A DNA stretch of 39,023 bases, from positions 1-39,023 of the forward strand of contig CADBRM010000030.1 in assembly GCA_902797085.1 (NCBI GenBank), in the 5' to 3' direction. This DNA is from an uncultured Methanobacteriaceae archaeon. Lineage in GTDB: Archaea; Methanobacteriota; Methanobacteria; Methanobacteriales; Methanobacteriaceae. Each line of letters starts with the position of its first letter. Position 1 is the first letter of the stretch. The position numbers were made by a program, and so were the translations under genes. The notes below the pieces were generated by a model. It did no database searches. It was not told where the DNA came from and worked only from the letters and a program-made list of their open reading frames with translations. Shown here one piece after another: positions 1-39,023 of this stretch.

Positions 1-34
1 ATATAATAAAAAATATTCTAATTTAAAACTCCTT

Positions 35-51
35 AATGAGTGATACTCATT
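35..51. repeat. Perfect 7-bp inverted repeat in upstream intergenic DNA
   Basis: AATGAGT, a 3-base spacer, then ACTCATT. It lies in the gene-free first 337 bases. It could be an operator or the transcript end of a gene lying left of the window. The sequence alone does not decide. Confidence 0.5.
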
Positions 52-250
52 CGCTCACAGTTTTAAGTATGTTAAAAATTAGTTATTAAATAATATCTCT
101 TTACTATAATATATACTTTATGTTAAGAAAGTCCTATAAAAAAAATAATTCGAACAGGGGAGACCATAACTATAATAATATATTTGTTATAATCATATGA
201 AAATTCTTTTCAAAATACTATTAACTCACCTATCAAAAAAAAAAATCAAA

Positions 251-276
251 GAATTCTAAAAAAAATAATAGAATTC
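251..276. repeat. 8-bp inverted repeat upstream of the prenyltransferase gene
   Basis: GAATTCTA at 251-258 and TAGAATTC at 269-276 are perfect reverse complements around a 10-base A-rich loop. It ends about 37 bp before the TATA-like box of the next gene, so it could be an upstream regulatory site. In DNA this A+T-rich it could also arise by chance. Otherwise I see no gene in bases 1-337. Confidence 0.4.
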
Positions 277-312
277 AAAAAATAATTAATTAAAAAGTGA
301 CTTAAATAATAA

Positions 313-320
313 TATATAAT
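313..320 (+). promoter_or_regulatory. TATA box of the ubiA-cdc6 transcription unit
   Basis: TATATAAT is centred about 22 bp before the ATG at 338. Archaeal transcription usually starts roughly 22-27 bp downstream of the TATA centre, so the mRNA would begin at or next to the start codon. No Shine-Dalgarno sequence precedes the ATG, which fits a leaderless transcript. Confidence 0.5.
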
Positions 321-337
321 AAAATATTTTTTAATAA

Positions 338-1180
338 ATGACTCAAGTGATTAATAATATGAATTCATATGTTGAAATTCTAAGACCGGGCAATGCTGTT
401 ATGGCTTTGATTGCTGTTGTTCTGATGGCTATAATAGGACACACATACTCTTTTGGAATTGTTTTGGGTGCCATTAGCGTTTTTATTGCAACAGGTGCTG
501 GAAATACAATAAATGATTATTGTGATTATGAAATAGATAAGATCAACAAGCCCGACAGACCCATACCTTCCGGTCGAATTAAACTAGAAAATGCATTGTA
601 TTATAGCTTAATACTATTTATAATAGCAAGCATTCTGGGATTTTTCATTTCCTTTGAAAATGGAGTTACCGTAATTATATGTTCTGTACTGATGATTGTT
701 TATGCCTATGATTTTAAACAAAGATGTCTTATTGGAAATATATGTGTTGCATTGCTTACAGGATTGACATTCGTATATGGTGGTCTGATTACATGTGATG
801 TTAATCTGGGTATTTTTTTAGGATTCTTTGCATTCCTGATGACATTATCCCGTGAAATAATTAAGGATAGTGAAGATATTGAAGGTGATTTGAAAGAGGA
901 TTCCAACACATTACCTATAAAATACGGAATAAAAAATGCAGTGATTATCGCAGTGATATTGGATGTACTGACCTGCATATTAAGTCCAGTATTATACGTT
1001 TACAAAGTATTTTCAGTTTATTATATGATTATTGTATTAGTTGCGGATATAATATTCATATACTCGGCAGTCCTTGCACTTAAAGACCAGTCAAAAGAAA
1101 ACTTACACAAGGTATCAACTTATATGAAAATAGCAATGTTCATTGCATTTATATCATTTGCAGTAGGAAGTATAATTTAA
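338..1180 (+). CDS. Digeranylgeranylglyceryl phosphate synthase (UbiA family prenyltransferase)
   Basis: Predicted to transfer a second geranylgeranyl group to geranylgeranylglyceryl phosphate, the step that makes the diether core of archaeal membrane lipids. It is a 280-residue polytopic membrane protein of UbiA type. The first Asp-rich motif reads NDYCDYEIDKINKPDRPIPSGR (about residues 66-88) and a second Asp-rich stretch, DSEDIEGD, lies near residue 183; these bind Mg2+ and the prenyl diphosphate in the family. Eight or nine hydrophobic segments span the protein. The ATG at 338 is preferred because a TATA box lies about 22 bp upstream (leaderless). An in-frame ATG seven codons later is the alternative. 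The cdc6 gene follows 21 bp downstream and is probably co-transcribed. Confidence 0.88.
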   Translation: MTQVINNMNSYVEILRPGNAVMALIAVVLMAIIGHTYSFGIVLGAISVFIATGAGNTINDYCDYEIDKINKPDRPIPSGRIKLENALYYSLILFIIASILGFFISFENGVTVIICSVLMIVYAYDFKQRCLIGNICVALLTGLTFVYGGLITCDVNLGIFLGFFAFLMTLSREIIKDSEDIEGDLKEDSNTLPIKYGIKNAVIIAVILDVLTCILSPVLYVYKVFSVYYMIIVLVADIIFIYSAVLALKDQSKENLHKVSTYMKIAMFIAFISFAVGSII

Positions 1181-1201
1181 TAAAATGGGGGAGAAAATAG
1201 A

Positions 1202-2356
1202 ATGGATTTGAACGACATCCTGATGTACGATGAAACAATATTTCAAGACGTAACAGTATTTAACTCAGATTATTTGCCTGAAAACTTCAAATTAAGACAG
1301 CCACAAATGGAAGAAATGGCTTTTTCACTAAGGCCTGCACTCATGGGCGGAAAACCAATTAACAATCTAATATTAGGTCCGCCGGCAACCGGTAAAACTA
1401 CCGCCATAAAAAAATTATTTGAAATGGCAGAAGAAGATTGTGATGATGAAATAATATGTGTATATGTTAACTGTCAATTACACTCAACAAAATTTGACAT
1501 ATTCAGTCAGATACATAAAAAGATCTTTGGACATGCACCTCCTGAAACCGGAGTTCCATTTGCCAGAGTGTACAATAACATAATGAATGAATTATATGAC
1601 AGTGAAAAGGCATTGATTGTTGCATTAGATGATATAAATCACCTGTTCCAGGGAAATATGATAAGTGAAATATTCTATGATATACTAAGGGCACACGAAT
1701 CATTCAATGGAGTGCGTACAGGAATATTTGCAGTACTGTCCGACATAGATTTTAGGCACGTTTTAGATAAAAATGTCGGTTCAATATTCAATGCTACTGA
1801 AATAAACTTCAAACCATATAATTACGAGGAAACTTATAATATCCTTAAAGAAAGAGCTAAGCTTGGCTTCTTCCCAAATGTCATAAGCGAATCATTAATT
1901 GAAATGATAACTGACTACACTATGGATCATGGTGACTTACGTCTTGGTATAGAATTATTAAGAATGAGTGGTAACAATGCAGAAATTAGGGCTGCACGTG
2001 TAATTGAAGAGGAAGATGTTGAAAAGGCATTTAATTCCGCAGAGGGAATAAGTTTAAGATACGTGTTGGAGACATTATCCGATAAAGAGAAACATTTATT
2101 AAAATTTATCACCAGAGTTAAAGAAGACAATATTACTTCTGGAGACTTGTTTAAATTATACAATAGGGAAAATAAGATTAGTTACGCAACATATAATCGT
2201 CTTATTAATAAATTAGAATTTTTAAGATTGATTGATACTACTTATACCGGTATTGGAAAAAAAGGTAATTCCCGCTATATTACATTAAGATTCGATGGTA
2301 AAGAGATAAGAAACAATTTATCTGAAAAGAAAAGTAGAGTAACCAGATTTAATTAA
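1202..2356 (+). CDS. cdc6: Orc1/Cdc6-family replication initiator
   Basis: AAA+ ATPase that in archaea binds origin recognition boxes and recruits the MCM helicase. The 384 residues show Walker A GPPATGKT (about 59-66), Walker B-like ALIVALDD (about 139-146, with DD where many homologues have DE), sensor 1 around FAVLSDID, sensor 2 HGDLRLGIELLR (about 245-256), and a C-terminal winged-helix domain from about residue 285 (LSDKEKHLLKFI onward, with a KISYATYNRLINKLE recognition helix). The ATG has a GGGGGAG ribosome site 8 bases upstream. It sits about 0.75 kb left of an array of ORB-like repeats, matching the frequent coupling of cdc6/orc1 genes with the origin they act on. Which paralogue it is cannot be told from the window. 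Confidence 0.93.
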   Translation: MDLNDILMYDETIFQDVTVFNSDYLPENFKLRQPQMEEMAFSLRPALMGGKPINNLILGPPATGKTTAIKKLFEMAEEDCDDEIICVYVNCQLHSTKFDIFSQIHKKIFGHAPPETGVPFARVYNNIMNELYDSEKALIVALDDINHLFQGNMISEIFYDILRAHESFNGVRTGIFAVLSDIDFRHVLDKNVGSIFNATEINFKPYNYEETYNILKERAKLGFFPNVISESLIEMITDYTMDHGDLRLGIELLRMSGNNAEIRAARVIEEEDVEKAFNSAEGISLRYVLETLSDKEKHLLKFITRVKEDNITSGDLFKLYNRENKISYATYNRLINKLEFLRLIDTTYTGIGKKGNSRYITLRFDGKEIRNNLSEKKSRVTRFN

Positions 2357-2396
2357 ATATTTTTTTCATCACCCCTCCATTCCTATTTTTGAAATT

Positions 2397-2618
2397 TCAT
2401 GTATTTTTAATATTTTTACTATAATTCATGGTGTTGTTTAATAGTTCTCTTCGTCTTTTAAGAAAATTTACATAGCTACTTGAAAACTCCGAAATGTATC
2501 TGATATATCTGCCGGAAGTTTCTATTCTTGTTGAATATTCATAGAGGAATATGTAATTTATTGATTGTCTGACGTTATTGTTATATTCAAATTCATCAGA
2601 GATTTTTAGGGGAATCAT
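2397..2618 (-). CDS. Small hypothetical protein (73 aa) between cdc6 and the putative origin
   Basis: I do not recognise the family. The ATG is preceded by AAGGTGA with a 6-base spacer, a good ribosome site, which argues that this is a real gene. The product has no obvious membrane segment. It is rich in Tyr, Ser, Asn and Arg, with an Arg-rich stretch (FLKRRREL) in the C-terminal third, so nucleic-acid binding is possible but unproven. It converges on cdc6 with a 40-bp gap. It may be the last gene of a minus-strand group that begins beside the origin repeats. Confidence 0.6.
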   Translation of the reverse strand: MIPLKISDEFEYNNNVRQSINYIFLYEYSTRIETSGRYIRYISEFSSSYVNFLKRRRELLNNTMNYSKNIKNT

Positions 2619-2643
2619 GACTTGTCACCTTAAAAAAAAATAA

Positions 2644-2766
2644 TTAATAAATAATATAATAATCATTGAAAAGAATTGTATCAAAGATTTTTACATCACT
2701 GAAATCGGTTTTCTTTTTTGAGTTTTTATTTTTGTTATCGTTTTTAGGGATTTTGAATATTGACAT
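2644..2766 (-). CDS. Possible small ORF (40 aa), Lys/Asp/Asn-rich
   Basis: An ATG at 2766 opens 40 codons ending in TAA. An AGTGAT element 4 bases upstream of the ATG is only a weak ribosome site. The N-terminal half is very lysine- and asparagine-rich and the C-terminal half turns hydrophobic (VKIFDTILFNDYYIIY). It lies between two better supported small minus-strand ORFs. In A+T-rich DNA an ORF this short can be random, so this is a low-confidence call. Confidence 0.3.
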   Translation of the reverse strand: MSIFKIPKNDNKNKNSKKKTDFSDVKIFDTILFNDYYIIY

Positions 2767-2807
2767 TAGTATCACTACTATGGAAGATTATTTTTTTTTG
2801 CCGTTAA

Positions 2808-2978
2808 TTACATGGTTGGAATCATCACTAATTTCATGGAGATTAAGAACATTACCGTTACTGCAATAATTGTAAATACTGCTGTAATATCTACCTCCTG
2901 AAGATTGATATCATTGATTAATAGATCTCTTTTTGGTTCGAGTGTCCGGATTCTGTCATTTCTAATATTTTCAAACAT
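2808..2978 (-). CDS. Small single-pass membrane protein (56 aa) beside the putative origin
   Basis: Unrecognised. The ATG at 2978 is preceded by AGGTGAT with a 4-base spacer. The product has a charged N-terminal half (MFENIRNDRIRTLEPKRD...) followed by one strongly hydrophobic segment, ITAVFTIIAVTVMFLISM (about residues 31-48), and ends at residue 56. That layout is typical of a small tail-anchored or single-pass membrane protein. It starts about 100 bp from the hairpin and repeat cluster and points away from it. The good ribosome site and coherent topology argue for a real gene despite its size. Confidence 0.55.
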   Translation of the reverse strand: MFENIRNDRIRTLEPKRDLLINDINLQEVDITAVFTIIAVTVMFLISMKLVMIPTM

Positions 2979-3005
2979 TTTTATCACCTATACTTAAAAA
3001 AATTA

Positions 3006-3037
3006 AAATCCGAGGAGATGGATTTTTCGACGGATTT
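3006..3037. repeat. 7-bp inverted repeat left of the origin repeats
   Basis: AAATCCG (3006-3012) and CGGATTT (3031-3037) can pair across an 18-base spacer. It lies between the start of the small membrane-protein gene and the ORB-like repeats, so it could be a promoter-proximal operator or part of the origin. Confidence 0.35.
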
Positions 3038-3080
3038 AATCATGTTTCCATACTTTTTCTATTTACTTCTGTTAATATAA

Positions 3081-3286
3081 AGGGCATCTTAGCCCTCCTG
3101 AGAAGTAATAGGGGGTCTTGAGAAGTAATCATGGGAGTAGCTGAAAAGTAAATATGGGGATTTAGAAACATACCATCCAGTGTACATGAAAACAAATCTT
3201 CGATTAATGAAAAAGTATTAACTTTTCAAAGCAATAGTATTAAAAAACAGCAAAAAAACAGAGGGGCGTTGAAAAGTAAAGGAAGG
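3081..3286. other. Putative replication origin: ORB-like repeat cluster
   Basis: The cluster opens with a hairpin AGGGC-ATCTTA-GCCCT (3081-3096). Three direct repeats follow on the plus strand: TGAGAAGTAA from 3099 with GGGGG at 3111-3115; TGAGAAGTAA from 3119 with GGG at 3133-3135; TGAAAAGTAA from 3142 with GGGG at 3156-3159. Their spacing is 20 and 23 bp, about two helical turns. A fourth copy, TGAAAAGTAA, starts at 3270 and is followed by GGAAGG. One inverted copy, TTAACTTTTCAAA, lies at 3218-3230. A short core followed by a G-run is the architecture of archaeal origin recognition boxes bound by Orc1/Cdc6. The nearby cdc6 gene, the A-rich flank and the change in gene orientation support the call. 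Confidence 0.65.
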
Positions 3287-3289
3287 AGG

Positions 3290-3731
3290 AATATGAAAAA
3301 TACCCCCAAAAATAATACAAATAACAAAATTATTATGAAAAATCATCAAAAAAGCAAGGGGGAAATGATAAGTACTGAAAAATATAAAAAAAGAGAAAAA
3401 AGAGGAAATCCAATTAAAATACCATAAAAAGAAAATAAATAAAACAAATAAAAAAATAATAAAAAAAATCATATAAAACAATATAATAACCATAATAAAA
3501 CGATATAAAAAGAAACAAAAATAAAACCAGATTTAAACAGACACATACTACAACAATAAAACTTAAAAAAACATGCTAACAAAGAAATACTTTCTAAAAA
3601 CCAAAGAGAATTTAATTAAAATTTTAGAAATAAAAAATAACACATCCAAATAAAAAATAAAAAAATAAACAAAAAATAAATAATTTAAAAATAAAATAAG
3701 AGATTTAAGATAAAAAAACATAAATGATAAC
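3290..3731. other. A-dominated gene-free stretch, possible DNA unwinding element
   Basis: About 440 bp in which the plus strand is overwhelmingly A, with few C or G, directly right of the ORB-like repeats. Open frames here on the minus strand are low-complexity Phe/Ile/Leu strings without ribosome sites, so I do not call genes. In an origin this would be the easily melted segment. Confidence 0.45.
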
Positions 3732-4169
3732 ATGAATGACAACAACCCTAACTTTAAATATTTTGACACAACTGCAGATATTGGCATAGAAGTTGAATCC
3801 GACAACATTACTGATGCATTTAAAAACTCCGCATTCGGAACACTAAACCTGATCACAGACATTGAAAAAATTGAAAAAAAAATTACAAAGGAAATAGTCA
3901 TAGAATCAGAAGATGAATACGGATTATTATATGATTGGATAACCGAACTGCTAATACTACTTGATAGTGAAAATTTCATGGCATCAGAATATAACATCAA
4001 CATAGAAAAAAACAGTGACGAATACATTTTACATGGAAAAATATCCGGTGACACTTACAGTACTGACAAATATTCTTACAAGACCGAAGTAAAAGCGATC
4101 ACATACCATGAAATGAACATAGAAAAAAAGGATAATACCTATAAAATCAAATTCATTTTAGACTTATAA
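3732..4169 (+). CDS. Archease (activator of the RtcB RNA ligase)
   Basis: Small acidic protein that speeds guanylylation and turnover of the RtcB tRNA ligase. The 145 residues match the family length. The N-terminal motif FDTTADIGIEVES (about 10-22) and the C-terminal motif EVKAITYHEM (about 118-127) carry the conserved Asp and His residues that bind metal. It lies 119 bp upstream of rtcB, a common archaeal pairing. The ATG at 3732 has no clear ribosome site, and the ATG eight bases upstream is closed by a stop after three codons. It is the first plus-strand gene right of the putative origin. Confidence 0.92.
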   Translation: MNDNNPNFKYFDTTADIGIEVESDNITDAFKNSAFGTLNLITDIEKIEKKITKEIVIESEDEYGLLYDWITELLILLDSENFMASEYNINIEKNSDEYILHGKISGDTYSTDKYSYKTEVKAITYHEMNIEKKDNTYKIKFILDL

Positions 4170-4288
4170 AGCATACCTTAACACAAATTAAAAGTATTCA
4201 AAAATACAAACCTTAATAATAGATAAAAATTTTGATAAAAAAATAAAAATTATTATAATTTATTATAATTTAACTGAGTGTGTAAAAC

Positions 4289-5737
4289 ATGGTAGGTAAA
4301 AACGATTTAGAAAAAATAAGAGATGGAGTGTATGAAATTCCATCCTCTGCAAGAAAAGATATGAGAGTACCTGCTCGTATATACTTAGATGATGAGTCCG
4401 CTAAGACCATTGAAGACACTGCAATCAACCAAGTAGCGAATGTTGCATGTCTGGAAGGAATTCAGAAAAGATCAATTGGATTACCGGACATTCACTTCGG
4501 ATATGGATTTAGTATCGGAGGAGTAGCAGCCTTTGCCGAAAACAACGGTATCATCAGTCCGGGAGGAGTAGGTTTTGATATTAATTGTGGAGTAAGACTT
4601 ATCAAAACAAACCTTACTGAGGAAGATATTAAGCCACACATGCAGGAACTGGTTGATGAATTATTCAAGAAAATTCCATCAGGTCTTGGAAGTAACGGTA
4701 TTAAACATTTGAAAGAATCAGAAATTGATGAAGTATTATTAAATGGTGCCCAATGGGCTATAGAAAACGGTTATGGATGGGAAGAAGACTTAAAATTCCT
4801 TGAAGAAAACGGTTGTATGGCAGGAGCAGACCCTGATAAGGTAAGCACAAAAGCTAAAAGAAGAGGAATACCACAATTAGGTTCACTTGGTAGTGGAAAC
4901 CACTTTTTAGAAATCCAATCTGTCGGAGATATTTACGATGAAAAAACTGCACAAGTTTATGGATTAGAAAAAGACCAAGTTGTTATATTAATCCACACAG
5001 GTTCAAGGGGTTGCGGTTACCAAATATGTGCAGACAACCTTCGCGAAATGGATAAAACTGCAAAACGTTTGAAAATGAACTTACCAGACAGACAACTTGC
5101 ATGTGCACCTATAGACTCTGATGAAGCACAGAAATATCTTCAAGCTATGGCTGCAGGTGCAAACTATGCATGGACCAACAGGCAAATGATTCAGCACTGG
5201 ACTAGAGAGACATTTGAAAACGTGTTGAAACAAGATGCCGACAGTCTTGGAATGCATGTACTATACGATGTTGCACACAACATAATTAAAAAAGAAAGAC
5301 ACCAAGTCGGTAAGGTTAACAAAACAGTATACGTTCACAGAAAAGGAGCAACAAGATCATTCGGTCCTGGACGTAAAGAAATTACACAGGAATACCGTGA
5401 TGTTGGTCAACCAGTACTTATACCTGGTACAATGGGAACATGTTCCTATGTATTGGCAGGTACTGAAAATGCTATGAAAGAAACGTTCGGTTCAACTGCA
5501 CACGGTGCAGGTCGTGTACTCAGTAGATCCGGTGCAAAACGTGAATTTTCACCAGAAGAAATACAAAAACAATTATCCGATAAAGGAATTATATTAAAAG
5601 CCAACTCACAACCGGTTATTGCTGAAGAAGCACCTAACGCTTATAAAGATGTGGATGCAGTAGTTAAAACTGCTCATGATGCAGGAATAAGTAAACTAGT
5701 AGCACAAATGAAACCTTTAGGTGTAATTAAGGGGTAA
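4289..5737 (+). CDS. rtcB: tRNA-splicing ligase RtcB
   Basis: GTP- and Mn2+-dependent RNA ligase joining 2',3'-cyclic phosphate and 5'-OH ends, used in archaeal tRNA splicing after EndA cleavage. The 482 residues carry the family motifs in order: [13 protein letters not shown] (about 67-79), [12 protein letters not shown] (about 92-103), [11 protein letters not shown] (about 201-211), [14 protein letters not shown] (about 236-249), [25 protein letters not shown] (about 351-363), and [17 protein letters not shown], which contains the histidine that accepts GMP. No intein interrupts it. A tandem TATTATAATT at 4251-4270 supplies a TATA-like promoter. GAGTGTG precedes the ATG. The next gene starts 6 bp after its stop, so the two are co-transcribed. 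Confidence 0.96.
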
Positions 5738-5743
5738 TCCTAA

Positions 5744-6505
5744 ATGATTGGAATTATTGGTGGAACAGGCACTAGCTCACTCAAAGACACTTATCCAATT
5801 ATTCGTGAAGAAACAGTCAATACAGAGTATGGTACTGCACCAACTATCAGTATACTTGATATCGATAACAAAGAAGTAGCATATATTCCAAGACATAGTG
5901 AGGGACATAGTGTTCCCCCTCACAAAATCAATTATAGAGCCAACATACAAGCATTAAAAAATATTGGGGTAAGACAGATTTATGCTACCAATTCTGTAGG
6001 TTCATTGGATACCAATATTCAACCGGGTAGTTTGCTAATACCGGACAATTTTATAGACTTTACCCAGAATAGAATTTCCACTTTCTATGATGAAGAAGTT
6101 GTACACATTGACTGTACAGAGCCATATTGCCAATCACTAAGAGAAACATTACTGAAGTCCGGAGAAGTTCATCCATATGGTATTTATATTGCTACAGAAG
6201 GACCAAGATTTGAAACTGGAGCAGAAATACAATTTTACAAACTCATTGGCGGCAAAGTTGTGGGAATGACAGGAGTACCTGAAGTTGTACTTGCAAAAGA
6301 AAGACAAATGTGTTATGCCAGTATTTGTGCAGTTACAAATTATGCGGCATCAATATCACCGAATAAATTGACTATTACTGAAGTAGTTGATGCAATGAAA
6401 GATTGTGAAGAAAAATTAATTCAAATAATTACAAAAACTATTAAAAATACTAATGATAATTTGAATTGTGAATGTCAAAATATCTTAGATGATGCTATAA
6501 TCTAA
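5744..6505 (+). CDS. MTAP/PNP-family phosphorylase (probable 6-oxopurine nucleoside or methylthioinosine phosphorylase)
   Basis: Phosphorolysis of purine nucleosides in salvage. The N-terminus MIGIIGGTG and the phosphate and ribose motifs IPRHSEGHSVPPHKINYRAN (about 48-67), ATEGPRFETGAEI (about 148-160) and MTGVPEVVLAKERQMCYA (about 176-193) define the family. The base-recognition segment reads TNYAAS, with Asn where adenine-type MTA phosphorylases carry Asp. In the family that change favours 6-oxopurines such as inosine or methylthioinosine. The protein is 253 residues, slightly short. Its ribosome site GGGGT lies inside the end of rtcB, so translation may be coupled. The C-terminal tail (from about residue 230) is Asn-rich and diverged. 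Confidence 0.82.
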   Translation: MIGIIGGTGTSSLKDTYPIIREETVNTEYGTAPTISILDIDNKEVAYIPRHSEGHSVPPHKINYRANIQALKNIGVRQIYATNSVGSLDTNIQPGSLLIPDNFIDFTQNRISTFYDEEVVHIDCTEPYCQSLRETLLKSGEVHPYGIYIATEGPRFETGAEIQFYKLIGGKVVGMTGVPEVVLAKERQMCYASICAVTNYAASISPNKLTITEVVDAMKDCEEKLIQIITKTIKNTNDNLNCECQNILDDAII

Positions 6506-6570
6506 CAAATTATTTATGTTAAGAAAATTATATTAATTTCAAAGAGTTTTAAAAAAAGAAGGGGTTGAGT

Positions 6571-7488
6571 ATGACTAATGAAATTATAAATGAAATTGAA
6601 CAACTTAAAAAGGAGAAAAATGCCATTATATTGGCACATAACTACCAGCCAAAAGAAATACAGGACATCGCAGATTTTGTTGGGGATTCATTAGAATTAT
6701 GTATAAAAGCAAGCAAAATTGATGAAATTGACATGATTATATTCTGTGGTGTAAATTTCATGGCTGAAACCGCCGCTATTATCAGTCCTGATAAAAAGGT
6801 ATTGTTGCCTGATAATAGGGCAAACTGTCAAATGGCAGATATGATTTCATTAGAAGAACTTGTACAGGCAAAAAAAGAACACCCTGATAGTGAAGTTGTA
6901 TTATACGTTAACAGTAGAGCAGAAACTAAAAGTGAAGCAACAATAGTTTGTACCTCAGCTAACGCAGGAAAAATTGTATCATCCCTAGAAGGCGATGACT
7001 TTATTTTTGCACCGGACCACAATTTAGGTATATACGCTGCTCAAGCATCTGGTAAAAATCCTATCATAGTACCTGAAGATGGACACTGTTATGTACATAC
7101 AATGTTCAAACCGGAAGACATAGAACAGGCAAGAACCGATTATCCTAATGCAAAAATCGTTGTACATCCTGAATGTAATGATGACGTGAGAAAACTTGCA
7201 GACTATGTTGAAAGTACTGGTGGAATGGTTAGACTAGCAAAAAATCCTGAAATAAAAGAGTTAGTTGTTGGTACTGAAATAGACCTTGCAACAAGACTTA
7301 AAAGAGAAAATCCTGATAAAGAGTTCTATCCATTAAGAAGGGATGCATTCTGTCTTACCATGAAACTCATCACACTCGAAAAAGTACGTGACGCACTTAA
7401 AGAAGAAAAATATGAAGTGGTCGTGGATGACGAAATTGCAGCTAAAGCAAGAGTAGGAATTCAAAGAATGCTCGATTTATCACAATAA
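6571..7488 (+). CDS. nadA: Quinolinate synthase NadA
   Basis: [4Fe-4S] enzyme that condenses iminoaspartate with dihydroxyacetone phosphate to quinolinate in de novo NAD synthesis. The 305 residues open with the family signature ILAHNYQPKEIQDIADFVGDS. Three cysteines sit where cluster ligands are expected: IIFCGVNFMAE (about residue 61), VHPECNDD (about 199) and DAFCLTMK (about 259). The repeated-domain motif ANCQMADMIS is present. I chose the ATG at 6571 because GAAGGGG lies 5-11 bases upstream. A TTG two codons earlier is in frame but would abut that site. No nadB or nadC is in the window. Confidence 0.95.
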   Translation: MTNEIINEIEQLKKEKNAIILAHNYQPKEIQDIADFVGDSLELCIKASKIDEIDMIIFCGVNFMAETAAIISPDKKVLLPDNRANCQMADMISLEELVQAKKEHPDSEVVLYVNSRAETKSEATIVCTSANAGKIVSSLEGDDFIFAPDHNLGIYAAQASGKNPIIVPEDGHCYVHTMFKPEDIEQARTDYPNAKIVVHPECNDDVRKLADYVESTGGMVRLAKNPEIKELVVGTEIDLATRLKRENPDKEFYPLRRDAFCLTMKLITLEKVRDALKEEKYEVVVDDEIAAKARVGIQRMLDLSQ

Positions 7489-7543
7489 TCTTCATACCTT
7501 CTTTACCTCTTTAACTTTTTTTTATTAAAATGGAGGGTTCAAA

Positions 7544-8593
7544 ATTAAAGTAAACAAATTTAAGCCTTCAAACAGTTTATCAATAATATGTGGAATACTG
7601 TTAATACTGGTAGGTTTCATAATCCTTTTCACAAATTATATAGATACCCTTGTAACACAGCTACTTTGGCCATTACTTGAAGGATCCTCCGAGGGAAAAA
7701 CCGTTCTGTTCTTATGGTTACTTGGAATAACACTGATAATCATAGAATTTATAAGACAAAACAACCCTTTACGTGAAAAGATATACAAAAATAAGACTTA
7801 CCACTTAAGGTATATGAAAATCTCATTGATATTGCTAATTGCTTGTGCCTTATTCGGATTGTTGATTGAACTGCATATCCGACAGCAATTTGGAGTTTCA
7901 TTCTTCACAATATTGACATCAATGAGCCCAAATACCAGTACCACCAGCCCGATGCACTCCCATGTATACAAATCGGTACTGGGAATATTTGCAAATTACT
8001 TTGTACCATCCCACATCAACACGGGATCATCCATTCTTCAATATTCAATGCCCTATGCATTGGTAATTGTAGTGGTGTGGCCGATAACTTATGTTCTGGG
8101 AATTCTTGGTCTAAGTAATATGAGAGACTTGCACCGGATTGTTGGATCGGTAGCATTAACTGTTGCATTGATAGGATTGGTTGATGGAGGAATATTTTCA
8201 CAACCGTTTTTATTTGGAACATTGTTCCTGCTGATTGTGTACTTCTCCAACGACAAGATACATTTCAAACACTTGATAAATCCGGTAGTAATCATAGGAT
8301 ACATATTGCTATTGGGAATTATTATTGAAGTAGGCGGAAGTAACATAGACTGTCACACATTAACTGTTGTTAATCAGACAGAAGAAGTTGATATGACAGA
8401 GTTCAATGTTACAGACATAGAGGTAAATGGTGACATGACAACATACACCCTAAATTGTTCAACCCCCGATAAAGAATTAATACAGCAAATATTCTCCAGA
8501 TTTAAGGGAAAATCGGACTTAACGTTTATGTCCTGGGATTTCTACTCATATCTTGACAACCCGACAATGAGAATGAGAAGAAATCATTCCTAA
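7544..8593 (+). CDS. Polytopic membrane protein of unknown function with probable AUU start codon
   Basis: I do not recognise a family. The frame is open from 7529 but has no ATG, GTG or TTG before the ATG at 7814. The upstream 90 codons nevertheless encode two clear membrane helices (about residues 12-32 and 56-72). A strong GGAGGG (7532-7537) stands six bases before an ATT at 7544, the expected place for a start. The protein would have 349 residues and about six membrane segments, the others near residues 91-110, 165-190, 200-232 and 245-265, followed by a soluble C-terminal domain of about 85 residues with Cys, Asp and Thr. An out-of-frame ATG at 7530 opens a 7-codon minicistron that overlaps the ATT. 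A frameshift joining that ATG to the gene is the alternative. Confidence 0.7.
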   Translation: MKVNKFKPSNSLSIICGILLILVGFIILFTNYIDTLVTQLLWPLLEGSSEGKTVLFLWLLGITLIIIEFIRQNNPLREKIYKNKTYHLRYMKISLILLIACALFGLLIELHIRQQFGVSFFTILTSMSPNTSTTSPMHSHVYKSVLGIFANYFVPSHINTGSSILQYSMPYALVIVVVWPITYVLGILGLSNMRDLHRIVGSVALTVALIGLVDGGIFSQPFLFGTLFLLIVYFSNDKIHFKHLINPVVIIGYILLLGIIIEVGGSNIDCHTLTVVNQTEEVDMTEFNVTDIEVNGDMTTYTLNCSTPDKELIQQIFSRFKGKSDLTFMSWDFYSYLDNPTMRMRRNHS

Positions 8594-8651
8594 TTTTCTA
8601 TTTTTCTAAAAAAAATGTTTACAATAAAAAAAAATTATAAAAAAAGAAATA

Positions 8652-9287
8652 TTATACCAAAGTTATGGTATAGGATATGTATGTTAATAATCCAGCCACT
8701 AAAACTGTGATTAAATATATCGGCAAATTCCATCGAATTACTTTTGAACCATCCAACGGTGGAATCGGAATCATATTAAATAGTGCTAGGAAACTGTTTA
8801 CATTGAATGCCAACACCAGGGTCAATAATAATATATACATATACCATCCGTTGTCAAAGGTTATGAATGGCCTTAATGTTAATGTTAATGCTAAAAACAA
8901 TATTGCCAATATTATGTTAACTACAGGTCCTGCTATTGATATCTTTCCATTTTCTTCATCAGTTACCATTCTACCGTATGCTCCGAAGTATACTGCTCCA
9001 GGTGCAAATAACATGAATCCACACATTACTGTGATAAATCCAAGAATTAATCCATAATCCCACCTTCTGAATTCTGAAAAGAATCCGAATCTTTGAGCAA
9101 CTACTTTATGTCCTAGTTCGTGTAATATAAATCCTATACCTACCGCTACAAAAGAGATTGGTATAAAAAGCATGAAAGAATCCAGAGACCAACCCATTGG
9201 CCTTGTAAATGATATCGAAAACAATATTGTCAATGCAACTACTGCAATGATTATGTCCCTAGTTTCCTCTTTAGTAAAAGTTACCAT
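8652..9287 (-). CDS. Site-2-protease-like membrane metalloprotease (peptidase M50)
   Basis: Intramembrane zinc protease fold. The 211 residues have the zinc-binding motif HELGH (about residues 56-60) inside a membrane helix, and the third-ligand region NMIPIPPLDGSKV (about 171-183), matching the NxxPxPxLDG motif. Five or six hydrophobic segments are visible. There is no PDZ or CBS domain, so it belongs to the minimal archaeal type. The substrate is unknown. It is convergent with the membrane protein to its left and divergent from the glycosyltransferase to its right, and is probably a single-gene unit. Confidence 0.87.
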   Translation of the reverse strand: MVTFTKEETRDIIIAVVALTILFSISFTRPMGWSLDSFMLFIPISFVAVGIGFILHELGHKVVAQRFGFFSEFRRWDYGLILGFITVMCGFMLFAPGAVYFGAYGRMVTDEENGKISIAGPVVNIILAILFLALTLTLRPFITFDNGWYMYILLLTLVLAFNVNSFLALFNMIPIPPLDGSKVIRWNLPIYLITVLVAGLLTYISYTITLV

Positions 9288-9444
9288 AATTTACACTTTC
9301 CATTTTATTGTTAATAATTTATTTTATCATACTACAATATACTCTTTTTGAAAATATTTATTTCATAAAAAACAAAAAGAGTTAATAGTCAAATTGTTCA
9401 ATGTAAATGAAAATCAACAATGTTTTAAATTTAAAGTGGTTTCT

Positions 9445-11220
9445 ATGAAAATAAGTATAATAATACCAACTTATAATGAGGAGGAATTTCTTCCAAACCT
9501 ACTTACAAGTATTCAAAGACAGAACTTTGATGATATGGAAGTAATTATAGCGGATGCACATTCAACAGACAGAACCGTGGAAATTGCAGAATCATATGGT
9601 TGCAAAGTGGTTCCAGGGGGTTTGCCTGCTACAGGACGTAACAATGGTGCAAAAGTAGCCAAAGGAGAACTGCTGTTATTCCTTGATGCAGACTCTGTTT
9701 TAACAAACAATTACATTTCATCATCCATTGAGGAGTTTGAATTACATAACCTGGGTATTGCCATTACACAGATTGTACCATTAGAGAAAGGATTTATCAA
9801 CCAGATTTCACATGAATTTGCAAACTACATGACAAAGATTATATCCGAGATTAAACCACACGGTGCAGGCTGCTACGGTATATTAACTTATAAATCACTG
9901 CATGACAAAGTTGAAGGATTTGATGAACATGTTGATTTTGGAGAAGACACCGATTACATTGAACGTATAGGAAAAATCAGCAGATTTAAAGTTCTTGACA
10001 AACCGAGACTTTTAATTTCAACAAGACGGTTGGAGGAGGAGGGTCTTAAAAACATTACACTCAAATATGCCAGAAGTACCGCAAAACAGATGGTCGGAAA
10101 AAAAGCAACTTTAGCCGAATTGGATTACAGTTTTGAACATGGTGTTCAAAGAAAGAAAAACAGGATATTCTATTCGTTGTGTGGTGAAGGATTGGGTCAT
10201 GCCATTCGTAGTGCTATAGTTATCGAATATCTTATCAAAGAGGGATACGACATAATAGTCTTTGCTAGTGACAGGGCATACCAGTACTTATCCAACAAAT
10301 TCGACAATGTTTATGAAATAAACGGATTTAACACGGTGTATGAGAACAATAGAGCCCGTTATAAAAAAACATTTGTATACAACATGAAAGATGCTCCGAG
10401 TGACTTGAAAAACAACATCAACAAGATGTACAAATTGGCCAAAAAGTTCAAACCGGATATCATTATCTCTGACTTTGAATTCTATGCAAACCTTTTATCA
10501 CATATTCTTGGATTACCCCTATTGTCTATTGATAATATGCATGTCATAACAGAAGCAAAATATGATTCGCCGAAAAGATATGCCAAAGACAAGATATTTG
10601 CAGAAGCGGTAGTACATGCATTCATACAAAGGGCAGACAGAACACTGATATACTCATATTTCTATCCAACACTGAAGAATACCAAAACCACACAATATGT
10701 GGATCCAATCGTCAGGGATGATATCCTTAAGCTGAAACCTAAAGTTGGTGATCATATACTGGTCTACCAGACAAGTGATTCCAACACTCAACTAATTGAG
10801 TTACTCAAAAAGAATCCCGATAAGAAATTTATTGTATACGGATTCCATAAGGATGAACGTGAAGATAATGTGTTGTTCAGGTCATTCCAGGAAGAGCAAT
10901 TATTTGAAGACTTTAAAAATGCAAAGTGTGTAATTACCAATGGCGGATTCTCATTGATTACTGAAGCTTTACAATTAGAAAAACCCGTTTTAAGTATTCC
11001 TGTAAACAAACAATACGAACAAATACTTAATGCACTGTACATTGACCGTTTAGGATATGGGGAACACCATGACAATGTTAACCAAAGAATTCTAGACAAT
11101 TTCCTTGAAAATGTGGAAGAGTACAGAAAAAATATTAAAAATAATTATCATAAACATACAGATAACTCCGAAACTTTAGAAACTCTTAAAGCAACAATAG
11201 AAGAGTTATTCTATGAATGA
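9445..11220 (+). CDS. Two-domain glycosyltransferase: GT2 family fused to a MurG/GT28-like domain
   Basis: Residues 1 to about 225 are a GT-A fold family 2 transferase: KISIIIPTYNEEEFLPNLL at the start, VIIADAHSTDRTVEIA near 40, and the DxD-type LLFLDADS near 75. From about residue 238 (RIFYSLCGEGLGHAIRSA) to the end at 591 is a GT-B type domain resembling MurG and uncharacterised archaeal GT28-like proteins, with a donor-site segment ITNGGFSLITEALQLEKPVLSIP near 505-527. No transmembrane segment is evident, so it probably acts at the cytosolic membrane face. I chose the ATG at 9445 because it begins exactly at the conserved KISIIIPTYN strand, with GTGGT four bases upstream. A TTG 17 codons earlier is open but adds an unconserved tail. 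The acceptor is unknown. Confidence 0.85.
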   Translation: MKISIIIPTYNEEEFLPNLLTSIQRQNFDDMEVIIADAHSTDRTVEIAESYGCKVVPGGLPATGRNNGAKVAKGELLLFLDADSVLTNNYISSSIEEFELHNLGIAITQIVPLEKGFINQISHEFANYMTKIISEIKPHGAGCYGILTYKSLHDKVEGFDEHVDFGEDTDYIERIGKISRFKVLDKPRLLISTRRLEEEGLKNITLKYARSTAKQMVGKKATLAELDYSFEHGVQRKKNRIFYSLCGEGLGHAIRSAIVIEYLIKEGYDIIVFASDRAYQYLSNKFDNVYEINGFNTVYENNRARYKKTFVYNMKDAPSDLKNNINKMYKLAKKFKPDIIISDFEFYANLLSHILGLPLLSIDNMHVITEAKYDSPKRYAKDKIFAEAVVHAFIQRADRTLIYSYFYPTLKNTKTTQYVDPIVRDDILKLKPKVGDHILVYQTSDSNTQLIELLKKNPDKKFIVYGFHKDEREDNVLFRSFQEEQLFEDFKNAKCVITNGGFSLITEALQLEKPVLSIPVNKQYEQILNALYIDRLGYGEHHDNVNQRILDNFLENVEEYRKNIKNNYHKHTDNSETLETLKATIEELFYE

Positions 11221-11243
11221 TAATCTTAAACTCCCTTTAAACC

Positions 11244-11256
11244 TTTTTTTAAAAAA
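11244..11256. terminator. Bidirectional T-run terminator between convergent genes
   Basis: Seven T followed by six A lie between the glycosyltransferase and aroE, which converge here. Archaeal RNA polymerase terminates at U-runs, so this can serve both strands. Confidence 0.5.
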
Positions 11257-11289
11257 TAATAAAAAAATAGATCAATTTCCCATGAAGAA

Positions 11290-12144
11290 TCATCCTTTGT
11301 TTAACTGTTCCAGCAACGCCTCTTCAAAGGACTCATAACTTGCCTTTCTGCCTGTGAATATTTCAAAAGAAACCAACCCCTGGTTTATCAACATTGAAGT
11401 TCCATTTATTGTTGTAGCCCCATTCAATCTTGATTGTTTTAATAATTCCGTTTCGAGAGGATTATAAATAATATCCATCACAATATGTTTATCCGTGATT
11501 TTATCCGTTTTTATTGGTGGTTCTACTTCATGTTTCGGATACATCCCGATAGGTGTTGTGTTTATGATAATGTCAACATCCCCAATAATCTCATCAGCTT
11601 CATTTATAGGCTGATATCCTATTTTTTCAAAGGTGGTTTGTTTTTTTATGTTGTCTATTAGTTTCTGTGCATTTTCCTTGCTTCTGTTAGCTATTGTTAA
11701 TGATTTGATTTTTTCATTAATTAAAGTGAAAGCTATTGCCTTCGATGCTCCGCCGGCCCCAACTATCAAAACATCCTTTCCTTTAAGTGCAGTGTATTGT
11801 TGTATTGATTTTATTGCACCTATTCCATCAGTGTTATATCCCTTTGCTATCCCATCTTTGAATTGTATTGTATTTACAGCCCCTATTTTTTCTGCTGTTT
11901 CATCTATCTCATCCAAATATGGAATCACTGTAGTCTTATGAGGTATTGTAACATTCAATCCCTGTATCCCAAGAACTTTGGATGATTTGATTAGTTCTCC
12001 TATATCTTCAGGCAATACATGGAATGCTACGTAAACATAATCCATATTTAATTGTTTATATGCATTGTTATGCATCGGAGGTGACATACTGTGTTCTATT
12101 GGATGACCTATTACTCCAGCTACTTTTGTTTTTCCCGTAATCAT
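11290..12144 (-). CDS. aroE: Shikimate dehydrogenase AroE
   Basis: NADPH-dependent reduction of 3-dehydroshikimate to shikimate in aromatic amino acid synthesis. The shikimate-binding N-terminus reads GVIGHPIEHSMSPPMHN, followed by the catalytic Lys in NVTIPHKT and the Asp in GYNTDGIGA. The Rossmann motif is VGAGGASKA and the NADP-contact segment is NRSKENA. The length of 284 residues is normal. I chose the ATG at 12144 because AGGAAGGT stands about 8 bases upstream and the conserved region starts there. A TTG eight codons earlier overlaps that site. It is transcribed alone, divergently from hisS. Confidence 0.95.
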   Translation of the reverse strand: MITGKTKVAGVIGHPIEHSMSPPMHNNAYKQLNMDYVYVAFHVLPEDIGELIKSSKVLGIQGLNVTIPHKTTVIPYLDEIDETAEKIGAVNTIQFKDGIAKGYNTDGIGAIKSIQQYTALKGKDVLIVGAGGASKAIAFTLINEKIKSLTIANRSKENAQKLIDNIKKQTTFEKIGYQPINEADEIIGDVDIIINTTPIGMYPKHEVEPPIKTDKITDKHIVMDIIYNPLETELLKQSRLNGATTINGTSMLINQGLVSFEIFTGRKASYESFEEALLEQLNKG

Positions 12145-12447
12145 GATTTTATACCTTCCTAATTTCAAAGTAAACTTTCTTATATAATTAGTTATATATA
12201 TTTAATATAATTTGTAAGTAATCATAAATCTCTGTTTAAGTAAACATATAATAATACAGATATGTTTGTTTAAGTGGATGTTTATCTTGCTATAGATTGA
12301 TTTGTTTTTCTACCAATGTAATATGTTGGTTTGTTTATCCATACTACTAGTATAGCTATGTGTAAGTATTCCTATGTGTTAACTTGTTAGAAAAGGAAAT
12401 AATGGTTTGACAAGCAAAATCATTATACTATTTTAGAGTTGTTATTT
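12145..12447. other. Divergent aroE/hisS intergenic region with short repeats
   Basis: About 300 bp holding the divergent promoters. TGTTTAAGT occurs at 12233-12241 and 12267-12275, the first copy within the palindrome GTTTAAGTAAAC (12234-12245). CTATGTGT occurs at 12356-12363 and 12372-12379, 16 bp apart. These could be operator sites. A TATA-like TTATACTA (12423-12430) is centred about 22 bp before the hisS ATG, suggesting a leaderless hisS mRNA. No RNA gene is visible. Confidence 0.45.
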
Positions 12448-13728
12448 ATGGAATTTAATAAACCTAGAGGAACTAGAGACTTCCTGTTTGAGGACATGGA
12501 AGAAAGGAAATATGTAGAAAACACCATTCGGCGTGTTGTAGAGAGTTACGGATTTAAGGAAATAAAAACTCCTATTTTTGAAGATCTGGAATTATTCACC
12601 ACAAAAAGTGGGGAAGGCATTAAAGAAGAAATTTATCATTTCCAGGATAAGGGTGGCAGAGACTTAGCGTTAAGACCAGAACTTACTGCAAGTGTTTCAA
12701 GATTATACAACAATAACCTCCAGAAAGCCGCCAAACCATTGAAAATGTACTATTTTGGTAGCTGTTTCAGATATGAAAGACCACAGGCTGGTCGTTTCAG
12801 ACAGTTTTGGCAATTCGGTGTTGAAGTAATTGGTGGTACTCCAGTATACAATGAAGCAGAAATCATTGCAATGGCAAATGATGCATTAAGCCAAGTCGGT
12901 ATCAAAAATTATGAGATTGCAATAGGACACCTCGGAATAATCAAAGGCGTACTTAACCATCTGAATGTGTCCAGTGAAAATATTACAAAAATCATAGCAA
13001 GTATTGACAAGGAAGACTATGAACTGTTAGATAATCTGCTTGACACATGCAACATTGAACGGGAATACCAGGACATGATAAATGAAATAATTAATGTTAA
13101 AGGTTCCCGCAGCGAGTTGGAAGCACTTAAACCTATAGTTGAAGGTGTTGAAGACAGTTACAATGCAGTATGTGAGCTTGTTGAAACATTAAAAGTATTG
13201 GAAACCTTTGGTTTTGAAGACTATAACGTCAACTTGTCTATTGCACGCGGATTAGACTATTATACAGGAATCGTATTTGAAATTTATGTACCTGACCTCG
13301 GTGCCGAAAAACAGATAACCGGTGGTGGAACTTATAATCTAACAGCACTCTTTGATTCAGAGGAAGTTGAATCTACCGGTTTCGCATTCGGTTTTGATCG
13401 CATTATGGAAGCATACCACAGACAAAACCTTGAAGCCCCAACAAATGATATCAGCAAGGTACTGGTTGTGCCTGTTAAAAAAGATTTCAAATTAGATGCA
13501 ATAAAGGTAGCACAAGAATTAAGGCATGCAGGAATCATTACCGACATAGACCTTAAGGGTAAAAAGTTAAAGAAAAACTTATCCTATGCCAACAATAACA
13601 ACATCAACAATGTAATTATGATTGGACAAAGCGAAGTTGAAGAAAATACCGTAACACTCAAGGACATGGCCAGTGGGGAACAAGAAACCATTCCTTTATC
13701 TGATGCTATCGACAAGTTATCCGATTAG
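12448..13728 (+). CDS. hisS: Histidyl-tRNA synthetase
   Basis: Class II synthetase charging tRNA-His. Residues 1-10 contain the signature KPRGTRDF. Motif 2 is [20 protein letters not shown] (about 107-126), the histidine-binding peptides are [11 protein letters not shown] and ARGLDYYTG (about 267-275), and motif 3 is [11 protein letters not shown]. The C-terminal anticodon-binding domain starts near residue 335 ([11 protein letters not shown]). The total is 426 residues, as usual. I chose the ATG at 12448 because it directly precedes the conserved [10 protein letters not shown] and follows a TATA box by about 22 bp. The TTG three codons earlier has no ribosome site. hisI follows 14 bp downstream. 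Confidence 0.96.
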
Positions 13729-13742
13729 GCAGGGGTTTTTTT

Positions 13743-14129
13743 ATGGTTAAACCTAATTTTAGACATGAAATTAACGGAAAAAAATTGGCAACAGCCATAG
13801 CACAAGACTATGAAAGCAATGAAATATTAATGGTTGCCTTTATTGATGAGGAAGCATACGATAAAACAATTGAAAGTGGTAAAGCTCATTATTATAGTAC
13901 TAGCCGTAATGCCATATGGTTTAAAGGAGAGGAAAGTGGGCATACACAAGAAGTAAGGGAAATACTATTCGACTGTGACATGGATGCCATAATCTATAAA
14001 ATTAAACAAAATGGTGGAGCATGTCATACTGGCCATTACTCATGCTTCTACCAAAAATTATCTGAGGATAATGAAAAACTAGAAAACATAGGTAAAAAAG
14101 TATTCAATCCTGACGAAATCTACAAGTGA
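13743..14129 (+). CDS. hisI: Phosphoribosyl-AMP cyclohydrolase HisI
   Basis: Zinc enzyme that opens the purine ring of phosphoribosyl-AMP, step 3 of histidine synthesis. The 128 residues match the stand-alone family. Visible signatures are [20 protein letters not shown], the Asp cluster FDCDMDA and the Cys-rich [14 protein letters not shown] that binds zinc. There is no fused HisE domain. The gene sits 14 bp after hisS with AGGGG near the start, so a histidine biosynthesis gene and histidyl-tRNA synthetase are probably expressed together. Confidence 0.96.
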
Positions 14130-14145
14130 ATGTGGAGGTGAAAAA

Positions 14146-16005
14146 TTGACAAAAATCGTCCCAGATACAAGCATACTAATTGACCAGATGCTTTGTCAAA
14201 TTATTCAAGAGGAATATGATGACGTTGAAGTATTGATACCGGAAGCAGTGTTATCAGAGATAGAAAATCATGCTAACAGACGTAAAGACTTAGGATATCT
14301 TGGTATTGATGAAATAAAAAAAATAAGGCAACTCAGTGATGAAGGAGAATTGTCATTAAGTTTCGTGGGAAGAAGACCGCAACTGGATGAAATTTCAATT
14401 GCGGGAGGCGGAGAAATAGATGCAATGATACGTGACATTGCAAGAAAATACAATGCAGTACTTGTAACTAGTGACAAACTACAAAATGATATAGCGCAAG
14501 CCCAGGGAATTGAAACATACTTCCATCAGAAAGATTATGATGTAAAAATCGAAAGTAAAACGGAACTTGAAAGTTTCTTCCTGGAAAACATGTCAAGTGT
14601 CCACTTGAGAGAGAACACTACACCAATAGGTAAGCGTGGAACACCAGGAAAGGTAGAGTTAGTGGAAATAGACTATATGACACTACGCTATAAAGACCTT
14701 GACCGCATAGCAAAGGAAGTTATTGAACAAGCAAAACTAAGACATGACTGTTTCATAGAGATTGATAAAAAAGGTGCAACGGTAATCCAATTTGGTGACT
14801 TGAGAGTAACAATTGCCAAACCTCCGTTTTCCGATGGATTTGAGATTACTGCAATAAAACCTGTAAACAAATTGGATCTTGATGACTACAACGTTTCGGA
14901 CAAACTGCTGGAAAGACTATCAAATCAGGCAAGGGGTATCCTGGTTGCAGGTTCACCAGGAGCCGGTAAATCCACATTTGCACAGGCTTTGGCAGAATAT
15001 TACTACTATGATATGGAACAGATTGTTAAAACAATGGAATCACCAAGAGATCTGAATCTTGACGATAACATTACACAGTATGCACCATTAGAAGGTGACA
15101 TGGAAAATACTGCAGACATATTGCTACTTGTACGTCCGGACTTTACAATATTTGATGAGGTAAGAAAAACAAGAGATTTTGAAATATACTCAGATATGAG
15201 ATTGGCAGGAGTGGGCATGATAGGGGTAGTTCATGCAACCAGAGCCATAGATGCAGTACAAAGATTCCTCGGAAGACTAGAATTGGGAGTTATACCTTCA
15301 GTTATAGATACTGCGATTTACATCAATAACGGAGAAATTGATACTGTATACTCCATAGAATTAACCGTTAAAGTTCCTAGTGGAATGTTGGAAGCAGATC
15401 TTGCAAGACCAGTAATTGAAATCAAGGACTTTGAAAGCGGTGAATTGTTCTATGAAATCTACACCTACGGTGAACAAACCATTGTAATGGATGTGAACAA
15501 AACCGGCAACAGGTCAAATAATGAGGAAGAAGAGAAAAGTCCTGTGAGCAAGATTGTTGAAAAAGTCATTAGAAAAGAGGTTAACCGTGTAGCTCCTAAT
15601 GCCATAATGGAAGTTTCACTCATATCACAGAACAGGGCATTACTGGAAATTGATGAAGACCATACTGGTGCTGTAATCGGTAAAAATGGCAGAACAATTG
15701 CACAAATTGAAGAAAGAGCAGGCATAAGTATTGAAGTTTCCAAACTGGACATAAAGGATATTGACAATAAAACACCGATAAATGTAAGTGTTTCTGGTAA
15801 TTATCTATCATTGAACTTCTTAAAAGAGGATATCGGTTCAAGTTATGACATTATTGTTGAAGATGAATACTTATTTACGGCAACAGTTGGTAAAAAAGCC
15901 AATATAAGACTTAAAAAGGACATTGAAATGGCAGAAATTATCATAAAGGCTATGAAAAAGGATGAACCTGTTTATGCACGTTTAAGAAATGAAGAATTAT
16001 TCTAG
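14146..16005 (+). CDS. PIN domain - VirB11/PilT-type ATPase - KH domain protein
   Basis: Archaeal three-part protein of 619 residues. Residues 1 to about 130 are a PIN nuclease-like domain with acidic residues at VPDTSILID, PEAVLSEIENH, GGGEIDAMI and LVTSDKL. The ATPase shows Walker A AGSPGAGKST near residue 268, then the Asp box FTIFDEVRKTRDFE and the VVHATRAIDAVQR motif typical of type II/IV secretion ATPases. A KH-type RNA-binding motif, GAVIGKNGRTIAQIEE, lies near 507. No secretion genes are nearby, so a role in RNA processing or decay fits better than secretion; this is inference. Translation starts at TTG behind an excellent GGAGGTGA, 16 bp after hisI. Confidence 0.9.
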   Translation: MTKIVPDTSILIDQMLCQIIQEEYDDVEVLIPEAVLSEIENHANRRKDLGYLGIDEIKKIRQLSDEGELSLSFVGRRPQLDEISIAGGGEIDAMIRDIARKYNAVLVTSDKLQNDIAQAQGIETYFHQKDYDVKIESKTELESFFLENMSSVHLRENTTPIGKRGTPGKVELVEIDYMTLRYKDLDRIAKEVIEQAKLRHDCFIEIDKKGATVIQFGDLRVTIAKPPFSDGFEITAIKPVNKLDLDDYNVSDKLLERLSNQARGILVAGSPGAGKSTFAQALAEYYYYDMEQIVKTMESPRDLNLDDNITQYAPLEGDMENTADILLLVRPDFTIFDEVRKTRDFEIYSDMRLAGVGMIGVVHATRAIDAVQRFLGRLELGVIPSVIDTAIYINNGEIDTVYSIELTVKVPSGMLEADLARPVIEIKDFESGELFYEIYTYGEQTIVMDVNKTGNRSNNEEEEKSPVSKIVEKVIRKEVNRVAPNAIMEVSLISQNRALLEIDEDHTGAVIGKNGRTIAQIEERAGISIEVSKLDIKDIDNKTPINVSVSGNYLSLNFLKEDIGSSYDIIVEDEYLFTATVGKKANIRLKKDIEMAEIIIKAMKKDEPVYARLRNEELF

Positions 16006-16018
16006 GAGACAAAATAAC

Positions 16019-16777
16019 ATGAAAATCAGTGTTTCTACATTAGGATTATATCCGGCAAAGATAGAAAATATTCTTGAATTTGTTACCGGCAATAAATTAG
16101 AATATTTGGAGATTATTGATGAATATCCCTATAAAAACGTGACAAGTGACGATATTTCCAGTTATGATATTGGCATTAGTCTTCATGCTGCAATGAGTGA
16201 TATCAATATTTCTTCACACGTGGATAAAATTAGACAGGCATCCATAGAGGAGATGATTGATTCGTTCAAAAAAGCCAATGAATTAGGTGCCAACAGAGTA
16301 GTTGTTCATCCGGGAGCAATACCTGTAATGGCTTTGAAGTTTCCTGAAAAGATTCTTGAATACAATCTTGAATCTTTGAAGCAACTTAATAGGGAAGCTG
16401 AAAACTATGGTGTTATGATGTGTGTAGAGAATATGCCCCAGATTGAAAGAATATTATATACAAACATTGAAGCGTTATACTACGATATTGAAAACGAAAT
16501 ACACTCAGGAATCACTTTGGATGTAGGTCATGCACATAACAATGGTTTCAGTGTTGATGAAATGTTCCGGAGTGACGACATTCATCATATCCACCTGAGT
16601 GATAATGATTCATCCTTTGATATGCATGATGCATTAGGTACTCATAATATTGATTTCAAACATATATTTGAAGTTTTGGAAAAAAGAAAATATGATGACA
16701 TATGCGTTATTGAAGTAAACACTATGCACCAGGTATTAAAGAGCTTAGATTATTTAAAGGAACTAAAAATCTTATAG
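16019..16777 (+). CDS. Sugar phosphate isomerase/AP endonuclease-like TIM-barrel protein
   Basis: A 252-residue xylose-isomerase-like TIM barrel. Conserved metal-binding positions are visible at the strand ends: ISLHAAMSDINIS, NRVVVHPGAIP, MMCVENMPQ, ITLDVGHAHNNG, IHHIHLSDND and CVIEVNT. The pattern fits either a sugar phosphate isomerase/epimerase or an endonuclease IV-like enzyme, and the substrate cannot be read from the sequence. The ATG at 16019 is chosen because AGGAGA from the end of the preceding gene lies 8 bases upstream. The upstream ATG at 15989 would overlap the preceding gene and adds a basic tail. It sits in a run of RNA-related genes. Confidence 0.8.
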   Translation: MKISVSTLGLYPAKIENILEFVTGNKLEYLEIIDEYPYKNVTSDDISSYDIGISLHAAMSDINISSHVDKIRQASIEEMIDSFKKANELGANRVVVHPGAIPVMALKFPEKILEYNLESLKQLNREAENYGVMMCVENMPQIERILYTNIEALYYDIENEIHSGITLDVGHAHNNGFSVDEMFRSDDIHHIHLSDNDSSFDMHDALGTHNIDFKHIFEVLEKRKYDDICVIEVNTMHQVLKSLDYLKELKIL

Positions 16778-16795
16778 GGTTGTGTTATTATTCCA

Positions 16796-17302
16796 ATGTA
16801 TTCAGAAATAACCAATGACAGGGTAATTGTCAAACATGAACATGCACATAACTTATACAATAAACGTTATTATGGAAATTTAACAGATTCGGGTCTTGAA
16901 TTATCCTTTATTGAAGCATTATATTTGCTTGAAAAAGATAAAATTGAAATATATGACAATGATGAAGGGATTATGCGTATTGAGGATATGACCAACATTA
17001 TAAGAAAAAAACAAATATTTTCCCATTATCTTGTATATAAAGATCTTCGTACCAGAGGTTACATAGTAAAAACCGGTTTTAAATACGGTAGTGACTTTAG
17101 GATTTATGAAAGAGGCCATGCACCCGGTGATGGCCACTCTAATTTTCTTGTGAAAATATTATCAGAAGAGCAGGAAATCAAAGTAAGAGACTTCTCCAGT
17201 TACGTTAGAGTTGCTCATGGTGTACGAAAAACGTTACTACTTGCAGTAGTTGACGACGAATATGACATTACATATTATAATGTTGAATGGACAAGACCAT
17301 AA
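16796..17302 (+). CDS. endA: tRNA-intron endonuclease EndA
   Basis: Cleaves bulge-helix-bulge introns from archaeal pre-tRNA, giving the 2',3'-cyclic phosphate and 5'-OH ends that RtcB joins. The 168 residues correspond to the homotetrameric type. The catalytic triad is visible as Tyr in DFRIYERG (about 104), His in GDGHSNFLV (about 114) and Lys in GVRKTLLLAVVDD (about 144). The N-terminal domain contains LSFIEALYLLEKDKI. It starts 18 bp after the TIM-barrel gene and ends 23 bp before trpS, so these are probably one operon. The ribosome site is weak (GGGTTGTG far upstream). Confidence 0.95.
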   Translation: MYSEITNDRVIVKHEHAHNLYNKRYYGNLTDSGLELSFIEALYLLEKDKIEIYDNDEGIMRIEDMTNIIRKKQIFSHYLVYKDLRTRGYIVKTGFKYGSDFRIYERGHAPGDGHSNFLVKILSEEQEIKVRDFSSYVRVAHGVRKTLLLAVVDDEYDITYYNVEWTRP

Positions 17303-17325
17303 AAAAGAAATAGGGAGTTGATTAT

Positions 17326-18423
17326 ATGGACATGATAGATCCATGGGGTTCTTCAATTATAGATTATGAAAAATTAACAGAACAGTTTGGTATTAAAGCA
17401 TTTAAGGATGTTGTGAATGACATTCCAAACCCTAGTAAACTGATGACCAGAGGAATTATCTTCGGTCAAAGAGATTACAATAAAATTACGGACGCATTAA
17501 AAAACGGCAAGGAATTTGCCACCATGACCGGTATGATGCCTAGTGGGCGTATGCATATAGGTCATAAAATGGTAGTGGACCAATTAAAATGGTATCAGCA
17601 GCAAGGTTCGGACATTTATCTTTCTATTGCGGACATGGAAGCATATGCTGCACGTGGTATTTCTAAAGAAAAGTCAAGAGAGTTGGCACTGAAAGAGTAT
17701 ATAGAAAACTATATTGCACTCGGACTTGATGTTACCAAAGATAACTTTCACCTGTATCTTCAGTCTGAAAATGATGATGTGAAGAATCTTGCATATTTAA
17801 TTGGAAAAAAAGTAACGTTCAGCCAGATGAGAAGTATTTACGGTTTTGACAACAGTACCAATATCGCCCATATTTACACACCATTATTCCAGGTTGCCGA
17901 TATTCTTCATCCGCAATTAGAAAAGTATGGAGGACCAAAACCTGTCATAGTACCTGTAGGACCAGATCAGGACCCGCACATCAGACTAACCAGGGATCTG
18001 GCAGCAAAATATAATGAAGAATATGGCTTCATTGAACCTTCCGCCACATTCCACAGATTTATGACAGGACTTACCGGTGAAAAGATGAGCAGCAGCAAGC
18101 CAAAAACTGCAATTTATCTTACCGATTCAATAAAAGATGCCACCAAAAAGGTTAAAAGTGCAAAGACAGGTGGACGTGACAGCCTTAAAGAACAGAAAAA
18201 ACTTGGTGGAGAGCCTGATAAATGTTCCATCTATGAATTACTTGTATACCACCTGGTCGATGACGATAAACAATTGGAGGATATAAGAAACAAATGTTTA
18301 TCCGGTGAAATTCTTTGCGGTAACTGTAAACAATGTGCTACTGAACTCTTAACGGAAATGTTTGAAGAACTCGATTCTAAACGTGAGGAAGCACATGATA
18401 TTGCTAAAAACTTACTTAAATAA
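17326..18423 (+). CDS. trpS: Tryptophanyl-tRNA synthetase (archaeal/eukaryal type)
   Basis: Class I synthetase charging tRNA-Trp. In 365 residues it shows the N-terminal DPWGSSIIDYEKL segment typical of archaeal and eukaryal enzymes, the HIGH box as GRMHIGHKM (about 75-83), PVGPDQDPHIRLTRD (about 207-221) and the KMSKS loop as GEKMSSSKP (about 249-257). A C-terminal CGNCKQC cluster (about 332-338) may hold a metal. The ATG has GGGAGTTGAT upstream. The preceding genes are closely spaced, and a longer gap with T-runs after the stop marks the operon end. Confidence 0.96.
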   Translation: MDMIDPWGSSIIDYEKLTEQFGIKAFKDVVNDIPNPSKLMTRGIIFGQRDYNKITDALKNGKEFATMTGMMPSGRMHIGHKMVVDQLKWYQQQGSDIYLSIADMEAYAARGISKEKSRELALKEYIENYIALGLDVTKDNFHLYLQSENDDVKNLAYLIGKKVTFSQMRSIYGFDNSTNIAHIYTPLFQVADILHPQLEKYGGPKPVIVPVGPDQDPHIRLTRDLAAKYNEEYGFIEPSATFHRFMTGLTGEKMSSSKPKTAIYLTDSIKDATKKVKSAKTGGRDSLKEQKKLGGEPDKCSIYELLVYHLVDDDKQLEDIRNKCLSGEILCGNCKQCATELLTEMFEELDSKREEAHDIAKNLLK

Positions 18424-18587
18424 GTTTTTACCTAAACTCCTTTTAATACTAATAATTTTTTCTTAAAAACTAAATCTTAAATATTATTTTAAATATAAAA
18501 ATAACTATAATTAGATAAATAAAAGATTTTAGTTAAAATTAAATTAAATATATCTAAATTACTCTTAAAAAAAATGGAGTGTTTTTT

Positions 18588-20195
18588 ATGGCCGAAGAAT
18601 TAGAAGAAATATGGACTAATTATGATAGACAAACTGTATTTAACTATGTGGAAACCAGGTTACACCACTATTTATTTACAAAAATCTTTAAAGACGAAGC
18701 AGAAATTATGAGCAAAATCATTGAAATTAACGTAAACCAATTACTTAGTTTCAAATATAATTATTTCTTAAACATTCCTGAAACACAAGAAATAATCAAT
18801 GATTTTGATAAATTTAAAGGAATACTCGAAGGCAAAGATTTAAGAGAAGCTCCATATTCTGATGTTGTAAAATTAGTTAAATATGTATTTGAAAACGTCA
18901 GAGATGCTGATGTAGGAAACATCAACAACAAGAACTTTGATGCCGATAAACTTGAAGCAATCAACAAAAACCTGCTAGAAAATAAGAAGAAAATCACAGA
19001 ACTACTTAAAGACGATATATTCAGTAGTGTTGAAACTCCGGACATCATTGACATTTACTTATTAGAAACTGCATGTAAGAATACCGATGAAGAGTTCAAC
19101 CTTGCAAGATCATATGAAGTATTCGATGAACTGTTTGTATTCCCAAGTAAAATTGAGTTATACAACACAATCACAAAAGAAATTCTTGTTGCTATGAGTA
19201 ACGATAAAATCTTTGAATTGTACGTATTACTCAACACACTTGAAGTTCTTGAAACAACACACGGTACCATCACCTTTAAAAAAGCAGGTGTACCTGAACT
19301 TGCCCAATATTACTACCAAGTTGAAGAAAACAGTATGGAACACACCACACAAATGGAAATTTTCTTCCACGACCTACCTGAAGAGTTATCTGCAAAATTC
19401 AAACCGTTACTCAAATATCCATACATATGTCTACGTATGACCAACTCCGTTAAGGCACAAAACCTTACACGTATAAGTTACTTACTGCTTGAAATTGAAA
19501 GAATCACCGACAACCAAATCAAATACAAATGTAAAGCAACCGAAGATATACGTAACATTCTTGTTGTATGGGATCACGCATTATTCAACGATGAAAAATC
19601 ACACATCAAAGTTCTTGACTACAAAACATTACAAATGGGTCTTAACAAATCATTCGGTAACATATTCAAATTCCCTAACCTCGATAATGTTGACATTATT
19701 CTTGAATACTTACCATACTTTGAAGACACCAGCAACGAATTCATGAAAGTTGAGGGTGGTCAAAGAATCTATGATGATGAGGCTGACTTCTTCAAAGACG
19801 ATCTTTATCAAGAAAACATTTACAAAACATTCGATAACCTTAAGGACTGGGAAGAAAAAGGTTGGAACTATATTAACAACCACGAGCTAATCAAAAGACT
19901 TGACCTTTTAACTATTCAAAAAATCATTTATCTCATAATGCAAAAAGAAAACACCAGACCTGGATTCTTAGGAAAACTGATGAATGACGGAACAGTACTT
20001 ACAATCCTACAAAGATTGAAAGAAATCAGAGACATAAACAAAAGTGAGATTACAGATTTATACTCACCATATGCAAAACTTAAATGTTGTCCTATACACG
20101 ACCCTGACTTCTACGCCGAAAAAGAAAAAGAAATGAACGGTCTTGTATCAAGACAATCCGAAGAGTTCTCTGAAGATGAACTGAATGTTAAATAA
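18588..20195 (+). CDS. Large hypothetical protein (535 aa)
   Basis: I do not recognise this family. It is a soluble, acidic, mainly helical protein with no signal peptide or membrane segment. Features include repeated Leu/Glu/Asp/Lys helices in the first 180 residues, a central mixed region, a segment RPGFLGKLMNDGTVLTIL near residue 455, a short CCPIHDPDF (about 505-513) that might bind metal, and a charged tail. I chose the ATG at 18588 with GGAG eight bases upstream; a GTG three codons earlier overlaps that site. It has its own upstream A+T-rich region with a TATA-like AAATATATC at 18546-18554, and about 460 bp without genes follows. Codon use looks ordinary, with many C-ending Asn/Asp/Lys-rich stretches. 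Confidence 0.85.
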   Translation: MAEELEEIWTNYDRQTVFNYVETRLHHYLFTKIFKDEAEIMSKIIEINVNQLLSFKYNYFLNIPETQEIINDFDKFKGILEGKDLREAPYSDVVKLVKYVFENVRDADVGNINNKNFDADKLEAINKNLLENKKKITELLKDDIFSSVETPDIIDIYLLETACKNTDEEFNLARSYEVFDELFVFPSKIELYNTITKEILVAMSNDKIFELYVLLNTLEVLETTHGTITFKKAGVPELAQYYYQVEENSMEHTTQMEIFFHDLPEELSAKFKPLLKYPYICLRMTNSVKAQNLTRISYLLLEIERITDNQIKYKCKATEDIRNILVVWDHALFNDEKSHIKVLDYKTLQMGLNKSFGNIFKFPNLDNVDIILEYLPYFEDTSNEFMKVEGGQRIYDDEADFFKDDLYQENIYKTFDNLKDWEEKGWNYINNHELIKRLDLLTIQKIIYLIMQKENTRPGFLGKLMNDGTVLTILQRLKEIRDINKSEITDLYSPYAKLKCCPIHDPDFYAEKEKEMNGLVSRQSEEFSEDELNVK

Positions 20196-20655
20196 GTTTT
20201 TTAACTTTTCACCTCCCTATTTTTTTTACTATTGTCATTAGAGATTATCACGTTATTTGCAATACCCAAAATGACAACAAATTATTACAAATTTTTTATT
20301 TATATTTATACCCTGTATTTAATTATTACAATTATCCTCCCATAATATCATTCAGTAATACCAAAAAATCAATTAATAATTATTTCTAAAATCAACACTT
20401 AATTTTTATAATAAATAACCCCTAAAAAACATTTTTTTTATAAAATAATTTATATAATAAAAAGAATATAATAACTAATAGACTTCATAATAAGAAATAA
20501 AAAAGTATTACAAAATATATGATATAAAAACAATTAATTTTATTTTTAATTTTTAATCATAAAATATTGATTAAATATCTATTATTTTTTTGTACTATTT
20601 TTTAATACTATTAGTTACATAATTAGTATTTAGTTAAAAATAAGGAGATTGTATT
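20196..20655. other. Gene-free A+T-rich stretch
   Basis: About 460 bp. It starts with T-runs (20221-20227) that would terminate the upstream gene and ends in the promoter region of the transporter gene. I see no open frame with a ribosome site, no tRNA and no strong inverted repeat. Confidence 0.5.
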
Positions 20656-21450
20656 TTGGTAGGTATTAACGAATTACAAAAACAGGAACTGCTGTCAAAT
20701 CAAAATAGTATCTTACACAACATTGATAGTAGAATCAAATTAATCGTTCTGATATTGATAATTTTATTCGCAGTTACTTCATCCAATTATCTTGTGTTTT
20801 TGACATTAGAAATATATCTGCTTCTGTTGATTTGGATTAGCAGAATATCCATGAAAGATGCCTTGATAAGAGTCCTGTTAATATTACCTTTCGGGTTTTT
20901 TATTGCAATATTCCAACCGTTTATCCAACCTGGTGATATTCTATACACATTGCCCCTTGGAATAAATGTCACGTTACAGGGGATTCTATTTGCAGAATTA
21001 TTGATTGCAAGATTGGTTATCAGCATAACCTCAATCGTGTTATTCTCTTACATAACCCCAATGAAAGATATTGCCGAAGCATTCAGAAGATTACACATGC
21101 CAAACGAATTTGCAATGATATTCTCACTGTTTGTAAGATTCATATTTTTATTCTACGATGAATTAAACTCCATCAGAAGAGCACAAGCAAGCAGAGGATT
21201 TTCACTTACAAATAACACTCCTTACCTATGGAAAATAAAACAAGTAGGTTACCTGTTCCTCATGATGTTTTTAAGAGCTTATGAACGTGGAGAAAGTGTA
21301 TACGCCAGTATGGCAAGCAGAGGATACAATTCGGAAAGTAAAATATACTATAAAAAAGATAAACTATCGGTAAACAGCATATTATACCTTGCAATACCAA
21401 TTCTAATAATGATTTCATTAACCCTGTTACAATATTTCCACATCATTTAA
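20656..21450 (+). CDS. ECF-type transporter transmembrane protein (EcfT/CbiQ family)
   Basis: Coupling membrane subunit of an energy-coupling-factor importer, linking substrate-binding and ATPase subunits. The 264 residues have five or six hydrophobic segments (about 30-46, 48-62, 68-88, 100-128, 198-212, 240-260). Two signature Ala-Arg-Gly coupling motifs appear as RRAQASRGF and YASMASRGY. The N-terminus LHNIDSRIKLIVLIL is typical of the family. The start is TTG behind AAGGAG. No ATPase or substrate-binding subunit lies next to it, so the substrate (cobalt, nickel, a vitamin) cannot be assigned and its partners must be elsewhere. Confidence 0.88.
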   Translation: MVGINELQKQELLSNQNSILHNIDSRIKLIVLILIILFAVTSSNYLVFLTLEIYLLLLIWISRISMKDALIRVLLILPFGFFIAIFQPFIQPGDILYTLPLGINVTLQGILFAELLIARLVISITSIVLFSYITPMKDIAEAFRRLHMPNEFAMIFSLFVRFIFLFYDELNSIRRAQASRGFSLTNNTPYLWKIKQVGYLFLMMFLRAYERGESVYASMASRGYNSESKIYYKKDKLSVNSILYLAIPILIMISLTLLQYFHII

Positions 21451-21633
21451 CCCCCACCTATTTTTAATAATAACCCATGCAATAATTATTTTTTTTAATA
21501 AAACACATATCATTAATAAAAACAATACTATATTAACAGATAAAAGACAAATAATATATTAATAATAATTACTGATATTTTTATACATATTTATCACGAT
21601 AATACGATTAAATAAGCACATAGGGTGAATTAA

Positions 21634-22371
21634 ATGGATTCCATAATTAAATTAGAGGACATAACAGTTAATGAATGGGAAAAAGGAAAAATTGAATTTG
21701 AAGTAACGGATGAAAACAATAATCCTGTAAACGGTAGGGTTGCAGTAAAAATTAACCATAAAACACACATCAATTCAGTAATAGAAAATGGTAAATTCTC
21801 CAAAGTAATAGATTTTAGCAATTTACACAGCCCAGAATACAGATTAGATGTAATTTATGGTGGAAATGATGAATGTGCTCCTGCTACCGAAACTGCAAAG
21901 CTTTTCATCAAAAAAGCAGAACCAATATTCATCTCAGTCAAAGATTTACAGAACGCCTGTTACAGATTAACCAAATGGATTGAAGCCAAAAAAAGAGTTC
22001 CGGGTAAAATTTTAATAAACAAACAGGAAGTTTCAATTGGTAACTTATACTACCTATTAGTTAGAGCCATAAACAATTTAAACAACAACAATAAAGATGA
22101 TTTAGAATTACAATGGGTACAATCACCTTCAGTATCAAGTGAAACAATTAATGAAAGTAAATTACTTTCCAAAGAAGAATATCTAAAAATCACCGAACAA
22201 ATAGATGCAGAATTAAATGATTTAAAAGTATGCAACAGTCATGTTGAAGTTGACGATGAAAAAATTGGTTTCATGAACTTAATTTACATATTATCAACAA
22301 TAATCACCAATAGTTCACTGGAAAACGGTTTAATATCCGGAGTATATATTAAACCTTGGAAAGAATTGTAG
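21634..22371 (+). CDS. Ig-like domain plus two pseudomurein-binding-type repeats, no signal peptide
   Basis: Residues 5 to about 92 form a bacterial Ig-like repeat of the kind found in methanogen adhesins (ITVNEWEKGKIEFEVTDENN, NPVNGRVAVKIN, YRLDVIYGGNDECAPAT). Residues about 101-152 match the pseudomurein-binding repeat pattern: ISVKDLQNACYRLTKWIEA, VPGKILINKQEVSIGNLYYLLVRAI. A second, weaker repeat follows at about 186-235 (KITEQIDAELNDLKVCNSHV, VDDEKIGFMNLIYILSTII). Such domains usually belong to large exported wall proteins, yet this 245-residue protein begins MDSIIKLEDITVN with no hydrophobic signal. GGGTGA lies seven bases before the ATG. It may be a truncated relative of an adhesin or may use another export route. 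Confidence 0.72.
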   Translation: MDSIIKLEDITVNEWEKGKIEFEVTDENNNPVNGRVAVKINHKTHINSVIENGKFSKVIDFSNLHSPEYRLDVIYGGNDECAPATETAKLFIKKAEPIFISVKDLQNACYRLTKWIEAKKRVPGKILINKQEVSIGNLYYLLVRAINNLNNNNKDDLELQWVQSPSVSSETINESKLLSKEEYLKITEQIDAELNDLKVCNSHVEVDDEKIGFMNLIYILSTIITNSSLENGLISGVYIKPWKEL

Positions 22372-22396
22372 CATTATTTTGTTACATTCTCAACAC

Positions 22397-22412
22397 TTTT
22401 TTTAAAAAAAAA
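22397..22412. terminator. Bidirectional T/A-run terminator between convergent genes
   Basis: Seven T followed by nine A lie in the 54-bp gap between two convergent genes. Each strand presents a U-run to its transcript. Confidence 0.5.
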
Positions 22413-22425
22413 TAATAGTTTAGTT

Positions 22426-22710
22426 CTATTCGAACACTTCATTTCTAGGGAGATAATCACATAAATGCATTTCTTCATTTATTGGATCAAGCTTAAAAAC
22501 TAATATTTTATCATTAACTTCCACCCATTTAAAATCCTGTAATGGTTTTTCAAAGGTATTGAATTTTTTTCTATGGTTCATCATTATACGAGCATGATTA
22601 GCCATTTCTTCAATTTTTTTAGCAAATAACGTGTATTCTCTAAAATTTACACTTTGTATTTCCTCTAATTTTTTTTCCAATTTTTTCTCCATAGTAACTT
22701 TATATGACAT
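22426..22710 (-). CDS. RelE/YoeB-type toxin-like protein without antitoxin
   Basis: A 94-residue protein that fits the RelE superfamily of ribosome-dependent mRNA interferases. A charged N-terminal helical pair (MEKKLEKKLEEIQ, FAKKIEEMANHARIMM) leads into the beta-sheet core KPLQDFKWVEVNDKILVFKL and the C-terminal strand MHLCDYLPRNEVFE, equivalent to the family's ...DYxxHDEVY end. The His of that end is replaced by Arg-Asn here. GGGGGAGAT stands four bases before the ATG. No small antitoxin gene lies on either side, which is unusual for this family. It could be a solitary toxin, a domesticated copy, or an unrelated small protein with a similar profile. Confidence 0.6.
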   Translation of the reverse strand: MSYKVTMEKKLEKKLEEIQSVNFREYTLFAKKIEEMANHARIMMNHRKKFNTFEKPLQDFKWVEVNDKILVFKLDPINEEMHLCDYLPRNEVFE

Positions 22711-23082
22711 ATCTTAATCTCCCCCTACTTCCGTAAAAAAATGTTTAATTAAAATTACAAATATGAACATTAATTTATACAATGTTTAATAAAATTTAAT
22801 AATAAATTATATTTTTATAAAATACCCATAAATCATAATTAATTAAAACATTAAACAAGTAATTTTCTTATACATATTATATACAGACAAATATAAATAG
22901 ATATGTATCAACCAAGAATTGAAAAGAATAAATTAAATTAAAAAAGAAAAAATGAATAAAAAATATTTTAGATACAATACATGAAAATAAGGGGAATATC
23001 AAAAATAATAAAAAGCAATAAAAACATAGTAATATATTATACAAAAATTATTTTAAAAATGAAATAAATGGTGTGAAATAAT
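22711..23082. other. Gene-free divergent promoter region
   Basis: About 370 bp between the RelE-like gene and the GTPase gene. It is A+T-rich with several TATA-like runs. I looked for an antitoxin-sized frame with a ribosome site on both strands and saw none. Confidence 0.45.
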
Positions 23083-24180
23083 ATGTCAGCAGCTGAAGAT
23101 AGAATTAAACAGATAGAAGAGGAAATTAAAAAGACTCAAAAAAATAAGGCAACATCACACCATATCGGTAAACTTAAAGCACAAATTGCTCAGCTTAAAG
23201 AAAAGATTGAAAAACGTAACAGTTCTTCTACAAAGGGTGAAGGGTTCTTAGTCAGAAAAAGTGGTGACTCAACAGCCGTTTTATTAGGATTCCCTTCCGT
23301 TGGTAAATCCACCATTTTAAATTATTTAACCAATGCAAATTCTAAGGTTGGAGCATATGAATTTACAACATTAGATATTGTTCCGGGTATCATGGAATAC
23401 GAAGATGCCAAGATTCAAATTTTAGATATCCCTGGTATTATCAAAGGTGCTAGTAAAGGTAAAGGTAAAGGTCGTGAAATATTATCCGCTACCAGAAATG
23501 CTGATTTAATCATTATGGTTCTGGATGTTTTCCAACCGGAACATATGGAAGTTATCCTAGAAGAAGTTAGAAATATTGGTGTACGGCCTAATGAGAAAAG
23601 ACCTGAAGTGAAAGTTTCCAAGAAGAAAATGGGTGGTTTAAACATTGTATCTACAGTTGAATTAACACATCTTGATGATAAGACCATTCATTCCATACTG
23701 AGTGAATATGGAATTCACAGTGCCGATGTTGTATTAAGAGAAGACGTTACGATTGACAGATTTATTGATGCTATGGAACCAAATCGTGCTTACATTCCAA
23801 TGACCATTGTTGTAAATAAGATAGATTTAGCCAGCCAGGAACAACTTGATGAACTTAAAAAGAAATTACCTAATGCATTGTTTGTTTCTGCAGACGATGG
23901 TATTATGATGGAAGAATTAAAAGAAAGAATATTTGTCGATCTCGATTTGATAAGGTTATATCTCAAACCTCAAGGAAAAAAAGCAGATATGGATGAACCG
24001 TTAATTATCCGTAAAGGTTCTACAATTGAAGATGTTGCACATAAGCTACACAGAGATTTCGTTAAAAATTTCAAATATGCTAAAGTATGGGGAGACTCTG
24101 TTAAATTCCCTGGTCAAAAAGTCGGATTAGAACATGTTTTATCCGATCATGACATCGTAAGAATTATTATAAAAAAATAA
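23083..24180 (+). CDS. DRG-family GTPase with TGS domain
   Basis: Archaeal member of the developmentally regulated GTP-binding (DRG/Rbg1) group of Obg-type GTPases, which act with ribosomes. In 365 residues: an N-terminal charged coiled-coil/helix-turn-helix ([15 protein letters not shown]), G1 GFPSVGKST (about 69-77), G2 around EFTTLD, G3 [18 protein letters not shown] (about 111-128), an inserted S5D2L-like region (about 155-230), G4 VNKID (about 245-249), G5 FVSADDG, and a C-terminal TGS domain from about 290 ([20 protein letters not shown]). GGTGTGA precedes the ATG. It is transcribed alone. Confidence 0.93.
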
Positions 24181-24244
24181 TATTTTTCCAATACAAGAAA
24201 AATTTAATGAATTTAATGTAAAATTTAACAAATTTTGAACATAG

Positions 24245-24253
24245 TATATATTA
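24245..24253 (+). promoter_or_regulatory. TATA box of small RNA candidate 1
   Basis: TATATATTA is centred about 22 bp upstream of the conserved block that begins at 24271. The equivalent element stands in nearly the same place in the second copy. Confidence 0.55.
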
Positions 24254-24270
24254 AAGATTGACACAACTAT

Positions 24271-24361
24271 TAATTGTACCCACAGAACAAATTTATTTTT
24301 ATTGTGATAATACATATAATTTCTATATACAAATTATATAGATTCACAGTTATCTTTTTTT
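24271..24361 (+). ncRNA. Small structured RNA candidate, copy 1 of 2
   Basis: No protein frame with a ribosome site is present. The predicted RNA starts with the 14-nt block TAATTGTACCCACA (24271-24284), shared exactly with copy 2. About 16 nt later is a hairpin: outer stem ATTGTGA (24301-24307) with TCACAGT (24344-24350), inner stem ATATAATTT (24314-24322) with AAATTATAT (24331-24339), and an 8-nt loop. A T-run (24355-24361) follows as terminator. The inner stem differs in sequence from copy 2 yet still pairs, which is covariation supporting an RNA. It does not show C/D or H/ACA guide boxes. Its function is unknown. Confidence 0.6.
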
Positions 24362-24366
24362 GAATT

Positions 24367-24428
24367 TTATTTCCTGCAGATTATTCTTTAAATTACCAAC
24401 ATATTCCAGAATCTTGCAGGGGAAATAA
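24367..24428. repeat. Long imperfect inverted repeat between the two small RNAs
   Basis: Arm 1 (24367-24387) begins TTATTTCCTGCAG and arm 2 (24408-24428) ends TGCAGGGGAAATAA. They pair over TTATTTCC/GGAAATAA, then TGCA/TGCA after a 2-base bulge, then GAT and TCT segments, around a 20-base loop. It could be a processing or termination hairpin, a third RNA, or a regulatory site. Confidence 0.5.
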
Positions 24429-24502
24429 TTTGGTTCGTCAATATACAAACTTTTAAAATCATATTCCAAAATTTAAGAGAACTTTAACAGAATACAGCTA
24501 AG

Positions 24503-24511
24503 TATATATAA
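24503..24511 (+). promoter_or_regulatory. TATA box of small RNA candidate 2
   Basis: TATATATAA is centred about 24 bp before the conserved block at 24531. An A/C-rich stretch upstream could hold a TFB-recognition element. Confidence 0.55.
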
Positions 24512-24530
24512 GACTCTTAATACAAAGAAC

Positions 24531-24618
24531 TAATTGTACCCACAAACACATATAATTATTTAAATTGTGATGTGAATGCCTTTTTATTCACTAGTCACAG
24601 TTATTTATTTTTCTTTTT
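24531..24618 (+). ncRNA. Small structured RNA candidate, copy 2 of 2
   Basis: Second copy exactly 260 bp right of the first. It begins with TAATTGTACCCACA (24531-24544). The hairpin has outer stem AATTGTGA (24563-24570) with TCACAGTT (24595-24602, one G-U pair), inner stem GTGAAT (24572-24577) with ATTCAC (24586-24591), an 8-nt loop and an asymmetric 1/3-nt internal loop. A U-rich end, TTATTTATTTTTCTTTTT, follows. In both copies the 3' strand ACAGTTA could instead pair with the 5' TAATTGT, so two folds compete. The downstream 190 bp to the next gene hold nothing I can identify. Confidence 0.6.
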
Positions 24619-24807
24619 AAGGGACTTTTTTTATAGAATTTAAATAATATTAATAAATTATAAAGCAATTATTAATAATTTTTTGATAGTATTTATTATG
24701 TAATAAAAACAATAATAATATATACAACATTAAGTATTAATAAAAAAAATATAATTAATGTTGTTAAGTTTCTACTAAAATCATTTTCATATCACGTGAA
24801 ACGGGAA

Positions 24808-25524
24808 TCAAATTGAATAAGCTAAGTCTATGAATTCAATTTGAACATTTTCTTTTTTTAACGATTCTATTATTTTTTCAGCATAAAATAACTTCTTTTT
24901 CTTAAACTCATCTGCTTCTTTAACTTCAACACCTATTTCTGGCCTAGAGTAACTGGTAACAAAATCTCCAAAATCCATCCCGGCAAGTACAACCTTATTC
25001 ATTTTTAACTTATACACTGCAATGTGTACAGCCCTATCACCATCAGTGAATCCACCATAATTTTCCAAATTATTAAATGGTTCACATTGACATGTTGGGA
25101 TAATCTTATCCAACTTTTCCAGAAACCTTTCTATTTTATCAATATTATCCCCATGAGCATGGACATACAATATTGATCCCATCCTGTTTGATTCAATTAT
25201 ACTACCCATATCACCATCCAGGTCGGTGACTATAATATCCGGAATAATATCTTCTTCCAAAAGTGCAGTTGTTGCACCATCTGCTGCAATTAAAGTATAA
25301 CTTCCAACATCAACATTACTTTTAAGATAAGCTATATGTTTTTTAATTGATGGTCCAGCACCAAAAACAATACATTGATGTTTAAAATCTACATGAGATA
25401 TGTCAAATTTACCTAGTTTATTAATTTTTTCATCCAAAATTTTTGCTGAACGCTTGTCATCAGCAATACTGAAATGAAAATCATCCAATATCTGCCGATA
25501 CCAATTTTTCCAATCATTATACAT
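24808..25524 (-). CDS. mptE: 6-hydroxymethyl-7,8-dihydropterin pyrophosphokinase MptE
   Basis: Archaeal (DUF115-type) kinase that transfers diphosphate from ATP to 6-hydroxymethyldihydropterin in tetrahydromethanopterin synthesis; it is unrelated to bacterial FolK. The 238 residues show CIVFGAGPSIKKHI (about 50-63), AADGATTALLEEDIIPDIIVTDLDGD (about 80-105, acidic residues for Mg-ATP), VHAHGDN, and GGFTDGDRAVHIA (about 156-168). The GMDFGDF loop is near 180. It is convergent with the small RNA pair and divergent from the aminotransferase gene. The ribosome site at the ATG is weak (GATGTGG). Confidence 0.9.
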   Translation of the reverse strand: MYNDWKNWYRQILDDFHFSIADDKRSAKILDEKINKLGKFDISHVDFKHQCIVFGAGPSIKKHIAYLKSNVDVGSYTLIAADGATTALLEEDIIPDIIVTDLDGDMGSIIESNRMGSILYVHAHGDNIDKIERFLEKLDKIIPTCQCEPFNNLENYGGFTDGDRAVHIAVYKLKMNKVVLAGMDFGDFVTSYSRPEIGVEVKEADEFKKKKLFYAEKIIESLKKENVQIEFIDLAYSI

Positions 25525-25759
25525 TAGACCACATCAATACATCAGTAATAATTATTATCTCAAAACTTACTAATAGACTTAATCAGAAAAATGAAGTTAA
25601 ACCAGTATAACAACATTAAAAAAGTATAAAAAACAAAAATATCTACATAGTAAGTTTAGTTGAATTAACAAATATCTCAATATTAGAGCATATTTTTACT
25701 AGTCTTATTATATTTAAAATAAACGTTTATAATAAATATATTTTGGAGGAATATTCCCA

Positions 25760-26905
25760 ATGGAAGACATATTATTAATGATTCCTGGACCAACCACTGT
25801 TCCTAAAAGAGTTTTAGATGCTATGGCAAGACCAATTACAAATCACAGAGGAGCAGCATATGGAGAAATTTTAGACGAAACAACAGCAATGATGTCTGAA
25901 GTTTTCCAAACAGACAATAAATCATATTTCTTTACAGGTTCCGGAACATCTGCAATGGAAGCAGCAATTGCAAACATTGTTGAAAAAGGAGACAAAGTAA
26001 TTAACGTTGTTGGAGGAAAATTTGGAGAAAGACTTCAACAATTAACCGAAGTATTTGGTGGAGAATCAATCGAAGTTACCGTACCTTGGGGACAAGCAGC
26101 TGATCCTGCTGAAATAAAAAGAGTAATGGAAGAAAACAATGATGCAAAAGCTCTTACCATGATACACAACGAAAGTTCAACTGCAGTAGTAAACCCTATC
26201 AAAGAAGTAGGGGAAATAATGAAAGATTACGATACTTTATTCGTAGTGGACACTGTTTCCTCACTAGCAGGAGATACTGTAAAAGTGGACGATTACGGAT
26301 TAGACATCTGTTTATCAGGTTCTCAAAAATGTATTGCTGCACCACCGGGAATGAGTATGATTACTTTAAGCGATGATGCATGGAACGTTGTTGATAAAGT
26401 AGACTCTCCAACATACTATCTTGACTTGAAAAAGATGAGAAAAAGCGGAGAAAAATCACAAACACCTTACACACCTAGTGTATCTATGACATATGCAATG
26501 AATGAAGCATTAAGTATGGTTCTTGAAGAAGGATTAGATGCTCGTATCAAACGTCACCACACTGGTGCAGAAGCAACACGCCAAGCAGCAAAAGCATTAG
26601 GTCTTGAATTATTCGCCCGTGAAGGAGATTACTCAAACACATTAACAGGTATAAAAATGCCTGAAGGAGTAACTGACTCACAATTACGTGGAACAATGAG
26701 AGACAAATACCAAATTGAATTAGCTGGTGGTCAAGATCACTTAAGCGGAAACATTTTCAGAATAGGTCACATGGGTATTACAGGATTACAAGAATTAGCT
26801 ATGACTTTCACCTGCTTAGAAATGACACTTAAAGAATTTGGTTTCGAATTTGAAGCTGGAGCAGGAGTTGCAGCATTACAAGATGTATATCTTAAAAATA
26901 TGTAA
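25760..26905 (+). CDS. Class V PLP-dependent aminotransferase (alanine-glyoxylate/serine-pyruvate type)
   Basis: Predicted transaminase of the small archaeal class V group related to serine-glyoxylate and alanine-glyoxylate enzymes. The 381 residues show MIPGPTTVPKRVL at the N-terminus, FFTGSGTSAMEAAI (about 55-68, PLP phosphate), FVVDTVSSLAGD (about 161-172, Asp that binds the pyridine N), and the Schiff-base Lys in SGSQKCIAAPPG (about 187). The final RIGHMG is also conserved. The substrate cannot be fixed from the sequence. Its GGAGGA site is followed by a 10-bp palindrome, GGAATATTCC. Codon use is biased to GAA, GCA and AGA as in the amt gene, and a strong terminator follows, suggesting high expression. 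Confidence 0.88.
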   Translation: MEDILLMIPGPTTVPKRVLDAMARPITNHRGAAYGEILDETTAMMSEVFQTDNKSYFFTGSGTSAMEAAIANIVEKGDKVINVVGGKFGERLQQLTEVFGGESIEVTVPWGQAADPAEIKRVMEENNDAKALTMIHNESSTAVVNPIKEVGEIMKDYDTLFVVDTVSSLAGDTVKVDDYGLDICLSGSQKCIAAPPGMSMITLSDDAWNVVDKVDSPTYYLDLKKMRKSGEKSQTPYTPSVSMTYAMNEALSMVLEEGLDARIKRHHTGAEATRQAAKALGLELFAREGDYSNTLTGIKMPEGVTDSQLRGTMRDKYQIELAGGQDHLSGNIFRIGHMGITGLQELAMTFTCLEMTLKEFGFEFEAGAGVAALQDVYLKNM

Positions 26906-26923
26906 TTGTTTTAATAAACCAAG

Positions 26924-26960
26924 GAAAGTTTAATCTTTAAACTTTCTTTAAACTTTTTTT
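26924..26960 (+). terminator. Hairpin plus T-run terminator after the aminotransferase gene
   Basis: GAAAGTTTAA (26924-26933) pairs perfectly with TTAAACTTTC (26937-26946), leaving a 3-base loop, and seven to eight T follow from 26953. This is the clearest intrinsic-type terminator in the window. Confidence 0.65.
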
Positions 26961-26994
26961 ATACACACTTTTGTTATAGAATTTTTTCAAAAGC

Positions 26995-27041
26995 TTTATA
27001 TACTAGATATGTTAAACTATTATTATCGGAAGTGTATTTCC
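26995..27041 (+). promoter_or_regulatory. amt promoter with NrpR-type operator
   Basis: TATA box TTTATATA at 26995-27002 predicts a transcription start near 27021-27024. GGAA (27028-27031), six bases, then TTCC (27038-27041) matches the GGAA-N6-TTCC operator bound by NrpR, the nitrogen repressor of methanogens. A further ACTTCCG at 27043-27049 forms a second inverted repeat with CGGAAGT (27027-27033). The site just past the start point would block transcription when nitrogen is sufficient. Confidence 0.75.
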
Positions 27042-27144
27042 TACTTCCGTTATATTTATTAAAATATAATGATGATAAAAAAAAGAATATAACTAAAGGA
27101 AGCATAACCGAAAAAATTAATTAATTATACATGGAGGATTTTTA

Positions 27145-28368
27145 GTGGTAGCAGAATCGTTACTAAATACAGGAGACACTGCATGGATTTTAATATCCAC
27201 GGCATTAGTCATGATTATGACCCTTCCGGGGTTAGCATTATTTTATGGAGGTATGAGTAAGAAGAAAAACGTTTTAAACACGATGTTCTTATCTCTAGCA
27301 GCATTCGCTATTGCAAGTGTAATATGGGTAATATTTGGATACCAATTTGCATTTGGAGAAACAATAAGTGGATTTATTGGAGCACCAACGAATTTCTTCC
27401 TAGCAGGAATAGGAGTGGATATGCTTCATCCAGACACAGGAATACCTGAATTATTATTCGTTGCATTCCAAGCAACCTTCGCAGCAATTACTGTTGCATT
27501 GATTTCAGGTGCAGTAGTAGGACGTATGAAAGCAAAAGCATGGATGCTTTTCGTATTGATATGGTTGACTCTAGTATACGTACCGGTAGCACACTGGGTA
27601 TGGGGTGGAGGATGGCTATACCAATTAGGTGCATTGGACTTCGCAGGAGGAGCAGTAGTACACCTTAACTCAGGTATAGCAGCACTTGCATTAATACTGG
27701 TGTTAGGACCAAGGAAAGATCAAAGATTACTACCTCATCATTTAGGATATGTTGTAATAGGTGCAGCATTACTATGGTTCGGATGGTTTGGATTCAACGG
27801 TGGATCAGCACTTGCAGCAAACGGATTAGCAGCAAACGGTTTAATAACAACTAACGTAGCAGCTGCAACTGCAATGATTGGATGGATTTTAATAGATATA
27901 TGGAAATCAGGAAAACCAACAGTACTAGGTGCAGCAACAGGTGCAGTAGCAGGACTTGTAGCAATTACTCCTGCAGCAGGGTTTGTAGATGTACCTGCAT
28001 CTATTGTAATAGGATTTACAACAGTATTTGTATCATACTTCGCAATATCATACTTAAAACCAAGACTTGGTTACGATGATGCATTAGATGCATTTGGAGT
28101 ACATGGTTTATCAGGAACATGGGGAGCTATAATGACCGGAGTATTTGCAACACCAGCAATCGGTGGAGTAGCAGGATTAATTTGTGGTAACCCTGAACAA
28201 GTAGTTATCCAACTAATAAGTATAGTTGCAGTAGCCGCATACTCATTCATACTAACTTATGTGATAGCTAAAGTAATTGACAAACTAATGGGAATAAGAG
28301 TAGATGAAAGAACTGAGATTGAAGGTTTAGATGTAAAAGAACACGAAGAGCTCGGTTACAGATTATAA
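27145..28368 (+). CDS. amt: Ammonium transporter Amt
   Basis: Membrane channel for ammonium/ammonia of the Amt/Mep/Rh family. It has 407 residues and about eleven membrane helices. Family features include [16 protein letters not shown] (about 31-46), the [10 protein letters not shown] segment (about 150-159), the first pore His in [14 protein letters not shown] (about 173) and the second in [12 protein letters not shown] (about 318). There is no signal peptide-like extra N-terminal helix. Translation starts at GTG behind GGAGGA. glnK follows 15 bp downstream, the usual pairing in which GlnK plugs the transporter. An NrpR-type operator lies about 105 bp upstream. Confidence 0.96.
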
Positions 28369-28383
28369 TAGGAATATGATACT

Positions 28384-28722
28384 ATGAAAGAAGTAACAGC
28401 TATTGTAAGAAATGAAAGATTGGATGCAGTAAAAGAAGCACTGGAAAAAGTAAACTGTAAGGGAATTACTGTAATAGATGTCAAAGGAAGAGGAGAACAG
28501 CTGGGTATTGAAGAGAAATATCGTGGAAAAAGTTACAGGATAGATCTTCTTCCAAAAGTAAAAATTGTTACGGTAGTACATGATAATGCTGTAGATGAAG
28601 TGGTAAATACCATTATAGAAGCAGCACAAACAGGACACATTGGTGATGGAAAGATTTTCATCAAAAATGTTGAAGAAGTAATTAAAATCAGAACTAATGA
28701 AAGGGGTGATGACGCATTGTAA
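28384..28722 (+). CDS. glnK: Nitrogen regulatory PII protein GlnK, paired with Amt
   Basis: Trimeric PII sensor of ATP/ADP and 2-oxoglutarate that blocks Amt. The 112 residues have the T-loop GRGEQLGIEEKYRGKSY, keeping a Tyr at the position that bacteria uridylylate, then the B-loop [11 protein letters not shown] and the C-terminal signature VIKIRTNERG. It is co-transcribed with amt under the same operator. A second PII protein, different in T-loop ([14 protein letters not shown]) and C-terminus, lies in the glutamate synthase operon. Confidence 0.95.
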   Translation: MKEVTAIVRNERLDAVKEALEKVNCKGITVIDVKGRGEQLGIEEKYRGKSYRIDLLPKVKIVTVVHDNAVDEVVNTIIEAAQTGHIGDGKIFIKNVEEVIKIRTNERGDDAL

Positions 28723-28781
28723 TTTAATAGTTTCATATTGGTAACTCATTACAAATATAGTAGTCAAAATCTCCTTAATCA

Positions 28782-28877
28782 CCCCAAATTTCCTTAACCT
28801 CCCCCCTCATTTAACCTCCCGATTAATTTTGACCCCCTTAACATTTAATCTCTCGAAAAAAACATAAATAACCCCCC
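28782..28877. repeat. Series of C-tracts between glnK and npdG
   Basis: Runs of C at 28782-28785, 28801-28806, 28818-28820, 28833-28837 and 28872-28877. TTAACCTCCC occurs identically at 28794-28803 and 28811-28820. In otherwise A+T-rich DNA this is conspicuous. The minus strand carries matching G-runs spaced about 12-15 nt, plus a wider last gap. No gene is seen here. Confidence 0.5.
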
Positions 28878-28997
28878 TTTCATAATTTTTTTTTGAACTT
28901 TTATTGTATTGAATTGAGAGTAATTTTATTGTAAAAAAATGGACATCTGCTATATGAATTTCTGAGAGTTAAAAAAGATATTCAGGTAAAACTTTTC

Positions 28998-29041
28998 AAA
29001 AAATAAGTTTAAAATAATTATAAAAAATAAGTTTAAAATAA
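28998..29041. repeat. 20-bp direct repeat downstream of npdG
   Basis: An A-rich unit centred on ATAAGTTTAAAATAA occurs at 28998-29017 and again at 29022-29041, 24 bp apart. It lies at the 3' side of npdG. On the minus strand it is U-rich and could act as a terminator. Confidence 0.5.
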
Positions 29042-29061
29042 AAAAAAAGATTTGAATAGAT

Positions 29062-29742
29062 TTATTCAAAATCTATTCCAGTTATTCTTAATCCACCATA
29101 ATGGGATTTGTATTTGATGTTTAAACCTATGAGTAACGGTGTAATTTTTTCAATCATTCTTGCTTTTTCCAATTTACCACAATCAATACATCTTACTCCA
29201 GGAAGTTTTTCAACTAATTCTTTTACTTGAGCTTTAGCTTCATTACTATTTCCAGCAATTAAACAGTCACAATCTATTGGTTCTGGAATGTTATCTAAAT
29301 GTGAATTACTAATGTTGTTAAATCCTGCTACCACTTTAGCACCTGTTTTACTTAGGATTTTGGCTGTTCTTTCTGCTGCAGAACCTTCCATTAAATCAAC
29401 AAATCTTGCCGGTGATCCACCAATTGCTGTTTCCAGCGGTACTGTTGCATCAACCAATACTTTTTCTCCAACAAACTCTTTAATAGATTGTAATGTTGCT
29501 TTTTGTGCTGCTAAAGGTACTGTCAATACTAATATTTCACCTTCTTTTGCTGCATCTTCATTTGACATTCCAACCATTTTAATGTCATCATAATCCTTAA
29601 GGATTTCTAAAGTTTCTTCTACTTTGGTTAATGCTTTTTCTTCTTGTCTACTTCCTATAATAACATCTTCACCAGCTATTGCTAATCTTTTTCCTAAGTT
29701 CAATCCTTGTGAACCTGTTCCACCAATAATTGCTACTTTCAT
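29062..29742 (-). CDS. npdG: Coenzyme F420H2:NADP oxidoreductase (Fno)
   Basis: Moves hydride between reduced F420 and NADP+, supplying NADPH to biosynthesis in methanogens. The 226 residues start with the dinucleotide fold MKVAIIGGTGSQGLNLGKRLA and the NADP-selective IIGSRQEEKA (about 28-37). Further conserved parts are VLTVPLAAQKATL, VDATVPLE, KVVAGFNNISNSHL (about 135-148) and the C-terminal MIEKITPLLIGLNIKYK. GAGGT lies seven bases before the ATG. It is located between amt-glnK and the glutamate synthase operon but has its own promoter region. In this setting it could couple F420 to NADPH. Confidence 0.94.
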   Translation of the reverse strand: MKVAIIGGTGSQGLNLGKRLAIAGEDVIIGSRQEEKALTKVEETLEILKDYDDIKMVGMSNEDAAKEGEILVLTVPLAAQKATLQSIKEFVGEKVLVDATVPLETAIGGSPARFVDLMEGSAAERTAKILSKTGAKVVAGFNNISNSHLDNIPEPIDCDCLIAGNSNEAKAQVKELVEKLPGVRCIDCGKLEKARMIEKITPLLIGLNIKYKSHYGGLRITGIDFE

Positions 29743-29885
29743 AGTTTTACCTCTAAATTTTAAAGTATAATCACAAATTTATCATGATTAATCATTATAT
29801 TTGATTGTTAATTAATATATATTTTCCTATTATTAATATGTAATGAATGATTATAATAATTTATTAAAAAAATAGTTAGGGGAAA

Positions 29886-30233
<348 letters not shown>

Positions 30234-30238
30234 TCACC

Positions 30239-31717
30239 TTATCTAACAAGCGGTACTCCAGTAATATGTGAAGCTTCCATAGTAAATGCCATTAAATCTT
30301 CTTTTTCAAGTTTTTGTATATCTGTATTTCCTGCTTGCTGCGTTAACATTTTAGCTTCTTCAGTCATTGCATTGATATAATTTGCTACTTGCTGACCACC
30401 ACGGACAGGATCGAGACGTCTTCTAAGTACTCTGTTTTGTGTTGCAATACCTTTTGGACAAGTACCCTTACTGCATCCCTGACAGACTTTACAACCAATG
30501 GATATTAATGCTGCTGTAGCAATATAAGTTGCATCTGCACCTAAAGCAATTGCTTTTGCAACATCAGCACCAGAACGTATACCTCCTGCTGCAACTAAAC
30601 TAACTTCAGATCTCATGTTTATTTCTTTCAGTGCCTCATCAGCCTCAACGATTGCCTGAATAGTTGGAATACCTGCATGTTCTGTTACAACTTCTGGACC
30701 TGCTCCGGTACCACCCTGCATACCATCAACAACAATTATATCAGCACCTGCCTTAGCAGCAATTTTCACATCCTGTTCAACACGACCGGACGTGAATTTA
30801 ACAATAATTGGTATTTTCCAATCGGTAACCTCACGCAATTGGTCAATTTTCATACCCAAATCCTCAGGTCCGACTATATCCATATGCCTTGCAGGACTTA
30901 ATGCATCCACTCCCTGAGGAATGTTCCTGATTCTTGCAACCTCTGCAGTAACTTTTTCAGCGAGTAAATGTCCACCCATACCTGACTTGGAACCTTGACC
31001 TATTTTTATTTCTATAGCTTCCGCATTATTTAAATAATTTGCAGATACTCCAAACCTACCTGATGCATATTGTGCAATCAGTTTATCAGCGAAATGTCTT
31101 TCTTCAGGCAACATTCCACCTTCACCAGTATTTGCTATTGTTCCGGCCAGTGAAGAACCTCTGGCAAGTGACATTTTTGCTTCTTTACTGATTGCTCCAA
31201 AACTCATAGCCCCAATCATGATAGGCGTATCAATTTTAATAGGATTTTCTGCAAACCTATCACCTAAAACAACTTCAGACTTACATGGTTCCCTATATGT
31301 ATCTATAGGTGGTCTTGAGACTTGTGCCGGAAGAATTGTCAAATCATCAAATGAAGGAACTGATCTGGTTGAACCACATCCCCTAACCTTATAGTTTCCT
31401 TCAAATGATTTTCTTTGTATTTCAAGCATTGTATAATTGGACCAAATACCTCTGTGTTCATCAGGCAGTGGTGTCACATATATTGCATTGTTTGGACACA
31501 TCTGTTCACATATTTTACAGCCCACACATCTTTCTTGATGCACAGGTTGTGGTTCATCATTTATTACCTCATAAACATCATGTGGACAATTACTGTAGCA
31601 GCTATAACAATGTTGACATAATGATTTCTTAGGATTGTCACATAAATACCAGCAACAACCAGGACGATTGTTATTTCTTTTACATATTTCAGAACGTCTA
31701 TTTACATTGAATGGCAT
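30239..31717 (-). CDS. gltB: Glutamate synthase central FMN/Fe-S domain protein (archaeal GltB type)
   Basis: Catalytic core of a split glutamate synthase, aminating 2-oxoglutarate with ammonia released from glutamine. The 492 residues begin with two ferredoxin-like clusters (CQHCYSCYSNCP near 34-45; CVGCKICEQMCP near 64-75). The FMN-binding barrel follows, with PIMIGAMSFGAIS (about 164-176), GEGGMLPEER, GQGSKSGMGGHL, VVDGMQGGTGAGP (about 306-318) and AAGGIRSGADVAKAIALGAD. The 3Fe-4S loop is CKVCQGCSKGTCP (about 413-425). Its ATG directly follows the TAA of the preceding gene, with GGAGGA inside that gene. Confidence 0.93.
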   Translation of the reverse strand: MPFNVNRRSEICKRNNNRPGCCWYLCDNPKKSLCQHCYSCYSNCPHDVYEVINDEPQPVHQERCVGCKICEQMCPNNAIYVTPLPDEHRGIWSNYTMLEIQRKSFEGNYKVRGCGSTRSVPSFDDLTILPAQVSRPPIDTYREPCKSEVVLGDRFAENPIKIDTPIMIGAMSFGAISKEAKMSLARGSSLAGTIANTGEGGMLPEERHFADKLIAQYASGRFGVSANYLNNAEAIEIKIGQGSKSGMGGHLLAEKVTAEVARIRNIPQGVDALSPARHMDIVGPEDLGMKIDQLREVTDWKIPIIVKFTSGRVEQDVKIAAKAGADIIVVDGMQGGTGAGPEVVTEHAGIPTIQAIVEADEALKEINMRSEVSLVAAGGIRSGADVAKAIALGADATYIATAALISIGCKVCQGCSKGTCPKGIATQNRVLRRRLDPVRGGQQVANYINAMTEEAKMLTQQAGNTDIQKLEKEDLMAFTMEASHITGVPLVR

Positions 31718-32794
31718 TTAAATCATATCCTCCTTTAACTGTTTTAAAGGTTTAAATACAGGACATACAGAGTATTTTGTACCGGAAGCTTTAACAATTT
31801 CATCAACATCTTTTGTTAATTTTGCAACTGGTTTCCATGGCAAGTTATCCTTCTTATCGATTACAATAGTTTCAGTAACAATTTTCTTAGTTATCAAGTA
31901 ATCCAATATTGTAGTAACCACCACTCCATCTTGTCCTTCATAATGTCTTAAAGACTTTATGGTTAAAATTTTTCTGTAATCCCCTATTTTCTTTGATAAA
32001 TCATTTCTCAACTTTTCCGGTATGAATGTTCTTGGGCAAACTGCGAAACACTCATGACAATCTTCCACACATTTACTGCGTTTTTTTCTTGGTTTTGAAT
32101 CTTTTATTATAATCAGTTTTTCAGGACATACATATTCGCATGCTCCACACAATACACATGCCCCCACATTAATCACATTTGCTCTTAAATCCGTAAAGTC
32201 GGATTCATTTATTTCTTCAAGAATTCCATTATCCGTTTTTTCTCTTTGATAAAGTACGGGCCTTGCCTTAGATTCTCGAAGATTAATATTTTCACTGTTT
32301 TCTTTTGCTTTGTTTGAAGCAATTTTTTCAAGCAATTTAAGTTGGGAAGGTGTTAATTCCTTTGTTTTAAGATATCCTTCTTTAATAGCATTTTCAATTA
32401 CTTTTTCACCTTTTTCTGTCCTTATAATTAAGGTTGACCAACCATTTTCTGAACCAATTGAACCTACTGATACATCAGATGTTTCTGATGTTAATTCAAC
32501 ACAGATATTACAATTTTTCCGTACCACTGTTTTGGCTGTAGACAATGGAATTCTTAACCTTTCACCATTTTTTAGAAAGAGGAAGGCATATCCCTTTTCT
32601 ATTCTGAATTTTTCTATCTCATCCATTGTTAAATCATATTCCTTTAATAATTCAATAAAGTATGAATAGGAAAAGTTTTCCATACAGAATAATCCAATTT
32701 TAAAGTCGATTGGAGATTTGGTGTAATGTTGTATTTTAGAAGCAGCCATTATTTCACATGGTGTTCCTACTACTGCTACTTTATGTTCTGACAT
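31718..32794 (-). CDS. FrhB-like flavo-iron-sulfur protein with swapped domain order
   Basis: Member of the coenzyme F420 hydrogenase/dehydrogenase beta-subunit family in the glutamate synthase operon. It begins with what is usually the C-terminal family domain (KVAVVGTPCEIMAASKI at 5-21, IGLFCMENFSYSYF near 33-46, KNCNICVELTSETSDVSVGSIG near 92-113). Two [4Fe-4S] motifs follow (CVLCGACEYVC near 213-223; CVEDCHECFAVC near 241-252). It ends with the usual N-terminal domain (YEGQDGVVVTTILDYL near 284-299, LPWKPVAKL, KASGTKYSVCPVFKPL). The family binds FAD and F420, so it may feed electrons from F420H2 to the synthase; this is inference. It starts two bases after the preceding stop with GGAGGAGAT as ribosome site. 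Confidence 0.85.
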   Translation of the reverse strand: MSEHKVAVVGTPCEIMAASKIQHYTKSPIDFKIGLFCMENFSYSYFIELLKEYDLTMDEIEKFRIEKGYAFLFLKNGERLRIPLSTAKTVVRKNCNICVELTSETSDVSVGSIGSENGWSTLIIRTEKGEKVIENAIKEGYLKTKELTPSQLKLLEKIASNKAKENSENINLRESKARPVLYQREKTDNGILEEINESDFTDLRANVINVGACVLCGACEYVCPEKLIIIKDSKPRKKRSKCVEDCHECFAVCPRTFIPEKLRNDLSKKIGDYRKILTIKSLRHYEGQDGVVVTTILDYLITKKIVTETIVIDKKDNLPWKPVAKLTKDVDEIVKASGTKYSVCPVFKPLKQLKEDMI

Positions 32795-32796
32795 AT

Positions 32797-33474
32797 TTAA
32801 TCTCCTCCTAAAACTGATTTATGGGATTTGTTTGTAATTTTCTTGAAATTGGTGTAATCAATATCAGTTAATTCAAACCCATATTTGGTTAAAACTTCTT
32901 TTAATTCTTCCTGGTCATCCAATGTTGACTGTTCCATTTTTGCATTTTTTCCCAGACTTTTTACTTCACCCAACACAAAAATGGTTCCACGCATAATAGA
33001 TTCACCGGCATCATCTGTCACATTTCCGAGTACAATCAAACGACCGCCCATCATTAACAAACCAGTCATGAAACCGCTGTTACCACCAATAATAACAGTT
33101 CCACCTTTCATGATTTCTCCAGTACGTGAACCTGCATTACCTTTAACAACCACTGTTCCACCATAGATTCCTTGTCCGGCACCATCACCAGCTCCACCTT
33201 CGACAATAACTTCACCTTTGGTCATATTATCCCCGGCAAACCAACCGGCATTGTGTAAAATTCGGATTTTTGGACCATCAATCATAGTACCTACAAAATA
33301 ACCTGCACTACCATCAATATCAATTTCCACATCTCCTGTTACACCAGCGGCAATGTTATGTTTTGATTGTGGATTTGTAATGATGAGTTTATCATATTTT
33401 ACTGCATGTTCTTTAATGGAACGATTTAACTCTTTTTCATCCATTCCTGTTGCATCAATAACATATTTTCTCAT
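32797..33474 (-). CDS. Glutamate synthase GXGXG (alpha-subunit C-terminal type) domain protein
   Basis: Stand-alone version of the right-handed beta-helix that forms the C-terminal domain of bacterial GltB and is also seen in FwdC/FmdC. In 225 residues a repeating pattern is visible: DIDGSAGYFVG, GGAGDGAGQGIYGGTVVVKGNAG, GEIMKGGTVIIGGNSGFMTG, LLMMGGRLIVLGNVTDDAGE, and SIMRGTIFVLGE (about residues 53-170). It is thought to hold the glutaminase and synthase parts together around the ammonia tunnel. A short C-terminal helix-rich tail follows. It lies 11 bp after the glutaminase gene and 2 bp before the FrhB-like gene. Confidence 0.92.
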   Translation of the reverse strand: MRKYVIDATGMDEKELNRSIKEHAVKYDKLIITNPQSKHNIAAGVTGDVEIDIDGSAGYFVGTMIDGPKIRILHNAGWFAGDNMTKGEVIVEGGAGDGAGQGIYGGTVVVKGNAGSRTGEIMKGGTVIIGGNSGFMTGLLMMGGRLIVLGNVTDDAGESIMRGTIFVLGEVKSLGKNAKMEQSTLDDQEELKEVLTKYGFELTDIDYTNFKKITNKSHKSVLGGD

Positions 33475-33485
33475 GATAAAACTTC

Positions 33486-34403
33486 CTATATCGTGTATGA
33501 TCTTGTTTCTCCCGGAGCAATTTGTTCAACATAGTCCGTGTCTAAAACATCCTGTAATGACATTTCTTCTGATGCAATAGCAAATACATCATCATTTTCA
33601 GCCATAACCCCCGGTCTTAATCCCAGTTTATCTTTAGCTATACCAATACCGTTAGGTGTTCCGACCAATATTGAAAATGGACCGTCCAAGTCTTTAACTG
33701 CCTCTTCCAATGCTTCTTCCAATTTATACCCCTGGAATAGTTTATCAGCCATATAATGTACAATACACTCAGTATCATTCAATGATTCAAAAGTGTGTCC
33801 TTTTCTTTCCAACGGATCCCTTATCTTCCAGTAATTGGTAATTTGTCCATTGTGAACTACTGTGATATCTGGTGTAATGTAACTTTGATATGGGTGTGCA
33901 TGATAGCGGTCTATACCACTTTCTGTAGCAAATCTGGTATGACCAATTCCATGTGTTCCTACTCTTTTTGGAACATTATATCTTTTTGCTATATCCTTGA
34001 CTTTACCAATATCCTTAATCATTTCAAATGAGTGTGAACCGTTTATTACACGAATATCATCAATTTGATCGAGATTTCTAATCAACGGTTTGAGCATTGA
34101 ATATTTTTCTAGCTTTATTTCACATCTGAAAACATTATAATTATCCACAGATTCAATTAGTTCTTCATTGTATATGGGACTTATTTGTGATAAAGTTGTT
34201 TTAACCTGATTTAATAATTGTGGTTTATTTTTAAGTTCAATATTTAATTGATAATTTGTTTCTGGTAGATTGAGTCCACCGTATATTGCAAATCCGGCAG
34301 AATCAGGACCTCTGTGTTGTAATGATTCAAGCATTGCCGTTAATGATTCACCAACATTATGTGTCTTTTTATCTTTATATATTACGCCTGCTATTCCACA
34401 CAT
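33486..34403 (-). CDS. Glutamate synthase glutaminase (class II amidotransferase) domain protein
   Basis: Releases ammonia from glutamine for the synthase. The N-terminal nucleophile is the Cys of MCGIAGVIY, exposed after Met removal. Family motifs are LQHRGPDSAGFAIYGG (about 29-44), GIGHTRFATESGIDRYHAHPY (about 152-172), VVHNGQITNYWKIR and NDTECIVHY, then DGPFSILVGTPNGI. The 305 residues include only the glutaminase domain, with an insert of roughly 90 residues (about 55-145) before the GHTRFAT motif. It is the first gene of the minus-strand operon, with GAGGT seven bases before the ATG and an NrpR-type operator 28 bp upstream. Confidence 0.93.
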   Translation of the reverse strand: MCGIAGVIYKDKKTHNVGESLTAMLESLQHRGPDSAGFAIYGGLNLPETNYQLNIELKNKPQLLNQVKTTLSQISPIYNEELIESVDNYNVFRCEIKLEKYSMLKPLIRNLDQIDDIRVINGSHSFEMIKDIGKVKDIAKRYNVPKRVGTHGIGHTRFATESGIDRYHAHPYQSYITPDITVVHNGQITNYWKIRDPLERKGHTFESLNDTECIVHYMADKLFQGYKLEEALEEAVKDLDGPFSILVGTPNGIGIAKDKLGLRPGVMAENDDVFAIASEEMSLQDVLDTDYVEQIAPGETRSYTI

Positions 34404-34430
34404 TTTTGTACCTCTTTAAACAGTTATATC

Positions 34431-34476
34431 GGAAAGTATCTTCCGTTTATTCTGGATAAAAAAAAATCCATATACC
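34431..34476 (-). promoter_or_regulatory. Glutamate synthase operon promoter with NrpR-type operator
   Basis: On the minus strand a TATA-like GGTATATGG (34468-34476) is followed about 28 bp later by the operator. The operator is GGAA (34431-34434), AGTATC, TTCC (34441-34444), within the larger palindrome CGGAA...TTCCG. Both the sequence and the TATA-to-operator distance match the amt site, so both units probably answer to the same nitrogen repressor, NrpR, whose gene is not in the window. The remainder of the gene-free stretch to 34864 shows only A+T-rich DNA. Confidence 0.7.
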
Positions 34477-34864
34477 CAGTTCGTTAAATGATTTAGTAAC
34501 AATCTTATGTCCTTCAACATCTCCTCATATATTCAAAATGCCATTATTTAACATTATTTTTTCAACAAATAATTTAATAATACATTCATATTGGTTTATA
34601 AATTAATAATGATAATTTTTTAATTAAATTTACTAAAAGTGACGATTAAATCATCTATTAATATATTGGATTTTGAAACATATATAATTATCTTTAAATG
34701 TTTAATCAAGTATTTAAATAGAATAAAAAAAATCATTTAGGATAATGAAATTATATATGAAAAATAAAATTTATTTAAAAAAAATAAGAAAAAAATAAAC
34801 AATTAACAATAATTATTATTGTTATTGCTTCTAATAAAAAGTATGCTAAAAAAATATTGCACAC

Positions 34865-35821
34865 TTAAGATTGATTAAGTAAATCACGTATTTTGTAAGT
34901 ACATTTTTTAACTGTTCTAGCAGCATCAAAGAATTCTGCACGTTCATAATCACTCATACGAACAGGTACAATACGTTGAATTCCATTTTTACATAAAATG
35001 ACCGGAACACCCAAGGATACATCATACACTCCTTCAACTTCACCTTCCAGGTAAGTGCTGACAGTTAAAATTTTTCTACTGTCGTTGACAATTGTTGAAA
35101 TAAGGTTACTGATAGCATATGAAGGACCATATTCCGTTGCACCTTTTTTTGAAATAATATTTCCACCTGCATTCTTTAACCTAGCAACCAACTCATCAAA
35201 TTTTAAATCAGTATAATGAGCAAAATACTGTAAAGGAATACCCCCAATAGTCGTTGAACTCAATAAAGGAACCATATGATCACCATGTTCACCAATAACC
35301 CTAGTATGTATTTCACCACTGTTAATTTTGAAGTGTTTAGCCAGAATAGTCTTTAATCTTAAAGAATCTAAGTGATTACCAAGACCAATTACCCTACTTT
35401 TATCAAATCCAGAATATTCCAATGCAATACTAGTCATTACATCCACCGGATTTGTAACAATCAATATAATTGAATCAGGAGCATATTTTGCAATGTCTTG
35501 AGCATATTCTTTAATGATTTTTGCATTCGGTACTGCTAAATCTAATCTAGTATATCCGTCTTTTCTAGGTACCCCAGAGGTAATTAATACCACTTTAGAA
35601 CCTGCTAAATCCTCGACATTACATGATGGTGTTAAAACGCTGTCAATATCTTCAGCAGCTAGAGCATCATACATATCTAAGACTTCACCAGTAACTTTTT
35701 CATGACTTTTTTCTCTGGAATACATAACTATCTCATCAATCATGTCTTCATTAGCCAAGGTAAAAGCTACGTTTTTTCCAATTGTTCCTGAAGCACCCAT
35801 TATTGTTATTTTTACCACCAT
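34865..35821 (-). CDS. mdh: Malate dehydrogenase (LDH-like family)
   Basis: Interconverts malate and oxaloacetate in the partial reductive TCA pathway of methanogens. The Rossmann motif is IMGASGTIGKNVAF. Substrate-binding arginines lie in GVPRKDGYTRLD (about 83-94), ITNPVDVMT is the usual next motif, and the catalytic His is in IGEHGDHMVPLLS (about 175-187). The chosen ATG at 35821 gives 318 residues and begins just before the conserved strand. GGGGTGAT abuts it directly, so the following GTG could be the true start. An ATG 13 codons upstream adds a basic tail and lacks a ribosome site. NAD versus NADP use cannot be read with confidence. Confidence 0.93.
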   Translation of the reverse strand: MVVKITIMGASGTIGKNVAFTLANEDMIDEIVMYSREKSHEKVTGEVLDMYDALAAEDIDSVLTPSCNVEDLAGSKVVLITSGVPRKDGYTRLDLAVPNAKIIKEYAQDIAKYAPDSIILIVTNPVDVMTSIALEYSGFDKSRVIGLGNHLDSLRLKTILAKHFKINSGEIHTRVIGEHGDHMVPLLSSTTIGGIPLQYFAHYTDLKFDELVARLKNAGGNIISKKGATEYGPSYAISNLISTIVNDSRKILTVSTYLEGEVEGVYDVSLGVPVILCKNGIQRIVPVRMSDYERAEFFDAARTVKKCTYKIRDLLNQS

Positions 35822-36039
35822 ATCACCCCGTTTTCGTTTTGTAATTTTAATAGTTTCCATTATTATTTATCTAATTAATGATATTAAAAGGTTTCTACAA
35901 ATAATACCTTAAAACAATTGAAAATAATGGAAAATAAAGAATAAAAAGATTAAAAAATTAGTTAATGTTTAAAAAAATAAGATGTTTCTTTTAATAATTA
36001 AAAAAGTTGTTGAAAAAATCAACAATGTATAAAAAAATA

Positions 36040-36609
36040 TTATTCCTCTAATTTATCAAGGAAAGTTAAAGCATTGGCTTTGATGTATCCACTATCATCA
36101 CTTTCAGCTAATTCTTTTAAAATAGCAATAGCTTCATCCCCACCAATATTACCTAGACCAAATACAGAACCTCCTCTGACAAAACTCTTTTCATCTTTAG
36201 AAGCTTTGATAAATACATCTAATGTATCCGGATTTGCAATTTTAGCCAAAGCCCAAACAGCTCCCCCTCTTGCTCTCCAGTTTTCATCATCAACAACCGT
36301 TAATAATTGATCTATAGCAGCATCCCCATAATCTGCAAGAGCTGAACTAGATTGTCTTCTAATCCATTTGTTCCTGTCATTTAATAATTCCACGAAAATA
36401 TCAATTGAACTTGGATCTTTTAAATCTCTTAATAACTCGACAATGGTTAATCTAGTATTTTTTGGGTAATCAATATTAAGAACTTCTTCATGTAGGACAT
36501 CAATTTCTGCAGGCATATTCATAGCAATAGCACTTTCTGCTTCAATTCTTACAAAATCATCTTCATCGTTAAGGTTATTGATTGCATCAATTATTTCTTC
36601 TCTACTCAT
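36040..36609 (-). CDS. HEAT-repeat (PBS lyase-like) protein
   Basis: Soluble 189-residue protein made of about five helical HEAT-like repeats of roughly 31 residues: DFVRIEAESAIAMN, NTRLTIVELLRDLKDPSSIDIFVELL, KWIRRQSSSALADYGDAAIDQLL, NWRARGGAVWALAKIANPDTLDVF and SFVRGGSVFGLGNIGGDEAIAIL. Such proteins act as interaction scaffolds, some in phycobilisome lyases and many of unknown partner in archaea. The ATG at 36609 has GGTGGA five bases upstream. A TTG four codons earlier overlaps that site. It stands alone between mdh and the divergent dehydrogenase gene. Confidence 0.88.
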   Translation of the reverse strand: MSREEIIDAINNLNDEDDFVRIEAESAIAMNMPAEIDVLHEEVLNIDYPKNTRLTIVELLRDLKDPSSIDIFVELLNDRNKWIRRQSSSALADYGDAAIDQLLTVVDDENWRARGGAVWALAKIANPDTLDVFIKASKDEKSFVRGGSVFGLGNIGGDEAIAILKELAESDDSGYIKANALTFLDKLEE

Positions 36610-36735
36610 AGTATCCACCAAATTAAAATATGTATTTTATGTTCATTTATCTTAATACTATTTAGCACAATATACTATAAATAATTAATCATGACAAATT
36701 ATAATATATAATTGATTAAAGAAAGGAGACTCATT

Positions 36736-37707
36736 TTGTTTAAAATTACGACCATTCCCGGTGACGGTATCGGACAAGAAGTTATGAAACCTACACTAGA
36801 AATACTTGAAACTCTTAATGCAAAATTTGATTTCATACCTCAGGAAGCAGGTAAAGAATGCTACAAAAAAAATGGTACTAACCTACCAATAGAAACTATA
36901 AATTCCTGTAAAGAAAGTGATTCAACATTATTTGGAGCGGTAACTTCCATTCCCGAACAAAAAAGTGCAATAGTTACCTTAAGAAGAGAACTTGATTTGT
37001 ACATCAATCAAAGACCAATAAAATCATATAACAATCTGGACATCAACTTCACAATAATACGTGAAAACTCTGAAGGATTATATTCCCATCTTGAAGAAGA
37101 TAACGGTGATGAAGCAATCGCCATCAGAAAAATAACATACAAAGGTTCTGAAAGAATCTGCAAATATGCCTTTGATTATGCAACAAAAATTAAAAAGGAA
37201 AAAGTTACTGCAGCACACAAAGCAAATGTTTTACCTCTGACTGACGGAGTATTCAAAAGTTCCTTCTACAAAGTAGCAGAATCTTATCCCAATATAAAAG
37301 CAAATGATTATTATATAGATGCAATGGCAATGTACCTTATTACAAATCCGGCACAGTTTGATGTGATAGTCACCACCAATTTATTTGGTGACATACTATC
37401 CGATCAAGGTGGAGGCTTATTGGGCAGTCTTGGATTAATTCCTTCAGCAAATATCGGAGAAGACAATGGGTTATTTGAACCTGTACACGGTTCAGCACCA
37501 GATATTGCAGGACAAAACAAGGCAAATCCAATAGCAATGGTCCTGTCCGGTTGTTTAATGTTGGAATTTTTAGGTTTGGAAGATGATGCGAAAAAAATAC
37601 AAAATGTTATAGAGGATATTATCCATGAAGAAAAAATAAAAACTCCCGACTTGGGTGGAAATAATAATACACAAGACATGTGTGATGAAATCATACGTAA
37701 ACTATAA
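36736..37707 (+). CDS. Isopropylmalate/homoisocitrate dehydrogenase-type enzyme (LeuB or AksF)
   Basis: Decarboxylating beta-hydroxyacid dehydrogenase. The 323 residues show ITTIPGDGIGQEVM at the N-terminus, the substrate arginines in VTLRRELDLYINQRPIKSY (about 86-104), IIRENSEGLYS, the catalytic Lys in AHKANVLPLTDGVF (about 170-183), the Asp pair in TTNLFGDILSDQGGG and the NAD-binding GLFEPVHGSAPDIAG. Leucine synthesis (3-isopropylmalate) and the coenzyme B precursor pathway (homoisocitrate) use close paralogues. The segment KANDYYIDAMAMYLIT leans toward LeuB, but this is not decisive. TTG at 36736 is preferred, with AAAGGAGA about seven bases upstream, over the TTG eight codons earlier that overlaps the site. 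Confidence 0.87.
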   Translation: MFKITTIPGDGIGQEVMKPTLEILETLNAKFDFIPQEAGKECYKKNGTNLPIETINSCKESDSTLFGAVTSIPEQKSAIVTLRRELDLYINQRPIKSYNNLDINFTIIRENSEGLYSHLEEDNGDEAIAIRKITYKGSERICKYAFDYATKIKKEKVTAAHKANVLPLTDGVFKSSFYKVAESYPNIKANDYYIDAMAMYLITNPAQFDVIVTTNLFGDILSDQGGGLLGSLGLIPSANIGEDNGLFEPVHGSAPDIAGQNKANPIAMVLSGCLMLEFLGLEDDAKKIQNVIEDIIHEEKIKTPDLGGNNNTQDMCDEIIRKL

Positions 37708-37935
37708 TAGTAATGATAATTATTACTTAAAAATTCCTTTAATTTTAAAAAATAATAATTAAATTTATAAACTTCAAAATAAAAAAATATGAATAACTAA
37801 TTAATAACTTTTTATTCAACCTTTTTTCTAAGGGCAATAATAACTCGCATATACACTTGTGTTAATTAACAAGGCTCTAAAACTGAGATGAATAAAAAAT
37901 ATCAATATCATATTTTTACCGAGGAGGTATACTAA

Positions 37936-39023
37936 ATGAAAACTACTGTAAGTATTATTAAAGCAGATATTGGTAGTGTTGGTGGACACGCAGTAACACA
38001 CCAATTATTAAAAGATAAATGTAACGAATATTTATCAAAAGCAAAAGAAGAAGGATTATTAACCGATTTCTATATAACCAACTGTGGTGACGACATAGAT
38101 ATGATCATGACCCACACAAACGGTCCTGATAATGAAGAAGTACACAAATTAGCATTCGACACATTCATGGCTGGTGCAGAAGTAGCAAAAGGACTTAAAT
38201 TATACGGTGCAGGTCAAGACTTATTATCAGACACATTCAGTGGAAACATCAAAGGTATGGGTCCTGGAAGTGCAGAAATTGAATTCGAAGAAAGAGGTTC
38301 AGACCCAGTATTCGCTTATTGCTGTGACAAAACAGAACCTGGAGCATTCAACTTACCATTATTCAGAATGTTTGCAGACCCATTCAACACTGCAGGTTTA
38401 GTAATTGACCCAACATTACATGGTGGATTTGACTTTGAAGTATACGATGTAATCGGAAACAGAAAAGTAACCATGTCCTGTCCTGATGAAATGTACGACT
38501 TATTAGCATTAATCGGTTCAACAGGAAGATATGTAATTAAAAGAATCTTCAGAAGATCAGATGGTGAAATAGCAGCAGCAGTAAGTACTGACAGATTAAA
38601 CCTCATGGCAGGTAAATACATCGGTAAAGATGACCCAGTTGCAATTGTAAGATCACAGTCAGGATTCCCTGCAGGTGGAGAAACTTCCGAACCATTTGCA
38701 TTCCCACACTTAGTAAGTGGATGGATGAGAGGTTCACACAACGGACCTTTAATGCCAGTTGGAGAAGCAGATGCAAGACCTGTAAGATTTGACGGACCTC
38801 CTCGTGTAATCGGACTCGGTTTCCAAGTAAACAACGCACAACTCGTTGGACCTGTAGACATGTTTGCAGACCCTGCATTTGATGAAGCAAGAAAAACCGC
38901 AACAAAAGTAGCAAACTACATGAGAAGACACGGACCATTCGAACCTCACAGATTACCTGCTGATGAAATGGAATACACAAGTCTTCCAGGTGTACTTGAA
39001 AAACTCGAAGACAGATTCGAAGA
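37936..39023 (+). CDS. fbp: Fructose-1,6-bisphosphate aldolase/phosphatase (partial, cut by window end)
   Basis: Bifunctional archaeal gluconeogenic enzyme that condenses triose phosphates and removes the 1-phosphate. It begins MKTTVSIIKADIGSVGGHAV, with the early Asp and His metal ligands. NCGDDIDMIMTH, the metal- and phosphate-binding GAGQDLLSDTFSGNIKGMGPG (about 94-114) and GSDPVFAYCCDKTEPGAFN follow. DRLNLMAGKYIGKDDPVAIVRSQ contains the Schiff-base Lys region. GPPRVIGLGFQVNN is also visible. The window holds 362 codons with no stop, so only the last few residues should be missing given a usual length of about 360-380. The ATG has GAGGAGGT seven bases upstream. Strong GGA/GCA/AGA codon bias suggests high expression. 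Confidence 0.95.
   Translation, partial: MKTTVSIIKADIGSVGGHAVTHQLLKDKCNEYLSKAKEEGLLTDFYITNCGDDIDMIMTHTNGPDNEEVHKLAFDTFMAGAEVAKGLKLYGAGQDLLSDTFSGNIKGMGPGSAEIEFEERGSDPVFAYCCDKTEPGAFNLPLFRMFADPFNTAGLVIDPTLHGGFDFEVYDVIGNRKVTMSCPDEMYDLLALIGSTGRYVIKRIFRRSDGEIAAAVSTDRLNLMAGKYIGKDDPVAIVRSQSGFPAGGETSEPFAFPHLVSGWMRGSHNGPLMPVGEADARPVRFDGPPRVIGLGFQVNNAQLVGPVDMFADPAFDEARKTATKVANYMRRHGPFEPHRLPADEMEYTSLPGVLEKLEDRFE

Follow-up and report, generated by a model that had tools for sequence, protein, structure and literature searches.

Two intergenic units in the window, the 39,023-nucleotide stretch of a 1.77 Mb Methanosphaera genome analysed here, are almost certainly RNA genes, and the reading we favour is that they encode paralogous, independently transcribed, trans-acting antisense RNAs directed against the leader and start site of the mRNAs of mtaB, the gene of the methanol:corrinoid methyltransferase MtaB. 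Both RNA genes carry two complementarities to this initiation region, each specific to mtaB in the genome sequences, making mtaB very probably their target; given such targeting, repression is the likely outcome because the start codon would be covered. Gene structure, conservation and both complementarities with their specificity can be read from the sequences; that the RNAs are transcribed, that they pair with mtaB mRNAs in the cell, that they repress and do not activate, and that a signal controls them is inferred.

The units lie between a gene for a DRG-type GTPase (23083-24180, forward strand, MMR_HSR1 and TGS by Pfam), the constant neighbour of unit 1 by synteny, and a gene for an MptE-like protein (24808-25524, reverse strand, assigned by Pfam), the constant convergent neighbour of unit 2. 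In each, a TATA box is followed by a 14-nt block and an AU-rich linker, and these by a hairpin (outer stem TTGTGA/TCACAG) and a T-run, all on the forward strand. Unit 1 (type a, 24271-24361 from block to T-run, a predicted small RNA of ~80-90 nt; 74.2 bits, E 5e-10 with the covariance model below, and syntenic behind the DRG gene) is preceded by the TATA box TATATATT (24245-24252) and begins with the block TAATTGTACCCACA (24271-24284), within which seed 1, UACCCACA (24277-24284), is complementary to the mtaB leader site UGUGGGUA. Outer-stem strands ATTGTGA (24301-24307) and TCACAGT (24344-24350), recognised by pairing across copies, enclose seed 2, ACAUAUAAUUUC (24312-24323), complementary to GAAAUUAUAUGU of the mtaB Shine-Dalgarno/start region, and the 3' strand of the inner stem, AAATTATATAG (24331-24341), which by sequence and fold pairs with seed 2 and mimics its target. 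The T-run at 24355-24361 is the putative terminator, and other copies also end T-rich. Unit 2 (type b, 24531-24618 from block to T-runs; 69.9 bits, E 3.4e-9, and beside mptE across the inversion described below) has its TATA box, TATATATA, at 24503-24510, the block at 24531-24544, and the same seed 1 at 24537-24544. Its seed 2, ACAUAUAAUU (24548-24557), complementary to the mtaB start AAUUAUAUGU, precedes outer-stem strands ATTGTGA (24564-24570) and TCACAGT (24595-24601) around the inner hairpin GTGAAT/ATTCAC (24572-24591), and UUCACU at 24587-24592 is computed to pair with mtaB AGUGGUGAA as well.

These are the only exact copies of the block in the genome and lie exactly 260 bp apart. The original prediction of twin small-RNA genes thus described the locus accurately, its identical block, spacing, outer stem, unlike inner stems and T-runs all being present. 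In most copies of the family the TATA box starts ~32-36 nt 5' of UACCCACA, and as archaeal transcription starts ~23 bp after the TATA box (a rule quoted in PMC11409679) the small RNA probably begins only a few bases 5' of UACCCACA. An own promoter (TATA box) and terminator (hairpin and T-run) in an intergenic position are what is expected of a trans-encoded base-pairing small RNA; no same-strand gene follows in cis, the downstream mptE being convergent on the other strand.

A block search over relatives, read together with the surroundings of the hits, finds the same tandem pair in the same place in most Methanosphaera genomes, with type a 3' of the DRG gene and type b converging on mptE. The covariance-model search that had been proposed with the original prediction, carried out with a model of 25 copies, recovers members in 18 of the 20 genomes of the genus and none in 119 genomes from 16 other genera of the family; a diverged copy in G016 brings the count to 19 of 20. 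Such genus-wide recurrence indicates more than chance, for which folding energy alone is a weaker argument, with a clear signal in unit 2 (z -3.79) and an unremarkable one in unit 1 (z -1.15), and a prediction that was to fall if conservation failed in related genomes therefore stands. Two genomes (G009, G019) have the DRG gene inverted relative to mptE, the DRG gene keeping type a and type b remaining with mptE, so that the units are two separate genes. Of the two genomes missed by the covariance model, one (G016) does carry a copy, long and diverged, in the expected location, and the assembly of the other (G018) shows no DRG gene, which indicates the small-RNA locus is probably missing there. 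The G016 copy (L121 ~2739-2960, reverse strand), on the deepest branch, is a single long unit in place of the pair, with the seed at its 5' end and a terminator stem TTGTGACAT/ATGTCACA ~130 nt further on, possibly a fusion or an ancestral form. A third, diverged copy with UACCCACA intact is seen in the same intergenic region of G003 (L065 8674) and G013 (L064 1899).

Neither unit matches Rfam, either at the gathering score or with E values of up to 1 allowed, in keeping with the earlier view that no named family has this shape, and a tRNA search gave no match to them. Spread past the genus was considered and rejected, the three pattern matches outside Methanosphaera (Spirochaetales, Rhodobacteraceae and Prevotellaceae) being about as many as we would expect from chance with a pattern this loose. 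The viral contigs searched contain no match, and the loci 3' of DRG in other genera, where mptE is not the neighbour, contain no UACCCACA.

The hairpin is maintained across this divergence. In 31 distinct copies, pairing in the outer stem is 96% over its eight inner pairs and 85% over ten pairs, versus 33-48% when the ten-pair stem is slid by 1-3 nt. Most outer-stem pairs are invariant, one varies as A-T, T-A and C-G, and in G011 an otherwise nearly invariant pair shows a compensatory change from T-A to A-T (TAGTGA/TCACTG). The inner stems are unlike between types and species, yet mostly still paired. Selection on hairpin pairing, suspected in the original prediction, is thus borne out by the pairing of the eight inner pairs and the G011 change. 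The bases 5' of UACCCACA are variable (TATTTA, AATGCA, TAACTA and others), and the 5' TAATTG may lie partly ahead of the transcription start. A 5' mini-hairpin suggested by RNAalifold, TTGT/ACAR around ACCC, was dropped as it is broken in diverged copies.

The invariant element of both RNAs is UACCCACA, at the RNA 5' end. The complementary UGUGGGUA is found 34-52 nt 5' of the AUG in 30/30 distinct Methanosphaera mtaB leaders examined, with TGTGGGTAT at this distance in every mtaB gene with a readable leader across the genus. When the genus was searched for the complement TGTGGGTA and the contexts were read in three genomes (G009, G004, G002), the G009 sites that stood out, each ahead of a ribosome site and start codon, proved to be those of four genes, every one identified by Pfam as MtaB; two of the four were checked by NCBIfam, and the next genes are named MtaC. 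The remaining G009 sites, mostly inside coding sequence on either strand, were rejected as further targets, and chance probably accounts for a match at the hsdM start in G004. Searching the 20 genomes in full for the site together with a Shine-Dalgarno gave 40 matches; 32 could be assigned to mtaB from their position or leader sequence, and the other eight are fewer than the reversed-pattern control level. This specificity test replaced shuffling of the 16-nt 5' block (p 0.002-0.13), a poor test. The site is found in 0/8 mtaB leaders from three genera without the RNA, in which the Shine-Dalgarno sequences differ too. Ranked by pairing with the 5' block, mtaB leaders come top in the seven genomes with leaders to rank (17-96 leaders per genome, partly from loci chosen for having the site; the window's own genome, G000, is not rankable). 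Full mtaB genes were not recovered in that genome, and one leader at a contig end (G000:C64) carries the site. Indeed, mtaB is cut at contig ends in many drafts (G000:C64:57-107, with matches in G005, G006, G007 and G010), probably because near-identical copies collapse in assembly, and gene counts from such drafts are therefore too low. In the mtaB class whose proteins start like MVTKRF (KRF-type), a TATA-like sequence ~17 nt ahead of site 1 means that transcripts may start only after the site.

The original prediction had proposed the exposed ACCCAC as an antisense seed for GGGU-type ribosome sites; the seed idea survives, with a target that is not a generic ribosome site but UGUGGGUA in mtaB leaders, and a second seed, against the mtaB ribosome-binding/start region, had gone unnoticed. 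This second conserved stretch, ACAUAUAAUUUC in unit 1 and ACAUAUAAUU in unit 2, is an exact complement of the mtaB Shine-Dalgarno/start region, such conserved complementarity to the initiation region of a distant mRNA being characteristic of trans-encoded base-pairing small RNAs. Genes of mtaB with protein start MSRK or MAQK mostly have a common Shine-Dalgarno and start, GGTGAAATTATATG, a 14-mer of which 22 of the 23 occurrences in the 20 genomes are at mtaB, and the core of which is found in 0/241 other leaders examined. Its complement is located in the hairpin in type a (ACATATAATTTC) and in the linker in type b (ACATATAATT), where the hairpin UUCACU is able to pair with the adjoining mtaB AGUGGUGAA. 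Dinucleotide shuffles of the RNA body match as well with p mostly 0.0005-0.02, and type a retains seed 2 even where the opposite hairpin strand varies. Seed 2 fits the KRF-type class poorly, and in some genomes its type b form does not reach the high ranks when scored against every leader; it is weak or lost in three copies (type b of G001 and G012, type a of G011).

Together these complementarities suggest how the RNAs would act. Seed 1, at the RNA 5' end, would pair as an anchor with UGUGGGUA(UAA) in the mtaB leader, and seed 2 would pair with the Shine-Dalgarno/start-codon region GGUGAAAUUAUAUGU, through ACAUAUAAUUUC in unit 1 and through ACAUAUAAUU together with the hairpin UUCACU in unit 2. 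The 3' hairpin and U-run would serve as terminator, and the unit 1 hairpin would hold seed 2 on its target mimic until displaced by the mRNA. Bound RNA would cover the start site and so lower MtaB synthesis from several gene copies simultaneously. Because the 5'-3' order of the two seeds is also that of their sites, no single continuous duplex can form and two separate helices are needed, a contact that would be easier because both sites are predicted from the TATA positions to lie near free 5' ends. A more specific version, in which this genus-defining pair sets the output of all methanol-methyltransferase copies, the 5' end clamping the leader and the hairpin-held seed 2 covering the start codon in two same-order helices, an unusual form of contact, is put forward tentatively.

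The seed 1 match could alternatively arise at the level of DNA, TGTGGGTA being an operator bound by a transcription factor at the promoters of both mtaB and the small RNAs, in which case the seed and leader would be one shared site in opposite orientations and the RNAs would target something else. In both gene sets the site lies close to where transcription is predicted to begin, and in KRF-type mtaB it may fall between TATA box and start; its constant orientation rests on few independent origins, and intergenic TGTWCCCACA arrays exist in G018. However, the core is common and the flanks differ, mtaB always having A and T (A-TGTGGGTA-T) and the RNA genes R on both sides of TACCCACA, and an operator leaves aside the second, independent complementarity to the mtaB start. 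The diverged copies also vary in a manner compatible with RNA pairing. Seed 2 of the deep-branching G016, GACATGTAGTTT, has two changes, each replacing A by G where the partner is U, and keeps 13 pairs (-14.1 kcal/mol), and seed 1 there gains one pair (12 bp, -19.2); the second G004 copy, UACUCACA, still pairs through G-U and has extended its pairing on the other flank (13 bp, -15.9); and in every copy the base 5' of the seed core is G or A, opposite an invariant U of the leaders. These changes, though few events, fit RNA pairing better than a DNA operator, which we consider unlikely. It is also doubtful, if somewhat easier to envisage, that the same RNAs activate the same targets, seed 1 opening a leader hairpin that hides the start or capping the mRNA 5' end against decay. 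Activation is conceivable because site 1 pairs with the start region in the computed folds of several mtaB leaders, and sRNA154 of Methanosarcina mazei has a dual role in which some nif mRNAs are stabilised. The leader folds are, however, of low stability (about -1 to -9 kcal/mol), and the start codon would be covered by seed 2 itself.

The original prediction further held that the 3' strand could pair with either the hairpin or the 5' TAATTGT, and that the RNA could thereby switch, like a riboswitch, between two competing folds. Both pairings are indeed possible in the two copies of the window (7/7 pairs for the alternative), but the 5' partner is variable and the alternative is complete in 11/31 copies, falling as low as 2/7 pairs in diverged ones. 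A riboswitch would have two conserved, mutually exclusive folds and would lie in the leader of the gene it controls; here the alternative pairing is lost in diverged copies, mptE is convergent, no same-strand cis gene follows and the RNA has its own terminator, leaving a switch highly improbable. Scarcely any weight can be given either to the view that the units belong to the DRG 3' untranslated region or are dispersed repeats rather than genes: unit 1 is always close behind the DRG gene, but each unit has its own TATA box at near-fixed distance, unit 2 remains with mptE when DRG is inverted away, copies are not dispersed and the conserved seeds match a single gene family.

As antisense RNAs against mtaB, the pair would constitute a new RNA family of a known kind, the methanogen RNAs that mask ribosome-binding sites, with new sequence and an unusually well-defined apparent direct target. 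Bacterial sibling small RNAs such as OmrA/OmrB are likewise tandem paralogues with a common 5' seed, differing bodies and common targets, but are Hfq-dependent, and we claim no homology. In Methanosarcina mazei sRNA162 has two target-binding domains and a single-stranded linker that masks a ribosome-binding site, acts on the regulator mRNA MM2441 and a cis-encoded mRNA, and is linked to control of methanol/methylamine methyltransferases (PMC3510493). The Methanosphaera RNAs resemble it as methanogen small RNAs for which two target-binding domains, ribosome-site masking and a methyltransferase link are predicted; they differ in that sRNA162 does not act directly on mtaB, whereas here two paralogous copies are predicted to target the enzyme genes themselves, and neither Rfam nor sequence links them. 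The intergenic, genus-conserved, structured sRNA154 of the same species carries an anti-RBS sequence in a loop and has nitrogen-fixation targets (PMC5867862). The Methanosphaera RNAs are likewise intergenic, genus-conserved and structured with an anti-RBS sequence in a loop, but their predicted targets are others, seed 1 is at the free 5' end and no sequence relation is seen. The mta isozymes of Methanosarcina are reported to be under post-transcriptional 5'-UTR control (Opulencia, Bose and Metcalf 2009, as cited in PMC3960522). As far as that citation goes, methanol methyltransferase genes are in both cases controlled post-transcription through leaders, as a prediction here, in another genus and with another leader sequence. 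We know of no trans-acting RNA partner in the Methanosarcina mta control. Our literature search, which covered papers outside subscription, found no description of a Methanosphaera small RNA of this kind.

Archaeal small RNAs with a known target are few, and here both partners follow from sequence. Methanosphaera requires methanol for growth (PMC10506414), and the predicted target is the entry enzyme of methanol-dependent energy metabolism in a common gut and rumen methanogen. If the prediction is true, methanol-derived methane in Methanosphaera would be controlled partly via two short RNAs.

Several minor features accompany these sequences. Most mtaB leaders have AAGTATT ~60-75 nt upstream of the site, a possible activator site (e.g. 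L177 around 1390-1492), and in many the site itself reads ATG TGG GTA TAA, a possible mini-ORF. Hairpin-less intergenic clusters occur in G018, with six TGTWCCCACA in ~330 bp (L072 3862-4197), and in G013, with three TGTGGGTAC (L138 2888-2933), and leave a DNA-binding motif some plausibility. In G009 (L140 3487-3507) and G019 (L139 1049-1069), TGTGGGTAT occurs twice, 13 bp apart, just beyond the 3' end of a convergent nikR-like gene; if transcribed on that strand the doublet could act on the small RNAs as a decoy (sponge), and if the other strand is transcribed it could represent seed-like repeats in the nikR 3' end.
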